Origin: Chitinophagales bacterium
GTDB lineage: Bacteria > Bacteroidota > Bacteroidia > Chitinophagales > Chitinophagaceae
DNA length: 64,000 bases
Direction: 5' to 3'
Assembly: GCA_017303855.1 (NCBI GenBank)
Contig: JAFLBL010000002.1
Coordinates: 310,001-374,000, forward strand
Under the pieces are notes generated by a model that was given only the letters and a program-made list of their open reading frames with translations, made no database searches and was not told where the DNA came from. Both the position numbers and the translations under genes were made by a program. Positions 1 to 64,000 of the stretch are shown here, piece by piece (within the stretch, counting starts at the first letter, position 1; every line of letters begins with the position of its first letter).

Positions 1-216
1 CGTGGTATTATACAGGTTAGCCACATCAAAACAAATCGCTTCCAGTATTTCATTTTTGGAGCGGATATGGTTGTAAAGACTCGCGGCTTCAATGCCAACG
101 GCTTCTGCCAGGTCGCGCATGGAGGTAGCGGCGAATCCTTTTTCACGGAACATAGCGGCTGCTTTTTTAAGGATCAATCCTTTTTTGGACGCCTTTTTGC
201 GTTGTGCCTTTGCCAT
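1..216 (-). CDS. TetR-family regulator, N-terminal part (runs off window)
   Basis: The frame is open from the ATG at 216 (minus strand) to the left edge with no stop. The translation begins [13 protein letters not shown] and continues with the classic TetR DNA-binding layout: a helix with [20 protein letters not shown], then the turn [11 protein letters not shown] and [11 protein letters not shown]. This is the TetR_N helix-turn-helix, which binds operator DNA as a dimer; the ligand domain lies outside the window, so the effector and target genes are unknown. The basic start ([10 protein letters not shown]) is common in the family. The next gene on the same strand ends at 277, about 60 bp upstream. 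The start is chosen because the HTH follows at the usual distance of about 15 residues. Confidence 0.88.
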
Positions 217-276
217 AATGAGTGGTTGTTAAGTGACAAGTATGAATATAAATATATGTAACTATTCTGATTTGTT

Positions 277-867
277 TCAGCCCTTTGCTGCCGGTTTTAC
301 CGGTTTGGCTGCTGGTTTAAGCGGTGCAGGTGGCCGTATCGGCTCCACTTTTTCGGGTACTTTAGCGGGTACCACCAGGTCAGGACTCAGATCCGGTTTG
401 ATCTGGGTGGCTGATTTCTGACTGTTTTGTGAATCGAAAAAGGTCCAGAATATACCTCCGTCCCATGACTGACCCACCAGATGATTGACTGCGGTGATCC
501 GCCGGCCCTCCCATTCAATGACAGAGTTCAGTTCAATGATACTTTGGAAATCATTGCCGCTTTTTATGAGTTGCAGTATTTTCCCGGGCTTGTAAACTTT
601 CCAGGAAGAATCAGGAATCTGGCCGAATACGCCCGTTGTGAAATTGATGAATTCCGCTTTGCCGCCCATACTGCCAATAATGGCCGGATTGGTATATCGG
701 GCAAATACATCCCAGTTACGGGCTCTGAATCCCCAGGCCATACTGTCGGCGCATTTTAGCATATGGCTCTTTACAAAACTGCTGTCAAACTGAGCCTGTA
801 AAACGCCGGGCAACAGGGAAACAAGTATAAAGAGGCATACTATTATCCCAGGGGATCTTTGTTTCAT
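277..867 (-). CDS. Secreted hypothetical protein with Pro/Lys-rich tail
   Basis: 196 residues. An N-terminal signal peptide is clear (basic MKQR, hydrophobic IIVCLFILVSLL, cleavage near LQA-Q). The body (about 27-145) contains a DSMAWGFRARNWDVFARYTNP stretch followed by beta-rich sequence, which resembles the cone-shaped NTF2/SnoaL-like fold, but no family is firmly recognised. The last 40 residues are Pro-, Lys- and Ala-rich (PIRPPAPLKPAAKP), probably disordered. It likely acts in the periplasm. It lies upstream of the TetR gene on the same strand. No function is assigned. Confidence 0.75.
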   Translation of the reverse strand: MKQRSPGIIVCLFILVSLLPGVLQAQFDSSFVKSHMLKCADSMAWGFRARNWDVFARYTNPAIIGSMGGKAEFINFTTGVFGQIPDSSWKVYKPGKILQLIKSGNDFQSIIELNSVIEWEGRRITAVNHLVGQSWDGGIFWTFFDSQNSQKSATQIKPDLSPDLVVPAKVPEKVEPIRPPAPLKPAAKPVKPAAKG

Positions 868-914
868 GACCTAAAGGTATTAAATAAGTATAAGTAAGCA
901 TCCCGGGGCATATG

Positions 915-1008
915 GTGGCAAGTACGAAGTAGGAAGTACGAAGTACGGGGGCTATAATGATCTTTTCGTTCCTGATACCTGACACCCGGCACCTGGCACT
1001 CGTCCCGG
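915..1008. repeat. Short word-like tandem repeats upstream of the PfkB gene
   Basis: Two low-complexity tracts lie between divergent genes. The first is built from AAGTACG/AAGTAGG words (about 919-947). The second is built from CCTGATACC, CCTGACACC, CCGGCACC and CTGGCACT words (about 971-1001). They do not code and sit outside the promoter. Similar word-like tracts occur at 5905-5938 and 56743-56790 in this window. Bacteroidota intergenic regions often carry such degenerate repeats; function unknown. Confidence 0.55.
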
Positions 1009-1034
1009 CTTTTCATTTTCCCCTCAAATTGCCG

Positions 1035-1042
1035 TAGGTTTG
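1035..1042 (+). promoter_or_regulatory. Probable promoter -7 box of the PfkB gene
   Basis: TAGGTTTG matches the Bacteroidota -7 consensus TAnnTTTG exactly and lies 38 bp before the ATG at 1080. A T-rich TTTTC stretch about 20 bp upstream is a weak -33 partner. Confidence 0.5.
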
Positions 1043-1079
1043 CGGCCGAACTGAATTTTCATTCTTCAAAAACTGATAC

Positions 1080-2003
1080 ATGTCTTTAATTACTGTCGGA
1101 ACCATGGCCTTTGATGCCATTGAAACACCCTTTGGAAAAATTGATAAAATAGTGGGAGGCTCAGCGGTTTATGTGGCTTACGCTGCGGGCAATTTTGTAA
1201 AACCGGTACAGCAGATCTCCATTGTGGGGGAAGATTTTCCCGAGGAGGAAATGGCCGAACTCCGCAGCCGTGGGGTACACCTGGACGGGGTGGAAATTGT
1301 ACCGGGTAAGAAATCATTTTTCTGGAGTGGCCGGTATCATGAAGACATGAATAGCCGGGATACACTGGTTACCGACCTGAATGTACTGGCTGATTTTGAT
1401 CCCAAGGTTCCGGACAGTTACCAGGGGGCTGAATTCCTGATGCTGGGCAACCTGGCACCTAAAATCCAGCTTAATGTAATTCAGGAATTGAAAACACGCC
1501 CGAAGCTGATCGCCATGGATACCATGAACTTCTGGATGGATGTGGCAATGGCGGAACTGAAAATTGTATTGAAATATGTGGATATGCTGATCGTGAATGA
1601 TGCTGAAGCCCGTCAGCTGACCGGTCTGTTTTCCCTTGTAAAAGCGGCTAAAGCCATTATGGCCATGGGACCGAAATTCCTGATTATTAAAAAAGGAGAG
1701 CACGGCGCCCTGTTGTTCCATGGCGATGATGTATTCTATGCCCCGGCACTGCCCCTGGAAGATGTATTCGATCCCACCGGGGCCGGCGATACTTTTGCAG
1801 GCGGCTTTATGGGCCATATTGCCAAAACCGGTGATATTTCTTTCGAGAACATGAAACGTGGTATCATCGTGGGGTCTGCCATGGCCAGTTTCTGTGTGGA
1901 GAAATTTGGTCCTACCCGTCTGAAAGAAATCACCCCGGAAGATATCAATACCCGTATTCAGCAATTCAAGAACCTGGTGAGTTTTGATATTGAACTGGTG
2001 TAA
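1080..2003 (+). CDS. PfkB-family carbohydrate kinase
   Basis: 307 residues, the usual ribokinase-family length. PfkB kinases transfer phosphate from ATP to sugars or nucleosides in the cytoplasm. The second PfkB signature is visible at about residues 230-243 as FDPTGAGDTFAGGF, which includes the catalytic Asp and the anion hole GAGD. The substrate-end glycine pair appears early as GGSAVYVAYAA. The ATP-binding middle has IVNDAEARQLTG and LIIKKGEHGALL. The gene stands alone, converging on the lamin-tail gene with a shared terminator between them. The family includes ribokinase, fructokinase and adenosine kinase, and the substrate cannot be told from sequence. The start at 1080 gives the family-typical N-terminus. 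Confidence 0.9.
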   Translation: MSLITVGTMAFDAIETPFGKIDKIVGGSAVYVAYAAGNFVKPVQQISIVGEDFPEEEMAELRSRGVHLDGVEIVPGKKSFFWSGRYHEDMNSRDTLVTDLNVLADFDPKVPDSYQGAEFLMLGNLAPKIQLNVIQELKTRPKLIAMDTMNFWMDVAMAELKIVLKYVDMLIVNDAEARQLTGLFSLVKAAKAIMAMGPKFLIIKKGEHGALLFHGDDVFYAPALPLEDVFDPTGAGDTFAGGFMGHIAKTGDISFENMKRGIIVGSAMASFCVEKFGPTRLKEITPEDINTRIQQFKNLVSFDIELV

Positions 2004-2026
2004 TATAGTCTGCTGATCTTTTTTTG

Positions 2027-2055
2027 AAAACAGAGCCATTATATGGCTCTGTTTT
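2027..2055. terminator. Bidirectional intrinsic terminator
   Basis: A perfect 13-bp stem (AAAACAGAGCCAT at 2027-2039 with ATGGCTCTGTTTT at 2043-2055) closes a TAT loop. A/T tracts flank both sides, so it can serve the plus-strand kinase gene (stop 2003) and the minus-strand gene that ends at 2054. Confidence 0.85.
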
Positions 2056-3769
2056 AATGTAAAGGCCTCGCCAGCACAATCACATTTTTAAACGACTGTT
2101 TCTTCCCTTCCAGGTTAAAGATTTCTGTAAAAACAATATACCGGCCAACCGGCAGTTTATTCTTTTTTTCATCCAGACCGTCCCAGGTCCACTGACCAGA
2201 TAATCCCAGTAAACCATTTCGTACGAGATACCTGACCGGTCTTCCGCCGGCATCATAGATTACCATATTGGCTATATAACCCGGAGCTGTAACCGAATAC
2301 TGTATGGCTGCTACGTCATCACGACCGTCGTTATCCGGGGAGAAAACAGCAGGTTGTACGGCAATCGTGGCCGGAACTGCATGCACGGACAGGTATTGTG
2401 AATTTTTATAGCCCGGCGTTCCATACCCGGCAGTGGACGCAGCACTATGCCAGTTGCCCTGATCAGGTGAGAATCCTTCCGGACTGATGCGTTCCAGGGC
2501 CACGCCTTCGGGGTTATCAATAAGTTTAAAATGCCACTTCTCCGAATAGGGTACTTCATCCACAATTACCCCGGCTGTATTCAGCAGGAGGGCATATCCT
2601 TCTTCATCGGGTAAAGAGGGTAGGGTGGTCATGCTGATCACCCGGTCAGGCGCCTGAACAAAATAGTCCAGGGCCAGTTGTGCCGGATTTGAAGCGAATA
2701 CCACATATTCACCGGGGTAAATATAAAATGGAGTATTGCTGATTGCTTTGATATTACTGATGGCCCGGTTGCTGTTCCGGTTGGCCAATGAAAGACCGGA
2801 CAGATCCAGTACTTTATGACTCCGGTTATAACATTCGATATAATCTTCTCCGCCACTGCGCGGGTTAAACAGCAATTCATTGATCACGATATCTGACCAC
2901 AGCGCTTCACCGGCCCTTCCGGCTTTTACTGTACTGCCATTCCTGATTGCATTGCCTTTGCAGTCATGGGTATTATTTACCTGCACCTGGTAAATGGTAT
3001 TCCACTGGAGATGGGTATTCAGTTTCAGCTGCACCTGTGTAAATAAAGGCGGAACGGTAATGGCCTGTAGTACCTGTAGTCCGTTATCAATGCTATAATT
3101 ACTTACCGTAGCCCCGGAGAGGCTGTCCAGCGGTTCATCAAACAGCAGTACAATGGTGCTGCTGTCTGCACTGAACGAGCGGAGCAACTGTGGTCCGGTA
3201 AGGTCAGTCCGGGTGGTATCCGTTGAATTTTTTCTTCCGGGTGTACCACCCGCCGGATGATCACTGGCTTTCCAGTTCTGCTGACCGCCGCAGGGAAGAT
3301 GACTGTCCATCATTTCCAGTGACCAGCCGCCTTCTCTTTTAACTTCATTGCGGTACCAGCTGCTGTTATACTGCAGGGCATGAACCGTCATGCCATTGGG
3401 CGCTTTTACTGAAAGCAGATCTGATTCATTGTCCAGTGTTGGAAAATTACTTACGGCAATAGTACTGCCAAACACGCTTAATGCGGCAACTGCACTACCG
3501 GTGCATACAATCACCATACTGTCCGGTTGCAGCAGATAGGCAGGCAGGGGATTACTCTGTCCGGTAGCATCGGCAATCCGCCATTGCTGGAGGTTGATGG
3601 CAGTACCACTGTTGTTTTTCAGCTCTATCCATTCACTGCCCGGTAAACCAATAGCGGGTGAAGGATCGGCCATGAATTCATGAATGATTACATCAAACCG
3701 TTGTTGCGCGCACAAACAAACAGGTGTAAGCATACAGCTGCACAGCAGCAGGGATAAGGTTATTTTCAT
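2054..3769 (-). CDS. Secreted lamin-tail-domain surface protein
   Basis: 571 residues with a signal peptide (KITLSLLLCSCMLTPVCLCA-Q). Two lamin-tail (LTD) beta-sandwiches are visible: residues about 25-120 (VIIHEFMADPSPAIG, EWIELKNNS, INLQQWRIAD) and about 290-430 (DIVINELLFNP, DYIECYNRS, LDLSGLSLA). An Ig-like insert lies between them (about 188-285, LRSFSADSSTIVLLFDEPLD). The C-terminus (about 470-571) is a FlgD/CHU_C-like beta domain: FSPDNDGRDDVAAIQYSV, then YDAGGRPVRYL and WDGLDEKKNKLPVGRYIV. Such proteins are exported to the surface in Bacteroidota, and the C-terminal domain resembles ones linked to gliding and type IX export. Binding partner unknown. Monocistronic, with its own shared terminator. 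Confidence 0.85.
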   Translation of the reverse strand: MKITLSLLLCSCMLTPVCLCAQQRFDVIIHEFMADPSPAIGLPGSEWIELKNNSGTAINLQQWRIADATGQSNPLPAYLLQPDSMVIVCTGSAVAALSVFGSTIAVSNFPTLDNESDLLSVKAPNGMTVHALQYNSSWYRNEVKREGGWSLEMMDSHLPCGGQQNWKASDHPAGGTPGRKNSTDTTRTDLTGPQLLRSFSADSSTIVLLFDEPLDSLSGATVSNYSIDNGLQVLQAITVPPLFTQVQLKLNTHLQWNTIYQVQVNNTHDCKGNAIRNGSTVKAGRAGEALWSDIVINELLFNPRSGGEDYIECYNRSHKVLDLSGLSLANRNSNRAISNIKAISNTPFYIYPGEYVVFASNPAQLALDYFVQAPDRVISMTTLPSLPDEEGYALLLNTAGVIVDEVPYSEKWHFKLIDNPEGVALERISPEGFSPDQGNWHSAASTAGYGTPGYKNSQYLSVHAVPATIAVQPAVFSPDNDGRDDVAAIQYSVTAPGYIANMVIYDAGGRPVRYLVRNGLLGLSGQWTWDGLDEKKNKLPVGRYIVFTEIFNLEGKKQSFKNVIVLARPLH

Positions 3770-3841
3770 AGGGGCAATATATTTTTTTTTGATACGGACT
3801 GCGTTTTTGTCGACATACCAGCCGATTTTTTTTGCTCATTT

Positions 3842-3873
3842 TTTGGTCATACCCCCGCACGGGCCTATTTTTG
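3842..3873 (+). promoter_or_regulatory. Probable promoter of the asd leader transcript
   Basis: TTTG at 3842-3845, a 20-bp spacer, then TATTTTTG at 3866-3873 fit the Bacteroidota sigma consensus (TTTG, 19-20 bp, TAnnTTTG). Transcription should begin near 3880, right at the leader peptide ATG codons (3881-3886), so the leader mRNA would have little or no 5' untranslated sequence. Confidence 0.65.
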
Positions 3874-3880
3874 CCGGGCA

Positions 3881-3925
3881 ATGATGACAACGAAACATAC
3901 AAAACGCATTAAGAAACGTTCCTGA
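3881..3925 (+). CDS. Leader peptide of the asd attenuator
   Basis: A 14-codon frame reads MMTTKHTKRIKKRS and then stop TGA. Ten of 14 residues are Met, Thr, Lys or Ile, all made from aspartate semialdehyde through the pathway that the next gene (asd) serves. The composition is what is expected of an amino-acid-sensing leader peptide such as ThrL. It sits directly after a well-matched promoter and its stop codon lies in the loop of the first hairpin of an attenuator-type fold. It is too short to be convincing by itself; the evidence is the combination of codons, RNA pairing and target gene. Confidence 0.65.
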   Translation: MMTTKHTKRIKKRS

Positions 3926-3968
3926 GGGAGGTTTGCAGCGTTATGTATGTACAGCATAAAAGTTTAGC

Positions 3969-3997
3969 AGGCCTTCCTTACGGAGGGTCTTTTTTTT
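3969..3997 (+). terminator. Intrinsic terminator arm of the asd attenuator
   Basis: AGGCCTTCC (3969-3977) pairs with GGAGGGTCT (3982-3990) around a TTAC loop, with two G-U pairs, and is followed by a T tract to 3997. It lies 80 bp before the asd start and 44 bp after the leader stop. Confidence 0.8.
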
Positions 3998-4076
3998 GCC
4001 CCGTTGTTGTATAGCCGTAAATCAATTTTAATTCATCAAAAAAACTTCCGCCTTGCGGAAGATGGGGGGACAAACA

Positions 4077-5087
4077 ATGAAAGTTGCAGTAGTCGGCGCC
4101 ACCGGACTGGTAGGCACCAAAATGTTACAGGTATTAGCAGAACGGAATTTCCCGGTAACCGAACTGGTTCCCGTGGCTTCTGAAAAATCAGTTGGTAAGG
4201 AAGTGGAGTTTAAAGGACAAAAGTACAAAGTAGTGAGTATGGCGGATGCGATTGCTGCTAAACCGGCTGTTGCCATTTTCTCTGCCGGCGGCGGTACTTC
4301 CCTGGAATGGGCACCTAAGTTTGCGGCGGCAGGCATCACTGTAGTGGATAATTCATCTGCCTGGCGAATGGATCCCACCAAACCATTGGTGGTGCCCGAG
4401 ATTAATGCGGATATTCTTACTGCCAATGATAAGATAATCGCCAATCCCAACTGTTCCACCATCCAGATGGTGGTAGCCCTGAACCCGCTGCATAAGAAAT
4501 ACGGCATTAAACGGATTGTAGTGAGTACGTATCAGAGTGTAACCGGTACCGGTGTAAAAGCCGTGGAGCAATTACATGGTGAACGCAGAAAGCAGGTAAA
4601 AGGCGAACAAGCCGAATACCCGATGGCATATAAATACCCGATCGACCTGAATGTTATTCCGCAGATTGATGTTTTCCTCGATAATGGGTACACCAAGGAA
4701 GAAATGAAGATGGTGAAAGAAACCAATAAAATCATGCGGGATGATACCATCCGGGTAACGGCCACTACGGTTCGTATTCCGGTAATGGGCGGTCATAGTG
4801 AATCGGTGAATGTGGAGTTTGCCAGCGACTTTGACCTGGCTGAAGTAAAAGCAGTATTGGCGAATGCGCCCGGTGTGGTGGTGGTGGATGACCTGGCCAA
4901 TCAACAATATCCTATGCCGATGGACGCCCACGAAAAGGATGAGGTATTTGTAGGCCGTCTGCGCAGAGACGAGAGTCAGCCCAATACCCTCAACATGTGG
5001 GTGGTATCGGATAACCTGCGCAAAGGAGCCGCAACCAACGCGGTACAGATTGCCGAATACCTCAGCAGCAAAGGCTTACTCGGCTAA
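4077..5087 (+). CDS. asd: Aspartate-semialdehyde dehydrogenase
   Basis: 336 residues from the ATG at 4077; an in-frame TTG/ATG 5-8 codons upstream would add MRKMGGQT, which the family lacks. The enzyme reduces aspartyl phosphate to aspartate semialdehyde with NADPH, the branch point to Lys, Thr, Met, Ile and diaminopimelate for peptidoglycan. The NADP-binding GATGLVG is at residues 7-13, the active-site cysteine is Cys126 in NPNCSTIQ, and the acid-base histidine is His240 in GGHSESV. Length is typical (330-370). GGGGGGA lies just ahead of the start. It is preceded by the attenuator described separately and overlaps the convergent DUF2461 gene by 12 bp at the tail. Confidence 0.97.
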   Translation: MKVAVVGATGLVGTKMLQVLAERNFPVTELVPVASEKSVGKEVEFKGQKYKVVSMADAIAAKPAVAIFSAGGGTSLEWAPKFAAAGITVVDNSSAWRMDPTKPLVVPEINADILTANDKIIANPNCSTIQMVVALNPLHKKYGIKRIVVSTYQSVTGTGVKAVEQLHGERRKQVKGEQAEYPMAYKYPIDLNVIPQIDVFLDNGYTKEEMKMVKETNKIMRDDTIRVTATTVRIPVMGGHSESVNVEFASDFDLAEVKAVLANAPGVVVVDDLANQQYPMPMDAHEKDEVFVGRLRRDESQPNTLNMWVVSDNLRKGAATNAVQIAEYLSSKGLLG

Positions 5088-5744
5088 TGCGTGATTGATA
5101 AAATGAACCAGCGGTTGCAGTGCTTCAAAAGCTGCAACCGTTTTTTTTATGAGCTCCTTTGAAGTAAGATCGGTGTCGTTGATGGTGGTAAGTGCGACAA
5201 AACTTTTCAGTTTTAAATATTCTCCGGCGGGATTATCGGCTGCATAACCTTTTGGCAGCCGCACCAGTGTATATTCAGCCGAACGGGACAGATCACCGTA
5301 CACCGTTTTGAATTTCTTATGGTTCAGTATTTTTTTGAAATCAGCATAGTTATAATCAATCTCCTGCCTTATTTTTCCCAGTTCCGGCGGCATGGGCATC
5401 CACAAGCCTCCTCCCATAAAAGCCTGTCCGGGTTCGCAATGAAAATAATATCCCCCCAGGATGGACTTCTTACCCCCGCTGTTGATATATGCGCCCATAT
5501 TGGTTTTATAGGGCGACTTGTCTTTGGAAAAACGTACATCCCGGTTGATCCGGAACATACAGTTTTTCGCCAGTAACCCGCTTATTGAAGGTTCCTTCTT
5601 ACTGAACTGACTGATCACTTCCTGTACGAACAAAGCAAAATCAGCTTTGGCTGCATCATAACTCTTGCGGTTCTTATCAAACCATTCTTTACTATTGTTC
5701 TTCTTCAGAACCTTGAGAAATTGTAAGGTAGCCGGCTGTAACAT
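5076..5744 (-). CDS. DUF2461 family protein
   Basis: 222 residues from the ATG at 5744; an upstream in-frame start would add 23 Cys/Pro-rich residues unlike the family, so it was not used. Family hallmarks are LQFLKVLKKNNSKEWFDKNR at the N-terminus, FRINRDVRFSKDKSPYKTN near residue 70 and GGYYFHCEPGQAFMGGGLW near 110-128. DUF2461 (TIGR02453) proteins are widespread cytoplasmic proteins of unknown biochemical role. Tail-to-tail with asd. Confidence 0.9.
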   Translation of the reverse strand: MLQPATLQFLKVLKKNNSKEWFDKNRKSYDAAKADFALFVQEVISQFSKKEPSISGLLAKNCMFRINRDVRFSKDKSPYKTNMGAYINSGGKKSILGGYYFHCEPGQAFMGGGLWMPMPPELGKIRQEIDYNYADFKKILNHKKFKTVYGDLSRSAEYTLVRLPKGYAADNPAGEYLKLKSFVALTTINDTDLTSKELIKKTVAAFEALQPLVHFINHALAE

Positions 5745-5811
5745 GAGATTTTTTTCTAAAGGTAGCGGAAAGCAAGGACAGCCTGCCGGCAGAACACAGC
5801 CGGTAAAATGC

Positions 5812-5846
5812 AAAAAGCGAGAAAGGATGTAATTCCGATCTCGCTT
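5812..5846 (-). terminator. Terminator of the NUMOD4/HNH gene
   Basis: Eight-bp perfect stem AAGCGAGA (5815-5822) with TCTCGCTT (5839-5846), plus a short inner GGA/TCC pairing. Read on the minus strand it is followed by a run of Ts, 88 bp after the HNH gene stop at 5934. Confidence 0.65.
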
Positions 5847-5933
5847 CTTATAATAAAAGTATCTCTAAACTTGATAATAAAATTCCGTACGTAAATGGCT
5901 GTTGATTACTAACTGCCGGCTACTAACTACGGA

Positions 5934-6494
5934 CTACTTTACTCTTCCCCAGTTCTCCCCGCTCTTGATCCGGTACAGGGTCATTTCGCTGACTCCGTAT
6001 TTATCGGCCAGTTGACGAATGCTGATACTCCGGTTCTTGTTGCCGAGCGTGGCTTTAATTTTACTTACCTGGGTGGCGTTGAGTTTGAGACCGGTGGTCC
6101 TGTTCGCCTGTTTCTTTTTGTAGGCTTTTTTAGCCGGACTCTCCTGTTGGTGTGCCATCATTTCCTCCAGGGTGGCCCATTTCAGGTTCTTAACATCATT
6201 GTCCAGTTTGTTGTGATTTTTATGAATCACATACTTGTGGGCTGCTGACTTACGATCCACCATCAGTTTAGCGATTTCACGGTGGATATACAACGTGCCT
6301 TTGTTTTCAGGCCGATGCAGGTTGAGTGTCCTGTACCCGGTTGTGAGGGAACCACTGAGCAGTTTGCCGTCAGTAATGTCCTCCCTGTAACTGGCGATGC
6401 GCCCTTTACTGGATACAGCGTAACGGTTTCTGAGATGCCTCCATCCGGAAAAGCTCAACGGCTTCCAGATTTCACCGGCTAATTTTTTGATCAT
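5934..6494 (-). CDS. NUMOD4/HNH endonuclease-like protein with C-terminal HTH
   Basis: 186 residues. The N-terminal NUMOD4 motif (IWKPLSFSGWRHLRNRYAVS, then SKGRIAS) is at about 9-34. An HNH_3-type core follows (YIHREIAKLMVD, then VIHKNHNKLDNDVKNLKWAT at about 88-107). The C-terminus has a resolvase/NUMOD-like helix-turn-helix (ISIRQLADKYGVSEMTLYRI at about 156-175). These modules are typical of free-standing homing-type or phage-type HNH nucleases, which cut DNA. No intron or phage genes surround it, so its role here is unclear; such orphans are frequent in Bacteroidota chromosomes. A terminator follows at 5812-5846. Confidence 0.82.
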   Translation of the reverse strand: MIKKLAGEIWKPLSFSGWRHLRNRYAVSSKGRIASYREDITDGKLLSGSLTTGYRTLNLHRPENKGTLYIHREIAKLMVDRKSAAHKYVIHKNHNKLDNDVKNLKWATLEEMMAHQQESPAKKAYKKKQANRTTGLKLNATQVSKIKATLGNKNRSISIRQLADKYGVSEMTLYRIKSGENWGRVK

Positions 6495-6606
6495 AGTAAT
6501 AAATTTTTTTAGCCAGGAAAAGGTTGTTTATAACGGCAGTAAACAGCGGTTATACTTGTTAGATTCAGTTAGTCTAAGTTAACAGAATTAATGAGATAAC
6601 CAATTT

Positions 6607-8736
<2,130 letters not shown>

Positions 8737-8824
8737 GTCAGACGGTTATATAAAATGAGCAGTACTTAAAACTGAAAAATTAATGTGTAATAAGTACATA
8801 TTTATTAACTTCGATAACTATTTG

Positions 8825-8847
8825 CCGGCAGCTGCAAACAGCGCCGG
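8825..8847 (+). other. Hairpin in the leader of the amylase gene
   Basis: CCGGC (8825-8829) pairs with GCCGG (8843-8847) and GCTG (8831-8834) with CAGC (8839-8842), with one bulged A and a CAAA loop. It lies about 30 bp before the ATG at 8877 and has no T tract, so it is not a terminator. It may protect the mRNA or bind a regulator; function unknown. Confidence 0.4.
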
Positions 8848-8876
8848 TGCTATCAATTGCTAAAATAATGCTTGCT

Positions 8877-11795
8877 ATGAAAAAAGTACTGGCACTGTAC
8901 AGTTTGTTGCTGTTTTTGGTTATTTCGGCTCCTGCCCAGTTACTCACCTGGACACCCGATTTTCCGAAAGACAACGATAATATAAGTATTACGCTGGATG
9001 CCAGCAAGGGCAACCAGGGATTGTTTAATTACAGTAATACCGCCGATGTATACGTGCATGTTGGACTGATCACCAGTGCCAGCACCAGTGCCACCGACTG
9101 GAAGTATGCAAAATTTACCTGGGCCACTACAACCGCTGCCGCACAGGCCACTTATCTTGGTAGTAATAAATGGAGTTATGTTATCAATAATCCCCGCAGT
9201 TTTTTTAATGCGGCGGCTGGGGGTGTGCCTGCAGGAGAAACAATATTAAAAATTGCCATTCTCTTTCGCAACGGTACCGGTACGGTAATACAGCGAAATG
9301 CGGATGCCAGTGATATGTATATTCCGATATACGATAATACCCTGGCCACACGTTTTACCGTCCCGCTTTTTCAACCTACCAATACCCGTATACCGGAAAC
9401 CATTACCAAACAAATGGGGGATAATATTTCGCTCACGGCTATTGCGAATATTCCCTCCACCATGAAATTATTTCTGAATGGCACCGAAATACAATCGGCA
9501 TCCGGTGTAACTACCATTTCGGCGAATCCGGTGCTGACTACTGGGGGCAACCAGACAATCCGTGTAGATGCCATTGACGGGGCCACTACAAAATCCGAGT
9601 CTTTCCAGTTTTTTGTTTCCACACCGGTTAATGTGGCGCCTCTGCCCGCAGGTGTGAGGGATGGTATTAACTACGAGACCGGTAATACATCGGTGGTACT
9701 GGTACTGTATGCTCCCGGTAAAACGAGAGTATCGGTGATTGGTGAATTTCCGGGCAGTAACTGGGCCGAGCAGAACAATTACGTAATGAATAAAACGCCG
9801 GACGGCAATTACTGGTGGCTGCGGGTGAGCGGACTTACACCCGGTACCGAATATGCATTTCAATACCTGGTGGATGGTACGTTGAAAACCGGTGACCCTT
9901 ATTCAGAAAAAATTCTTGACCCGAATAATGATTCATTTATTTCTTCCGCCACGTATCCTTCATTAAAAGCATATCCCACCGGTCTCACCAGCGGTATTGT
10001 AAGTGTGTTGCAGACCAATGCACCCGCATATAACTGGACGGTACCTTCATTTAACCGGCCGGATAAACGGAACCTTGTAATATACGAGATGCTGCTGCGG
10101 GATTTTGTGCAGACACATGACTGGACCACGCTCCGTGATACATTAAATTACCTGCAGACATTGGGTGTGAATGCCATTCAGCTGATGCCGGTTAATGAAT
10201 TTGACGGGAATGAAAGCTGGGGCTACAACCCTTCCTATTTCCTGGCTCCGGATAAATACTATGGACCCAAGAACCGGTTCAGGGAATTTATTGACAGTTG
10301 CCACCGCCGTGGGATCGCGGTGATAATGGATATTGCGCTCAACCATACCACCGGCGATAATCCGCTGGCGAAATTATACTGGAACAGCAGTACCAATCAG
10401 CCTGCCGCTAATAATCCATGGCTGAATGTAAGTGCCACACATCCGTATAATGTGTTCAACGATTTTAACCATGAAAGCATGGCGACGCGTTACTTCACAT
10501 CACGGGTAGTGGAACACTGGCTGCAGGAATATAAAATTGACGGATTCCGGTTTGACCTCTCCAAAGGATTTACCCAAAATACATTGTGCGGTGCCAGTAC
10601 CACCAATGAAGCCTGTATTTCACAATACCATGCGGACCGTGTGGCGATCTGGAAAAGATATTATGATTCCTGTCAGCTGAAAGCCCCCGGCAGTTATGTG
10701 ATCCTTGAGCATTTTGCCGCCGACAATGAAGAAATTGAATTATCCGATTATGGTATGTTGTTGTGGGGAAATATAAACTACAATTTTACCGAAGCGGCGA
10801 TGGGGTATACGGCCACATCTAATTTTGAACGGTACTTATACAATGCCCGTGGCTGGAACAAACCACACCTGGTAAGTTATATGGAAAGCCATGATGAGGA
10901 GCGGATGATGTATAAGAACCTGAACTTCGGCAATAATGCCAATGCAGCGCATAATGTACGGGAACTGGATGTGGCCCTGAAGCGTGTGGAATTATGTGCC
11001 GGCTTTTTCCTGACCGCTCCAGGTCCGAAAATGATCTGGCAATTTGGCGAGCAGGGCTATGATTTTTCCATCAACCGCTGTACGGATGGAACCATCAGTA
11101 ACAACTGCCGGCTCAGCAATAAGCCTATCCGCTGGGATTATTTAACGGTAACCGGCCGCAAACGGCTGGTTGATATTTTCGGAAGTCTGAATAAACTCCG
11201 TGCCAACGGCTGGTATAAAGATGTGTTTACGGCGAACAATATTACCATTACCCGCAGCCTTTCCGGCGCGGTGAAGACGCTGATAATACGGAGTGCCACT
11301 GATTCTTCCATGCTTTGTGTGATCGGCAATTTTGATGTAAATGCGCAAAGCGGTACGCTGACATTTCCCAATGCCGGTACCTGGTATGATTATCTGAACG
11401 GCAGTACATTTACCTCTACCGGAGCCGCGCAGAATTTCAACCTCCAACCGGGAGAGTTTCATGTATACCTGAACAGAAACCTTACCAATGCCGTAGTAAC
11501 TTCCACCGGGGGAGTAACGCCGGGTGCTACGCCATTTTCTGCTTCCGTATTTCCGAATCCGGCAGCTGCCGATGCGGTACTGGAGCTGAATCTTCCCCAA
11601 ACCGCATTGGTAAAAGCCACGCTGACCGATATGACAGGGCGTATGATAGTGGCGGACCTGGTGGCCCGTTCACTGGCACAAGGAAAGCACAGGCTGCCTG
11701 TAGGCGAAAAATTAAGTAAGTTGCCATCGGGCGTATATATTATTACAATACGGGCTGCCGGAAAAACCCAACAGGTTAAACTGGCGATTCAATAA
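8877..11795 (+). CDS. Secreted GH13 alpha-amylase-type enzyme with T9SS tail
   Basis: 972 residues from the ATG at 8877, chosen because the signal peptide starts there (MKKVLALYSLLLFLVISAPA-Q). Layout: N-terminal beta modules (about 25-250), a CBM48/E-set-like module (about 255-360, VLVLYAPGKTRVSVIGEF), GH13 barrel (about 390-790), C-terminal beta domain, and a type IX sorting tail (FPNP at about 890, then LTDMTGRMI and LPSGVYIITI). Catalytic set: nucleophile Asp560 in DGFRFDLSKG, acid/base Glu611 in VILEHFAA, Asp673 in MESHDEER; region I is DIALNHT. The SHDEE form of region IV, instead of NHD, marks a less usual GH13 branch. It should cut alpha-glucan outside the cell or on its surface. The Nudix-like regulator follows after 17 bp. 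Confidence 0.9.
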   Translation: MKKVLALYSLLLFLVISAPAQLLTWTPDFPKDNDNISITLDASKGNQGLFNYSNTADVYVHVGLITSASTSATDWKYAKFTWATTTAAAQATYLGSNKWSYVINNPRSFFNAAAGGVPAGETILKIAILFRNGTGTVIQRNADASDMYIPIYDNTLATRFTVPLFQPTNTRIPETITKQMGDNISLTAIANIPSTMKLFLNGTEIQSASGVTTISANPVLTTGGNQTIRVDAIDGATTKSESFQFFVSTPVNVAPLPAGVRDGINYETGNTSVVLVLYAPGKTRVSVIGEFPGSNWAEQNNYVMNKTPDGNYWWLRVSGLTPGTEYAFQYLVDGTLKTGDPYSEKILDPNNDSFISSATYPSLKAYPTGLTSGIVSVLQTNAPAYNWTVPSFNRPDKRNLVIYEMLLRDFVQTHDWTTLRDTLNYLQTLGVNAIQLMPVNEFDGNESWGYNPSYFLAPDKYYGPKNRFREFIDSCHRRGIAVIMDIALNHTTGDNPLAKLYWNSSTNQPAANNPWLNVSATHPYNVFNDFNHESMATRYFTSRVVEHWLQEYKIDGFRFDLSKGFTQNTLCGASTTNEACISQYHADRVAIWKRYYDSCQLKAPGSYVILEHFAADNEEIELSDYGMLLWGNINYNFTEAAMGYTATSNFERYLYNARGWNKPHLVSYMESHDEERMMYKNLNFGNNANAAHNVRELDVALKRVELCAGFFLTAPGPKMIWQFGEQGYDFSINRCTDGTISNNCRLSNKPIRWDYLTVTGRKRLVDIFGSLNKLRANGWYKDVFTANNITITRSLSGAVKTLIIRSATDSSMLCVIGNFDVNAQSGTLTFPNAGTWYDYLNGSTFTSTGAAQNFNLQPGEFHVYLNRNLTNAVVTSTGGVTPGATPFSASVFPNPAAADAVLELNLPQTALVKATLTDMTGRMIVADLVARSLAQGKHRLPVGEKLSKLPSGVYIITIRAAGKTQQVKLAIQ

Positions 11796-11812
11796 TACCA
11801 AAAGCTGCGGCT

Positions 11813-12541
11813 ATGACAGAACGGACCTTACAACAACTGAAGACGGCTGAAACGGAAAAAATAAGTCACCTTGATTATTTCAATATCGGTATCTCCGTCG
11901 ACTGCGTGATTCTGGGTTATGATGAAAAGGAATTGAAAGTGCTGCTGATTAAATCGGATATGCAGGAATTTTCCGGTTTGTATTCATTACTCGGCGATTT
12001 CATTAAACCGGACGAGGACCTGGAAGCGGCTTCATACCGGGTATTGAAAGAGCGTACAGGCCTGGATGATGTATTTCTTGAGCAGGTAAAAGCGTTTGGC
12101 AATATCACCCGTCACCCGTCGGGCCGGGTAATCACGATAGCCTACTATTCATTGATCGATGTCCGCAATCACAAACTGCAACTGGATCTGAATGAACTGC
12201 ACTGGCACCCGGTAAATGAAATCAAAAAACTAGCCTTTGATCACAAACAGATTCTGGATACCTGCCTGGGTCGTTTACGTCAGCAGGTGATGGAACATCC
12301 TGTTATTTTCAATCTGTTGCCTGAGAAATTTTCATTGCGGGAACTGCAGAAATTATACCAGGCGATTCTGGGCGTGGAGCTGGACCGTCGCAATTTCAGA
12401 AAGAAAATTTCCATAAAGGACTGGTTGCTGGATATTGATGAAATGGAGGTAAACGTACCTCACCGGCCGGGCAAGCTATACACGCTGAAGAAGCAATACA
12501 GAAATAAAGCCGCTAAAAACGTGGTATTACAAATGGCCTGA
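11813..12541 (+). CDS. Nudix-derived transcriptional regulator (NrtR/AraR type)
   Basis: 242 residues: a Nudix fold (about 20-150) followed by a winged helix (about 160-242, FSLRELQKLYQAILG ... RRNFRKKI). The Nudix box is degenerate: the GDFIKPDEDLEAA segment keeps one Gly, but the catalytic REUxEE core reads RVLKER, so two metal-binding acidic residues are lost and hydrolysis is unlikely. This is the architecture of NrtR and of the Bacteroides arabinose regulator AraR, where the Nudix domain senses a metabolite. It sits 17 bp behind the GH13 amylase gene, so it probably controls alpha-glucan or sugar use; its ligand is unknown. Confidence 0.85.
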   Translation: MTERTLQQLKTAETEKISHLDYFNIGISVDCVILGYDEKELKVLLIKSDMQEFSGLYSLLGDFIKPDEDLEAASYRVLKERTGLDDVFLEQVKAFGNITRHPSGRVITIAYYSLIDVRNHKLQLDLNELHWHPVNEIKKLAFDHKQILDTCLGRLRQQVMEHPVIFNLLPEKFSLRELQKLYQAILGVELDRRNFRKKISIKDWLLDIDEMEVNVPHRPGKLYTLKKQYRNKAAKNVVLQMA

Positions 12542-12553
12542 TTCCCTGATTAT

Positions 12554-13549
12554 TTATAATGATCCTCCGGTCACCAGCCGGGAAGGTAACAGGATAGAGC
12601 GGGAAGCAGTGGGGCCTTCCATATTTTCGAGCATACGTTTTACAGACAGTTTTCCCAACTCAAATCCGCTGGTTTCTACGTATGTGATTTCGGGTTTAAA
12701 CAAACCCGGGATAAAGCCATTGCTGATGGCCAGTACAGAAATGTCGGCCGGTATCACCAGGTCCGTCTGCTGAATACTCTTCATGGCACCGATCAGCAGT
12801 TCATCACTCATACAGAAAATATGATCCGGTCTTTTTTTCTTTGACAGGGCTTCGGCAGTAGTTTTCTTCGCCTCCGCACTGTTCAGGCAATACGCTATTT
12901 CCACAACCGGGGCACCCGGATCGTTATGTATGACTTTCAGATAGGCCTCCATTCTCCTTCGGGTAATGGAAAGTTCCGGATTGCCCATCAGGGCCAGTAT
13001 TTTTTTCTTTTTATATTTCAAAATGGTGTTGGCAGCCATCGTGGCGGCTTCTTCATCGGCCATGCATATACGGTCAAATTGGTCGTCTTCCGGCACTTTG
13101 TCAAAAAAGACAACCGGGGTGCCACTCTCCTTCAGTTTATTATACAACATGGATGAATTACTGTCGGCCACCAATGATATAAATACCCCGTCCACCCGGT
13201 TCAGCTTACATAATTTCAGGTTTTCCGCTTCCTGTAGCGGGTCATCGCCTGACTGGAGAATGATCAGCGAGTAGCCATGTTTGCGTGCTTCTTCTTCTAC
13301 GGCAGCAATAAATGAATCATAAAACAGATTGGATATAACCGGCACTATCAGGCCAAAAACCCGGCTCTTATTGGTACGCAGGTTAACGGCATAGGCATTG
13401 GGCTCATACTCCATGAGCAGGGCCAGCTCTTTTACTTTTCGTTTCGTGTTTTCCGATATATCCGGATGATTCTTCAACGCTCTTGAAACCGTAGAAATGC
13501 TGATGTTCAGCTGCGTTGAAATTTTTTTAAGTGTGGCGGGACTTCCCAT
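12554..13549 (-). CDS. LacI-family transcriptional regulator
   Basis: 331 residues from the ATG at 13549 (MGSPATLKKIS); an upstream in-frame start would put 16 extra residues before the HTH. The HTH is LKKISTQLNISISTVSRALK with the hinge helix at NAYAVNLRTNKSR. The effector domain (about 60-331) is a periplasmic-binding-protein fold (VFGLIVPVISNLFYDSFI, GVFISL, VVFFDKVP). It represses or activates sugar genes in response to a sugar or sugar phosphate. It is divergent from susC with a 330-bp gap that holds a doubled palindrome (13588-13615) suited for autoregulation. Its recognition helix is the same as in the LacI protein at 36689-37681. Confidence 0.93.
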   Translation of the reverse strand: MGSPATLKKISTQLNISISTVSRALKNHPDISENTKRKVKELALLMEYEPNAYAVNLRTNKSRVFGLIVPVISNLFYDSFIAAVEEEARKHGYSLIILQSGDDPLQEAENLKLCKLNRVDGVFISLVADSNSSMLYNKLKESGTPVVFFDKVPEDDQFDRICMADEEAATMAANTILKYKKKKILALMGNPELSITRRRMEAYLKVIHNDPGAPVVEIAYCLNSAEAKKTTAEALSKKKRPDHIFCMSDELLIGAMKSIQQTDLVIPADISVLAISNGFIPGLFKPEITYVETSGFELGKLSVKRMLENMEGPTASRSILLPSRLVTGGSL

Positions 13550-13587
13550 AGCAGGCAATCGTATTGAATATAAAAGTAATTTATCCA

Positions 13588-13615
13588 CCGCAAACATTTG
13601 CGGAAATGTTTTCGG
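13588..13615. promoter_or_regulatory. Doubled LacI-type operator before lacI
   Basis: Inverted repeat with 12-bp arms (13588-13599 and 13604-13615, one mismatch) and GCGG between. It can also be read as two adjacent pseudo-palindromes, GCAAACATTTGC (13590-13601) and GGAAATGTTTTC (13602-13613). These match the AAACGTTT-type sites at 26228-26239 (10 of 12) and 43030-43041 in reverse (11 of 12). It lies 39-66 bp ahead of the lacI start. Confidence 0.55.
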
Positions 13616-13879
13616 GTTTTTTAAATGATCAAAACCGGGCGTAACGTGTTTTTGGTACCTCTAAATAACTCTAAATTTATCCCGGCTTCAGAATTTTAAC
13701 AATCTTTTTTTGAAATGGGCATCCTGTACCTCCGGGCTGCCGATGAAAAGAGAAGAAAGGGCTGAAGCCTGGCTGATTGAAACAAAAGCCTGTCCCGCCC
13801 CGAAAAGTGTACCTGACCGGACTGGCCATATGAACGAAGGAATAATTACCCGATTATAATTTAAAAACCCCGATTGCTT
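13616..13879. other. Non-coding gap between lacI and susC
   Basis: About 260 bp with no credible gene. Part of a 330-bp divergent intergenic region whose lacI-proximal end carries the doubled operator. No convincing TAnnTTTG promoter was seen for susC; the last bases before the ATG are GATTGCTT, a start context shared with three other genes here. Confidence 0.5.
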
Positions 13880-16855
13880 ATGTCTGCAAAAACTCTGCTT
13901 TCTGCTTTCCTTTGCCTTGTATTTGCGGTTACTGCGCAGGTTGTATCTGCCCAGGACAGAACCGTTACAGGTAAAGTGACCGACTCAAAAGATGGTTCCC
14001 CGGTTGTGGGAGCCTCTGTTCAGCCCAAAGGTGCCAGAACAGGAACATCCACAAAAGCCGATGGAACATTCAGCCTCAATGTAGCGGCTGCTGTTACAGA
14101 ACTCGTGATTACATCCGTTGGTTACGAGACTCAATCTGTATCCATTGCCGGTAAAAATTCCGTTGATGTTTCATTTGTTGCATCCGGCGGTCCCAGTCTG
14201 AATGAAGTGGTGGTTACCGGTTATGGTACCACACGTAAGAAGGACCTGACCGGTTCCGTTTCTTCTGTTAAAGCAAAGGACTTTAACAAAGGTGCCGTTA
14301 CTTCTCCTGATCAGCTGATCCAGGGTAAAGTAGCCGGTTTACAAATTGTAAATAACAGTGGTCAGCCGGGTGGTGGTGCTACCATCCGTATCCGTGGTAC
14401 GAGTTCTGTTCGTTCCGGGAATAACCCATTGATTGTGGTGGATGGTGTGCCCCTGGATGGTGGTACTGCCCGTCCGGGTCTGGGTATCGGCGGTATCGGT
14501 ACCAGTCCTTCTTCCAACCCGCTTAATTTCATTAATCCTAATGAGATTGCCAGTATGGATGTACTGAAAGATGCTTCCGCCACGGCTATTTATGGATCAC
14601 GTGGTGCAAACGGAGTAATCATCATTACCACCAAACGCGGACAATCCGGTACACCCCAGATAGATGTTAACTATACCGCCGGTACTTCATCCATTATGAA
14701 GAAACTCGATGTGCTGACCGGTGATGAATACAGGGCGGCCCTGTCTCAGTATAATCTGACATCCGGCGACTATGGCGGAAGCGTGAATGCCATGGATGAG
14801 ATTATGCGCAAAGGCATGACCCAGAATATCTCTGTTGCTGCCAGCGGTGGTAGTGAAAATGCCAAGTATCGTTTTGCCGCCAGTGCCCTGAATGAGCAGG
14901 GTATTGTAAAGGAATCCAATCTTAAAAAATATACGATTGATTTCAAGGGTAATTTCAAACTGCTCGACAGTAAAAAACTCGGACTGGATGTATCGCTGAT
15001 GACTTCACAGGTGAAAGAGTCTGTAGTGCCGATCACAACGGACGTAGGATTTGAAGGTAACCTGATTGGTCAGGCCCTGCAGTGGAATCCCACACATCCG
15101 CTGATGAAGACGGATGGTACGTACTGGTCTGAACCCCAGTTCGGCGCTACCTCTATCAATCCGCTCTGGTTCCTGAAAATGTATGATGACCAGGTAAACA
15201 CGTCCACTATCCTGGCCAGCATTTCTCCCTATTATAAGTTTTCCAATGAACTGGAATATCGTTTTCTCTACAGCTTTAACGAGAGCAATGGATCCCGTAA
15301 AGCACAGGTGGGCAGACAATTAACCAATATTCCCGCTTTCAAAGACAGGGGATGGGCATCCGTAAGTGCGGGTAAACTGAGAACACAACAGTTTACACAT
15401 ACACTGAACTATAACAAACAACTGAGCACTTCACTGAACCTGTCTGCAGTAGCCGGTTATGAGTATACCAAGTTTGAGTATTCCAATAATGGTCAGTCAG
15501 CCCAGGACTTCATTGATATCGGTATCCCGTATTACAATATGTTCGGTTATGCCAGCCAGTCAAGCCGGGCTGTATGGCACTTTGAAAATCCGACCAATGA
15601 ACTGCAGTCTTATTTTGCCCGGACTTCCTTTAATCTCAAGGACAAATACCTGTTGACCGCTACATTGCGTGCAGACGGGTCTACCAAATTTGGTGAGAAT
15701 AACAAGTACGGTTATTTCCCTTCTCTGGCCGCAGCCTGGAATATCAGCAGTGAGTCCTTTATGCAGGGCGTGGATTTTGTAAGTAACCTGAAGCTGCGTT
15801 TAGGCTGGGGCCGTACTGGTAACCAGGAATTCCCTGCCGGTTCTTCACAAACAAGATTTGGTGTAACCGGTATCGGTTCTATTTCCCAGTTAAACGTGGG
15901 TAACCCCGATCTGAAATGGGAAACATCAGCTACTACCAATATCGGACTGGATTTCGGTCTGCTGAAACGGAAAGTAAATGTGTCCGTGGATTATTTCAGC
16001 AAACTCACAGAAGACGTACTCTTCGAACTGAGTTTCCCGGTACCGGGTGGTTCTTCTGCCCGTATCTGGAAAAACCTGCCGGCAACTATCAAGAACAGCG
16101 GTATTGAACTGGCTGTTAATGCCAACCTGGTAAGTAAAACAGATTTCAGCTGGAACCTCGGTTTTAATGCCACTTTCCTGAAAAATATGCTGGAAGGATT
16201 GAATGGTACATACAACACGGGTGCCCTTCATGGTCAGGGTACCACCGGTGCCTATGTACAAAAACTCGCCTCCGGCTACCCGCTGAATGTATACTACCTG
16301 CGTGAATACATGGGTATTGATAAAACAACCGGTCAGAGTGTCTATAAAGAAGATGGGGACGTGTCTTACTTCGGTAAAGATGCCAACCCGAGAACACTGC
16401 TGGGATTGAGCTCTGAAATGAGTTATAAGAAGTTCGGCCTGGTGATAAATATGAATGGAGCGATGGGCCATTACCTGTATAACAATACAGCGCAATCTGT
16501 AGTGCCTATTACCAACCTGGGCAGCCGTAACGTGGCCAGCTCACTGGTAAGTGCGTCTGTACGGGAAGACCTGTCCAACCCGATTACTTCATCCACCCGT
16601 TTCCTGGAAAAAGGGAACTATATGAAAATGGCGAATATGACCCTGTCGTATGACCTGGGCCGTATTACCAAATTTGTGAAAGGAGCCAGGGTATCACTGA
16701 CCGGACAGAACCTGTTTGTGATTACTAAATTCACCGGCTTTGATCCTGAAGTAAACGTGGACAAAAACATCGGCGGTATTCCTTCCAACGGTATCGAGTA
16801 TATTCCTTACCCGACAGCGAGAAGGTTCCAGCTGAACTTTAATTTTTCACTCTAA
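13880..16855 (+). CDS. SusC-family TonB-dependent outer-membrane transporter
   Basis: 991 residues from the ATG at 13880 (a TTG two codons earlier is less likely). Signal peptide ends near VVSA-Q. An N-terminal CarboxypepD_reg-like domain (VTGKVTDSKDGSPVVGASVQ, about 25-105) is followed by the TonB contact and plug (LNEVVVTGYGTTRKKDLTG; GATIRIRGTSSVRSG; NPLIVVDGVPLDGG; ASATAIYGSRGANGVIIITT), then the 22-strand barrel ending in FNFSL with a terminal aromatic-rich strand. SusC imports oligosaccharides with energy from TonB. It pairs with the susD gene 24 bp downstream. Glycan predicted to be an alpha-glucan from neighbouring GH13 genes. The N-terminal 60 residues are nearly the same as those of the second SusC at 43356. 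Confidence 0.95.
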   Translation: MSAKTLLSAFLCLVFAVTAQVVSAQDRTVTGKVTDSKDGSPVVGASVQPKGARTGTSTKADGTFSLNVAAAVTELVITSVGYETQSVSIAGKNSVDVSFVASGGPSLNEVVVTGYGTTRKKDLTGSVSSVKAKDFNKGAVTSPDQLIQGKVAGLQIVNNSGQPGGGATIRIRGTSSVRSGNNPLIVVDGVPLDGGTARPGLGIGGIGTSPSSNPLNFINPNEIASMDVLKDASATAIYGSRGANGVIIITTKRGQSGTPQIDVNYTAGTSSIMKKLDVLTGDEYRAALSQYNLTSGDYGGSVNAMDEIMRKGMTQNISVAASGGSENAKYRFAASALNEQGIVKESNLKKYTIDFKGNFKLLDSKKLGLDVSLMTSQVKESVVPITTDVGFEGNLIGQALQWNPTHPLMKTDGTYWSEPQFGATSINPLWFLKMYDDQVNTSTILASISPYYKFSNELEYRFLYSFNESNGSRKAQVGRQLTNIPAFKDRGWASVSAGKLRTQQFTHTLNYNKQLSTSLNLSAVAGYEYTKFEYSNNGQSAQDFIDIGIPYYNMFGYASQSSRAVWHFENPTNELQSYFARTSFNLKDKYLLTATLRADGSTKFGENNKYGYFPSLAAAWNISSESFMQGVDFVSNLKLRLGWGRTGNQEFPAGSSQTRFGVTGIGSISQLNVGNPDLKWETSATTNIGLDFGLLKRKVNVSVDYFSKLTEDVLFELSFPVPGGSSARIWKNLPATIKNSGIELAVNANLVSKTDFSWNLGFNATFLKNMLEGLNGTYNTGALHGQGTTGAYVQKLASGYPLNVYYLREYMGIDKTTGQSVYKEDGDVSYFGKDANPRTLLGLSSEMSYKKFGLVINMNGAMGHYLYNNTAQSVVPITNLGSRNVASSLVSASVREDLSNPITSSTRFLEKGNYMKMANMTLSYDLGRITKFVKGARVSLTGQNLFVITKFTGFDPEVNVDKNIGGIPSNGIEYIPYPTARRFQLNFNFSL

Positions 16856-16879
16856 TTGCTAAAATTTAAAATTAATAAT

Positions 16880-18436
16880 ATGAAATACGGAAAAGTAATG
16901 TTGGTTGCTTCAGCTGTTCTTTCATTAACCGCTTGTACCAAGCTGGATGAAAAGCTGAAAAGTGAGACTACTTCCGGTAATACCGGCGGTTCCGGCAGCG
17001 TGAATGTTTCCGCACTGCTCGTGGGCGCTTATCGTTCATTTGAGGGATTGTATATGGACCAGGCCCGTATATGGGCGGCACAGGAACATTCTTCTGATGA
17101 AGCCGTTGGGCCGACACGCGGTGGTGACTGGGACGATAATGGTATCTGGCGTGTTTACCATAATCATAAGTGGACGGCGGATCATGATTTCCTGACGGCT
17201 ACATTCCGCCAGCTGGCACAATCACAGTTTGCTGCCACCACTGTATTGGATAATAATCCTTCGGCTCAGCAGGCTGCGGAAGCAAAATTCCTGCGTGCAT
17301 TTGCCATGTGGCCCGTGCTGGATTGCTGGGACCAGGTGCCTTACCGCCCTACATCCACCGGCGATCTGACTACCACATTGCCTGAAGTAAAAAAAGGTAC
17401 AGCCGCTGCTGACTTTATCATTTCAGAACTGAATGCAGCTATCCCCAATCTTCCTTCAGGTCGTGGGCTGGGTATTGCTACCAAAGATGCTGCCCGTGCA
17501 CTTTTAATGAAAGTGTATCTCAATAAAGGGGTTTATGCAAACAGGGAGACGCCCACATTTGCCCCGGCAGATATGAACCAGGTGATTTCACTGGCAGATC
17601 AGATTCTGGCCGGCAGTTATTCCCTGGGTACAAACTTCTTTGACAACTTTGCCCCGAATAATGATGTGATCGGATCCGAACTGATCTATACATTAAAGGC
17701 AGACAACGGAGCCGGTGTAGGTGGTAATGGCGCCATGTATTCCTATATGTGCGGCCTTCACTACAATACCAACCCCAGTGGCTGGAATGGTTTTGCCACA
17801 CTCGGTGACTTCTATGATAAGTTTGAAGCCGCTGATAAAAGAAGAGGGGGTAACTATACAGGGCTGACCAATGTAAGCGGACTGAAAGCCGGATTCCTGA
17901 TCGGGCAGCAGTTCAATCAGAATGGTGTTGCCTTACAGGACAGAAAGGGTAATCCCCTGGCGTTTACCCGTGAAGTAAAACTGAAAGAAACCGGTAACAA
18001 TCTTGAAGTAACCGGTATCCGGGTAATCAAATATATCCCCGACTATGCACACCAGTTCCCTGCCGATAATGACATGGTGATCTTCCGCCTGGCGGATGTG
18101 TTACTGATGAAAGCGGAAGCGATTCTGCGTGGTGGTACCGCCACCAATGTTGGTCCTTATGGAGGAACAGCGGCGGCTATCGTCAACTATATCCGTACAC
18201 ACAGCACCCGTGGTGTTGCCGCGCTTGGTACAGTGGACCTGAATGCGGTATACGATGAAAGAGGCCGTGAATTATACTGGGAAGGATGGAGAAGAAACGA
18301 TATGATCCGCTTTGGTAAGTTCCTGGCCCCCCGCCAGCTGAAACCGGAAACCAGTGGCGTGGAGCGTTTGCTGTATCCCATTCCCAACGAACAGCTGACC
18401 ATCAACCCGAACCTGACCCAGAACCCCGGGTATTAA
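16880..18436 (+). CDS. SusD-family surface glycan-binding lipoprotein
   Basis: 518 residues from the ATG at 16880; an in-frame TTG directly after the susC stop would put eight residues before the signal peptide and is less likely. Lipobox is LSLTAC with Cys near residue 20. The SusD fold is shown by TPR-like helices (AEAKFLRAFAMWPVLDCWDQ; DAARALLMKVYLNKGVY) and the C-terminal VYDERGRELYWEGWRRNDMI and LLYPIPNEQLTINPNLTQNP motifs, which are diagnostic of RagB/SusD. It caps the SusC barrel and delivers glycan. Followed by a strong terminator, so the two downstream FG-GAP genes may have a separate promoter. Confidence 0.95.
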   Translation: MKYGKVMLVASAVLSLTACTKLDEKLKSETTSGNTGGSGSVNVSALLVGAYRSFEGLYMDQARIWAAQEHSSDEAVGPTRGGDWDDNGIWRVYHNHKWTADHDFLTATFRQLAQSQFAATTVLDNNPSAQQAAEAKFLRAFAMWPVLDCWDQVPYRPTSTGDLTTTLPEVKKGTAAADFIISELNAAIPNLPSGRGLGIATKDAARALLMKVYLNKGVYANRETPTFAPADMNQVISLADQILAGSYSLGTNFFDNFAPNNDVIGSELIYTLKADNGAGVGGNGAMYSYMCGLHYNTNPSGWNGFATLGDFYDKFEAADKRRGGNYTGLTNVSGLKAGFLIGQQFNQNGVALQDRKGNPLAFTREVKLKETGNNLEVTGIRVIKYIPDYAHQFPADNDMVIFRLADVLLMKAEAILRGGTATNVGPYGGTAAAIVNYIRTHSTRGVAALGTVDLNAVYDERGRELYWEGWRRNDMIRFGKFLAPRQLKPETSGVERLLYPIPNEQLTINPNLTQNPGY

Positions 18437-18474
18437 ATATGTCGAGCTAAGCAGTTAGCAATTTTAGCAATTAC

Positions 18475-18503
18475 AAAAAGCCATTTTCTAATGGCTTTTT
18501 TTT
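18475..18503 (+). terminator. Intrinsic terminator after susD
   Basis: Perfect 10-bp stem AAAAAGCCAT (18475-18484) with ATGGCTTTTT (18491-18500), six-base loop, then a T run to 18503. It lies 39 bp past the susD stop. Confidence 0.85.
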
Positions 18504-18590
18504 ATTCATATTTAGTGAGGCCCCGTCGCATTAACCACTATAAAATCTTTAGATTTGATCTGTGTGCAAAATGAAAATGAATATTGCCAA

Positions 18591-21500
18591 ATGATGAAAC
18601 GGTCGTGCAGATTGCTTGTCGTCCTGTTGTTGCTGGCTGCCTGCGGAAAAAAGAAAGAAGACCAATCTCTTTTTACCCTGCAGCCGGATACGGGTATTCA
18701 GTTCAGGAACGAAGTAAAGAACTCCCCCGACTTTAATATCTTCAGCTACCGTAATTTTTATAACGGGGGCGGTGTGGCCATCGGGGATATTAATAACGAT
18801 GGATTGTCCGATGTTTTTTTTACAGCCAATATGGGCAGTAATAAACTTTTCCTGAATAAAGGGAACTGGCAGTTTGAAGATATTTCTGCGAAGGCCGGCT
18901 TTACTCCCAAAAATGATTGGAGCACCGGTGTGGTAATGGTGGATATTAACCGTGATGGATGGCTGGATATATTCGTATGCAATGCCGGTTACATCAATGG
19001 GGTGAAACCACGCTGCCAGTTATTTATCAATAATAAAAATCTCAGCTTTACTGATCAGGCCGCTGCCTATGGACTGACCAACGAAGGAGGATATACCACG
19101 CATGCCGCTTTCTTCGATTACGATCTGGATGGCGACCTGGATTGTTTTATCATCAACAACAGTTTTATCCCGGTTAATACGCTGAACTATGCCAACAAAA
19201 GAAATTTACGCGCCCCCGACTGGCCGGTGGCTGATTTTCTGAAAGGAGGCGGTGATCACCTGTTGCGGAATGACAACGGAAAGTTCACGGATGTAAGCAA
19301 AGAGGCAGGCATCTATGGCAGCCTGGTGAGCTTTGGACTGGGTGTTACCGTTGGTGATGTAAATGGCGATCAGTATCCGGATGTGTATGTGTCGAATGAT
19401 TTTTTTGAAAGGGATTATCTCTATATCAATCAGCAGAACGGCACGTTTAAAGACGACCTGGAAAACTGGGTACAACACGTCAGTCATTCCTCCATGGGTG
19501 CGGATATGGCCGATGTGAATAATGATGGATATCCCGATATTTTCACTACCGATATGCTGCCGGATGATGACTACCGGCTGAAAACCACCACTACGTTTGA
19601 TAATATTGATGTACACCGGCTGAAACAGAAATCCGGTTTTTATAATCAGTACACCCAAAACACACTGCAGATCAATAACCAGCATGGTAAGTTTATGGAA
19701 ACCGGCTTTTACAGCGGAGTTGCCGCTTCTGACTGGAGCTGGGGCGGGCTGATCTTTGATGCCGACAACGACAGTCATGCCGACATTTTTGTCTGCAACG
19801 GTATTTACAATGATGTAACGGATCAGGACTTTATTGATTTTTTTGCCAATGATATTATTCAACGGATGGTAATGACGGGGGAAAAGGACAAGTTTGATGA
19901 GATTGTCAATAAAATGCCCTCACGTCCCATACCCAATAAGCTTTTTCTTAACCAGGGAGATCTTCGTTTTGCGGATGCGGGCACCAGCTCCGGTTTGGGT
20001 ACTCCTTCTTTTTCCAACGGATCAGCCTATGGAGATCTGGATAATGACGGGGACCTTGACCTGGTGGTGAATAATGTAAACATGGAAGCGTTTGTGTACC
20101 GCAACAACAGCCGTGAACTGAACCAGCATAATTATATCAGCATTCAGCTGAAAGACACGGGTCAGAATACTTTTGCCGTAGGCAGTAAGATTAAGGTATA
20201 CCAGGGAAACCAGGTGATCAGCCGTGAACTGATTCCTTCCCGCGGATTTCAGTCATCGGTGGATTACCGGCAGGTCATCGGCCTGGGTACAGGTACAGCG
20301 GATTCAGTGGTGATTTCCTGGCCGGACCGGTCCTCCTCCCTTCTTATTCGTCCGGAAGTTAATAAAGTACATGTAGTATCAGCCACCGTTGTTGCTCACA
20401 ACGCCGAAGCACAGGAGAAGTCAATTGATCCATACTTCACCCAAACAGGGCTGCCGGTATTTGACCGGCATACGGAAGACGATTTTATAGATTTTTATAA
20501 CGAACGGAATATTCCGGTTATGCTGTCCCGTGAAGGACCACAGGCTGATACGGCCGATGTGAACGGGGATGGCCGTTGTGATTTGTATATTGGCGGGGCA
20601 GCCGGTCAGGCGGGTCAGTTGTACCTGCAAACAGGCGACGGCTCATTTATAAAAAAGGGAGTTCCTTCTTTTGAATCCGATAAAGCATTTGAGGATGTGG
20701 CCGTTTTGTTTTTTGATGCGGACAATGACGGAGACAAGGATCTCTATGTGGGCGCCGGTGGAAATGCACAACCCGGCGACAGCCCGTTACTCGCACACCG
20801 GCTATACCTGAATGACGGGCAGGGAAATTTTGTAAACAGCCCGGTTGCGTTGCCCGCCAATGCCATGAACATCGGAGTGGCTGTAGCACAGGATGTGGAT
20901 GCAGATGGAGATACCGATCTGTTTATCGGTGCCCGCAGTGTACCGCAGCAATATGGCCTGGTGCCTGATAGTTACCTGTGGATGAATAATGGGGCGGGCC
21001 GGTTTACACCGGGCCCTGTTGTAAAAGCCGGAATGATAACTGATGCGGTATTCGCTGACCTTACAGGGGATCAGCGGGCAGAGTTACTGGTGGTGGGTGA
21101 ATGGATGGCACCCCGGCTATATACTATACAAAAAGGAGCGCTGACAGAAACTAAAACTGATCTTACTGCCCTGAAAGGCTGGTGGCAATCCGTAGCCGTA
21201 GCCGATCTGGATGGTGACAAGCGTAATGATATTGTATTGGGAAATACCGGTGAAAACTTCTACCTGAAACCATCCTCCGAAAATCCGGTGAAACTCTGGA
21301 TCAGTGATTTTGATGAAAATGGTACATTGGATAAAATAATTACACGTACGGTCAGTAAAAGAGATGTACCCGTAACGTTGAAAAGAGATCTGACCGATCA
21401 GCTGCCTGTATTGAAAAAGCAAAACCTGAAATTTGACGCCTACGGAACAAAAACCGTTCAACAATTGTTTCCGGATGAAGTCATGGAGAAGGCGAAGGAG

Positions 21501-21893
21501 TATACATTTACCTATGCCGGTTCCTGTGTAGCCTACAATAACGGGGATGGTCATTTTATGGTGCAGGCACTACCGGTACCGGTACAATTGTCATCTGTGA
21601 ATGCAATTCTCTGTCACGACTTTAACCAGGATGGACGTCCGGACCTGGTAATGGGCGGAAATCAGTTTCATTTTCAGCCACAGTTTTCGAGACTGGATGC
21701 CAGTTATGGTCATTTCCTGATCAATAAAGGGCAAAGACAATGGGCGTGGATAGCGCCGCGGCAGTCCGGCCTTGAACTGCGGGGAATGATCCGTGATATC
21801 CGGTTGTTGTCCATACCGGGGAGAAACGGACTTTTGTTTTTACAGAATGACGAACCACCTGTTTTTTATACATTCAGCGGCGCATTCAAATAA
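18591..21893 (+). CDS. FG-GAP/VCBS and ASPIC-domain lipoprotein, first copy
   Basis: About 1100 residues from the double ATG at 18591. Lipoprotein signal: VVLLLLLAAC then KKKED. Calcium-binding FG-GAP/VCBS blades recur through the protein (DINNDGLSDVFF, DINRDGWLDIFV, DYDLDGDLDCF, DVNGDQYPDVYV, DLDNDGDLDLVV, DADNDGDKDLYV, DVDADGDTDLF, DFNQDGRPDLVM). An ASPIC/UnbV domain lies near 505-600 (TFAVGSKIKVYQG ... RGFQSS ... VVISWPD). The layout suggests two beta-propellers joined by ASPIC, on the outer membrane. Such CRTAC1-like lipoproteins often sit next to SusCD in Bacteroidota, but their role is not established. Paralogue of the next gene (10-bp gap). Confidence 0.9.
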   Translation: MMKRSCRLLVVLLLLAACGKKKEDQSLFTLQPDTGIQFRNEVKNSPDFNIFSYRNFYNGGGVAIGDINNDGLSDVFFTANMGSNKLFLNKGNWQFEDISAKAGFTPKNDWSTGVVMVDINRDGWLDIFVCNAGYINGVKPRCQLFINNKNLSFTDQAAAYGLTNEGGYTTHAAFFDYDLDGDLDCFIINNSFIPVNTLNYANKRNLRAPDWPVADFLKGGGDHLLRNDNGKFTDVSKEAGIYGSLVSFGLGVTVGDVNGDQYPDVYVSNDFFERDYLYINQQNGTFKDDLENWVQHVSHSSMGADMADVNNDGYPDIFTTDMLPDDDYRLKTTTTFDNIDVHRLKQKSGFYNQYTQNTLQINNQHGKFMETGFYSGVAASDWSWGGLIFDADNDSHADIFVCNGIYNDVTDQDFIDFFANDIIQRMVMTGEKDKFDEIVNKMPSRPIPNKLFLNQGDLRFADAGTSSGLGTPSFSNGSAYGDLDNDGDLDLVVNNVNMEAFVYRNNSRELNQHNYISIQLKDTGQNTFAVGSKIKVYQGNQVISRELIPSRGFQSSVDYRQVIGLGTGTADSVVISWPDRSSSLLIRPEVNKVHVVSATVVAHNAEAQEKSIDPYFTQTGLPVFDRHTEDDFIDFYNERNIPVMLSREGPQADTADVNGDGRCDLYIGGAAGQAGQLYLQTGDGSFIKKGVPSFESDKAFEDVAVLFFDADNDGDKDLYVGAGGNAQPGDSPLLAHRLYLNDGQGNFVNSPVALPANAMNIGVAVAQDVDADGDTDLFIGARSVPQQYGLVPDSYLWMNNGAGRFTPGPVVKAGMITDAVFADLTGDQRAELLVVGEWMAPRLYTIQKGALTETKTDLTALKGWWQSVAVADLDGDKRNDIVLGNTGENFYLKPSSENPVKLWISDFDENGTLDKIITRTVSKRDVPVTLKRDLTDQLPVLKKQNLKFDAYGTKTVQQLFPDEVMEKAKEYTFTYAGSCVAYNNGDGHFMVQALPVPVQLSSVNAILCHDFNQDGRPDLVMGGNQFHFQPQFSRLDASYGHFLINKGQRQWAWIAPRQSGLELRGMIRDIRLLSIPGRNGLLFLQNDEPPVFYTFSGAFK

Positions 21894-21902
21894 CGAGCAA
21901 AC

Positions 21903-24900
21903 ATGTACAGACCACAATTTTATAGCTTATTGATAATGTCGTTGCTGGTTACCGGCCTTTTCTCCTGCCGGCAGACTGCGGAAAAAGGTCCGGTACTGTT
22001 TGAAGCACTGGATCATACCCAAACCGGATTGGATGTCAGTAATCAGCTGACGGCAAGACCCGATTTTAATATGCTGAAGTATATGTACTTCTATAATGGC
22101 GCCGGGGTAGGTGCCGGTGATTTTAATAAAGACGGGTTGACGGATCTTTTTTTTGCATCGAACCAGTTGCAGAATAAACTGTATCTCAATCAGGGCGCGT
22201 TGAAATTTAATGACGTAACAAAGGAGGCGAAAATTCCGGATGACGGGGGCTGGACAACCGGTATATCCGTGGCCGATGTGAATGATGATGGCTGGCTGGA
22301 TATTTATGTTTCACGTGTTGGTAACTATGAAGCATTGCAAAGTAAAAATCAGTTGCTGATCTGTAAAGGAGTGGATAAAAACGGCATTCCATATTTTGCG
22401 GATGAAGCCGCGGCCTATGGATTGGATTTTTCCGGTTTCAGTACACAGGCCGCGTTTTTTGATTATGATCTCGACGGGGATCTGGACCTGTTCCTGTTAA
22501 ATCACTCCCTCCGGTACAACAGTACGTTTGCTCCCCGTATGCGTTTTATGGGTACGGTGGATTCCTTATCCCGCGATATTCTATACAGGAATGATGGCAA
22601 CCGCTTTTCGGACGTATCAGCGGGTGCCGGAATACAGCAGTCCGTAATCGGGTATGGCCTGGGTATTGTTATCAGTGATCTTAATCTCGATGGCTGGCCG
22701 GATATTTATATCGGCAATGATTTTCATGAAAACGATTACCTGTACATTAATAACCAACAGGGTGGATTCCGGGAGGAACTGACTGAACGGACCATGCATA
22801 CCAGCCAGTTCTCCATGGGCGTGGATGCGGGTGATATCAATAATGACGGCTGGCCGGATATAATTGCGGCGGATATGCTTCCGTCCGATCCGTATATACT
22901 CCGGCGCTCACTGGGGGAGGATGAATATTCAACGTTTCAGATAAAAATCAGAAATCAGTATAGTTATCAATATGCGCGGAATAACCTGCAACTGAGCCGG
23001 CGAAACGGATTATATAGTGAAATCGGCTTGTATGCCGGTGTGGCGGCCACTGATTGGTCATGGGCCACTCTCTGGATGGATTTTGATAATGATGGCTGGA
23101 AGGATCTGTTTATTTCCAACGGTATTCCAAAACGACTGAATGATATTGACTACGTCAATTATGTGTCCAATGACGAAATTCAATCCAAAATCAGGTCCGG
23201 GAATATGCAGGATAAGGATATGGCCCTGATCGAGAAATTTCCGGAGATCAGGCTGCCCAACCGTTTTTTCCGCAACAGGGGTGAAGCGGCTTTTGAAGAC
23301 ATGGGGAACAGTATCGGGAATAATCCGGAAACGTTTTCTAACGGCGCTGTATATGCGGATCTGGACAACGACGGCGACCAGGATATTGTGGTGAATAATA
23401 TTAATGAACCGGCTATTCTCTACCGGAATACCACGAATGACGGGGGGCAGCATCCGTCGCTGCAACTGGCACTTACCGGATCACCGGGAAACCGGCAGGC
23501 TGTTGGTGCAAAGCTGATTGCGTATGCCGGTGACCAGGTCTTAAGTTTTGAAAAATTTCAGGCCAGGGGTTTTCAGTCTTCCATGGAAACGCCCTTGCAT
23601 GTTTCAACGGGTAACCGCAAGATTGATTCTGCCTGGCTGATATGGCCGGATAATACCTGCCAGCGTATTGATATCGCAGTGGATTCGGCGGTAATACGAA
23701 ACCTGGCCTGGCAGCCGCAACTGCCCCGCTTTGATTACACCCGGTTGCAGGTGATGCCCGGTATACCCGTGGATGATATTACCCGGTCATCCGGCTTGCA
23801 GTTTTTGCACCGTGAAAATGTATTCAATGAGTTTGACCGGGAACCGCTGATACCTTTTATGGCCTCACGCGAAGGGCCCGCACTGGCGGTGGCTGATATA
23901 AATCAGGACGGATTGGAGGATGTATTTATTGGCGCCGTGAAATGGGAGCAGGCGGCGGTTTTTTTGCAAAACAGGAACGGTACATTCAACCGCATTCCGC
24001 AGCCAGCCTTATTTGCGGACAGTACGTATGAAGACAATGATGCCTGCTGGACCGATGTAAACAATGATGGTTTTCCGGATCTGGTGGTGGCCAGTGGAGG
24101 TAATGAATATTATGGTCAATCGGTTTACCTGCAATCAAGGGTATACCTTAATGATGGCAATGGGTTGTTGTCCAGAAAGGAAGATGCATTGCCCGTTGAG
24201 CTGCTGGTAACGGCTTCCTGTGTGGTGCCGCTGGACTTTAATCATGACGGGAAAACAGATCTTTTTATCGGTGGCCGCTCAGTGCCCTGGCAATATGGAG
24301 CCATTCCGGCATCTGCATTACTGCAAAATGACGGACATGGAAAATTTACGAATGTAACAGCAACGGCCGCACCACAGCTGGCTGGCGCGGGTATGGTGAA
24401 AGATGCGGTAACAGCAGATATAAATGGAGACGGCCATGCAGACCTGGTACTGGCGTTGGAGTGGGACGGTATTTGTGCTTTTGTGGAGGAGGGTGGTAAG
24501 CTGACTAAACAATATGTCAGCACACAAAAAGGCTGGTGGAATTTTTTGCTGCCTGTTGATCTGGATAAAGATGGAGATATGGATTTTATTGCGGGTAACC
24601 AGGGACTCAATAGCCGGTTCACCGCTTCCGCAACTCAGCCGGTTCGTTTTTATTACAACGATTTTGACGATAACGGGAAAAAGGATCAGGTAATCTCCTA
24701 TTATGTACAGGGCCAGGAGATCCCCTTTGCCAATAAAGCCGAACTGGAAAGACAAATGCCGGGACTTAAAAAGAAATATCTCTATGCGGAAGATTTTGCC
24801 AGGGCCGGTATTCCCGATATGTTTAAGAAAGATAAATTGGCCGGCGCTACAGTTTTTACGGCAGACTATTTTTCGAATGCGGTGCTGCTGAATGAAGGCA

Positions 24901-25235
24901 AGGGTGTATTTAAAACAATGCCCCTGCCCTGGGAAGCGCAACTGACCAGTTACAGGGCCGCGTGTGTAGCTGATCTGAACAATGATCAGCTTCCCGATAT
25001 TATTCTCGGAGGAAATTTCTACCAGAATAATATTCAGATGGGGCGCTATGATGCGGATTATGGAACGATGTTACTGAACAAAGGAAAGGGCAATTTTAAT
25101 GTTGTACAATCGCGTTTGCCGGTCAGGGGTGAAATACGCCAGATTTTACCTGTACAATTGCAGGGTAACCGCACAGCATATATACTGGCAAGAAACGATG
25201 ATTCAGTAAAAGTCATCAGCCCTCACCGGCCTTAG
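21903..25235 (+). CDS. FG-GAP/VCBS and ASPIC-domain lipoprotein, second copy
   Basis: 1110 residues; same architecture and order as the preceding gene. Lipobox LVTGLFSC near residue 22. Blades: DFNKDGLTDLFF, DVNDDGWLDIYV, DYDLDGDLDLF, DLNLDGWPDIYI, DINNDGWPDIIA, DFDNDGWKDLFI, DLDNDGDQDIVV; ASPIC/UnbV near 520-600 (AVGAKLIAYAGDQVLSFEKF, RGFQSSMETPL, SAWLIWPDN); then DINQDGLEDVFI, DVNNDGFPDLVV, DFNHDGKTDLFI and DINGDGHADLVL. Both copies share the phrase RSVPxQYG and a TQKGWW-like segment near the C-terminal third, so they arose by tandem duplication. Predicted surface-exposed. The end overlaps the convergent gene by 4 bp. Confidence 0.9.
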   Translation: MYRPQFYSLLIMSLLVTGLFSCRQTAEKGPVLFEALDHTQTGLDVSNQLTARPDFNMLKYMYFYNGAGVGAGDFNKDGLTDLFFASNQLQNKLYLNQGALKFNDVTKEAKIPDDGGWTTGISVADVNDDGWLDIYVSRVGNYEALQSKNQLLICKGVDKNGIPYFADEAAAYGLDFSGFSTQAAFFDYDLDGDLDLFLLNHSLRYNSTFAPRMRFMGTVDSLSRDILYRNDGNRFSDVSAGAGIQQSVIGYGLGIVISDLNLDGWPDIYIGNDFHENDYLYINNQQGGFREELTERTMHTSQFSMGVDAGDINNDGWPDIIAADMLPSDPYILRRSLGEDEYSTFQIKIRNQYSYQYARNNLQLSRRNGLYSEIGLYAGVAATDWSWATLWMDFDNDGWKDLFISNGIPKRLNDIDYVNYVSNDEIQSKIRSGNMQDKDMALIEKFPEIRLPNRFFRNRGEAAFEDMGNSIGNNPETFSNGAVYADLDNDGDQDIVVNNINEPAILYRNTTNDGGQHPSLQLALTGSPGNRQAVGAKLIAYAGDQVLSFEKFQARGFQSSMETPLHVSTGNRKIDSAWLIWPDNTCQRIDIAVDSAVIRNLAWQPQLPRFDYTRLQVMPGIPVDDITRSSGLQFLHRENVFNEFDREPLIPFMASREGPALAVADINQDGLEDVFIGAVKWEQAAVFLQNRNGTFNRIPQPALFADSTYEDNDACWTDVNNDGFPDLVVASGGNEYYGQSVYLQSRVYLNDGNGLLSRKEDALPVELLVTASCVVPLDFNHDGKTDLFIGGRSVPWQYGAIPASALLQNDGHGKFTNVTATAAPQLAGAGMVKDAVTADINGDGHADLVLALEWDGICAFVEEGGKLTKQYVSTQKGWWNFLLPVDLDKDGDMDFIAGNQGLNSRFTASATQPVRFYYNDFDDNGKKDQVISYYVQGQEIPFANKAELERQMPGLKKKYLYAEDFARAGIPDMFKKDKLAGATVFTADYFSNAVLLNEGKGVFKTMPLPWEAQLTSYRAACVADLNNDQLPDIILGGNFYQNNIQMGRYDADYGTMLLNKGKGNFNVVQSRLPVRGEIRQILPVQLQGNRTAYILARNDDSVKVISPHRP

Positions 25236-26137
25236 AATACAGGATAACACACTTTCAGCTGCACCAGCTGGTTCTCGTCAAAATCATATCCGTCACTCAG
25301 TATTTTCTGAAAGGGTATGGCCATGGACGTAAAGTTATGGTCAGATTTAAACCGGTCAATAGCCTGGTAAGCTTTATATACTTCACTTAATGATCCCTGG
25401 TAATTGGCCACCAGCAGATTTTTTCCGAGCGGCATTTTTTTATATTCAATACCGGAGGCCGCATCCGGCTCAATGGCTTTGGTAACCCCGATACTTACAA
25501 ACAGTTTGATGTCTTTTTCTCCTTTGAGCGAATAAAAAATCCGTATGCCATTATAGCCGGCATCGGTTGTATTGGCATAAGCGATCAGCTCATCAAATAG
25601 TTTTCGTGTGGCTTCCCGTTTCATTTCCAGCGGCACGGTAACGGATTTAAAAAGGAAGGCCGTGTCTTCCACTTTCACCAGCTGAATATCGTAGCCGTAA
25701 AACCGCTTACTGTCTTCCATATAGGCTTTCAGGTTCTGCAGGCTTTTCCGGGCATCCTGTACTAAAGGTTCTTTGCTGAACCAATGCTGAAAGAGTGTTT
25801 GCTCATACGAAAGGGTTACATAGGAAAGCTGTGCATTCAGGGTATCGCCATCAATGGAGAAGCGGAATGCTTTTTCATTTCCTTTGTTACGGGCAATAAT
25901 CCGGGCACTGAAGGGTGTCTGTTCACTTACAGAAAGAGTATCATTTTCGCCGGAGGCCGTGAGATACCAGCGTTTCACCTGTTCGGCTGAACGGAGCTGT
26001 TCCCCGGTTTTTAACAGGGGATAATTGATCTGTACCTGTTCCCGGAACGTTTTATTCCTGAATCCGATAAAAGCGGCTACCAGCCCCAGCAAGGGCAGTA
26101 CGATCAGCAGTAATAGCCTTGATTTCCCGTTCTTCAT
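25232..26137 (-). CDS. Membrane-anchored protein with GyrI-like effector-binding domain
   Basis: 301 residues. One N-terminal membrane segment (LLLLIVLPLLGLVAAFIGF, about 8-26), then a SRPBCC-like middle (about 35-150) and a C-terminal GyrI/AraC-effector-binding type domain (about 150-301; ASGIEYKKMPLGKNLLVANY, GSLSEVYKAYQAIDRF, ending LVQLKVCYPV). GyrI-like domains bind small molecules. The anchor suggests a periplasmic or membrane-facing sensor or carrier, function unknown. Convergent with the second FG-GAP gene. On the minus strand a TATTTTTA box lies about 21 bp before the start. Confidence 0.8.
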   Translation of the reverse strand: MKNGKSRLLLLIVLPLLGLVAAFIGFRNKTFREQVQINYPLLKTGEQLRSAEQVKRWYLTASGENDTLSVSEQTPFSARIIARNKGNEKAFRFSIDGDTLNAQLSYVTLSYEQTLFQHWFSKEPLVQDARKSLQNLKAYMEDSKRFYGYDIQLVKVEDTAFLFKSVTVPLEMKREATRKLFDELIAYANTTDAGYNGIRIFYSLKGEKDIKLFVSIGVTKAIEPDAASGIEYKKMPLGKNLLVANYQGSLSEVYKAYQAIDRFKSDHNFTSMAIPFQKILSDGYDFDENQLVQLKVCYPVF

Positions 26138-26227
26138 ATAGCATTTTTTTCGCGGTCTAAAAATAACCTCTTTCAGGATATAAGTATATTTTTTAGCAGG
26201 GGGTATCAGTTGTTTATTTTGCTCACA

Positions 26228-26239
26228 ACAAACGTTTGC
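26228..26239. promoter_or_regulatory. LacI-type operator upstream of the disaccharide transporter
   Basis: ACAAACGTTTGC, with a perfect 10-bp palindrome CAAACGTTTG (26229-26238) centred on CG, the usual LacI/CcpA geometry. It lies 76 bp ahead of the ATG at 26315. The only promoter-like box near it, TTATTTTG at 26214-26221, is a weak match. Confidence 0.6.
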
Positions 26240-26314
26240 AACATAGTCCGGCCCTTTAGTTATGTATACTACTCCCTTCCGTTTTTTGTAATTTACCCCT
26301 CCAAACGATTGCTT

Positions 26315-27802
26315 ATGGCATTGGTAAAACCGCGGCTCAGTTTCTGGCAGATCATTAATATGAATGTGGGCTTCTTTGGCATCCAGTACAGCTTCGGCTT
26401 ACAGCAAAGTGCCGTGAATCCCATCTATGATTTCCTCGGGGCAAAGCCGGACGAAATACCCTGGCTCAACCTGGCCGGTCCGCTAACGGGACTTGTTATA
26501 CAGCCCATCATCGGGGCATTGAGTGATAAGACCTGGCATCCCCGTTTTGGACGCAGAACACCTTATTTTTTTATCGGCGCCATCATTTGCAGTCTCGCCC
26601 TTTTTCTTTTCCCCTTCAGCAGTGCGTTGTGGATGGCTGCCGGACTGTTATGGATACTGGATGCAGGAAACAATACAGCGATGGAACCTTACCGGGCCTT
26701 CATTGCGGATAAACTGGATCCTTCCCAGCAACCAACCGGTTTCCAGGCACAGAGTTTTTTTACCGGGTTCGGTCAGACACTCGCCAATGTTTCCCTCTTC
26801 ATTTTTCCTATGATCTTTATCGGGAAAACAGGTAAGCTACCCACCTGGGTGTTTGCTTCTTTTTTCCTGGGTGCAGTCTGTTCCATTGTGTCAATCTGGT
26901 GGAGTGTGCGTACCACACCGGAGATCGTACCTGATGAAGAAGAGCTGGCACAGATAAAGGAGAAGAACAAAGGCATGCCCCATCCGGCTATCCAGTTTTT
27001 TCTTTCCATACTGACCACACTGGTGGCGTATGCCGTTATAGCTGTTCTGTTGATTCCTTCCTTGTTCATACCCGGACTGATCCGTAGACTGTTGAACCAT
27101 GTGGAGGGGCATCCTACATTAAAGATTCTCTTCGCACAGAATATCGAGATCATTGATGCCATCACCAACATGCCCAAAGTGATGTGGCAACTGGCCCTGG
27201 TTTATCTTTTCCAGTGGTATGCTTTGTTTTGTTATTGGCAGAATTCATCTAAAAGCATAGCACTCTCTGTATGGAATACTACTCCCGAACGGAACAGTGA
27301 ATTATATGAGAAAGCGGTTGGCTGGAACGGACTCGTGAACGGCTGGTATAATATCGTTACATTCCTTTGTGCCTTCGGCCTGGTCTGGTTTGCCCGCCGG
27401 TATTCACCAAAACTCGTTCACTTTGGTTGCCTTACATTAGCAGGGATCGGTTTACTGGCCTTCCCTTTTATTGAGAATAAATACCTGCTTTTCCCCGCCA
27501 TCACCGGCTTTGGTATCGGCTGGGCCAGTATGATGGGAATTCCTTACCTGATTGTGGTAAGCAAAATTCCGAAAGAAAGATACGGGGTATACATGGGCGT
27601 GATCAATATGATGATCGTGATCCCGATGTTTATACAGACATTGTCATTTGGCTTCATTTTAAAAAATTTCCTGCATAACCATGCCGGTTATGCGATTGCG
27701 TTCGCCGGTGCCCTGCTCCTGATTGCGGCCTTGCTTACACTCAGGATCCAATCGGATCATAAACCGGCAGCGGGAGAATTGAATTTTTCATCCGGTCATT
27801 AA
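26315..27802 (+). CDS. MFS disaccharide transporter (SUT/SLC45-like)
   Basis: 495 residues from the ATG at 26315 ([20 protein letters not shown]); the open frame upstream reads through the operator region and is not coding. About 12 membrane segments. Family marks: [14 protein letters not shown] in helix 1, [20 protein letters not shown] in loop 2-3 and [18 protein letters not shown] in helix 4, as in sucrose/maltose transporters of the SUT/SLC45 and GPH-like group. It should carry maltose, sucrose or similar alpha-glucosides with a cation across the inner membrane. First gene of a tight five-gene operon (gaps 9, 11, -4 and 9 bp) with a LacI-type operator ahead of it. Confidence 0.88.
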
Positions 27803-27811
27803 ATCAGTAGT

Positions 27812-29575
27812 ATGAAAAAGTTTTCGTTAAGCAGTATTGTCTTCTTTCTATTATTGGCTCTTTCTTCCTGTAAACTCATGCCCAGGGAAAAAGAAGAGGC
27901 AAAAAAGGACGAGGCCAAAAAAACCTGGTGGAAAGAAGCTACCGTTTACCAGATCTATCCCCGCAGTTTTAAAGACAGCGATGGCGATGGCGTAGGTGAT
28001 CTGAAAGGGATCATTTCAAAACTGGATTATGTAAAGAGCCTTGGCATAGACGCCGTATGGCTCAATCCGGTCTATGCATCGCCCAATAAAGACAATGGCT
28101 ATGATATCAGCGATTATGAAAATATTCATCCGCAATTCGGCAATATGGCCGATTTTGATACCCTGCTCAAAGGTTTCCACGACCGCGGCATCAAGGTAAT
28201 GATGGATATGGTACTGAACCATTGCAGCGATGAACACAAATGGTTCCGGGAAGCGAAGCAATCAAGAAACAGTCCCTACTACAATTATTTCCATTGGTGG
28301 CCGGCTGAAAAAGGAGAGCCCCCTTACCGCTTCTCCATTTTTGATGAGAAAGGCTATGGCTGGGAATTCAATAAAGCGACCAACTCTTATTATCTCCACT
28401 ATTTCGGCGATTTTCAACCGGACCTCAACTGGGAGAACCCGCAGCTGCGCCAGGATATTTATAAGATGATGCGCTTCTGGTGCGATAAGGGCGTGGATGG
28501 ATTCCGGATGGATGCCCTGGCGTTTATTTCAAAGGATACCACCTGGCCCGCCGAATTGCCCGCCGAATACAAAGGCAGCTGGCCGATGTACTATGCCAGT
28601 GGTCCGCACCTGCATGAGTATATACAGGAAATGAATAAGGAAGTACTGAGCAGGTACAACCTGGCTACAGTGGCCGAGGCGTTTGGCGATATACCACGGG
28701 TGAAGAAATTTGTGGATGAAGACCGGAAAGAACTGAATATGGCTTATCATTTTGAAGCCATCGACTTTGGATATTTACCCGGTGAATATAAAATGCAGGA
28801 CCCGAAAGGCTATGATTTAGCCCAATGGAAACAGATCTTTACCAAATGGGACAGTGCTTTCCTTGACAAAGGCTGGGGTACCATTTACCTGGCGAATCAT
28901 GATCAGCCACGGATGCTCACCCGCTGGGGAAATGATACACCGGAGTTCCGTGATTACTCTTCCAAACTGCTTACCACCTTTATCCTGGGTATGCGGGCTA
29001 CCGCGTTTTATTACTTCGGAGATGAGATCGGCATGAACAATATCAAATTCGACCGGGTAGAGCAATACAATGATGTGGAACTGCTCACTAACTACGAGCA
29101 GGTAAAAGCCAGGGGCGGCGATCTGAAACGTTTTCTCGAAGGCATGAAGATCTCCAGTCGCGATAACGGACGTACACCGATGCAGTGGGATACAACGGTG
29201 AATGCCGGCTTTGGAGCAGGGAAGCCCTGGTTGCCGGTAAACGGGAACTATACTACCGTGAATGTAGCCGCGCAGGATAAAGATCCCAATAGTGTACTCA
29301 ATTATTTCAGGGCCATGCAAAAACTGCGGAAAGAAAATGAAGTCCTGATTTATGGTAAGGTTACCTTGCTTGATAAAGACAACCCTGCCGTATTTGCCTA
29401 CACCCGTGAATGGAAGGGTAAAAAATGGCTGGTGCTGCTGAATTTCAAAGACAAAGTCACAACGGTCAAAACAGGTTTAGATTTGTCAAAAGCCAGCGTG
29501 AAGATTCATAATTATCCGACAGCCTCCGTGGATGGAACACTGAAGCCCTACGAAGCCGTGATCGTTGAACTTTAA
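27812..29575 (+). CDS. GH13 alpha-glucosidase lipoprotein
   Basis: 587 residues. Lipoprotein signal LLLALSSC (Cys about 20), then a Lys/Glu-rich linker (EKEEAKKDEAKK) and the GH13 fold from TVYQIYPRSFKDSDGDG. Conserved regions: DMVLNHCSDEH (I), GFRMDALAF with the nucleophile Asp (II), ATVAEAFGD with the acid/base Glu (III), YLANHDQPR (IV), and RTPMQWD near 450, typical of GH13_31/17/23-type exo-enzymes. It should release glucose from maltose, isomaltose or sucrose-like substrates in the periplasm or at the membrane. Second gene of the alpha-glucoside operon. Exact linkage preference cannot be read from sequence. Confidence 0.9.
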   Translation: MKKFSLSSIVFFLLLALSSCKLMPREKEEAKKDEAKKTWWKEATVYQIYPRSFKDSDGDGVGDLKGIISKLDYVKSLGIDAVWLNPVYASPNKDNGYDISDYENIHPQFGNMADFDTLLKGFHDRGIKVMMDMVLNHCSDEHKWFREAKQSRNSPYYNYFHWWPAEKGEPPYRFSIFDEKGYGWEFNKATNSYYLHYFGDFQPDLNWENPQLRQDIYKMMRFWCDKGVDGFRMDALAFISKDTTWPAELPAEYKGSWPMYYASGPHLHEYIQEMNKEVLSRYNLATVAEAFGDIPRVKKFVDEDRKELNMAYHFEAIDFGYLPGEYKMQDPKGYDLAQWKQIFTKWDSAFLDKGWGTIYLANHDQPRMLTRWGNDTPEFRDYSSKLLTTFILGMRATAFYYFGDEIGMNNIKFDRVEQYNDVELLTNYEQVKARGGDLKRFLEGMKISSRDNGRTPMQWDTTVNAGFGAGKPWLPVNGNYTTVNVAAQDKDPNSVLNYFRAMQKLRKENEVLIYGKVTLLDKDNPAVFAYTREWKGKKWLVLLNFKDKVTTVKTGLDLSKASVKIHNYPTASVDGTLKPYEAVIVEL

Positions 29576-29586
29576 ATGATGCATCG

Positions 29587-30903
29587 ATGAATAAAAAAAT
29601 CATTACCTGGTCAATTGCCGTCGGTCTCGGAGGTTTACTCTTTGGTATGGACGTGGCCGTGATTTCCGGTGCGGAGAAGACCATTCAGCAATTGTGGGGG
29701 CTCAGTGACTGGGTGCATGGCATTGCCATTGCCATGGCCTTATTCGGTACCAGCATCGGTGCGGCTTTCGGGAATATTCCCGCCAATCGTATCGGCCGTA
29801 AAAAATCACTGATCTGGATTGGCGTCTTGTTTTTCGTTTCATCAGTTGGTGCAGCCCTGGCACCGGAAGTGATCAGTTTTATGGTCTTTCGTTTTATCAG
29901 CGGTCTCAGCATCGGGGCTTCTTCAGTAGTAGCGCCCGTGTATATTTCAGAAATAGCACCGGCGAAATACCGGGGACGACTGGTGATCTCTTTTCAATTG
30001 AATATTGTGGCGGGTATCCTGCTTGCTTATTTATCCAACTACCTGTTGCAGGGAGCAGGTGGTGAAAATGACTGGCGCTGGATGCTGGGTATAGTGGCGG
30101 TACCTTCCTTGTTCTTTTCCCTGTTCATGCTTTCGGTTCCCGAAACACCGCGGTGGCTGCTGCTCTTCAAGAACGATGAGGCGCATGCGAAAGAAGTATT
30201 ATCGATAACGGAAGAAGACCCCGACAAAACGATCCGTGAACTCAAAGCCGCTTCCACACAACGAAGCGAACCCTTATTTAATAAGAAGTTTTATAAACCC
30301 TTGTTGCTGGCTTTTCTGCTGGCCACGTTCAACCAGCTTTCAGGCATCAATGCTATTATATATTTCGCTCCCCGTGTTTTTGAAATGGCCCATATAGAAA
30401 AAAGCAGTGCGTTCTTAAGCACCGTAGGCATTGGGGTGGTCAACCTGTTCTTTACCATGCTGGGCTGGTCGCTGATCGATAAATTCGGCCGCCGGACCCT
30501 GATGTTCATTGGTTCACTGGGCTATATCATCTCCTTATCATTGATCGCCTGGTCCTTTCATACCGGCTCGGGTTCCTTCATCGTCTATTATGTTTTCCTC
30601 TTTATTGCGGCTCATGCGGTAGGACAAGGTGCGGTGATCTGGGTATTTATTTCCGAGATTTTCCCCAATTCAGTACGGGCAGCAGGCACCTCCTTTGGCA
30701 GCCTGACGCACTGGGCCTGGGCCACGGTTATTACACTGGTCTTCCCTTCATTTGCGGGAAATCCGGATATTGGGGGAGCAAAAATCTTCGCGTTCTTTAC
30801 GGGTATGATGGTACTGCAATTATTATTTGTCTGGAAAATGATGCCGGAAACAAAAGGGGTGGCCCTGGAAGATATGGATAAAACAACCGTTTTACATGTA
30901 TGA
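29587..30903 (+). CDS. Sugar porter family MFS transporter
   Basis: 438 residues, 12 predicted membrane segments. Sugar-porter signatures: GGLLFGMDVAVISGAEK in helix 1, NRIGRKKSL in loop 2-3, PVYISEIAPAKYRGRL in helix 4-5, PETPRWL after helix 6, NQLSGINAIIYFAPRVFE in helix 7, DKFGRRTLM in loop 8-9 and PETKGVALEDM at the C-terminus. It is a proton-linked or facilitated importer of a hexose or pentose in the inner membrane. Its stop overlaps the fructokinase start by 4 bp (ATGA), so translation is probably coupled. In context it likely takes up sucrose, fructose or glucose. Confidence 0.93.
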   Translation: MNKKIITWSIAVGLGGLLFGMDVAVISGAEKTIQQLWGLSDWVHGIAIAMALFGTSIGAAFGNIPANRIGRKKSLIWIGVLFFVSSVGAALAPEVISFMVFRFISGLSIGASSVVAPVYISEIAPAKYRGRLVISFQLNIVAGILLAYLSNYLLQGAGGENDWRWMLGIVAVPSLFFSLFMLSVPETPRWLLLFKNDEAHAKEVLSITEEDPDKTIRELKAASTQRSEPLFNKKFYKPLLLAFLLATFNQLSGINAIIYFAPRVFEMAHIEKSSAFLSTVGIGVVNLFFTMLGWSLIDKFGRRTLMFIGSLGYIISLSLIAWSFHTGSGSFIVYYVFLFIAAHAVGQGAVIWVFISEIFPNSVRAAGTSFGSLTHWAWATVITLVFPSFAGNPDIGGAKIFAFFTGMMVLQLLFVWKMMPETKGVALEDMDKTTVLHV

Positions 30904-31844
30904 GTAAGATACTTTGTATTGGAGAAGCTTTGATCGATATGATCTGTACGGACAGGGGTAAAGCATTGTCCGATGGCGAACACTTTCTGAAGAAGGCCGG
31001 CGGCGCGCCCACCAATGTGGCTGCAGCCGTTGCGGCCCTCGGTGGCCGGGTGGAACTGGCCGCCAGGGTAGGGGTGGATCCGTTTGGACAACACCTGGTG
31101 GAGATCATGAACGGCTTTGGCGTGGATACAAGGTATATGCTGCGGGATCCGGAGCATTTCACCACATTTGCCTTTGTATCCCTGATGGAAAACGGGGAAC
31201 GCGATTTTTATTTTAACCGCGGGGCGGATGGCTATTTAAGCAAAGCGGATATTGAACAAATCAGCCTGGAGGAAACCGGACTGGTACATTTTGGTTCGGC
31301 AACCGGGTTTCTCCCCGGGCCATTGAATGAAGCCTATGTATACCTCTTGCAACAGGCAAAAGCCCGGAATATATTTATCAGCTTTGATCCGAATTACCGC
31401 CACTTGTTATTCCGCGATGCCATACCCTCCTTTATTGAACAGAGCTGGCATTTCCTGGAAAACTGCGATTTCTTTAAGCTGAGTGATGAGGAGGCCATAT
31501 TGCTTACAGGAACGGCTACGGTGGAAGAAGCAGCTTCGCAGTTACTGCAAAAAACCAATGCCGTTTTTGCTATTACATTGGGAAAAGAGGGCACCCTGCT
31601 GGGACGGGATGGTCAAACCAGTTTAATCGGGAGTATTGCAGTTAAACCGGTGGACACTACCGGGGCCGGTGATGCGTTTGTAGGGGCTGTTTTATACCAG
31701 CTGAAAGACCTGGATCACCATCAGCTCAGTGAGGATGACTGGAGAAAAATTATTTTTAACGCCAATAAAGCAGGAGCCAGAACCTGCGAATACCTGGGTG
31801 CCATGGAGGCCTTCAGGTATCTCAGTAATGATATCTTTAAATAA
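30900..31844 (+). CDS. PfkB-family fructokinase
   Basis: 314 residues. N-terminal ILCIGEALIDMIC and KKAGGAPTNVAAAVAALGG (PfkB signature 1, about 33-50), and DTTGAGDAFVGAVLYQL (signature 2, about 252-268) with the catalytic Asp. This is the layout of bacterial fructokinase/ScrK-like proteins, which make fructose 6-phosphate (or phosphorylate a related sugar) with ATP in the cytoplasm. Its start overlaps the sugar porter stop and a predicted amylosucrase follows 9 bp later; since amylosucrase and sucrose hydrolase release fructose, fructose is the likely substrate. Confidence 0.88.
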   Translation: MSKILCIGEALIDMICTDRGKALSDGEHFLKKAGGAPTNVAAAVAALGGRVELAARVGVDPFGQHLVEIMNGFGVDTRYMLRDPEHFTTFAFVSLMENGERDFYFNRGADGYLSKADIEQISLEETGLVHFGSATGFLPGPLNEAYVYLLQQAKARNIFISFDPNYRHLLFRDAIPSFIEQSWHFLENCDFFKLSDEEAILLTGTATVEEAASQLLQKTNAVFAITLGKEGTLLGRDGQTSLIGSIAVKPVDTTGAGDAFVGAVLYQLKDLDHHQLSEDDWRKIIFNANKAGARTCEYLGAMEAFRYLSNDIFK

Positions 31845-31853
31845 GCAACCAAC

Positions 31854-33800
31854 GTGTATAATCATTCTTTGCATCAGCAGATCAATGCCGTACTGCATAA
31901 CGAGAAAATTGATATAGGAGGAAAGGATAATCACTTCTTTACCCGGTTTATCGCCAATGCCACGGCTATTGACGCGCTTTTTCATGATATCTATGGTCGT
32001 AACGGGGAAGCGCACCCGTATTTTGACCGGTTGATTCAGCTTATCACCCGGTCTTATGTGGAGCGCGGGGAAAAACTGCGCAGCCGCGACGCGGCCAAAA
32101 CGGCGAAAGGGCACTGGTTTCTCAGCAATGAGATTGCGGGCATGAGTTTATATGTAGACCGGTTTTGCGGCCACCTCGGCGGACTGGCAAAGCGGCTGGA
32201 TTATTTTCAGCAACTCGGTGTAAACTTTCTTCACCTGATGCCGGTGTTTGAAAGTCCGGAAGGGGAAAGTGACGGGGGGTATGCCGTATCCGATTTCCGT
32301 AAAGTAGATGCGCGTTTTGGTACATTAAACGATCTCCGCGCCCTTCAGCAGCAAATGCAGGAGGAAGGGATGTACCTGATGCTGGATATCGTACTCAATC
32401 ATACATCGCATCATCACGAATGGGCCAGGAAAGCCATTGCCGGTGATAAAAAATACCAGGACTATTTTTATATGTTTGATAACCGGCAGTTGCCCGATCA
32501 GTTTGATCGTAGTATGCCGGAAATATTTCCGGAAAGTTCACCCGGCAATTTCACCTACAATGCGGAAATGGATAAATGGGTGATGACGGTTTTTCACCGG
32601 TACCAGTGGGATCTGAACTACCGGAATCCGCAGGTATTGCTGGAGATGCTGGATAATATTTTCTTTTATGCCAACCTGGGTATAGATGTACTCCGGATTG
32701 ACGCACCCGCTTTTATCTGGAAACAGGCGGGCACCAGTTGTCAGAATCTTCCGCAGGCGCATACATTGTTAAGGCTGATCAAACAGTGTGTGGAGGTAGC
32801 GGCACCGGGTATGGCCCTGCTGGGAGAAGCGATTGTGGCACCCAAAGAGATTATGAAATATTTCGGCACCGGGTTATATACGGCAAAGGAATGTGATTTT
32901 GCCTATAATGCCACGCATATGGCCCTGCAATGGGATGCCCTGGCTACCGGCGATACGCGGGTGATGCTGGCGGCACAGCATGAAATTCTGCAAAAGCCAT
33001 ACGGAACATCCTGGATTACTTACACCCGTTGTCATGATGACATCGGCCTTGGCTATGATGATTACATGATCCAGCATGCCGGGTTTAATCCGTTTGAACA
33101 CCGCCGTTTTCTGAAGGATTATTTTTCCGGTGCGCGTCCGGATAGTCCTGCCCGTGGTGCATTGTTTTCCGTAAACCCCAAAACAAATGATGCACGGATC
33201 AGCGGATCACTCGCTTCATTATGTGGTCTGGAAAAAGCCATTCAGGAACAAAACGAACAGGCCGTTCAGCAATCCGTTGATAAAATACTGCTGATGCAGG
33301 CGCATAGTTTTTTCCTGGGGGGTGTGCCTATGATTTTTTACGGGGATGAAGCCGCCTATACCAATGATTATTCCTACCTGGCTGATCCGGGAAAAAGTTA
33401 TGATAACCGCTGGATGCACCGGCCCGTGATTGATTGGGAAAAAAATAAACGGATCAATGAACAGGGTACATTGGAAAATACGGTATTTGCCGCCACACAA
33501 AAGCTGATCCGGATCCGCAGGCAGTTGTTTGCCATCGGCGATTATAAAAACCTGACCTGGATGACCCCGTATAATATTCATGTATCCGGGTACCTCCGTA
33601 CGTTTGAAGAGCAGAAGATTTACTGCCTGTTCAATTTTACAAACGAAGACGCCTGGCTTACCTGGTTTGCATTTAAAGAACACGGGGCAGCTCCAGCTGT
33701 GCTTTATGATCACTGGACAGGAACGGAATACGCGGTCGGATATGACCATCAATACCTGGTGCTGAAGCCTTACCAGTTTTTGATACTGGAAGCCAGGTAA
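31854..33800 (+). CDS. GH13 amylosucrase / sucrose hydrolase
   Basis: 648 residues with a GTG start at 31854; no in-frame ATG offers a better N-terminus. There is no signal peptide, so it is cytoplasmic. An N-terminal helical domain (about 1-90) precedes the barrel, as in amylosucrase (about 630-650 residues). Region I MLDIVLNHTSHHH, region II GIDVLRIDAPAF (nucleophile Asp), region III ALLGEAIVAP (acid/base Glu), and region IV TRCHDDIGLGYDD; the CHDDIG form and the WDLNYRNP segment are typical of the GH13_4 group. Amylosucrase splits sucrose, builds alpha-1,4-glucan and frees fructose; sucrose hydrolase in the same subfamily only splits it. The preceding fructokinase and sugar porter fit either. 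Ends 6 bp from the convergent trehalase. Confidence 0.88.
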   Translation: MYNHSLHQQINAVLHNEKIDIGGKDNHFFTRFIANATAIDALFHDIYGRNGEAHPYFDRLIQLITRSYVERGEKLRSRDAAKTAKGHWFLSNEIAGMSLYVDRFCGHLGGLAKRLDYFQQLGVNFLHLMPVFESPEGESDGGYAVSDFRKVDARFGTLNDLRALQQQMQEEGMYLMLDIVLNHTSHHHEWARKAIAGDKKYQDYFYMFDNRQLPDQFDRSMPEIFPESSPGNFTYNAEMDKWVMTVFHRYQWDLNYRNPQVLLEMLDNIFFYANLGIDVLRIDAPAFIWKQAGTSCQNLPQAHTLLRLIKQCVEVAAPGMALLGEAIVAPKEIMKYFGTGLYTAKECDFAYNATHMALQWDALATGDTRVMLAAQHEILQKPYGTSWITYTRCHDDIGLGYDDYMIQHAGFNPFEHRRFLKDYFSGARPDSPARGALFSVNPKTNDARISGSLASLCGLEKAIQEQNEQAVQQSVDKILLMQAHSFFLGGVPMIFYGDEAAYTNDYSYLADPGKSYDNRWMHRPVIDWEKNKRINEQGTLENTVFAATQKLIRIRRQLFAIGDYKNLTWMTPYNIHVSGYLRTFEEQKIYCLFNFTNEDAWLTWFAFKEHGAAPAVLYDHWTGTEYAVGYDHQYLVLKPYQFLILEAR

Positions 33801-33806
33801 GATTCG

Positions 33807-35312
33807 TTACCCCGCATCTCCATAGCGGCTGATCAGGTCGAGTAAAACGCCATTGGTCCAGCCAAAGCCATCCTGTCCTTCGTATTCTCCGCCACCGGCT
33901 TCCAGGTTCATATCGGTTACATTGTATTTTTCCATCAGCTTACCGGTGCGTTTGAATACACTGGAGTTAAGACGGATCCAGCGCCGGGCAATTTCCCGTG
34001 CAAGCGATGTGTAGCCATAATTTTCCAATGCCCTGATGCTGATCCATTGCAATGGAGCCCATCCGTTCGGGGCATCCCATTGCTGTCCGGTTTCCTTGAG
34101 TGTGGTAACCACACCGCCTTCTTTCAGGAAATGTTGCTGTATATGTTGCTGTACTTTTTCTGCTTTTGCCTTATCCGCAAGGTTAAAATACAAGGGACTC
34201 ATACCGGCCAGCGTCAGGGCTGTTTTTTGTTTTTGTAAACGCCAGTCATAATCCATATAGAAACCTGTTGTTTCATTCCAGCAATAGTGGTCAATGGCTT
34301 TTTTTCTTTTGTCGGCGGCCAGTACCAGGCGCACCGCTTTTGCGGCATCACCTTTCAGTTCATACGCCTGGGCCAGCACCTGTTCCAGTCCCAGTAATAA
34401 GCAATTCAGGTCAACCGGTATGATATCGGTACAATGCATACCGGAAAAATCACCGTTGTCATTGAACCAGCGGCTGCTGAAATCCCAACCCGATTCAGCA
34501 CCGGCGCGCAGATGTGCATAGAGTATGGACGGATCCTGCTGGAAGGATTGTGCCAGTTCCACATCCTCCCGGTATGATTCAGGGCGTGGGGTATTCCGTT
34601 CGTCTTTATAGCGGTTCATGATTTCCCCGTTCTTCATCAGTACACAATGAAACAGTGCGGGCTGGTCCTCGCTCAGTTCCTCCGCTCCCTTCATCCAATA
34701 CCGGTATTCCTTTTCCAGTTGGGGCAGGTACTGCAGGTAAACCGAAACGCCTTTTTGCGCTGCCAGCAACAGTATCATCTGTGCAAAATAGGGTGGCTGT
34801 GAACGCCCGAGGAAATAGTGCCGGTTGCCATTGGGGATATAGCCCAGCGTATCAATGAGGTAAGCAAAATTGCCGATCATATTTTCAATCATATCAAAAC
34901 GACCGGAGGCCTTCAATCCCAGCATGGTGAAATAACTGTCCCAGTAATAAATCTCCCCAAAGCGTCCGCCCGGTACGATATAGGGAAAGGGCAGGGGAAT
35001 CAGCGTGCCGTTTTCTGTATCGGGTTGCCTTGTCAACACAGGCCATAAGGCTTCAATATTCCAGGTTACTGATTTTGAGGTATCGCTGGTATAATAAACG
35101 GAATGCGGAACCGGTAATTCAAAATGCGCCCGGACAAAGGCATCCAATGCAAAACCGGGCTGCCCTTTTTGTTGTGCATATAATGCAAGGATGGTTTTAA
35201 GATCAGTTTTTGGCCGGCAATCCACAAAGGTTTTCCCATCAGGAAAAACGCGGCCCAACTGCACGGCTTCAAATAAATCATTGTCGAATGGGGAGATATG
35301 TACATCAGTCAT
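33807..35312 (-). CDS. GH37 trehalase, cytoplasmic
   Basis: 501 residues from the ATG at 35312 (MTDVHISPFDNDLFEAVQ); the frame extends 76 codons upstream but that part overlaps the MFS gene and looks non-coding. Both GH37 signatures are present: PGGRFGEIYYWDSYFTMLG (about 138-156) and QWDAPNGWAPLQW (about 410-422). The acid region ESGWDFSSRWF and the C-terminal EKYNVTDMNLEAGGGEYEGQ with DGFGWTNGV are also there. It splits trehalose to two glucose molecules. No signal peptide, so it acts in the cytoplasm like TreF. Last gene of the lacI-MFS-trehalase operon, 10 bp after the transporter. Confidence 0.93.
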   Translation of the reverse strand: MTDVHISPFDNDLFEAVQLGRVFPDGKTFVDCRPKTDLKTILALYAQQKGQPGFALDAFVRAHFELPVPHSVYYTSDTSKSVTWNIEALWPVLTRQPDTENGTLIPLPFPYIVPGGRFGEIYYWDSYFTMLGLKASGRFDMIENMIGNFAYLIDTLGYIPNGNRHYFLGRSQPPYFAQMILLLAAQKGVSVYLQYLPQLEKEYRYWMKGAEELSEDQPALFHCVLMKNGEIMNRYKDERNTPRPESYREDVELAQSFQQDPSILYAHLRAGAESGWDFSSRWFNDNGDFSGMHCTDIIPVDLNCLLLGLEQVLAQAYELKGDAAKAVRLVLAADKRKKAIDHYCWNETTGFYMDYDWRLQKQKTALTLAGMSPLYFNLADKAKAEKVQQHIQQHFLKEGGVVTTLKETGQQWDAPNGWAPLQWISIRALENYGYTSLAREIARRWIRLNSSVFKRTGKLMEKYNVTDMNLEAGGGEYEGQDGFGWTNGVLLDLISRYGDAG

Positions 35313-35322
35313 GGAGCAGGAA

Positions 35323-36594
35323 TTAATGGCTGGGCCTTTGTGGAGTGGTTGTAATAGCGTTGTCGGATGGTTGTAATCTTTTAAACAGGAATAAAAGCAA
35401 CAGTAATACGGCGATCGGGGCCAGTGAAAAATAGAAAGCGGTTTGTCCGCCCCAGGCTTCAAAGATATGCCCCGTGATGATTGAACCGGTAGTGCCGCCC
35501 AATGCGGAAAATACCACAATGAGTCCGGACATGGCCGCATGCTTATGTGCCGGAAGATTGCTTAAGATAACCGAATTGATAGCCGGGTATACGGGGGCAA
35601 GAAACAAACCGATTAACGGGAAAGCATAAGCGACAAGCGGTACATCTTTTAACTGGTTTACGGAAATCCCGGTGATATCACGGGTCATGGGTACGGTAAT
35701 CAATACAAGTCCGGCCGCTGCCAGCAGGCAAGCGGTAAGCACATAGATCCAGTCGGTCTTCCGCAACAGCAATCCGGCCAGGAAACGGCCCAGCGCAATG
35801 GAAGCGGACATGATGCCCGCCATCTGTATACTCAGACTGGTATTGAGCCGGATTACGTCTTTATTAAAAGTGGGCAGCCAGCTCATGATACTCTGTTCAA
35901 TCAGTACATAGAAAAAGGCGCAACCGATAAAAACGATTACTAAAGGAAGAATGATCAGTTTCATCATCCCGCTGAAATCATCCGACAGGGATTTGGATAC
36001 TTTTTGCTCTTCCTGCTTTACAGTTGTTTCGTCCAGCGGTGCAGACAACAGCAGTAAGAAGGCTATCGCCGATAGGGCAGCCAGCAGGTAATAAACGGAA
36101 AACCAGGCCCGCGATTCCGGGTGATCATTGTCCACAAAGGCGCTGAAAATAAAATTGCCACTGAGTACACCTACCATAAAAAATGATTCCAGGAAACTCA
36201 TCAGGCTCAGGTGTTCTTTTTTGCTGCCGGTTACAATTCCCAACGTGGTAAACACACTTACTTTGATCAGGGCAAAACTTACACCGGTAACGGCAAAAAG
36301 CAATTTAGTCATCCCGAAACTGTTCAGGGAAGGCATAGCCAGGCAGGCAAGTGTTACAAAAGCCAGTGCAGCCAGCATGGTTTTTTTGTAACCGATCCGT
36401 ACTACATAGGAGGCGATCAGGAAAGAAGTGATGGCAATGCTGAGATCTTTGAAGGCTTCCAGTACACTGGCCGCTCCCTTGTTCACGCCATAGTTATTCT
36501 GCACCTGGAGGATCACGGTGCCCACACTGTTCAGGAGGATCGCAAATACAAAGTAGTTCAGGAACAGGGACAGTTTGATCTTGGTCGTGTTCAT
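35323..36594 (-). CDS. MFS transporter (FucP-like), probable trehalose or glucoside importer
   Basis: 423 residues from the ATG at 36594; a TTG two codons upstream is less likely. About 12 membrane segments and a cytoplasmic loop near the middle (DETTVKQEEQKVSKSL). It begins KIKLSLFLNYFVFAILLNSV and has LASYVVRIGYKK-like loop 2-3, resembling FucP-type and related bacterial sugar MFS carriers. The trehalase gene follows after 10 bp, so trehalose (or glucose from it) is the likely substrate; this is inference from context. A TATAACGTTTGC operator-like site lies 67-79 bp ahead of the start. Confidence 0.82.
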   Translation of the reverse strand: MNTTKIKLSLFLNYFVFAILLNSVGTVILQVQNNYGVNKGAASVLEAFKDLSIAITSFLIASYVVRIGYKKTMLAALAFVTLACLAMPSLNSFGMTKLLFAVTGVSFALIKVSVFTTLGIVTGSKKEHLSLMSFLESFFMVGVLSGNFIFSAFVDNDHPESRAWFSVYYLLAALSAIAFLLLLSAPLDETTVKQEEQKVSKSLSDDFSGMMKLIILPLVIVFIGCAFFYVLIEQSIMSWLPTFNKDVIRLNTSLSIQMAGIMSASIALGRFLAGLLLRKTDWIYVLTACLLAAAGLVLITVPMTRDITGISVNQLKDVPLVAYAFPLIGLFLAPVYPAINSVILSNLPAHKHAAMSGLIVVFSALGGTTGSIITGHIFEAWGGQTAFYFSLAPIAVLLLLLFLFKRLQPSDNAITTTPQRPSH

Positions 36595-36661
36595 TGGCAA
36601 TCGTTTCAGTTATTTTTAAAAATAACCCATCCGGCACTGGCAGGCAAATACCGGTGCGACC

Positions 36662-36673
36662 TATAACGTTTGC
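36662..36673. promoter_or_regulatory. LacI-type operator upstream of the MFS-trehalase pair
   Basis: TATAACGTTTGC, centred on AACGTT (36665-36670); 9 of 12 bases match the site at 26228-26239 read in the same direction. It sits between the lacI stop (36689) and the MFS start (36594). Confidence 0.45.
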
Positions 36674-36688
36674 GGGGATAACTTAGGC

Positions 36689-37681
36689 TCAGATTGAGCC
36701 ACCTTCGATCAGATCGGCTTCGAGATAAGAGATTTCCGGGAAGGGCTCATGGCGGATGGCTGACATCATCTGCGAAAATGCCAGTTTGCCGAGCTTTCCT
36801 CCATTGGTTTCCACATAGGTGATCTTCGGATTGTACATCGTGGGGAAGAGCCCGTTGCTGATACTGATCACGGATATTTCTTCGGGCACTTTCAGTTGCA
36901 GTTCATGGATGGCCTGCATCACTCCTACCAGTATCATATCGCCCATGCAGAAAACGACGTCGGGACGGTCACTGCTGCGGAGGGCGGCCAGGCATACTTC
37001 CCTTGATTTATCAATGCCCTCCGGATAATCAATGCTGAGCTGTGGAACGGGCGCTTTTTTCTCCAGGGTTTCCCGGAAGGACGCGGCTCTCATCCGGGTA
37101 ATACTCAGGTGAGGATGACCAAAGAGGCCCAATACTTTTTTCTTCTTTTTCTGAATAATCAGTTCTGCGGCGAGCCGCGCTGCTTTGGCATCTGACAGAC
37201 AGACTTTATGATACCCTGGTAATTCCGGTACCCGGTCAAAGAATACAACCGGTATTTTCTGATCGCTCAGTTTCTGAAAGGCATTCATATCCTCCGTTTC
37301 GATCGATACTGAAGCAAAAACCCCGGATACCATATTCTTGCGGAACAAATGAAGATTGGCATTTTCGACATCCAGCTGATCACGTGACTGCATGATGAGT
37401 ACTGAATAGCCCTGCAAGCGGGCCTGCTCTTCCACCGCCGCGATAAAGGAGTCGTAAAAAAAATTATCAACCGAAGGTACCAGTATCCCAAAGACATTGC
37501 TTTTACGGGTGCGCAACTGTACTGCATTGTGATTGGGTTCGTACTCCATCGCGGTGGCCAGTTCCCGTACTTTGGCCTTGGTGGCTTCCGCAATATCCGG
37601 ATGATTTTTCAGTGCCCGGGATACAGTAGAGATACTGATACCCAGCACTGCAGAGAGTTTTTTCAGCGTGCTTTGCTGCAT
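36689..37681 (-). CDS. LacI-family transcriptional regulator
   Basis: 330 residues from the ATG at 37681; a TTG two codons upstream is not preferred. HTH at LKKLSAVLGISISTVSRALK with the hinge NHNAVQLRTRKSN. The effector domain has VFGILVPSVDNFFYDSFI, GVFASVS, PVVFFDRVPEL and ETNGGKLGKLAF near the C-terminus. Its recognition region ISISTVSRALKNHPDI is identical to that of the LacI protein at 12554-13549, so both should bind similar operators. First gene of an operon with an MFS carrier and trehalase. Three AGCAAT copies (37683-37688, 37694-37699, 37708-37713) lie just upstream; a -7-like TATCTTTA is at 37725-37732 on the minus strand. Confidence 0.93.
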   Translation of the reverse strand: MQQSTLKKLSAVLGISISTVSRALKNHPDIAEATKAKVRELATAMEYEPNHNAVQLRTRKSNVFGILVPSVDNFFYDSFIAAVEEQARLQGYSVLIMQSRDQLDVENANLHLFRKNMVSGVFASVSIETEDMNAFQKLSDQKIPVVFFDRVPELPGYHKVCLSDAKAARLAAELIIQKKKKKVLGLFGHPHLSITRMRAASFRETLEKKAPVPQLSIDYPEGIDKSREVCLAALRSSDRPDVVFCMGDMILVGVMQAIHELQLKVPEEISVISISNGLFPTMYNPKITYVETNGGKLGKLAFSQMMSAIRHEPFPEISYLEADLIEGGSI

Positions 37682-37771
37682 AAGCAATGGTTAAGCAATC
37701 GGTAGTTAGCAATCGTTGTCCTTCTAAAGATAGTTTTATTTGGACAAAAGAAAAAGGGGGAGGCTCAGAAG

Positions 37772-37858
37772 GCGGCTTCGCCGCTTTTTTAAACACATAG
37801 GCACATAGACACATAGGATACACATAAGAAAGTGTATTTCTATGTGTATCCTATGTGT
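37772..37858. repeat. Hairpin and 18-bp perfect inverted repeat
   Basis: 37772-37784 is a GCGGC-TTC-GCCGC hairpin followed by six Ts. 37809-37826 (ACACATAGGATACACATA) and 37841-37858 are perfect 18-bp inverted copies around a 14-base loop, with more CACATAG words just before. It lies 12 bp past the stop of the minus-strand barrel gene (37871). The loop has no T tract on the minus strand, so it is a weak terminator candidate; it also resembles small dispersed palindromic repeats. Confidence 0.6.
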
Positions 37859-37870
37859 AACCTATGATTT

Positions 37871-38941
37871 TTAAAACCGGAAGGTTATGCCTGCACTGAC
37901 CAGATAATCTGCAAATGCCGCATCACCTTGTACGTGCGTACCTGTATCCCTTGTCCGGCGTTTGTCGGAATCGCTCTGGGTTCGGTTTCGTTTCAGCGCA
38001 AAGGGAACCGACAGGTTATAACTGACTTTTTTATTCATATAAGTCACAGAAGGTTCTGCTGATATAATATAACCCGGTCTCCTGAACCCACGATCGCCTC
38101 CGATCAGGTCACTGGAAGGAAGCCCTTCCGCCCGGATACCACCCGATAAAGTAACATGCCCCAGCATATAACTCAGTCCGCCACGGGCCATAAACAGATC
38201 GGGTACACTCATCACATCGGTATTGTATTTTATAGCAGTAGCAGAGGGGGCACTACCTCTCGATGTGGAAGTGCCATTCACTTCCCGTGGATTGATCAGG
38301 TAAAAGAAACTGCCATACAGACCGAGTTTATGGTTGAAATTGTAATAGCTGTTCAATTCCACACTGATACCGGTACCACCATCGCCGGGCTGGATAGACT
38401 GATCAACCGGTCCCAATACAGCGGAATCTGCTTTCCTGTAAAAATAATCCTGGTAGTTGTAAACTCCGGTCGGCAGTTTGATGCCGAGACCCAGTTGAAC
38501 ATTCCCCTTATGTGATTTTACCGGATCAAACATCCAGCGGTAAGCGGAGACTCTGATATCGCCGATACCAAAGGAATGAGTACTGTAACGGTTCACACGG
38601 TCATGTTCATATAGTGAGGACCGGCCAAATGCCATAATGGGAAGCGTCATCCCGACCGACCATCGTGCATTGAATGTACGGGTGGCCGTAATATCCAGTT
38701 CATAAGAGTGATTGATGACCTCGCTGCCATTTTCCACTCTTTCTTTTTGCTCTTTCGTTCCTACAAAATGTTTATAGGATTTGAAATACCGGTTGTTGAT
38801 ATTCATATCCCATCCTTTTGCATTGGCCGGGCGGCCGCATACACCGGCTACACCGCGTATGGCTACACAACCTTGTGCATATATATTGTTTCCGGCCATG
38901 ACACATATGGTCACGACCAGGCATATTATTACCTGTTTCAT
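37871..38941 (-). CDS. Outer-membrane beta-barrel protein
   Basis: 356 residues. Signal peptide (VIICLVVTICVMAGNNIYA-Q). Amphipathic strands run to the end, with a terminal aromatic strand (LVSAGITFRF) suited to BAM insertion. Repeated features (WSVGMTLPIMAFGR, GIGDIRVSAYRW, LGLGIKLPTGVYNYQD, GLYGSFFYLINPREVNG) resemble transporter-like barrels of the phenol-degradation MetA (pfam13557) type seen in many Bacteroidota. It may be a pore or structural barrel; no substrate is known. It follows the haloperoxidase-like gene with a 28-bp gap on the same strand, so they are likely co-transcribed. Confidence 0.82.
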   Translation of the reverse strand: MKQVIICLVVTICVMAGNNIYAQGCVAIRGVAGVCGRPANAKGWDMNINNRYFKSYKHFVGTKEQKERVENGSEVINHSYELDITATRTFNARWSVGMTLPIMAFGRSSLYEHDRVNRYSTHSFGIGDIRVSAYRWMFDPVKSHKGNVQLGLGIKLPTGVYNYQDYFYRKADSAVLGPVDQSIQPGDGGTGISVELNSYYNFNHKLGLYGSFFYLINPREVNGTSTSRGSAPSATAIKYNTDVMSVPDLFMARGGLSYMLGHVTLSGGIRAEGLPSSDLIGGDRGFRRPGYIISAEPSVTYMNKKVSYNLSVPFALKRNRTQSDSDKRRTRDTGTHVQGDAAFADYLVSAGITFRF

Positions 38942-38969
38942 TGTAAATCGTTGGTTTTTGTTTCTGAAA

Positions 38970-40298
38970 TTATTTTTTCATTTTCAGCCGCTCTACAACA
39001 AGCTCGCCTACTTTTTTCCCGTATTCCGTACTGATAATACAGGAATTGTGGAAATGGATCCCGCCGTAAAACCGCGCCCAGTTATTCTCAAGCGCCGCGT
39101 CGCGGAAGGATTTGAATGAACGGTTTTTGATACCGAATTCCAGTTCGGATGTATCTGTATAGGCGAAGTTGTCGCCAAATACGCTAGTCAGCGCTTCTGC
39201 CGCGGAAGCGGAAACGGTACTGTGCCCGCAGGTATATTCGGGGAAAGGAGGCGTCTGCAGGTAAGGTACCCAGTTGGCGTCGAAATATTTGTTGATGACG
39301 GTTTCCGGCCGCACCACATTGCTTCTGAATTTTTCATCCCAGCATTGAATAAACGCGTCGAACATGGCAATCGCCGTTTTCGCATAGGCATACACGGTGG
39401 TATTGAAATCCACTTTAGCCTGTTGCGCCGCGATACCTACTATATTCATCCAGTGACCGGGAGGGGAGAATTTCTTGGTCATAAACATCACGTGCCCTGA
39501 TACATTCAGCCGGTTGCCGAGGTCATCCCAGAATTCGGCAATATGCTTCTGCTCATCGGTTAAGCTGTCACCCGCGTTTTTTACCGCCATCACTTCCTGG
39601 TAAAACTTACTGTTCTTGTCCTTAATATTAAAAGGAGGAGGAGGAGGAGGAGTGAACTGGTTGGCGCTATCCATGACTACTGCCCTGATTTCCCGCCAAT
39701 GCGGTTCCAGTGCCTGTGCATACATGGGCGGTGTGGGAATCCAGCGACCCGGTGTGTCTATGACCGTATATTTTGGAGATGTCCGCGTTTGCGCATAGTT
39801 GTCTTTTTTACTCCAGGCGAGAATCACTTTCCCTACCGCTTCGGCATACTCCGTGCTGTTTGTAAATACATCACCGGGCATCCCATGCTCTTTTACCAGT
39901 TGTTTCAGGCTGTCCACATACCCCTGCATACTGCCTTCAGGAAAAGTAACGGCTTCCCCCAGTTTGGAAAATGCCAGGATGCTGGCAAAATGAAAATCAA
40001 TTTCTTTTCCCGATGGCGGAGCCGGTATTTTATCGAGTCCGTTGGCCTGACCGGCCAGTGACTGAAACTGATCGGGGTAGCCGGCGGCAATTACTTCATA
40101 CGCCGCGATATTGGCATAGAGATAATTACGGGAAGCCACAATGGGTGCAAAATTATTCTGCATCACCACATTGTTCAGTTCTTTTACCGTTTTTGCATAC
40201 AGGAAGGGGTCACCGGTGATTTTCTTGTAATCGCCGTTTTTATCGGAGCAGGCTGTAACAACAAGCATTGCCGTTATAGCCAGAATTGCTAAGCGCAT
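38970..40298 (-). CDS. Vanadium-haloperoxidase-like (PAP2-fold) lipoprotein
   Basis: 442 residues from the ATG at 40298, where a lipoprotein signal starts (LAILAITAMLVVTAC). The vanadate/phosphate pocket is visible: KFRSNVVRP (K-x6-RP), YTCGHSTVSAS (GHS) and ARFYGGIHFHN (R-x5-H). The position three residues after the final His, often Asp in acid phosphatases, is not acidic here. A Pro-rich loop TPPPPPPF is coded by a six-unit GGA repeat (39634-39652). Members either oxidise halides with peroxide and vanadate or act as phosphatases; which applies is not clear. Probably surface or periplasmic. Middle gene of a three-gene cluster. Confidence 0.85.
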   Translation of the reverse strand: MRLAILAITAMLVVTACSDKNGDYKKITGDPFLYAKTVKELNNVVMQNNFAPIVASRNYLYANIAAYEVIAAGYPDQFQSLAGQANGLDKIPAPPSGKEIDFHFASILAFSKLGEAVTFPEGSMQGYVDSLKQLVKEHGMPGDVFTNSTEYAEAVGKVILAWSKKDNYAQTRTSPKYTVIDTPGRWIPTPPMYAQALEPHWREIRAVVMDSANQFTPPPPPPFNIKDKNSKFYQEVMAVKNAGDSLTDEQKHIAEFWDDLGNRLNVSGHVMFMTKKFSPPGHWMNIVGIAAQQAKVDFNTTVYAYAKTAIAMFDAFIQCWDEKFRSNVVRPETVINKYFDANWVPYLQTPPFPEYTCGHSTVSASAAEALTSVFGDNFAYTDTSELEFGIKNRSFKSFRDAALENNWARFYGGIHFHNSCIISTEYGKKVGELVVERLKMKK

Positions 40299-40357
40299 AA
40301 GTCTTCTTTTGAAAATTAAAATGAAAAATTCAGATACAGTAATGGAATTCAGTACCA

Positions 40358-40909
40358 TTAGCATTCAGGCGGCGCATGGGGGACTTTACCGGTAATTTCC
40401 GGCAGTGAAACAAGGAGTCTCCCGGTTGTGGTTACTGCAATAACATCAACCGGACGTAAAGCAGAAAAAAATTGCTGATCGTCAAAATCGCTGAGTGATG
40501 ATTTTAACGGGGCGTGTTGTTGTTTGGAAGAAGAGTTGTCCGTGGTCGTCTGCGCCGTATTCATACGCGTCATATCATGGCGCATGTCTTTCAGTTGTTC
40601 CCTTGTTTCATTCGGGATACATTGAAAGATAACCACATCCCCTTCTATCTTTTTCTTTACATAGGTATAGGTATGCCCGTCCAATTCAATATTGCCATAA
40701 TGCCTTTCATATTCGGTATGGCGTTGCTGGTAGGGCATATTCAATGCCACCCGGATTTCCACCAGGTTGGATTCATCATATACTTCATCGTCCAGCAGGG
40801 ATTCCAGGTTGCGGTCGGCGTGCTGTTGCAGGTAGCTGATCAGCGGATGGTATCCGCCCGCGCTGAACAGCAAAACCAGGGAAAATAGTATGGCAATCAG
40901 TTTTCGCAA
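40358..40909 (-). CDS. Small secreted hypothetical protein
   Basis: 183 residues. Signal peptide (LIAILFSLVLLFSAGG), then a conserved-looking region NMPYQQRHTEYERHYGNIEL and DGHTYTYVKKKIEGDVVIFQ (about 60-98), followed by a Ser/Thr/Gln-rich linker and a basic/acidic tail ending APPEC. A periplasmic protein of unknown function, first in the cluster with the haloperoxidase-like lipoprotein (59-bp gap) and the barrel. No domain is recognised. Confidence 0.7.
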   Translation of the reverse strand: MRKLIAILFSLVLLFSAGGYHPLISYLQQHADRNLESLLDDEVYDESNLVEIRVALNMPYQQRHTEYERHYGNIELDGHTYTYVKKKIEGDVVIFQCIPNETREQLKDMRHDMTRMNTAQTTTDNSSSKQQHAPLKSSLSDFDDQQFFSALRPVDVIAVTTTGRLLVSLPEITGKVPHAPPEC

Positions 40910-40933
40910 AGCAGCAGTTGTTGTCGTTGCATT

Positions 40934-42970
40934 TTACTTCACAATATATGTTTTTTTATCCGCACCCGCTCCGGTGATGGTCAGGCTTTTCCAATGAGCA
41001 GGCAACGCAGATTTCAGTTGTACCAGGCCGGTTGCTGTAATATCCAGTCCGCCAAATCCCATTATCACACTCTGTAAAATACCTCCGGCACCGGTAGCGA
41101 AATAGGGATTGGTACCTCCTTTTGTTTCGGCAATTACCCGGAACGGAGGCAGCAGATTGGGGAGGTATGCTTCTTTAAACCAGTGATATGCTTTTTCTCC
41201 TTCTCCAAGTCTTGCGTATAACGTGGTGAACACGGCCTGGGTCATTGCCGGTGTACCGGCATCGGGTACCCTTTTTTCATAATAGGCCAGGTCCCTGCGG
41301 ATGGCAGCCGGTTCCGTAATTTCCTTCAGGGGATAGGCCAGCAGATTTACATCGGCCTGTTTGATTCCTTCTCCGGCATAGGTGGCATGTTCACGGGTTA
41401 CCCCATCCGGAAATTTCAGTACGGGTATATTATCCGCCACCTGCATCCAGTCCGGATCTGCTTTAATACCCAACAGTACAGCCGCGGCTGTGGCAAATTT
41501 CAGGTTGGCTTTTGCGGCGGCATTGGTAAACGCGTTATTGTCTACATTCTCGGCCCACTCGTCGGCGGCCACCACATTTTTTATATCGTACTGTCCGGGA
41601 CCATTTCTTTCCACCCGGCTTTTCCAGAAGTCGGCTGTGGCAGAAAGAATCGGCCAGCCTTTTTCACGAAGCCATGTCTTATCCTGTGTTACACAATAAT
41701 AATTCCAGGCGGCAATGGCTACGCAGGCCGTGATATGATGTTCAAAAGGGCCACTCAACGCCCATACCGGTGTTTCTTCCACACCGGTACCGGCACTTTC
41801 CCAGGGATACATCGCGCCTTTATATCCTTTGCTGAAGGCATTTCTTTTTGCCGCCTCCAGCCGTTGATACCGGTACTCCATCATACTCTTTGCCAGACCG
41901 GGTTGCAATACCAGCAGGGCGGGATACATCCACAGTTCCGTATCCCAGAATACATGCCCGTTATAGCCGAGCCCGCTCAGTCCCATTGGCGACGGAGACA
42001 GCGCCGTGCCTTCACGGGTAAATGAATATAAATGATACAACATGCTGTGTACATCCTGCTGTGCCTGCGGGTCTCCTTCAATATGGATATCGCTTTTCCA
42101 GAGTTCTTCCCATGCACGGGTATGAAACTGAAGCAATCGTTCTCTTCCTTCGAGTTTGGCAAAAATGACGGACCGTTCCGCCTCATTCAGCGGATCATCA
42201 TGATGCGCCGATGTAATGGAGGAGCCCGCAATGGAAAACCGGTAGGTTTCGCCCGCCTTCAGGTCACGGGAAAATTTCATCAGGTGCATATTATTGTCCC
42301 ACATTTCGTGAATCACCCGTGGTTCATTGCCCTGCAGCCCGGGAAATAAAAAAGTGGTACTGGCGCACATCAGTAATTTGCCGGTGGGACTTTTTGCCGT
42401 TGATGTAAGCAGGCTGATCCGGGTATGCGGCCGGTCAATTTCATTATAATAATTCTGTACTTCTTTTAACGCGTCGGGTGCTTCCATTACACTGGCACTG
42501 CCCATACGAATATCTTTCAGCGCGGTGATGCTGATATCCATCAGTACGGTATAAGGCAGGTGCCGGAGGGAATAGCAGGTATAACTGATCGCGGCCTTGT
42601 CGGTATATTTAAATGAACAGGTGAATGCGGCATTTTTCATATCCAGTTCCTGTCGCATTTCCGTTGCTTCCGTCATTCCCAGTGAATGACCGTCAATTTC
42701 CATACGCATATTGAGGAGGTTGAAACTGCGCAGAAAATTACTGACTCGTCCTCGTCCGTATAAATCATAGGCACCTGCCAATACCACTTCTTTTACTTTA
42801 AAGGGTTCAGGTGCGGATACAATACCCATCATGCCATTGGCAACCGTGATACCATAATAAGCGGAGGGATTCGTTTTTTCAACGGTTATTTTCCAGGGAT
42901 CCGGCTGGGTATTTCCTGTAAAAAAGGAAAACAAACTGAGACAAAGAAGGCAATAAGAGAGCAAACGCAT
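40934..42970 (-). CDS. Secreted GH65 glycoside hydrolase
   Basis: 678 residues from the ATG at 42970, where a signal peptide begins (LLSYCLLCLSLFSFFTGNT); upstream codons would add 30 residues and cover the operator. GH65 features: beta-sandwich N-domain, then an (alpha/alpha)6 barrel with HVFWDTELWMYPALL (about 340-354), and VAADEWAENVDNNAFTNAA (about 478-496), whose DEW Glu is the expected general acid. Near the C-terminus ETKGGTNPYFATGAGGILQ has the TGAGG form of the hydrolase branch (acid trehalase, kojibiose hydrolase) rather than the TTAEGIH form of the phosphorylases. It should release glucose from alpha-linked disaccharides in the periplasm. Divergent from susC2; a LacI-type operator is 60 bp ahead. 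Confidence 0.88.
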   Translation of the reverse strand: MRLLSYCLLCLSLFSFFTGNTQPDPWKITVEKTNPSAYYGITVANGMMGIVSAPEPFKVKEVVLAGAYDLYGRGRVSNFLRSFNLLNMRMEIDGHSLGMTEATEMRQELDMKNAAFTCSFKYTDKAAISYTCYSLRHLPYTVLMDISITALKDIRMGSASVMEAPDALKEVQNYYNEIDRPHTRISLLTSTAKSPTGKLLMCASTTFLFPGLQGNEPRVIHEMWDNNMHLMKFSRDLKAGETYRFSIAGSSITSAHHDDPLNEAERSVIFAKLEGRERLLQFHTRAWEELWKSDIHIEGDPQAQQDVHSMLYHLYSFTREGTALSPSPMGLSGLGYNGHVFWDTELWMYPALLVLQPGLAKSMMEYRYQRLEAAKRNAFSKGYKGAMYPWESAGTGVEETPVWALSGPFEHHITACVAIAAWNYYCVTQDKTWLREKGWPILSATADFWKSRVERNGPGQYDIKNVVAADEWAENVDNNAFTNAAAKANLKFATAAAVLLGIKADPDWMQVADNIPVLKFPDGVTREHATYAGEGIKQADVNLLAYPLKEITEPAAIRRDLAYYEKRVPDAGTPAMTQAVFTTLYARLGEGEKAYHWFKEAYLPNLLPPFRVIAETKGGTNPYFATGAGGILQSVIMGFGGLDITATGLVQLKSALPAHWKSLTITGAGADKKTYIVK

Positions 42971-43029
42971 ACCGAAACTTTGGGTTAAATTAATCCTAAC
43001 AATTGTTCCCGCGATCATTGTATTTTTTC

Positions 43030-43041
43030 GAAAACGTTTCC
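43030..43041. promoter_or_regulatory. LacI-type operator upstream of the GH65 gene
   Basis: GAAAACGTTTCC with the perfect core AAACGTTT (43032-43039), 60 bp ahead of the minus-strand start. In reverse it differs by one base from the GGAAATGTTTTC half of the site at 13602-13613. Confidence 0.55.
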
Positions 43042-43283
43042 GGTGGAAAATCTTCTTCAATGTACCAGGCCCTGTTTTATAGCTTGATTGGCGATATGAG
43101 CAGAATCAGGTTTCGGGGCATTTCCCGGCAGATCACCACATCACTTTTGTTTAAGGGTTAATAGTCAATGTTTTATAAGAGTAAACAAAAATCAGTCGCC
43201 GGACTGATTCTGCTGTGAATTTTTATAAATAAGAAAAATAATTTTTGGAACCCTTAAAATAATCCTAATATTGTGTGTTTAAT

Positions 43284-43299
43284 ACACATTCAAATGTGT
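43284..43299. promoter_or_regulatory. Palindrome upstream of second susC
   Basis: Perfect ACACATT-CA-AATGTGT inverted repeat 57 bp ahead of the susC ATG. TGTGTG at 43272-43277 and AATGTGTG at 43311-43318 are further half-like copies. A candidate operator of the galactan locus or an mRNA hairpin; no binding protein is identified. Confidence 0.4.
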
Positions 43300-43355
43300 C
43301 TCAGATACATAATGTGTGGACAATAACAAGATTGCTAAAAATTTAATGATTGCTT

Positions 43356-46300
43356 ATGTTGCCCCAAAAACTCATGAAGGCAGCCAGTGTATTAATACTG
43401 GCATTGTTGGCGCAAATCTCCTTTGCGCAAGACAGAGTGATTACAGGAAAAGTAACTGATTCGAAAGATGGTTCCCCGGTAGTGGGCGCAAGTGTGGTGG
43501 CCAAAGGCAGCCGCAACGGTGCTACCACGGCGGCTGACGGAACATTTCGCGTATCTGTTCCTGCTGCTGTAAACTCACTGGTCGTTTCTTCTGTTGGCTT
43601 TGCCACACAGGAAGTATCAGTAGAAGGTAAAACCTCAGTGAATGTATCACTGGTTGTCGTCAATGCTTCGATGGGCGAAGTAGTGGTGGTAGCTTATGGT
43701 ACACGCAGAAAAACAGACCTTACGGGTTCTGTCACTTCTGTTACCACCAAAGATTTCCAGAAAGGAAATATCAACTCTCCGGAGCAACTGCTCCAGGGTA
43801 AGGTAGCCGGTCTGCAGGTAACCACCGGTGGTGGTTCAGCAGGTGGCGGCAGCCGTATCCGTATCCGGGGTGGTGCTTCCCTGAACTCTTCTAACGATCC
43901 GCTGATCGTTATTGACGGGGTACCGGTGGAAGGTAACGGCGTTGCCGGTTCAGCAAACCTGCTGAATTCTATCAACCCGAACGATATTGAATCCATGACC
44001 GTGCTGAAAGACGCGTCTGCAACCGCTTTATATGGTTCAAGAGCTTCTAACGGCGTGCTGATCATTACCACCAAGAAAGGGATGAAGGGTAAAATGAAAT
44101 TCTCTTATAACACCATGTTCTCCGTAGGTGTTATCGGTGAAAAAGTGGATGTACTGACCGGCGACCAGGTGCGCAGTATCCTCGATGCTGATGCAGCCGC
44201 AACCGGTAACAATACCTACAAGAATCTCTATGGACAGGCCAATACGAAATGGCAGGATGAAATTTATCAGGCCGCTTTTGGTTTTGATAATACCATCAGT
44301 GCCAGTGGCAGTCTCGGTAAAATTCCTTTCCGCGCCTCCATTGGTTATCTCAACCAGGATGGTATCCTGAAAACAAATAATTTCAACCGGATTTCTTCCG
44401 CGTTGAACCTGTCTCCCAAATTCCTGAATGATCACCTGAGTGTGAACTTATCCGTTAAAGCCAGTCAGACCAAAAACCGCTTTGCCGATGAAGGCGCGAT
44501 TGGTAATGCCGTAAGCTTTGACCCGACTCAACCTGTAACAACAGGTAATAAAGAATGGGGTGGATACTGGGAATGGTTACAGACTGATGGAAAACCCATT
44601 GATCTGTCCAACCGTAACCCGCTTGGTTTACTGAATCTCCGCGACAACCGTTCTAAAGTGGGTCGCGTAATCGGAAACGTACAACTGGATTATAAACTGC
44701 ATTTCCTTCCTGACCTGCATATCCTCGCCAACCTGGGTCTGGATTATGCCAGTGGCAGCGGCAATGATAATATTGACTCTTTATCACCCACCAACTATAA
44801 AAACGGTGGACGTAAAACATATTATGAGCAGCAGAAAGTAAATAACCTGGCTGACTTCTCCCTGTTTTATTCAAAAGAAATCAAGAGTATCCGCAGTAAG
44901 ATCGATGTACTGGCCGGTCACAGTTACCAGTCTTTCCTGACGAAAGTAACCAACCTGCCTTCTTTCAGTTACAGGGCTATTGCGGATCCTTCCAAACCCG
45001 CTAAGAAAGATACCATCCAGGGTTCTGAACCCACTTTCCTGACCGATCGTCCGGAATACAGACTGGAATCTTATATCGGCCGTATCAACTTTACGGTGAT
45101 GGATAAATACCTGTTAACGGCTTCTATCCGTAGTGATGCGAGCTCCAAGCTGAATCCGAATGACCGGGTAGGTTATTTCCCTGCCGTGGCACTGGCCTGG
45201 AAAATGAAAGACGAGTTCTTTAAAACATCCAATGCGGTAACAGACCTGAAACTCCGTCTCGGCTGGGGTATCACCGGTCAGCAGGACGGAATAGGTTATT
45301 ATTCCTACCTGCCCCGTTATTCCCTGGGTAATGCGTCCGCACAGTATCAGTTTGGCAATTCATTTATCAGCGTACTGCGCCCCGAAGGTTATGATCCCAA
45401 CCTGAAATGGGAGACAACCACTACCTCCAACATCGGACTGGATTTCGGATTTGCCAAGAACAGGATCTCCGGTTCAATTGATTATTATTTCCGCAAAACA
45501 AAAGACCTGCTGGCCGATGTGGCTGTAGCCGCCGGAGCCAACTTTGTAAACAAGATTGTTACCAACGTAGGTGATATCGAAAGCAAAGGGGTGGAACTGA
45601 CTGTGAATACCACACCGGTTAAAACCAAAGACCTGAACTGGGATTTCGGTTTCAACTATACCTATAACAATGCTAAAATCACCAAGCTGCTGAAAAATCC
45701 CGATCCGAATTTCAAAGGACAGGATGTGTCTTTCATCGGTGGTGGTACCGGTAACAGTATCGGTATTCATGCAGTAGGCGAATCTCCTTATACATATTTC
45801 CTGTTCAAACAGATTTATGACGAAAACGGAAAACCGATTGATGGTTTGTTTGAAGACATCAACCGCGACGGACTTATCAACCGCGACGACCGCTATCTCT
45901 ATATGAAACCCGCTGCCGATGTATTAATCGGTATCAATACCCAGCTGACGTATAAGGATTTCACCCTCGGACTGGCAGGTCATGGCGCATTCGGCAACTA
46001 TATCTATAATAACGTGAACTCCAACAACGGGGTACTGCGGGCCATTAAAAACCCGATCAACTTTATAGGTAACGCCACTACCGATTACCTGGCTACCGGT
46101 TTTGATAATAACCGTTATTTCTCCGATTATTATATTGATAACGCTTCATTCTTCCGCCTGGATAATATCAACTTCGGCTACAATGTAGGCAGGATCCTGA
46201 AAGACAAAGCCGCCCTGCGCGTGTCTGCCAGCATTCAGAATGTATTTGTTATTTCCAAGTATCAGGGACTGGATCCTGAAAATGCAAGCGACACGGGTAT

Positions 46301-46361
46301 AGATAACAATATCTATCCCAGGCCGAGAATTTTCTCTGTAGGATTCAACTTTGATTTTTAA
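43356..46361 (+). CDS. SusC-family TonB-dependent transporter, galactan locus
   Basis: 1001 residues from the ATG at 43356. Signal peptide ends LLAQISFA-Q. N-terminal CarboxypepD_reg-like domain (ITGKVTDSKDGSPVVGASVV), plug contacts (ASMGEVVVVAYGTRRKTDLT; GGGSRIRIRGGASLNSSNDP; LIVIDGVPVEG; SATALYGSRASNGVLIITTKK) and barrel ending in FSVGFNFDF. It imports oligosaccharide with SusD. Downstream GH53/GH2 and galactokinase genes point to arabinogalactan or beta-galactan pieces. susD follows after 19 bp. Start context GATTGCTTATG is identical to that of the first susC. Confidence 0.95.
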   Translation: MLPQKLMKAASVLILALLAQISFAQDRVITGKVTDSKDGSPVVGASVVAKGSRNGATTAADGTFRVSVPAAVNSLVVSSVGFATQEVSVEGKTSVNVSLVVVNASMGEVVVVAYGTRRKTDLTGSVTSVTTKDFQKGNINSPEQLLQGKVAGLQVTTGGGSAGGGSRIRIRGGASLNSSNDPLIVIDGVPVEGNGVAGSANLLNSINPNDIESMTVLKDASATALYGSRASNGVLIITTKKGMKGKMKFSYNTMFSVGVIGEKVDVLTGDQVRSILDADAAATGNNTYKNLYGQANTKWQDEIYQAAFGFDNTISASGSLGKIPFRASIGYLNQDGILKTNNFNRISSALNLSPKFLNDHLSVNLSVKASQTKNRFADEGAIGNAVSFDPTQPVTTGNKEWGGYWEWLQTDGKPIDLSNRNPLGLLNLRDNRSKVGRVIGNVQLDYKLHFLPDLHILANLGLDYASGSGNDNIDSLSPTNYKNGGRKTYYEQQKVNNLADFSLFYSKEIKSIRSKIDVLAGHSYQSFLTKVTNLPSFSYRAIADPSKPAKKDTIQGSEPTFLTDRPEYRLESYIGRINFTVMDKYLLTASIRSDASSKLNPNDRVGYFPAVALAWKMKDEFFKTSNAVTDLKLRLGWGITGQQDGIGYYSYLPRYSLGNASAQYQFGNSFISVLRPEGYDPNLKWETTTTSNIGLDFGFAKNRISGSIDYYFRKTKDLLADVAVAAGANFVNKIVTNVGDIESKGVELTVNTTPVKTKDLNWDFGFNYTYNNAKITKLLKNPDPNFKGQDVSFIGGGTGNSIGIHAVGESPYTYFLFKQIYDENGKPIDGLFEDINRDGLINRDDRYLYMKPAADVLIGINTQLTYKDFTLGLAGHGAFGNYIYNNVNSNNGVLRAIKNPINFIGNATTDYLATGFDNNRYFSDYYIDNASFFRLDNINFGYNVGRILKDKAALRVSASIQNVFVISKYQGLDPENASDTGIDNNIYPRPRIFSVGFNFDF

Positions 46362-46380
46362 TCTAAAAAATTATTGAGCT

Positions 46381-47988
46381 ATGAAACGTATATCAATAAA
46401 TAAACTCATACTGACAGGGGTCGTGCTGCTGACACTGGCTTCCTGTGCGAAAAAGCTGGATCTGTTTCCGCAAAATGACCTGACCAGCGAAACTACCTAT
46501 GCCACAGCAGCCGGTTACAAATCGGTGTTGGCAAAAGTATATGCCGGTCTGGCTACAACAGGTAACCAGGGACCTGCCGGGGGGTCTGATATCCAGGGAC
46601 TGGATGAAGGATCACAATCTCCTTTTATCCGTGGTTTCTTCAATGTTCAGGAACTGCCGACTGATGAAGCCGTGGTTTCCTGGAATGACCAGACCATTAA
46701 GGACTTTCATAGTCTGAGCTGGTCCAGTGCGGATCCTTTCCTGTACGGACTGTATTCAAGGCTTGTATACAATGTAATGCTGGCCAACGAATACCTGCGC
46801 GAGTCAGCGGATGATAAAGTTTCTGCCCGGGGTATTTCCGGTGCGGATGCCGCTGAAATTAAATCCACCCGTGCGGAAGTACGTTTCCTGCGTGCCTTCA
46901 ACTACTGGGTGCTGATGGATGTGTTTGGTAAATCCACTTTCATTGATGAAACCAATGTAGTGGGAACTACTTTGCCGGGTGAAAAAAACCGGACGGAGCT
47001 GTTCACCTATATTGAAACAGAACTGAAAGCAATCGAAACCGAACTGAAAACCGTGAAGACGATTGAATACGGTCGTGTGGATCAGGGAGCTGCCTGGGCT
47101 TTACTCGCACGGATGTATCTCAATGCACAGGTATATACCGGTACCGCCAAATGGACTGAAGCCGTTACATATGCGAAAAAAGTAATTGCAGGCGGTTATT
47201 CTTTACATAGCGATTACCGTCAGCTTTTCATGGCGGATAACGACAAACGCACCAGTGAAATGATTTATGCGGTGAATTGTGATGGTCTGCATACCAAATC
47301 ATACGGTAACACCACCTTCTTTGTACACTGCGCGGCTGGTGATGACCACAATGAATTTGGTGTAGGTGGTGGCTGGTATGGTTACAGGGCTACAAAAGGA
47401 CTGGCTGATCGTTTTACCGACCTGACCGGTACAACTGATAAAAGAGCCATGTTTACCACTTCCGCATTTGGCACCAGTGCTTCCCAGATTGCCATTGCCG
47501 ATGTAGGCAACTTTGCCAACGGACTGCACGTTAATAAATACAGGAATATCCGTTCCGACGGTGGTCCTGTGTCCGATGTAAACCGCGACTTTGCGGATAT
47601 TGACTTCCCGATCTTCCGTTTGCCTGAAATGTATCTGATCTATGCGGAAGCCGTACTGCGCGGCGGTACAGGTGGTGATGTGGCTACCGCTACCGGTTAT
47701 ATGAACCTGATTCGTCAGCGGGCATATGGCAATACCTCCGGCAACATTACTTCCGGTCAGCTGGATCTGGCCTTTGTACTGGATGAAAGAGCCCGTGAGT
47801 TTTACTGGGAAGGTCATCGTCGTACCGACCTGATCCGTTACAACCAACTGACTACGGCTACTTATCTGTGGCCCTGGAAAGGCGGCGTTGCTTCCGGAAC
47901 ACCCGTAGACAGCAAGTATAATATTTTCCCGATACCGGCCACGAACCGGACAGCGAATCCCAACCTGACTCAAAACCCAGGTTATTAA
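46381..47988 (+). CDS. SusD-family lipoprotein, galactan locus
   Basis: 535 residues. Lipobox LLTLASC near residue 22 (ILTGVVLLTLASC). SusD marks: TYATAAGYKSVLAKVYAGLA (N-terminal), STRAEVRFLRAFNYWVLMDV, WALLARMYLNAQVYTG, and the C-terminal VLDERAREFYWEGHRRTDLI and FPIPATNRTANPNLTQNPGY, which match the other SusD here. It binds glycan on the surface and caps the SusC barrel. susE follows after 23 bp. Confidence 0.95.
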   Translation: MKRISINKLILTGVVLLTLASCAKKLDLFPQNDLTSETTYATAAGYKSVLAKVYAGLATTGNQGPAGGSDIQGLDEGSQSPFIRGFFNVQELPTDEAVVSWNDQTIKDFHSLSWSSADPFLYGLYSRLVYNVMLANEYLRESADDKVSARGISGADAAEIKSTRAEVRFLRAFNYWVLMDVFGKSTFIDETNVVGTTLPGEKNRTELFTYIETELKAIETELKTVKTIEYGRVDQGAAWALLARMYLNAQVYTGTAKWTEAVTYAKKVIAGGYSLHSDYRQLFMADNDKRTSEMIYAVNCDGLHTKSYGNTTFFVHCAAGDDHNEFGVGGGWYGYRATKGLADRFTDLTGTTDKRAMFTTSAFGTSASQIAIADVGNFANGLHVNKYRNIRSDGGPVSDVNRDFADIDFPIFRLPEMYLIYAEAVLRGGTGGDVATATGYMNLIRQRAYGNTSGNITSGQLDLAFVLDERAREFYWEGHRRTDLIRYNQLTTATYLWPWKGGVASGTPVDSKYNIFPIPATNRTANPNLTQNPGY

Positions 47989-48011
47989 TCAAATTCTAAA
48001 ACTGCCAGAAT

Positions 48012-48860
48012 ATGAAAAGTATTTTGAAACTTCTGATTGGTTCTCTGTTCCTCGGAGTGGCATTTACCTCCTGTAAGAAAGAAGAGAACAAAATCTATTA
48101 TGAAGGCGGGACGGCACCAGTACTGTCAGCCTCTTCCACCGCCACCATGGTGCTGAATAAGGACTATAAAGACGATGTGGCCATTAAATTCAGCTGGACC
48201 AACCCGAACTATATGTTCACTACCGGTGTAAGTTCACAGGACGTGACCTATACCCTGCAGGTGGATACAGCGGGCAAAAATTTTACCAGTGCCGGTATCC
48301 AGGAAAGGGCGATTGCCAAAGACCTGAGTGTGACACTGACCGTAAAAGAACTGAATGCCTTTCTTTCCAAAATGGAACTGAAAGCAGGTGTGGCATACAA
48401 CATGGAATTCCGTGTAAAAGCCAGCCTGATAAACAATACCGTACCGCTGTTTTCCAATGTGCTGAAAATCCGGATCACACCTTACCTGGATTATGCAGTT
48501 GAACCTCCGGGCACAGCCGGTGCGAATTATAATGATGGTGAATTATGGGTTGTAGGTGATGCTTTTGCAGGTGGCTGGAATAACCCGCTGCTGGCTCCGT
48601 ATAATACATCTCAGAAATTTACCCGTATCGACGTACTGCATTATGAACTGACTGTTCCGTTTAACGCTACCGGCGGTTATAAGCTGGTGCAGACCATGGG
48701 CGTATGGGGTACACAATACCACGCGCTGGATGGTACAGCTGCACTCTCCGGTGATTTTGAAAAAAGGGATGCAGATCCCCAGTTTCCTTCACCCGGTGCA
48801 GGTACTTACAAGATTGAAGTGAATTTTCAAACCGGTAAGTATAAGTTAACCAAATTATAA
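48012..48860 (+). CDS. SusE-like surface lipoprotein
   Basis: 282 residues. Lipobox LGVAFTSC, then KKEENK. A SusE N-terminal Ig-like domain (about 30-165: APVLSASSTATMVLN, IKFSWTNPNY, VTYTLQVDTAGKNF, TVKELNAFLSKM, SNVLKIRITPYLDY) is followed by one SusF/E-type carbohydrate-binding module (ELWVVGDAFAGGWNNP, FTRIDVLHYELTV). SusE proteins hold glycan at the cell surface. Only one C-terminal module is seen, shorter than the classic 380-residue SusE. Confidence 0.88.
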   Translation: MKSILKLLIGSLFLGVAFTSCKKEENKIYYEGGTAPVLSASSTATMVLNKDYKDDVAIKFSWTNPNYMFTTGVSSQDVTYTLQVDTAGKNFTSAGIQERAIAKDLSVTLTVKELNAFLSKMELKAGVAYNMEFRVKASLINNTVPLFSNVLKIRITPYLDYAVEPPGTAGANYNDGELWVVGDAFAGGWNNPLLAPYNTSQKFTRIDVLHYELTVPFNATGGYKLVQTMGVWGTQYHALDGTAALSGDFEKRDADPQFPSPGAGTYKIEVNFQTGKYKLTKL

Positions 48861-48880
48861 TCCATTAAAATTGGTTTAAA

Positions 48881-50644
48881 ATGACAAAGACAATTAAACA
48901 TATAATGCTCGGCATGCTGTCGGTTGCCGTATTTGCCGGTTGCCAGAAAGTTCCGGATCTGCCTTTATACGGTAATGGCACACCGGTAACACTCACTGCT
49001 AACAAAACGGCCGTGAGCCCCGTTCCGGCAGATTCATTAACAAATGTGATCAGTTTCACCTGGACAGATCCTGATTATAAACAGGATTCCACCCTGTACA
49101 AATATGTACTGGAAGTGGATTCCAGCGGCAGAAATTTTGCCAAAGAATCCATTAAAATAGTGACAGGCGCCATGACTACGTCACTCACAGGTAAAGAACT
49201 GAATAATATCCTGCTGAACTACGGATTCTCGCTGGGCACACCGCACGATATTGATGTACGCGTGACTTCTTCTTATGGCAATAACAATGAAGCCTATAAG
49301 TCCAACGTGCTGAAAATCCGCGTTACGCCTTACAATGATCCTTCTGTATTAACAACGGTGAACACAAGCGTAACCTGCGCGTTGGCTACTGCTTCACAAT
49401 TGTCCAATACGTTTAACTGGTCCCGTTCTTTTAACGGTTATGCCGGTACGGTTACGTATACATTGCAGTATGACTCCGCTACCAAGAATTTTGTAGCCCC
49501 GATTGAAGTTCCCGTAGGTGCCGGTTTGTATACAAAAGCGCTGACACAAGGTGAAATGAATGAAACCGCGCTGACTTCCGGTATACCCGGAGGCACAACC
49601 GGTAAAGTGGAGTACAGAATTAAAGCCACTACCGCTCAGGGTGCCATATCTTATTCCAATGTGGTGAATGTAACTATTCAGAGCTATGTACCCATCCTCC
49701 GGTTCTACCTGCCGGGTGGTTACCAGGCTGCTACCGGCAACGGTAACAACTGGGATCCCGGTACTGCACCTGAACTGATTCGTGATATCCGTTCATCCGC
49801 GCTGAACCAGCTGTATTATATCTACATGTACATGCCCGCCGGTGCTGAGTTTAAATTAACACAGGGCCGTTCCTGGGATGTGAACTATGGCGGTAGCGGC
49901 GGTAACTTATCAGCAGGTGGAGCAAACCTGACTGTAGCTACGGCAGGTTTCTATCGTATTTCCGTTGACCGTGTGAACATGAAATATGATATCCGTGAAG
50001 GACGTATGGGCTTTGTAGGCGGTGCCACAGGTGCAGGATGGACTCCTGCCAACGTGTTCCCCAACTATGCCATGGGTCTTGCATCAAATAATCTCTTTGT
50101 CGGCTTATCCGATTTCACTACCGGAGGCTGGAAAATGATTGACCATAATGACTGGAACAATGGCGATATCAGTGTTACCAATGCCAGAAGCTATGGCTCC
50201 ACCGGCGGCAGTGGAAGTCCCCTGCTGGTGAATGATGCCAACATGCCCGACATTGCTACTGCAGGACGCTATCGCATAATCTGGGATGGCCGCAACGTGG
50301 ATAACGTGAAATATGAAATGTCTCCTGCTACCGAAATGCGCGTGGTTGGAAATGGTATACAAGGCGTTCCTGACTGGAACCCAGGTGCCAGTCCGAATAT
50401 GACCTATGCCGGCAATGGCGTATGGACCATTACGGTGACACTGGTAGCCGGCCGCGATATTAAATTCCTGGCAGGTAATGACTGGGGAGCCTTCGACTAC
50501 GAAGACAACAGTGGCGGAAGTACTGATACCGGTACACCCCGTAAGATCAAATGGGAAGGTGGCGATAACTTCAAAACACCAACTACTACCGGCAGTTATA
50601 CAATTACACTGAATGAGCACACACAAACAGTGACCATCAACTGA
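48881..50644 (+). CDS. SusE/SusF-like surface lipoprotein
   Basis: 587 residues. Lipobox SVAVFAGC near residue 20. Two SusE-type Ig domains: about 30-155 (FTWTDPDYKQDSTLYKYVLE, VDSSGRNF, SNVLKIRVTPYND) and about 160-268 (FNWSRSFNGYAGTVTYTLQY, SNVVNVTIQSY). Then three beta-modules (about 270-380, 385-490, 495-587) with RFYLPGGYQAATG, MGFVGGATGAGW and MRVVGNGIQGVPDWNPGA starts, which look like successive SusF carbohydrate-binding domains. It is probably a multivalent surface glycan binder. Ends just before a strong terminator that separates it from the GH53 gene. Confidence 0.88.
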   Translation: MTKTIKHIMLGMLSVAVFAGCQKVPDLPLYGNGTPVTLTANKTAVSPVPADSLTNVISFTWTDPDYKQDSTLYKYVLEVDSSGRNFAKESIKIVTGAMTTSLTGKELNNILLNYGFSLGTPHDIDVRVTSSYGNNNEAYKSNVLKIRVTPYNDPSVLTTVNTSVTCALATASQLSNTFNWSRSFNGYAGTVTYTLQYDSATKNFVAPIEVPVGAGLYTKALTQGEMNETALTSGIPGGTTGKVEYRIKATTAQGAISYSNVVNVTIQSYVPILRFYLPGGYQAATGNGNNWDPGTAPELIRDIRSSALNQLYYIYMYMPAGAEFKLTQGRSWDVNYGGSGGNLSAGGANLTVATAGFYRISVDRVNMKYDIREGRMGFVGGATGAGWTPANVFPNYAMGLASNNLFVGLSDFTTGGWKMIDHNDWNNGDISVTNARSYGSTGGSGSPLLVNDANMPDIATAGRYRIIWDGRNVDNVKYEMSPATEMRVVGNGIQGVPDWNPGASPNMTYAGNGVWTITVTLVAGRDIKFLAGNDWGAFDYEDNSGGSTDTGTPRKIKWEGGDNFKTPTTTGSYTITLNEHTQTVTIN

Positions 50645-50667
50645 TCATTCTAAATGATTATAATCAT

Positions 50668-50703
50668 AAGACGCCACCCCAACCGGGTGGCGTCTTATTT
50701 TTG
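50668..50703 (+). terminator. Intrinsic terminator after the SusF-like gene
   Basis: Perfect 12-bp GC-rich stem AAGACGCCACCC (50668-50679) with GGGTGGCGTCTT (50685-50696), five-base loop and ATTTTTG after it. It lies 23 bp past the stop and ends 5 bp before the next start codon, so readthrough would set the ratio of enzymes to binding proteins. Confidence 0.85.
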
Positions 50704-50707
50704 TGGT

Positions 50708-51742
50708 ATGAAAAAGAATCTTGAACGCCTGTTTGTTGTTTCAGCACTATGGATACTCCTGTTTTCAGGATCCTGCAAATCCGATAAACCGGCACCTCCG
50801 CCACCTGCACCCACTTTCTCTTTTGCAAAAGGGGCCGATGTAGGCTGGCTCACGGAGATGGAAGCAGCCGGAAAAAAATTCTATACTGCTGCCGGTACGG
50901 AGACGGAATGCATCACCTTACTGAAAGGATTGGGGATGAATTCCATTCGCCTGCGTGTATGGGTAAACCCCGCAGGCGGCTATAATAACGCGGCTGATGT
51001 ACTCGCCAAAGCCCTGCGTGCAAAAAATGCAGGGATGCGGATCATGATTGATTTTCATTACAGCGATACCTGGGCCGATCCCGGACAACAGGCACCACCC
51101 GTTGCCTGGGCTGCACAGAGTCTCACTGAATTACAGACTTCCGTTTATAATCATACGTATACGGTTCTTTCCAACCTGAAAAATAACGGCGTGATTCCCG
51201 AATGGGTGCAGGTAGGCAATGAAACCAATAACGGTATGCTCTGGCCAACAGGGAAAGCCTCAACCAGCATGGCCAATTTTGCTTCACTGATAAAACAAGG
51301 ATACAATGCGGTAAAAGCCGTGGATGCATCTATTAAAGTAATTGTGCATTTGTCCAACGGACATGACAACAGTTTATACCGCTGGATCTTCGACGGATTA
51401 ACGGCCAATGGCGCCAACTGGGATATTACCGGCATGTCACTTTATCCTGAACCCACCGACTGGGCCACCCGCAATGATCAGTGCCTGTATAATGTAAATG
51501 ACCTGATCAGTCGTTATGGCCGCGAGGTCATGATTACCGAAGTAGGTATGAGCTGGGATCAGCCCGATGCCTGTAAGTCATTCCTCACGGACCTGATTAC
51601 AAAAATGAAAGCCGTATCCGGCAATAAAGTCCTGGGTGTCTTCTATTGGGAACCGCAGAGCTATGGCAACTGGCAGGGCTATACCAAGGGAGCTTTTGAT
51701 AATGCAGGTAAGCCAACGATTGCGCTAAATGCGTTTAACTAA
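50708..51742 (+). CDS. GH53 endo-beta-1,4-galactanase lipoprotein
   Basis: 344 residues from the ATG at 50708; an in-frame ATG 18 codons upstream lies before the terminator and is not used. Lipobox LLFSGSC then KSDKPAPPPPAP. GH53 barrel: FAKGADVGWLTEMEAAGKKF, acid/base Glu172 in VQVGNETNNGMLWP and nucleophile Glu278 in VMITEVGMSW. It cuts beta-1,4-galactan at the cell surface, feeding the SusCD pair. Same direction as the SusF-like gene but beyond a terminator. Confidence 0.93.
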   Translation: MKKNLERLFVVSALWILLFSGSCKSDKPAPPPPAPTFSFAKGADVGWLTEMEAAGKKFYTAAGTETECITLLKGLGMNSIRLRVWVNPAGGYNNAADVLAKALRAKNAGMRIMIDFHYSDTWADPGQQAPPVAWAAQSLTELQTSVYNHTYTVLSNLKNNGVIPEWVQVGNETNNGMLWPTGKASTSMANFASLIKQGYNAVKAVDASIKVIVHLSNGHDNSLYRWIFDGLTANGANWDITGMSLYPEPTDWATRNDQCLYNVNDLISRYGREVMITEVGMSWDQPDACKSFLTDLITKMKAVSGNKVLGVFYWEPQSYGNWQGYTKGAFDNAGKPTIALNAFN

Positions 51743-51777
51743 CAACTGTACATTGGATTGTTCACTAACTTGCTCTC

Positions 51778-54700
51778 ATGAAAAACTATGGAATCTTGTT
51801 GCTGCTGGTACTGGGTATGGTACCGGGCGCAACGGCCCAGCGGCAACGTCTGTCTTTTGATGCAGACTGGAAATTCGCATTCGGAAATGCGGGTGACCCT
51901 ACCCGTGATTTTAATTACAGTATCAGTACGATCTTTTCCAAATCGGGCGCCGCACCCGGAACCGCGATTGATCCGAAATTTGATGATAAAAAATGGCGTA
52001 GTCTCCATCTGCCGCATGACTGGGCTGTGGAACTGCCCTTTGTGCAGAAAGATAATTTTGATGTACAGTCGCACGGCTATAAACCCGTGGGTGGTCTCTT
52101 TCCCGAAACCAGTATTGGCTGGTACCGCAAACATTTCAGTATAGCCGCAGCCGACTCCGGTCAGCGGTTTCAATTGCAGTTTGACGGGGTATTCAGGGAC
52201 GCGCAGTTCTGGCTGAATGGTTTTTACCTGGGAAATAATAAAAGCGGGTATGTAGGGGTCAGTTATGATGTAACGGATTATATCAATTATAATAAAGAGA
52301 ATGTGCTGGTGGTTCGCGTAGATGCCACGCAGTACGAAGGCTGGTTTTATGAAGGCGCCGGAATATACAGGCATGTATGGCTGAATAAATACACACCGGC
52401 GCATATTGCAACAGATGGTGTATACGCCTGGTCTGAGCAGAAGGGGAATATGACCAGTATCACCGTTGAAACCACCTTGGAAAACCAGGGACTTTCTGCT
52501 GCACCGCTTTCAGTGAGCAGTTATATAACAGACCGTACCGGAAAGAAACTGGCCATCAGCAAAGCCGATGCGGTTCAGCTCCCGGTGAATGGCCGCCAGT
52601 CGGTCAAACAGTATTTGCTGGTGAAAGATGCCCGTAAATGGTCACTCGAGGATCCCTATCTATACCGGATCGTATCGGTGGTGAAGCAGAACGGCAAAGT
52701 GACCGACAGTGTACAACAACGGTTCGGTATCCGCACGATCGAAATAAAACCCAACGGCCTTTTTCTCAATGGTACTCATGTAAAAATAAAAGGCACCAAC
52801 AATCATCAGGACCATGCGGGGGTAGGCAGTGCCCTGCCGGATTACCTGCAGTATTACCGGATTGCTTTATTGAAAAAAATGGGCAGCAATGCCTATCGTA
52901 CCAGTCACCATGCACCCACTCCCGAACTGCTGGATGCCTGCGACAGTCTCGGTATGCTGGTGATGGATGAACAACGTCTGCTCAACAGCAGTCCTGAATA
53001 TATCGATCAGTTTGAACGGCTGATCAGGCGGGACAGGAACAGGGCTTCCGTGTTCATGTGGTCCATCGGCAACGAAGAAGGCTGGATACATACCAATAGC
53101 CTGGGCAAGCGCATTGCACAAACGTTAATCGCCAAACAAAAAGAGCTGGATCCCACCCGCACCTGTACCTATGCCGCGGATGTGGCCAATGTCTTCAACG
53201 GCGTGAATGAAGTGATTCCCGTGCGTTCCTTTAACTACCGGCAATACGCGGTGGCCGATTATCACCGTGATCATCCCGATCAGCCGATCATTGGCACGGA
53301 GATGGGCAGTACGGTAACCACCAGGGGACAATATGAAAAAGATTCTGTACGTGGTTATGTACCCGATCAGGATATTACTGCTCCCTGGTGGGCCAGTAAG
53401 GCCGAGGACTGGTGGAGCCTTGCGGGACCCAATGATTTCTGGCTCGGTGGATTTATCTGGACCGGTCTTGATTACCGCGGCGAGCCTACGCCTTTTCAAT
53501 GGCCCAATATCAACTCTCATTTCGGGGTGATGGATATGTGCGGTTTTCCCAAGAACATTTATTACTACTACAAAAGCTGGTGGACCGATGAGGATGTGCT
53601 GCATATTTCCCCGCATTGGAACTGGCGGGATAAGGCGCCCGGCTGGAACAAGAAACAGGGCGATCCGGTGGATGTATGGGTAAATACCAATGCCGATAAT
53701 GTGGAATTATTTGTCAACGGAAAAAGCCTGGGCAAAAAAGAGATGCCGCGTTTCAGTCACCTGAAGTGGACGGTGAACTATGAACCCGGTAAACTTGAAG
53801 CGGTGGCCTATAAAAAAGGAAAGCGGTTATACAGCAAGGTGGAAACCACCGGTCAGCCCGTAGAAGTGGTGGTAACCCCGTATAAGACCACGATACTGGC
53901 AGATGGTAAAGATGCCACGGTGCTGAATATAACGGTGCTTGACCGCGAGGGCAGGGAAGTACCGGATGCCGATAATCTTATAAGTTTTAGTATTGCAGGC
54001 GATGGAAAAATCATTGGTGCGGGCAATGGCGATCCGTCAAGCCATGAACCGGATAAATGTGCGGAGGGCAGGTGGCAGCGGACTTTATTCAATGGCAAAT
54101 GCCAGGTGATTGTACAGGCAGGTACTAAACCCGGTATGATTAAGTTTGACGCCACGGCAAAAGGATTATGGTCCGGTGGTACGGATATACAGACGATTGA
54201 TCCGGAAGAAGTGAAGAAAGTAACCGTGGACAAAACCTATCAGCTCAGCGGCGAACAGGCAAAGCGCAGGGAAGTGGGGAAAATGCTGGGAGCCGATATT
54301 TCTTTCTTACCTGAACTGGAAGCCAGGGGGATGAAGTTTACGGATAAAGGCGTGCAGAAAGACGCGGTGGAGATTTTGAAGCAGCATGGAATGAATTATG
54401 TGCGCTTGCGGATATTTCATAATCCGGCTGCCGATAGCGGGTATTCACCCGGCAAGGGATTCTGTGATCTGAAGAACACGTTGTCCATGGCCAAACGCGT
54501 AAAAGCCGCGGGGATGAAGCTCTTGCTGGATTTTCACTACAGTGATTACTGGGCGGATCCCGGTAAACAGTATAAGCCTGCTGACTGGAGGGGATTGGAT
54601 TTTGAAGCGTTAAAAAAGAAGGTCTTTGCGTATACAAAAGAAGTGATGGAAGCCCTGAAGGCGCAGGGCACCACACCCGATATGGTGCAGGTGGGTAATG

Positions 54701-55197
54701 AGATCAATCACGGCATCATCTGGCCGGAGGGGAATGTCGGTTATTTTGATCAGCTGGCACAACTGATCAATGCCGGTAATGCGGCGGTAAAAGCCGTGGA
54801 TCCCACGGTGATACTGATGCTGCATGTGGCGTTGGGCGGACAGAATGATGAATCGGTTTTCTTCATTGATAATATGGTGGCCCGCGGGGTGGCATTTGAC
54901 GTGATCGGGGAGTCTTACTATCCGAAATGGCATGGCACGCTGGAGGACCTGGAATATAACCTGAATGACCTGGCCCGGCGTTATGAGCGGGATGTGATTG
55001 TGGTGGAGTACTCGCACCGGAAAGAGGCCGTGAATAAGATCGCTTTTGAAGTAAAAGGCGGTCGCGGCAAAGGCACCTGTATCTGGGAGCCGCTGAGTAC
55101 CTGGGAGAAATTTTTTGACGAAAAAGGAAATGCAAACAACCTGCTGGAGCTTTATGATGTGATCAGCGGGCACTATTTACAAACAGCAACTAAATGA
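51778..55197 (+). CDS. GH2 beta-galactosidase fused to GH53 galactanase
   Basis: 1139 residues, secreted (signal LLLLVLGMVPGATA-Q). GH2 part: sugar-binding and Ig domains (about 25-320), barrel (about 320-610) with acid/base Glu433 in MWSIGNEEGW and nucleophile Glu508 in IIGTEMGST, then Ig-like C-terminal domains (about 620-820). A second enzyme follows without a frame break: a GH53 barrel (about 835-1139) with GADISFLPELEARGMKFTD, acid/base Glu975 in VQVGNEINHG and nucleophile Glu1077 in VVEYSH. Both active sites look intact. The GH53 half could cut galactan and the GH2 half trim galactose from ends. Its stop overlaps the galactokinase start (ATGA). Confidence 0.92.
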   Translation: MKNYGILLLLVLGMVPGATAQRQRLSFDADWKFAFGNAGDPTRDFNYSISTIFSKSGAAPGTAIDPKFDDKKWRSLHLPHDWAVELPFVQKDNFDVQSHGYKPVGGLFPETSIGWYRKHFSIAAADSGQRFQLQFDGVFRDAQFWLNGFYLGNNKSGYVGVSYDVTDYINYNKENVLVVRVDATQYEGWFYEGAGIYRHVWLNKYTPAHIATDGVYAWSEQKGNMTSITVETTLENQGLSAAPLSVSSYITDRTGKKLAISKADAVQLPVNGRQSVKQYLLVKDARKWSLEDPYLYRIVSVVKQNGKVTDSVQQRFGIRTIEIKPNGLFLNGTHVKIKGTNNHQDHAGVGSALPDYLQYYRIALLKKMGSNAYRTSHHAPTPELLDACDSLGMLVMDEQRLLNSSPEYIDQFERLIRRDRNRASVFMWSIGNEEGWIHTNSLGKRIAQTLIAKQKELDPTRTCTYAADVANVFNGVNEVIPVRSFNYRQYAVADYHRDHPDQPIIGTEMGSTVTTRGQYEKDSVRGYVPDQDITAPWWASKAEDWWSLAGPNDFWLGGFIWTGLDYRGEPTPFQWPNINSHFGVMDMCGFPKNIYYYYKSWWTDEDVLHISPHWNWRDKAPGWNKKQGDPVDVWVNTNADNVELFVNGKSLGKKEMPRFSHLKWTVNYEPGKLEAVAYKKGKRLYSKVETTGQPVEVVVTPYKTTILADGKDATVLNITVLDREGREVPDADNLISFSIAGDGKIIGAGNGDPSSHEPDKCAEGRWQRTLFNGKCQVIVQAGTKPGMIKFDATAKGLWSGGTDIQTIDPEEVKKVTVDKTYQLSGEQAKRREVGKMLGADISFLPELEARGMKFTDKGVQKDAVEILKQHGMNYVRLRIFHNPAADSGYSPGKGFCDLKNTLSMAKRVKAAGMKLLLDFHYSDYWADPGKQYKPADWRGLDFEALKKKVFAYTKEVMEALKAQGTTPDMVQVGNEINHGIIWPEGNVGYFDQLAQLINAGNAAVKAVDPTVILMLHVALGGQNDESVFFIDNMVARGVAFDVIGESYYPKWHGTLEDLEYNLNDLARRYERDVIVVEYSHRKEAVNKIAFEVKGGRGKGTCIWEPLSTWEKFFDEKGNANNLLELYDVISGHYLQTATK

Positions 55198-56351
55198 GCA
55201 GCATGGAAAGCGGATATCCTGTACCGGTAGAATTAGCACCCTATGTAAACAGCAACAGTATCGTGGTTCGTTCGCCGGGCCGTATCAACCTGATCGGCGA
55301 GCACCTGGATTATAACAGTGGTTTTGTATTACCCGCCGCTATAGATAAAGCGGTATATGTGGTGGTGGAGAAGCAGGACCCCCCTTTTTATTCACTGCAC
55401 TCCGTGGATTTCAATGAAACCGCAGACATACCTGTCGCGGACGTAAAGCCCGCATTTGGCCATTGGTACACGTATATTCTCGGTGTGGTGGCGCAGTTCA
55501 ATGCTACGGGTCGTTCCGTGCCACCGTTTAAGATGGCGGTATACGGAGATGTGCCGCTTGGTGCCGGTTTATCTTCATCCGCGGCGATAGAAAGTGCCGC
55601 CGCTTTCAGCATCAACGAACTTTTCGGATACGGATCCGATCGCCTGCAGCTGGTAAAAATGGCACAGCTGGCCGAGCATGAATATGCCGGGGTGAAATGC
55701 GGCATCATGGATATGTTTGCCAGTGTGTTTGGAAAAAAGGGGCAGGTGATCCGGCTCGACTGCCGTTCGCTTGAATACGCGTATTTTCCGCTTGATCTGC
55801 AGGGTTATGAAATTGTGCTGATTGATACACAGGTGAAGCATTCGCTCGCTTCTTCCGAGTACAATGTGCGCCGGGAGCAATGTGAGGCGGGTGTGGCGAT
55901 GATACAAAAGAAGTACCCGGCGGTACAGAGTCTCCGTGATGCCACTATGGCCATGGTCAATGAGTGTATTCCGCAGGACGATATCATTTATCTGCGTTGC
56001 AAATATGTGGTGGAAGAGATTGAACGGCTCGTGACCGGTTGTGCCGACCTGGAGCGGGGCGATGTGGCCGCCTTCGGCAGGAAAATGTACCGCACGCATG
56101 AAGGGCTGAGTAAGGAGTACGGGGTAAGCTGCAAGGAACTCGATTACCTTGCTGATTTCGTAGCTGCCCATCCCGAAGTTATTGGCGCCCGTATGATGGG
56201 TGGAGGCTTTGGCGGCTGTACCATCAACATAATAAAGAAAGAAGCCGTAGAGCCGCTGATTAATGAGCTGCTGCCGCTGTATAAGCGGGATATGGGATTA
56301 GAGTTGAAGTACTATCGGGTGAATATTGAAGAAGGGACGTCCCGGATTTAA
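55194..56351 (+). CDS. galK: Galactokinase
   Basis: 385 residues, starting in the stop of the GH2-GH53 gene (4-bp overlap, translational coupling likely). GHMP kinase marks: galactokinase signature PGRINLIGEHLDYNSGFVLP (about 25-44), ATP loop DVPLGAGLSSSAAIES (about 123-138) and MMGGGFGGCTINII near the C-terminus. It makes galactose 1-phosphate in the cytoplasm for the Leloir pathway, using galactose freed by the two preceding enzymes. No galT or galE is present in the window. Confidence 0.95.
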   Translation: MSSMESGYPVPVELAPYVNSNSIVVRSPGRINLIGEHLDYNSGFVLPAAIDKAVYVVVEKQDPPFYSLHSVDFNETADIPVADVKPAFGHWYTYILGVVAQFNATGRSVPPFKMAVYGDVPLGAGLSSSAAIESAAAFSINELFGYGSDRLQLVKMAQLAEHEYAGVKCGIMDMFASVFGKKGQVIRLDCRSLEYAYFPLDLQGYEIVLIDTQVKHSLASSEYNVRREQCEAGVAMIQKKYPAVQSLRDATMAMVNECIPQDDIIYLRCKYVVEEIERLVTGCADLERGDVAAFGRKMYRTHEGLSKEYGVSCKELDYLADFVAAHPEVIGARMMGGGFGGCTINIIKKEAVEPLINELLPLYKRDMGLELKYYRVNIEEGTSRI

Positions 56352-56791
56352 GTGATGTCTGCTAATGATAATTGAAAATTGAGCGTTGAATATTGAACAT
56401 TTCTCTGCTAAGGAAAGAAAATGTTCAATATTCAATATTCAATTATCAATGTTCATTGTTGACGGGCATCTGATTTTCCTTGTGGATTATAATCAACCGC
56501 GGAGGACGCGGAGAGCGCAGAGGAATACAGTGGCTTTGGTTTTATTTATTGTTGGGCAGAACCTTCTCCCCTGGAAGAAGTTTCCTCAGCTAAACGCTTC
56601 GGAATGACACCGCGTTGTGGGGATAAAAAAGGCAATACAAGATTTCTCGCGCTTGCACTCCGAAGTGAAAAGAAGGCAGGAGTGCTCGAAATAGAAGTTA
56701 CAGCTTGTCGATTTACGTGATTTTACTTTGGAGGGGCTGTTGACTCCCAACCTGCCTTTGCCGGCAGGCAGGCTCCCGACTCCCGACTACT
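56352..56791. repeat. Repeat-rich gap after galK
   Basis: 440 bp without a gene. It holds a 17-bp perfect inverted repeat TTGAATATTGAACATTT (56386-56402) and its complement (56419-56435) built from ATTGAA-type heptamers with wider imperfect arms, a GCGGAGGACGCGGAGAGCGC word tract (56500-56520), and a CCTGCC/GGCAGG hairpin (56751-56768) with CTCCCGACTCCCGACTAC words. The inverted repeat may also end galK transcription. Confidence 0.6.
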
Positions 56792-57145
56792 CTACAGACC
56801 TTTCTTCACTTGCTTCACCAGCCACGGAATTTCCCGCAGCACTTCTTTTTTCAATTCCTCTTCGGTATTGCCTTTGCGGAAACCGGTAATCACCATGCCC
56901 GTGATGAGTCGGAAGAGGCGGATACTTTTGTTTTTCGGTTCTACGGTATGGTAGAGGGTTGAAGCCAGGCTGGAGGCGTCGCCCAGTTTATGAGCCAGTT
57001 CCATGGTCTTTTTGAATGTCGGGCTTTTTTTCACCCGTTTGCCGGTCAGGTTGCTTTTGCTTCGTACATAGCCGATGCCGTTCATGACATACCAGGTCGC
57101 ATTGTTGAATGTCCCGCGGATGATTGTATTTTTTTGTTTTCCCAT
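56792..57145 (-). CDS. Small basic hypothetical protein
   Basis: 117 residues, rich in Lys and Arg (about 22 percent), without signal or membrane segments. It begins MGKQKNTIIRGTFNNATWYV and ends EEELKKEVLREIPWLVKQVK, with a run of helices in the second half (KKTMELAHKLGDASSLASTL, SIRLFRLITGMVI). No family is recognised; nucleic-acid binding would be consistent with the charge but is only a guess. It stands alone between repeat-rich gaps. Confidence 0.6.
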   Translation of the reverse strand: MGKQKNTIIRGTFNNATWYVMNGIGYVRSKSNLTGKRVKKSPTFKKTMELAHKLGDASSLASTLYHTVEPKNKSIRLFRLITGMVITGFRKGNTEEELKKEVLREIPWLVKQVKKGL

Positions 57146-57786
57146 AAAGCAAAACTAAAAACCGGAAAAGAGAAAAAATGACCCGATCCCACCTTGTTGT
57201 TTTGAAAAAAAATTCGTATATACAATCTGTCGCTGGCGTAAAAATGGGGCTTTTTGGGGATCTGGTGCTGTACAGCGGCGCCCCGCTTTCTGTACACTTT
57301 CTCTGCACTTCGTCTTATTCTTGTCCGGGATTTCCCTACAGATAAAGCGTTCCATGCGCTTTAACCCCGGACAAGGTCCGGCTCAGTCTTAGCTCAATCC
57401 CTTATCAGTCCCCTGCTGAACGTTGGCCCCGTCAATCAATTTACCGGTCATATCGGACAGACCTGCCTTATACCATTTGTGTACCGGTGAGCCGCGAAGG
57501 CGTTTAAATGTTAAATCCCTGATTTATTGGGAGTATCCCCGTTATTTCATTTCATTTTTTTCTTAATTTTAGACTAACCTCTCCTTGAAATTCGTCTGTC
57601 AATGCCTGTTCCGGGCAGCATGGTTTCGGTTCCTGAAGCCAGTTTCAGCCAGTTCAATCAGGGAGATTAAAAAGCAGTCCGTGTGACTGAGGTGCACGAA
57701 GTGTGTCCGGGAAAAAAACGAGAATCGTGTTTAAAAACCCCTGTTTATTACGGCAATCCTTGATAAGTTTCCAGTAAACTTATCCA
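57146..57786. other. Non-coding gap before the recombinase
   Basis: 640 bp without a credible gene; minus-strand open frames here overlap one another and show no family pattern. It contains a small CCGGAC-AAG-GTCCGG hairpin (57367-57381) and ends in a 9-bp inverted repeat over the recombinase start region. Confidence 0.5.
57762..57784. promoter_or_regulatory. Inverted repeat over the recombinase promoter
   Basis: GATAAGTTT (57762-57770) and AAACTTATC (57776-57784) are perfect 9-bp inverted arms around CCAGT. TAAGTTTC inside it matches the -7 consensus in seven of eight positions, and the ATG is at 57787. It could be an autoregulatory site or a recombinase binding site. Confidence 0.45.
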
Positions 57787-59007
57787 ATGGACAAAGTGCA
57801 ATTAAAGCCCATCTTTCATAAGGGACGGGAATGTATCGGCATTTATTATGCCATCTCTTTTACGATAAATGGCTTATTGAGAAGTAAAGCCGGTGCCAGC
57901 TGGAGTCAGACCCATAAATGCTGGTATGTGCCGCTGAGCCGTGAAGATTACAAAAAGGTTTGTTCAGTCCTGAAAGGAAGGGTGGAGCTGGATGAGCAGG
58001 AGTTGCGTAGGTATCTGGAGAAAAAGAAAACAGATAATGCGGTCAAACAGGAAGTTCCGGATCCGGTGCCGGTGAATGAGCCAATTGTAATTCAGCCTGT
58101 AAAAACCGGATCTGTTGAACCGGTTGTTCAGGTTCACCCCATTAACCAGGGTGTATTGCCTGCCCTGAAACAGGAATTGGTGCTGAGAGCCTACAGCTCC
58201 TCCACCATCAAGACATATATCAATGAAGTACGTGTATTTCTTGGTGCAATCGGTGATCATCCGGCGGCAACCTATACGACTCAGCAATTGCGTGATTACC
58301 TGCAGTATTGTTTTGAGCAGTTGAAATTATCTGAAAACACGTTACATAGCCGGATCAATGCGTTGAAGTTTTATTATGAGCAGGTCATAAAAAGGGAGAA
58401 GTTCTTCTGGGATATTCCGCGGCCGAAAAAGCCCATGCAGTTACCCAAGTTGCTCAATGAGGATGAGCTGGCCCGTTTATTCAATTCCATACAGAACAAA
58501 AAGCACAAGGCTATTTTATTCACCGCTTATAGTGCCGGTTTACGGGTAAGTGAGGTGGTAAATCTGAAGTTAGCGGATATAGACGGGAAACGGATGCAGA
58601 TCCATGTAAGGCATGCCAAGGGCAAAAAAGACCGGTATGTAAACCTGAGTCCGGTATTACTGGATATATTACGTCAATATGTGAAAATGGTAAGTCCGGC
58701 ACCTAAAGAATATCTGTTTGAATCGGAGCAGACCGGCAAGGCCTATCCGACCCGGACGGTACAGCAGATTTTCACCAATGGCAAAAAAAAGGCCGGTATC
58801 ATGAAAGAAGTCGGGATACATAGTTTACGGCACAGTTTTGCCACGCATTTGCTGGATAAAGGAACTGATATCCGGTATATAAAGGACCTGCTTGGTCATT
58901 TCGATATCAAAACCACGGAGCGATATCTGCATGTAAGTAAGAAGCAGTTAGTGAATGTGATCAGTCCCTTTGATGATTTGTGGAAGGGGCAAAATCTGGA
59001 ATGGTAG
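57787..59007 (+). CDS. Tyrosine site-specific recombinase with extra N-terminal domain
   Basis: 406 residues. Residues 1-70 form an extra domain (YYAISFTINGLLRSKAGASW, then WYVPLSREDYKKV), joined by a Val/Pro-rich linker (about 88-115) to the SAM-like core-binding domain (about 120-205) and the catalytic domain (about 215-406). The full active-site set is present: Arg253 (AGLRVSEV), Lys278 (HAKGKKDRY), His345 and Arg348 (HSLRHSFATH), His371 (LLGHFD) and Tyr380 (ERYLHVS). It breaks and rejoins DNA through a 3'-phosphotyrosine. The catalytic part is XerD/IntI-like but lacks the insertion typical of class 1 IntI before the HxxR box. It precedes higBA and the cassette-like module, so it may mobilise them. 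Confidence 0.93.
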   Translation: MDKVQLKPIFHKGRECIGIYYAISFTINGLLRSKAGASWSQTHKCWYVPLSREDYKKVCSVLKGRVELDEQELRRYLEKKKTDNAVKQEVPDPVPVNEPIVIQPVKTGSVEPVVQVHPINQGVLPALKQELVLRAYSSSTIKTYINEVRVFLGAIGDHPAATYTTQQLRDYLQYCFEQLKLSENTLHSRINALKFYYEQVIKREKFFWDIPRPKKPMQLPKLLNEDELARLFNSIQNKKHKAILFTAYSAGLRVSEVVNLKLADIDGKRMQIHVRHAKGKKDRYVNLSPVLLDILRQYVKMVSPAPKEYLFESEQTGKAYPTRTVQQIFTNGKKKAGIMKEVGIHSLRHSFATHLLDKGTDIRYIKDLLGHFDIKTTERYLHVSKKQLVNVISPFDDLWKGQNLEW

Positions 59008-59016
59008 TAATTGAGT

Positions 59017-59033
59017 ATCAGTATGGTACTGAT
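59017..59033. other. Short hairpin after the recombinase
   Basis: ATCAGTA (59017-59023) with TACTGAT (59027-59033), loop TGG. No T tract. It sits 10 bp past the recombinase stop. Confidence 0.35.
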
Positions 59034-59047
59034 CGCCAGTTACAAAT

Positions 59048-59078
59048 TTCCCAATTTGGGAACTATTCATTAACTTTG
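59048..59078 (+). promoter_or_regulatory. higBA operator and promoter
   Basis: TTCCCAA-T-TTGGGAA (59048-59062) is a perfect 7-1-7 palindrome, and TAACTTTG (59071-59078) matches the Bacteroidota -7 consensus exactly. The palindrome covers the expected -33 position, so a bound HigA or HigBA complex would block transcription. The higB start is 15 bp downstream of the -7 box. Confidence 0.65.
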
Positions 59079-59092
59079 TAAACCGATTAAAC

Positions 59093-59386
59093 GTGCGGGT
59101 TATAGCCAAAAAAACGCTACGGGATTTCTGGAGTCTTTATCCGGACTGTGAACAACAGCTCAAAGCCTGGTACCAGGAAGCGGAGGAAGCCAACTGGAAA
59201 GGGCCATACGATATTAAGCAGGATTATCCTGCTGCGTCCATTATCGGAGACAACAGAATTGTATTTAATATAAAGGGAAATCACTATCGCCTGGTTGTAC
59301 GGGTCAATTACAGTTTTCAAATGGTATGGATCCGTTTTATTGGCACACATAGGCAATATGACAAAATAGATGCTACAAAAATTTAA
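59093..59386 (+). CDS. higB: HigB-type toxin (RelE-fold mRNA interferase)
   Basis: 97 residues with a GTG start at 59093, which gives the family N-terminus MRVIAKKTLRDFW. Later marks are LKAWYQEAEEANWKGPYDIK, NRIVFNIKGNHYRLVVRVNY and FIGTHRQYDKIDA, typical of the HigB_toxin family (PF09907), which cleaves mRNA in or near the ribosome. The toxin gene comes first and the HTH antitoxin second, the order usual for higBA. Antitoxin starts 7 bp downstream. Confidence 0.9.
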   Translation: MRVIAKKTLRDFWSLYPDCEQQLKAWYQEAEEANWKGPYDIKQDYPAASIIGDNRIVFNIKGNHYRLVVRVNYSFQMVWIRFIGTHRQYDKIDATKI

Positions 59387-59392
59387 CTAAGG

Positions 59393-59749
59393 ATGACCAT
59401 TAAGCCGATCAAATCAAAAAAGGACTATCAGGCTGCACTTACCCGGCTTGATCAGATTTTTGATGCAAAGCCAGGAACGAAGGATGGTGATGAGCTGGAA
59501 ATTCTGGGCATTCTGATCGAAAAGTATGAGCAGGATCGATATCCTATTGATTTTCCCGATCCTATTGAGGCTATTAAATTCCGTATGGAGCAGCTTGGGT
59601 ATACCCAGAATGATCTGGCCAGGGTAGTGGGACTTAAAAGCAGGGCCAGTGAGATCCTTAACCGGAAAAGGAAATTGTCACTTGAAATGATCCGTCAGAT
59701 CCATCAGTCACTTGGCATACCGACAGATGTGCTGATTCAGTCGTATTAA
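59393..59749 (+). CDS. higA: HigA-type antitoxin (XRE family)
   Basis: 118 residues. N-terminal toxin-facing part (KSKKDYQAALTRLDQIFDAK) followed by an XRE HTH (about 62-112: AIKFRMEQLGYTQNDLARVV, GLKSRASEILNRKRKLSLEM). HigA neutralises HigB and, with it, represses the operon through a palindrome; the one at 59048-59062 fits. A terminator follows. Confidence 0.9.
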   Translation: MTIKPIKSKKDYQAALTRLDQIFDAKPGTKDGDELEILGILIEKYEQDRYPIDFPDPIEAIKFRMEQLGYTQNDLARVVGLKSRASEILNRKRKLSLEMIRQIHQSLGIPTDVLIQSY

Positions 59750-59791
59750 GCAGATCGGATTGTCCTAATGACAATACAAAAAGTATATCAC

Positions 59792-59823
59792 TATCCCTTT
59801 GATTCCCAATAGGGATATTTTTT
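59792..59823 (+). terminator. Intrinsic terminator of higBA
   Basis: TATCCCT (59792-59798) pairs with AGGGATA (59811-59817), 12-base loop, then six Ts (59818-59823). It lies 42 bp past the higA stop. Confidence 0.6.
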
Positions 59824-59854
59824 AAACCCAGCGCGTAATTGCATAAATTTACGT

Positions 59855-59867
59855 GTTAGCAGTAAGC
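59855..59867 (+). mobile_element. Left core site of the gene cassette
   Basis: GTTAGCAGTAAGC. Its reverse complement matches the inverse core at 62208-62220 in 12 of 13 positions. A TAAACCCAGC block 32 bp upstream (59823-59832) recurs before the right core at 62309-62318. No matching left arm was found, so it is a half-site, as expected for an attI-like site or the remnant of an earlier attC. Confidence 0.5.
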
Positions 59868-59972
59868 TTAAACCGACAATCCGTAAAAAGAATACAAAGA
59901 ACCCGAATTTGTATTATCTGACAGATGAACTAAATTGACAACTTTGCACCTTAATTTTAAATTCATAAAAAA

Positions 59973-60788
59973 ATGAACAAGACAATTTTAATTACAGGTG
60001 CAAGTAGTGGTATAGGAAAAGAAACTGCAAAATTATTTCAGTCAAAGGGTTGGAATGTAATCGCTACGATGCGAAATCCAGAAAACGAAACAGAATTAAG
60101 TCAATTAGACAATGTTTTAGTTGCCAGACTTGATGTTTTAGATGTGGATTCTATTCAAAAAGCATTTAAGGACGGAATTCAAAAATTTGGAAATGTTGAC
60201 GTATTGCTTAATAATGCAGGTTATGGTGCTTATGGACCATTAGAAGCATTTAGCAGGGACAAAATTTTACGCCAATTCAACACTAATGTTATTGGGCTTT
60301 TAGATGTTACCCAAACCGTTTTACCACATTTTAGACAAAACAAAAAGGGAATAATTATCAACATTTCGTCTATTGGTGGCAAAATGACTTTTCCATTAGG
60401 TTCGTTGTATCACGGGACAAAATTTGCAGTTGAAGGTATTTCCGAATCACTCAACTATGAAGTAGAGCAATTTGGTGGACAAGTAAAAATTGTAGAACCA
60501 GGTATGATAGCGACTGATTTTGCAGGCAGGTCATTCGATTTCAGCAATGATGAAAATATGTCTGAATACCAAAACATTGTAGGTGCATTGATGACAGCAA
60601 TGCCTACAATGGCACAAAATGCGTCACCTGCAAGTATTGTTGCAGAAGTAATTTTTGAAGCGGCTACTGATGGCAAAAACCAATTGCGATATACAGCCGG
60701 TGAAGATGCAAAAATGCTTATTGCAAACCGTCAACAATATGATGACGCTACATTTATAGGTGGTATTAAATCACAATTTGGACTGTAA
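59973..60788 (+). CDS. Short-chain dehydrogenase/reductase (SDR)
   Basis: 271 residues, classical SDR length. The NAD(P)-binding TGASSGIGKE is at 8-17, NNAGYG near 82, catalytic Ser in INISSIGG and Tyr-x3-Lys as YHGTK near 152. It reduces or oxidises an unknown carbonyl or alcohol compound with NAD(P). Codon use is much more AT-rich than in the sugar loci, which suggests transfer. First of three genes in the cassette-like module, with an AraC regulator that probably controls it. Its own promoter is weak (CAACTTTG at 59939-59946). Confidence 0.92.
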   Translation: MNKTILITGASSGIGKETAKLFQSKGWNVIATMRNPENETELSQLDNVLVARLDVLDVDSIQKAFKDGIQKFGNVDVLLNNAGYGAYGPLEAFSRDKILRQFNTNVIGLLDVTQTVLPHFRQNKKGIIINISSIGGKMTFPLGSLYHGTKFAVEGISESLNYEVEQFGGQVKIVEPGMIATDFAGRSFDFSNDENMSEYQNIVGALMTAMPTMAQNASPASIVAEVIFEAATDGKNQLRYTAGEDAKMLIANRQQYDDATFIGGIKSQFGL

Positions 60789-60800
60789 AACATTGTAAAT

Positions 60801-61298
60801 ATGAATCCTGTTGTAAAATATTTTAATGGAGAAAAAGCCGAAAGCTATATTTTCATACTAATAGGAGTCATTGCTTTGGCAATGGCTCTCTATTTCATTT
60901 TTGCTTTGAAAACCTCTTTTTGGAAAGGTGTTGCCATACCTTTTATTATTGTTGCTTTATTAGAGTTTATAGTCGGTTATACCATAGTTATCAGAAGCCC
61001 AAAAGACATTGCACGTGTTGAAACTTTTATTCAAAAAGAATCCCAAAGTGTAAAAACAATTGAAATTCCTCGAATGGAAAAAGTATTGAGCAATTTTGTG
61101 ATTTATAGATATGTAGAAATTGCATTAATCATTTTAGGCATTGTATTGATGTATAGTTCTATGAATGACACATTTTGGAGAGGAATTGGACTTGGTTTAT
61201 TTATCCAAGCCAGTATTGTTTTGTGTTTAGATTTTTTTGCTGAAAGACGAGGGCATATTTATATTGTATATTTACAAGAATTAGTTGAAAAAATATGA
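60801..61298 (+). CDS. Four-helix inner-membrane protein of unknown function
   Basis: 165 residues with four hydrophobic segments: about 16-36 (YIFILIGVIALAMALYFIFA), 43-64 (GVAIPFIIVALLEFIVGYTI), 100-121 (RYVEIALIILGIVLMYSS) and 127-146 (GIGLGLFIQASIVLCLDF). The segments form two similar halves (TSFWKGVAIP and DTFWRGIGLG start the second helix of each), so it may be an internal duplication. No family recognised. It lies 12 bp after the SDR gene and overlaps the AraC gene by 4 bp. Confidence 0.8.
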   Translation: MNPVVKYFNGEKAESYIFILIGVIALAMALYFIFALKTSFWKGVAIPFIIVALLEFIVGYTIVIRSPKDIARVETFIQKESQSVKTIEIPRMEKVLSNFVIYRYVEIALIILGIVLMYSSMNDTFWRGIGLGLFIQASIVLCLDFFAERRGHIYIVYLQELVEKI

Positions 61299-62203
61299 GC
61301 GAAATAATACAACTTCAAAGCATTGCCGACTTACATAAATTATTTATTTTAGGGAATAGTCAACACCCATTAGTGGCTGTTTTGGATTTTAGTAAAGTTA
61401 CTGAGCAAGTAGAGCAGAATTCTAAAATCACGACCGACTTCTATTCTATTATGTTCAAGAACTATTGCAAGAACCATATTAAATATGGTAGAAAAACCAT
61501 AGATTTTCAAGACGGAAACCTAATTTGTATAGCACCCAATCAAACAATTGAAATAGACAATGAAATAGAAGAAAGAGAAGATAAAATGGGTTGGGGTTTG
61601 TTTTTTCACCCTGATTTAATTCGTTCTACAACACTAAATCAAAAAATTAAAGAATATAGTTTTTTTCAATACGAAGTTTCAGAAGCCCTTCATTTATCAG
61701 ACAAAGAAAAGAATATTTTATTGGAATGTGTTCAAAAAATCCAAACCGAACTACAAGAAAATATTGATGTGCATAGCCAATACATAATTGTTTCAACGAT
61801 AGAATTATTATTAAACTATTGTTCAAGATTTTATGGCAGACAATTGATAACAAGAAGCCAAAGCAACAAGTCTATAATATCGCAAATAGAAAACCTATTA
61901 ACTCAATATTTTGCTGACAACAAAATAAATGAACAAGGCTTACCAACTGTAAAATATTTAGCAAATAAAGTTCATTTATCACCAAGCTATTTGAGTGATT
62001 TACTAAAAAAAGAAACGGGTAAAAACGCACAAGAACATATTCATTTCTATCTTATTGAGGAAGCAAAGAATTTACTTTTGAATTCAGAAAAGAACATTAA
62101 TGAAATTGCCTTTGATTTAGGATTTGAATATCCGCAATACTTTAATAAACTATTCAAGAAAAAAACAGGTAAAACACCAATGGAATATAGGAACTTGAAT
62201 TAA
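61295..62203 (+). CDS. AraC-family transcriptional regulator
   Basis: 302 residues. The N-terminal ligand domain (about 20-180) is cupin-like. The C-terminal AraC double HTH (about 200-302) has LPTVKYLANKVHLSPSYLSD, LLKKETGKNAQEHIHFYLIE, INEIAFDLGFEYPQYFNKLF and KKKTGKTPMEYRNL, the family signature. It should control the SDR-membrane operon with which it overlaps by 4 bp; the ligand is unknown. AT-rich. Confidence 0.92.
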   Translation: MSEIIQLQSIADLHKLFILGNSQHPLVAVLDFSKVTEQVEQNSKITTDFYSIMFKNYCKNHIKYGRKTIDFQDGNLICIAPNQTIEIDNEIEEREDKMGWGLFFHPDLIRSTTLNQKIKEYSFFQYEVSEALHLSDKEKNILLECVQKIQTELQENIDVHSQYIIVSTIELLLNYCSRFYGRQLITRSQSNKSIISQIENLLTQYFADNKINEQGLPTVKYLANKVHLSPSYLSDLLKKETGKNAQEHIHFYLIEEAKNLLLNSEKNINEIAFDLGFEYPQYFNKLFKKKTGKTPMEYRNLN

Positions 62204-62207
62204 TAAA

Positions 62208-62344
62208 GCCTACTGCTAACAGGGGTTTTGCAAAAGCTGGGCTTCAGTGCTAAATTGAACATTTGTGCTTCTATTTGGCATTTGCACTAACCTGAACATT
62301 TGTACTTCTAAACCCAGCCTTCGCAAAGCCCCAAAACGTTAGGC
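62208..62344 (+). mobile_element. attC-like structured recombination site
   Basis: 137 bp, within the 57-141 bp range of integron attC sites. The left arm has inverse core GCCTACTGCTAAC (62208-62220), GGGG (62222-62225), TTTGC (62227-62231) and GCTGGG (62236-62241). The right arm has CCCAGC (62313-62318), GCAAA (62323-62327), CCCC (62329-62332) and the core GTTAGGC (62338-62344, fits GTTRRRY). They fold into one imperfect hairpin. The inverse core departs from RYYYAAC, so this is attC-like rather than canonical. Inside the loop, GAACATTTGT-CTTCTA words repeat (62257-62272, 62294-62310). Confidence 0.55.
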
Positions 62345-62414
62345 GTAATGCTCCGAGCGACCGTGCTAAATTCAACATTTTGACAAAAACGGACAGAGAA
62401 CATAATAAAATTTG

Positions 62415-62422
62415 TAAATTTG
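62415..62422 (+). promoter_or_regulatory. Possible promoter of the methyltransferase gene
   Basis: TAAATTTG matches TAnnTTTG exactly but lies only 5 bp ahead of the ATG at 62427, so the transcript would be leaderless. No -33 element is seen at the right distance. Confidence 0.35.
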
Positions 62423-62426
62423 CGGA

Positions 62427-63629
62427 ATGGAAAACATTGTATCAGAACCAGTAGAAACATATAACCAAATCGGACTTGGGTTGACTAATTATGTTGATAC
62501 AAGAAAACTATCACCAATTTTGAAATGGGCAGGTGGAAAAGAACAAGAATTAAAATATATTCTTCCCAATTTACCACAAGAAAAATTTACAGATTACTAT
62601 GAACCTTTTGTTGGCGGAGGAGCGGTTTATACTGCAATACAAGCCGACAAATATTTTATAAATGACAAATCAGATGAATTAATTTTACTCTATCGAAGTT
62701 TGACGAATGAAGATAGAAATGTGTTTTTTCAAGCAACAAAAGAAATTATACATAATTGGGATTTATTAAGTTTTGTAACAAAACAAAACTCAATTTTTTT
62801 TATAAATACATACAAAAGTTTTTCAGAAAATAAGATTACAGAAACAAAATTAAAAGACATTCTTTTTGAGTTTATTCTTAAAAATGCAGAACAATTTAAT
62901 GGAATGTTCTCTACAATTTTTAATTTCAATATTGAAAACTTCATAAAAGAAATAAAAGTAAATCTTATTCGCAAAATTAAGCGAATGAAAGAGTTAGAAA
63001 TATTAAAATCCAAACTGCCAGATTCTGATATTTTAGACAATATTGAAACAGCTTTTAAAAGTGCGTTTTATATGCACTTTCGACACATTTACAATAATAC
63101 AGAAAAGTATAATATTCAAAATGCTTTTAAATCGGCAATATTCTTATTTATAAGAAATTTTGCTTACAGTGGAATGTTTCGTTATAATTCAAGTGGAGAA
63201 TTTAATGTTCCTTATGGTGGAATTGCATACAATAATAAAAATTATAGTAAAAAAGTTGAATATTTAGAAACTCAAGAATTAAAATCCTTACTTGACAACA
63301 CAATAATAGAAAACGAAGATTTTGAACGTTTTTTTGAACTTCACAAGCCGACAAAGAATGATTTTATTTTTCTTGACCCACCATATGATAGTGAATTTAG
63401 TACATATGCGAAAAATGAATTTACAAGAAAAGACCAAGAAAGATTAGCAAACTATCTAATAAACAATTGCAAAGCAAAATGGATGATGATAATTAAAAAT
63501 ACTGATTTCATTTTTGAATTATACAATGACAAAGGACTAAACATTCAATCATTTGAAAAAACTTATTTGGTTAGCTTTATGAATAGAAACGATAAAAATG
63601 TAGAACACCTTTTAATTACAAATTACTAA
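62427..63629 (+). CDS. D12-class DNA adenine methyltransferase
   Basis: 400 residues, longer than Dam (about 280) owing to an insertion near 95-215. Motif I with the AdoMet pocket is LSPILKWAGGKEQELKY then YYEPFVGGGAVY (about 27-70), and motif IV is DFIFLDPPYDSEF near 305 with the catalytic DPPY. It methylates the N6 of adenine in a short, possibly GATC-like, site; target not predictable. Extremely AT-rich relative to the window. Starts a new unit after the attC-like site. Followed by a winged-helix gene 6 bp later, which may be a partner nuclease. Confidence 0.92.
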   Translation: MENIVSEPVETYNQIGLGLTNYVDTRKLSPILKWAGGKEQELKYILPNLPQEKFTDYYEPFVGGGAVYTAIQADKYFINDKSDELILLYRSLTNEDRNVFFQATKEIIHNWDLLSFVTKQNSIFFINTYKSFSENKITETKLKDILFEFILKNAEQFNGMFSTIFNFNIENFIKEIKVNLIRKIKRMKELEILKSKLPDSDILDNIETAFKSAFYMHFRHIYNNTEKYNIQNAFKSAIFLFIRNFAYSGMFRYNSSGEFNVPYGGIAYNNKNYSKKVEYLETQELKSLLDNTIIENEDFERFFELHKPTKNDFIFLDPPYDSEFSTYAKNEFTRKDQERLANYLINNCKAKWMMIIKNTDFIFELYNDKGLNIQSFEKTYLVSFMNRNDKNVEHLLITNY

Positions 63630-63635
63630 ATAATA

Positions 63636-64000
63636 ATGGCAGCACATACAGAAGCACAGATAAGACGAGCAATTAAACCATTATTAACCGTATATGGTGA
63701 ATTAAACACTTCAGAAGTAAAAAACCTTTTACATACAGTTTTAGAATTTAGTGAAGAGGATATGTTACCTTCACCAACAAGAAATGAACCTCGTATCATT
63801 CAACGTATAGGTAATATTGCTTCTCACCAAACAGAAACAGTAAAATTTTATGATGAAGGCTTTATAGTTGATAAAAATCATTCACCAGCTAAATTTGCTT
63901 TAATTAACCCTATTTCACAAGTTGTTATTCAACCTGCGGAAGTAACAACAATAAAAGAAAAAACGAGACGCTTTATTGCTCGTAAAGTTGATTGGGAAAA
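63636..64000 (+). CDS. Winged-helix protein, N-terminal part (runs off window)
   Basis: The frame is open from the ATG at 63636 to the window edge (121 complete codons, no stop). The start MAAHTEAQIRRAIKPLLTVY, followed by SEVKNLLHTVLEFSEEDMLP and a RIIQRIGNIASHQ segment, resembles the Mrr-type N-terminal winged helix that precedes nuclease or other DNA-acting domains in restriction systems. The continuation is outside the window. It is 6 bp behind the adenine methyltransferase, so a restriction partner is a reasonable but unproven reading. Composition as AT-rich as its neighbour. Confidence 0.7.
   Translation, partial: MAAHTEAQIRRAIKPLLTVYGELNTSEVKNLLHTVLEFSEEDMLPSPTRNEPRIIQRIGNIASHQTETVKFYDEGFIVDKNHSPAKFALINPISQVVIQPAEVTTIKEKTRRFIARKVDWE

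Follow-up and report, generated by a model that had tools for sequence, protein, structure and literature searches.

A cassette array with integron-like features beside a tyrosine recombinase lacking the IntI insertion in Bacteroidota

Integrons are regarded as mainly proteobacterial. Sedentary chromosomal integrons, such as those of Vibrio, combine the integrase IntI with an attI site and attC sites. The I2 helix is regarded as the innovation behind single-strand cassette recombination; it has been held to confer recombination of single strands, to be necessary for cassette capture and to occur in no other protein (PMC7790495). In the case of CTXphi, a single-strand hairpin is used with XerC, a recombinase without I2 (PMC7790495). 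Few complete integrons have been detected in Bacteroidetes using IntegronFinder 2.0, for instance in Salinibacter (PMC9024848). For the present comparison, an integron is judged by an IntI with the I2-bearing insertion, an attI beside the recombinase, co-oriented and mostly single-gene cassettes, AAC/GTT-ended palindromes of kept structure but variable sequence, and cassette ends complementary to each other but not to their neighbours.

The DNA analysed here, referred to as the window, is a stretch of 64,000 nt from Chitinophagales bacterium GCA_017303855.1 (contig JAFLBL010000002.1, positions 310,001-374,000, also given as G000:C12:310001-374000), and the contig extends beyond it to 382762. 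A 1139-aa fusion of GH2 beta-galactosidase and GH53 galactanase is encoded at 51778-55197, followed directly by a galactokinase (55194-56351). A preliminary description of the window flagged a three-gene unit as bounded like an integron gene cassette. Judging from sequence evidence, this is very probably a system of integron-like cassette capture with the flagged unit as the first cassette of its array (Table 1). The three ORFs of the unit are all co-oriented, and no Pfam match was obtained for its small protein.

The core sequences GTTAGCAGTAAGC at 59855, GCCTACTGCTAAC at 62208 and GTTAGGCGTAATG at 62338 are present where they had been placed, and the inverse core is complementary to its own left core at 12 of 13 positions, against 8 of 13 for the next core, as had been claimed. 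In the whole window, the left core is the only partner of the inverse core at 12 or more of the 13 positions (chance expectation 0.08, both strands). The boundary logic, the identity of the unit as a cassette and the break at G/TT each withstood testing. The closing site, described earlier as about 137 nt long, measures 123 nt from AAC to GTT and reaches that length with its core arms; it scores 137.1 bits with covariance model R1 and folds on both strands, the bottom strand better after the cassette ends are joined. It had also been predicted that the next site, past the window, would carry an inverse core close to GCATTACGCCTAAC, and the site found there carries GCACTACGCCTAAC, a match at 13 of 14 positions. 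The left boundary does contain a core, but it is an attI-like site common to such arrays and not a second attC. The block TAAACCCAGC is indeed present twice, at 59823 and at 62309, but does not characterise such sites in general; since it is absent from the attI regions of other arrays, its sharing is probably coincidental, and it was rejected as a component of attI. Two other genomes carry the three genes of cassette 1 with 80-85% identity but without R1 sites, so that the cassette looks like a captured operon.

Table 1. Features of the recombinase locus and its putative cassettes (window coordinates unless a contig is named).
Feature	Position	Strand	Evidence or remark
Tyrosine recombinase, proposed cassette integrase, 406 aa	57787..59007	+	Pfam Phage_integrase 1.7e-35
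HigB-type toxin (PD-Lambda-2_A-like)	59093..59386	+	Pfam HigB_toxin 2e-33; PADLOC PD-Lambda-2_A 1.1e-41
HigA-type antitoxin (PD-Lambda-2_B-like)	59393..59749	+	HTH_3; PADLOC PD-Lambda-2_B 6e-45
attI-like site, TTGCATAAATTTACGT followed by GTT (also given as AATTGCATAAATTTACGT followed by GTT)	59839..59857	+	Recombinase-proximal array end
Cassette 1	59856..62338	+	G/TT break 59855/59856 to G of next core; 9/9 + 4/4 arm positions complementary
Short-chain dehydrogenase (SDR), cassette 1	59973..60788	+	Pfam adh_short 2.4e-46
Small protein with hydrophobic stretches, cassette 1	60801..61298	+	ORF list
AraC-family regulator, cassette 1	61295..62203	+	HTH_18 6.4e-22
attC-like site 1	62204..62354	+	Inverse-core arm to 62217, AAC 62218-62220, hairpin, GTT 62338-62340, core arm
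Cassette 2	62339..64000 in window, on to ~G000:C12:374551 (551 bases beyond)	+	Closing site with 13/14 of predicted inverse core
DNA methyltransferase, cassette 2	62427-63629	+	MethyltransfD12 1.7e-33
NOV_C restriction-like protein, cassette 2	63636-(64416)	+	NOV_C 4.2e-18
Closing site of cassette 2	G000:C12:374423-374560		~420 bases past window end; inverse core GCACTACGCCTAAC

Outside the cassettes, between the recombinase and attI, a HigBA pair (59093-59749) matches PD-Lambda-2 anti-phage models. The attI consensus, TTGCGTATATTTAnGA followed by GTT, stands before the first core of such arrays, usually 90-400 bp from the recombinase gene; in the window this distance is 847 bp because the HigBA pair lies between. 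The motif is fitted at a mean of 8.8 of 13 positions at 27 array heads versus 2.0 at array-internal cores, with few misfits. The criterion of a putative attI beside the recombinase is met, the motif being shared by most of the 27 arrays and its function in joining being inferred.

Beyond cassette 2, the array continues with a 5.6-kb unit that has matching ends (9/9 positions) and encodes a secreted repeat protein of 1525 aa, and then with shorter units, one of them with a PIN protein (ends 9/9 and 4/4). A second recombinase, 54% identical to that of the window, lies on contig C23 (L097 9672-13618) with its own attI-like site and an array of three units; where these could be closed, their ends pair at 9/9 across sites of 185-187 nt. 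The genome therefore carries two such systems, together with a longer class of sites that is mostly missed by R1. The locus is not an isolated case: it is one of two arrays in its genome and, as far as predicted sites tell, such arrays are widespread, occurring in about half of the sampled Bacteroidota genomes.

The search for the site elsewhere that had been proposed yielded a single further clear copy in this genome by plain DNA match and ~20 more in relatives by BLAST. Plain matching is too weak to find the sites, for which a covariance model was required, and many were then recovered using R1. They are imperfect palindromes of ~124 nt, also ~190 nt, that close each cassette and are mostly 70-75% alike. 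The stem derived from 19 sites reads AAC-A-NNNG-TTTNGC..//..GCNAAGCNNN-AAAAC-GTT, with 84.6% of cells paired and changes on both sides in 13 of 21 pairs, and its covariation score is 0.318 compared with 0.102 for shuffled and at most 0.06 for slid alignments. Of 299 genomes from the order, 177 contain R1 sites (89/136 genera), as do 142 of 296 from the phylum (82/139 genera), whereas none were detected in 11 named non-Bacteroidota genomes, a small control. Some genomes contain dense arrays, for example ~40 sites in 95 kb on contig 8 of G306. The criterion of AAC/GTT-ended palindromes is met on this evidence, the full RYYYAAC/GTTRRRY being only partly kept.

Pairing of the cassette ends, first seen on 106 stretches, was evaluated on 163 stretches between consecutive sites. 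At least five of six variable positions were complementary between a cassette's own core and inverse core in 82% of them; the control values are 9.3% for the two ends of a single site and 9.6% for pairings with different cassettes from the same array. Core positions 12-15 also match the own end (68-74% vs about 30-50%), and 161 of 163 cores have A at position 11, which is complementary in 1%. The remaining 18% without end pairing are explained partly by long sites missed by R1 and by loss of sites. Taking the longest ORF of each cassette, 148 of 151 long ORFs run along the array and three run opposite, and the median cassette is 906 bp. On these counts, complementarity to the own but not the neighbouring end, as expected for G/TT recombination, and co-orientation of mostly single-gene cassettes are both met as integron criteria.

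Transfer of a cassette between families can be read from one case. A 984-bp cassette is 98.4% identical in a genome of the window's family (G288) and one of another family (G279), with unrelated neighbours; over the 300 bp preceding the GTT core the two genomes share 24-38% identity, which rises to 98% once the core is reached, the left break falling exactly at GTT. The shared right end stops at AACAGCGG because G288 lost the hairpin. A third genome (G289) has the first 500 bp of this cassette at 92%, again starting at the core. Recombination itself remains inferred, and no pair of strains with and without a cassette at one place supports it. Near position 931255 of G288:C1 (L223), an attC-like hairpin has been lost, apparently by deletion between AGCGG repeats, and two cassettes are fused. 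At 919-921 kb of the same contig (L082), three tandem 667-bp cassettes are 96-98% identical.

The following mechanism is proposed. A tyrosine recombinase related to Xer and IntI but devoid of the IntI insertion, adjoining an attI-like site, would act on circular gene cassettes that each bear one attC-like imperfect palindrome of ~124-190 nt. The site would fold as single-stranded DNA, probably the bottom strand, with an outer arm made of the joined cassette ends (core positions 4-15, with the conserved mismatch at 11) and an inner arm made of the site. The recombinase would cut at G/TT and join the cassette at attI, and older cassettes would be pushed away. Since the outer arm is split between the core of the next cassette and the own inverse core, complementarity would appear with the own end but not the next. 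The parts, their order and polarity, the paired ends, the covariation, the inter-family transfer and the break at the core are established by sequence comparison; the recombinase as actor, bottom-strand chemistry on single strands and circular intermediates are inferred, with neither experiments nor circle reads.

The bottom strand is the more stable one in 135 of 163 joined cassettes (mean -30.9 vs -27.9 kcal/mol, p=1e-21), a small bias of ~3 kcal/mol. In our reading, its better folding stems from conserved mismatches that are A-C on the top strand but pair as T-G on the bottom strand. Excision and integration on the folded bottom strand are inferred with this energy bias as sole support. That the arms vary in sequence yet stay paired speaks for a folded strand as the form that is recognised. 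Tyrosine recombinases normally use duplex DNA, and the palindromes might instead be paired binding sites in double-stranded DNA, with the same cassette logic carried out through two ordinary strand exchanges of the Xer/dif or Cre/lox kind; the Xer-like recombinase (XerA 4a8e, Z 23.5) without I2 insertion is compatible with this. Such a mode is considered rather unlikely in view of arm sequences that are free to vary while pairing alone is kept, which a reader of duplex sequence would not need, of attI and attC having GTT alone in common, and of one strand being favoured by conserved asymmetric mismatches. With some reservation, we favour the view that hairpin cassette capture arose or persists without I2, in an integron lineage that spans the phylum Bacteroidota. 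There, a different region of the recombinase, perhaps a HARP/XPB-like N-terminal domain, would recognise the folded site and prevent the second exchange of strands. This domain (residues 1-85, window 57787-58041; pLDDT 90) only weakly resembles DUF5710 (1.6e-5) and DNA-binding domains of XPB/HARP type (XPB, VIA Z 6.8; HARP, Foldseek E 0.23 and Pfam E 0.1), which is a lead only.

Homologues of the window recombinase, 35-61% identical, head the fetched arrays. Scanning species genomes turned up 80 named recombinase loci (L117-L196), including Chitinophagaceae, Flavobacterium, Kaistella, Arundinibacter, Runella, Algoriphagus, Winogradskyella and others. About 30 of the 80 have sites on the expected side, with the array leading away from the recombinase gene, which is co-oriented with or divergent from its array. 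At 45 of the 80 loci the contig ends no more than 3 kb downstream of the recombinase, but at only 7 does it end as close upstream, so that arrays seem to break assemblies. No site was found at seven loci whose flanks are long enough in both directions. Genomes outside Bacteroidota with members of the recombinase family lack R1 sites, so that cassettes cannot be inferred from the enzyme core by itself, and plasmid and phage collections contain distant relatives only. The neighbouring recombinase could also be incidental, with cassettes moved in trans by another enzyme such as chromosomal XerC/D, or through homologous recombination of one site with another, as single sites away from both recombinases of this genome might suggest. 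This is improbable, because array heads repeatedly adjoin a homologue and the shared attI motif 90-400 bp away, sites that are mostly 70-75% alike are poor substrates for homologous recombination, and the clustering of array-linked recombinases on the tree exceeds that under shuffled labels.

The assignment of the window recombinase to IntI also fails. In accordance with the preliminary description, which placed a recombinase without the IntI insertion 0.85 kb upstream and remarked on a different type of system, it has 18 residues where IntI4 has 58, and the remark held when tested. The profile of integron integrases (TIGR02249) gives 184 bits in two pieces, below the cut-off of 265, and the curated XerC and XerD cut-offs are not reached either (178 and 167 bits vs 335 and 330). 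The protein consists of the N-terminal extra domain, a SAM-like core-binding domain and a catalytic domain. R253, K278, H345, R348, H371 and Y380, which by analogy with the family we take to be the catalytic residues, are invariant in the aligned homologue set. Motif spacing is 58-63 residues in array-linked homologues with both motifs found, against ~100 in true IntI, and the AF2 model (pLDDT 86.5), for which IntI4 and XerA are the best matches, lacks a helix at 302-321. By sequence and model, the criterion of an IntI with the I2-bearing insertion is thus not met. In the tree, the window recombinase and 28 relatives, 22 of them with arrays, form a 99/96 group. True IntI was found in one of 299 order genomes, against 177 with R1 sites, and R1 found no site in that one genome (G052). 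A classical integron with a divergent IntI would agree with the attI/attC layout, with IntI4 (2a3v) as the closest solved fold by Foldseek and with a similar SP(L/F)D-type C-terminus. It is very improbable given the score under the cut-off, the missing ~40 residues, the separate 100/100 branch formed by IntI1 and the sole true IntI of the order, and the absence of any R1 site in a class 1 integron array. The array is most probably run by a recombinase other than the standard integron integrase; it very probably works like an integron, its activity being inferred, without being a member of the IntI integrons. That the palindromes are merely RNA hairpins (terminators or regulatory RNAs) without a role in mobility, although they fold stably directly 3' of genes, is practically ruled out, being already contradicted by the whole-cassette end pairing and the G288/G279 break at the core, unable to account for attI, and without an Rfam match in the array parts (a Flavo-1 match in L126 lies elsewhere), for which reason a known RNA family was also rejected.

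No description of such a system was found in a literature search; an earlier one is not excluded, as preprints and most subscription papers were outside its coverage. A cassette system with I2-less recombinases in about half of the sampled Bacteroidota would make the I2 requirement testable by comparison. It would also reveal a large unseen gene-sharing network, with a restriction-modification-like pair, an SDR operon and a PIN protein as cargo here, and its arrays may explain some assembly breaks in Bacteroidota.

Compared with the known systems, these arrays resemble sedentary chromosomal integrons in having a recombinase at one end, an attI-like site and co-oriented short cassettes, as well as variable imperfect palindromes with AAC...GTT ends, the G/TT break and large arrays. 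They differ in the recombinase, which is not IntI and lacks the I2-bearing insertion, in the longer outer arms (~15 positions, conserved mismatch at 11) with a 1/5-nt spacer, in the attI and in the phylum, Bacteroidota. The complete integrons of Bacteroidetes such as Salinibacter belong to the same phylum-level group, but comprise IntI and classical attC, whereas IntI is missing from nearly all site-bearing genomes here. XerA/XerC-type recombinases (4a8e, 5hxy) share the sequence and fold of the catalytic core; the window protein and most array-linked homologues have an extra N-terminal domain, and attI and cassette arrays take the place of a single dif site. IMEX elements and CTXphi likewise have a hairpin used by a recombinase without I2, but rely on the host Xer at dif, while a dedicated recombinase, an attI and multi-cassette arrays are found here.
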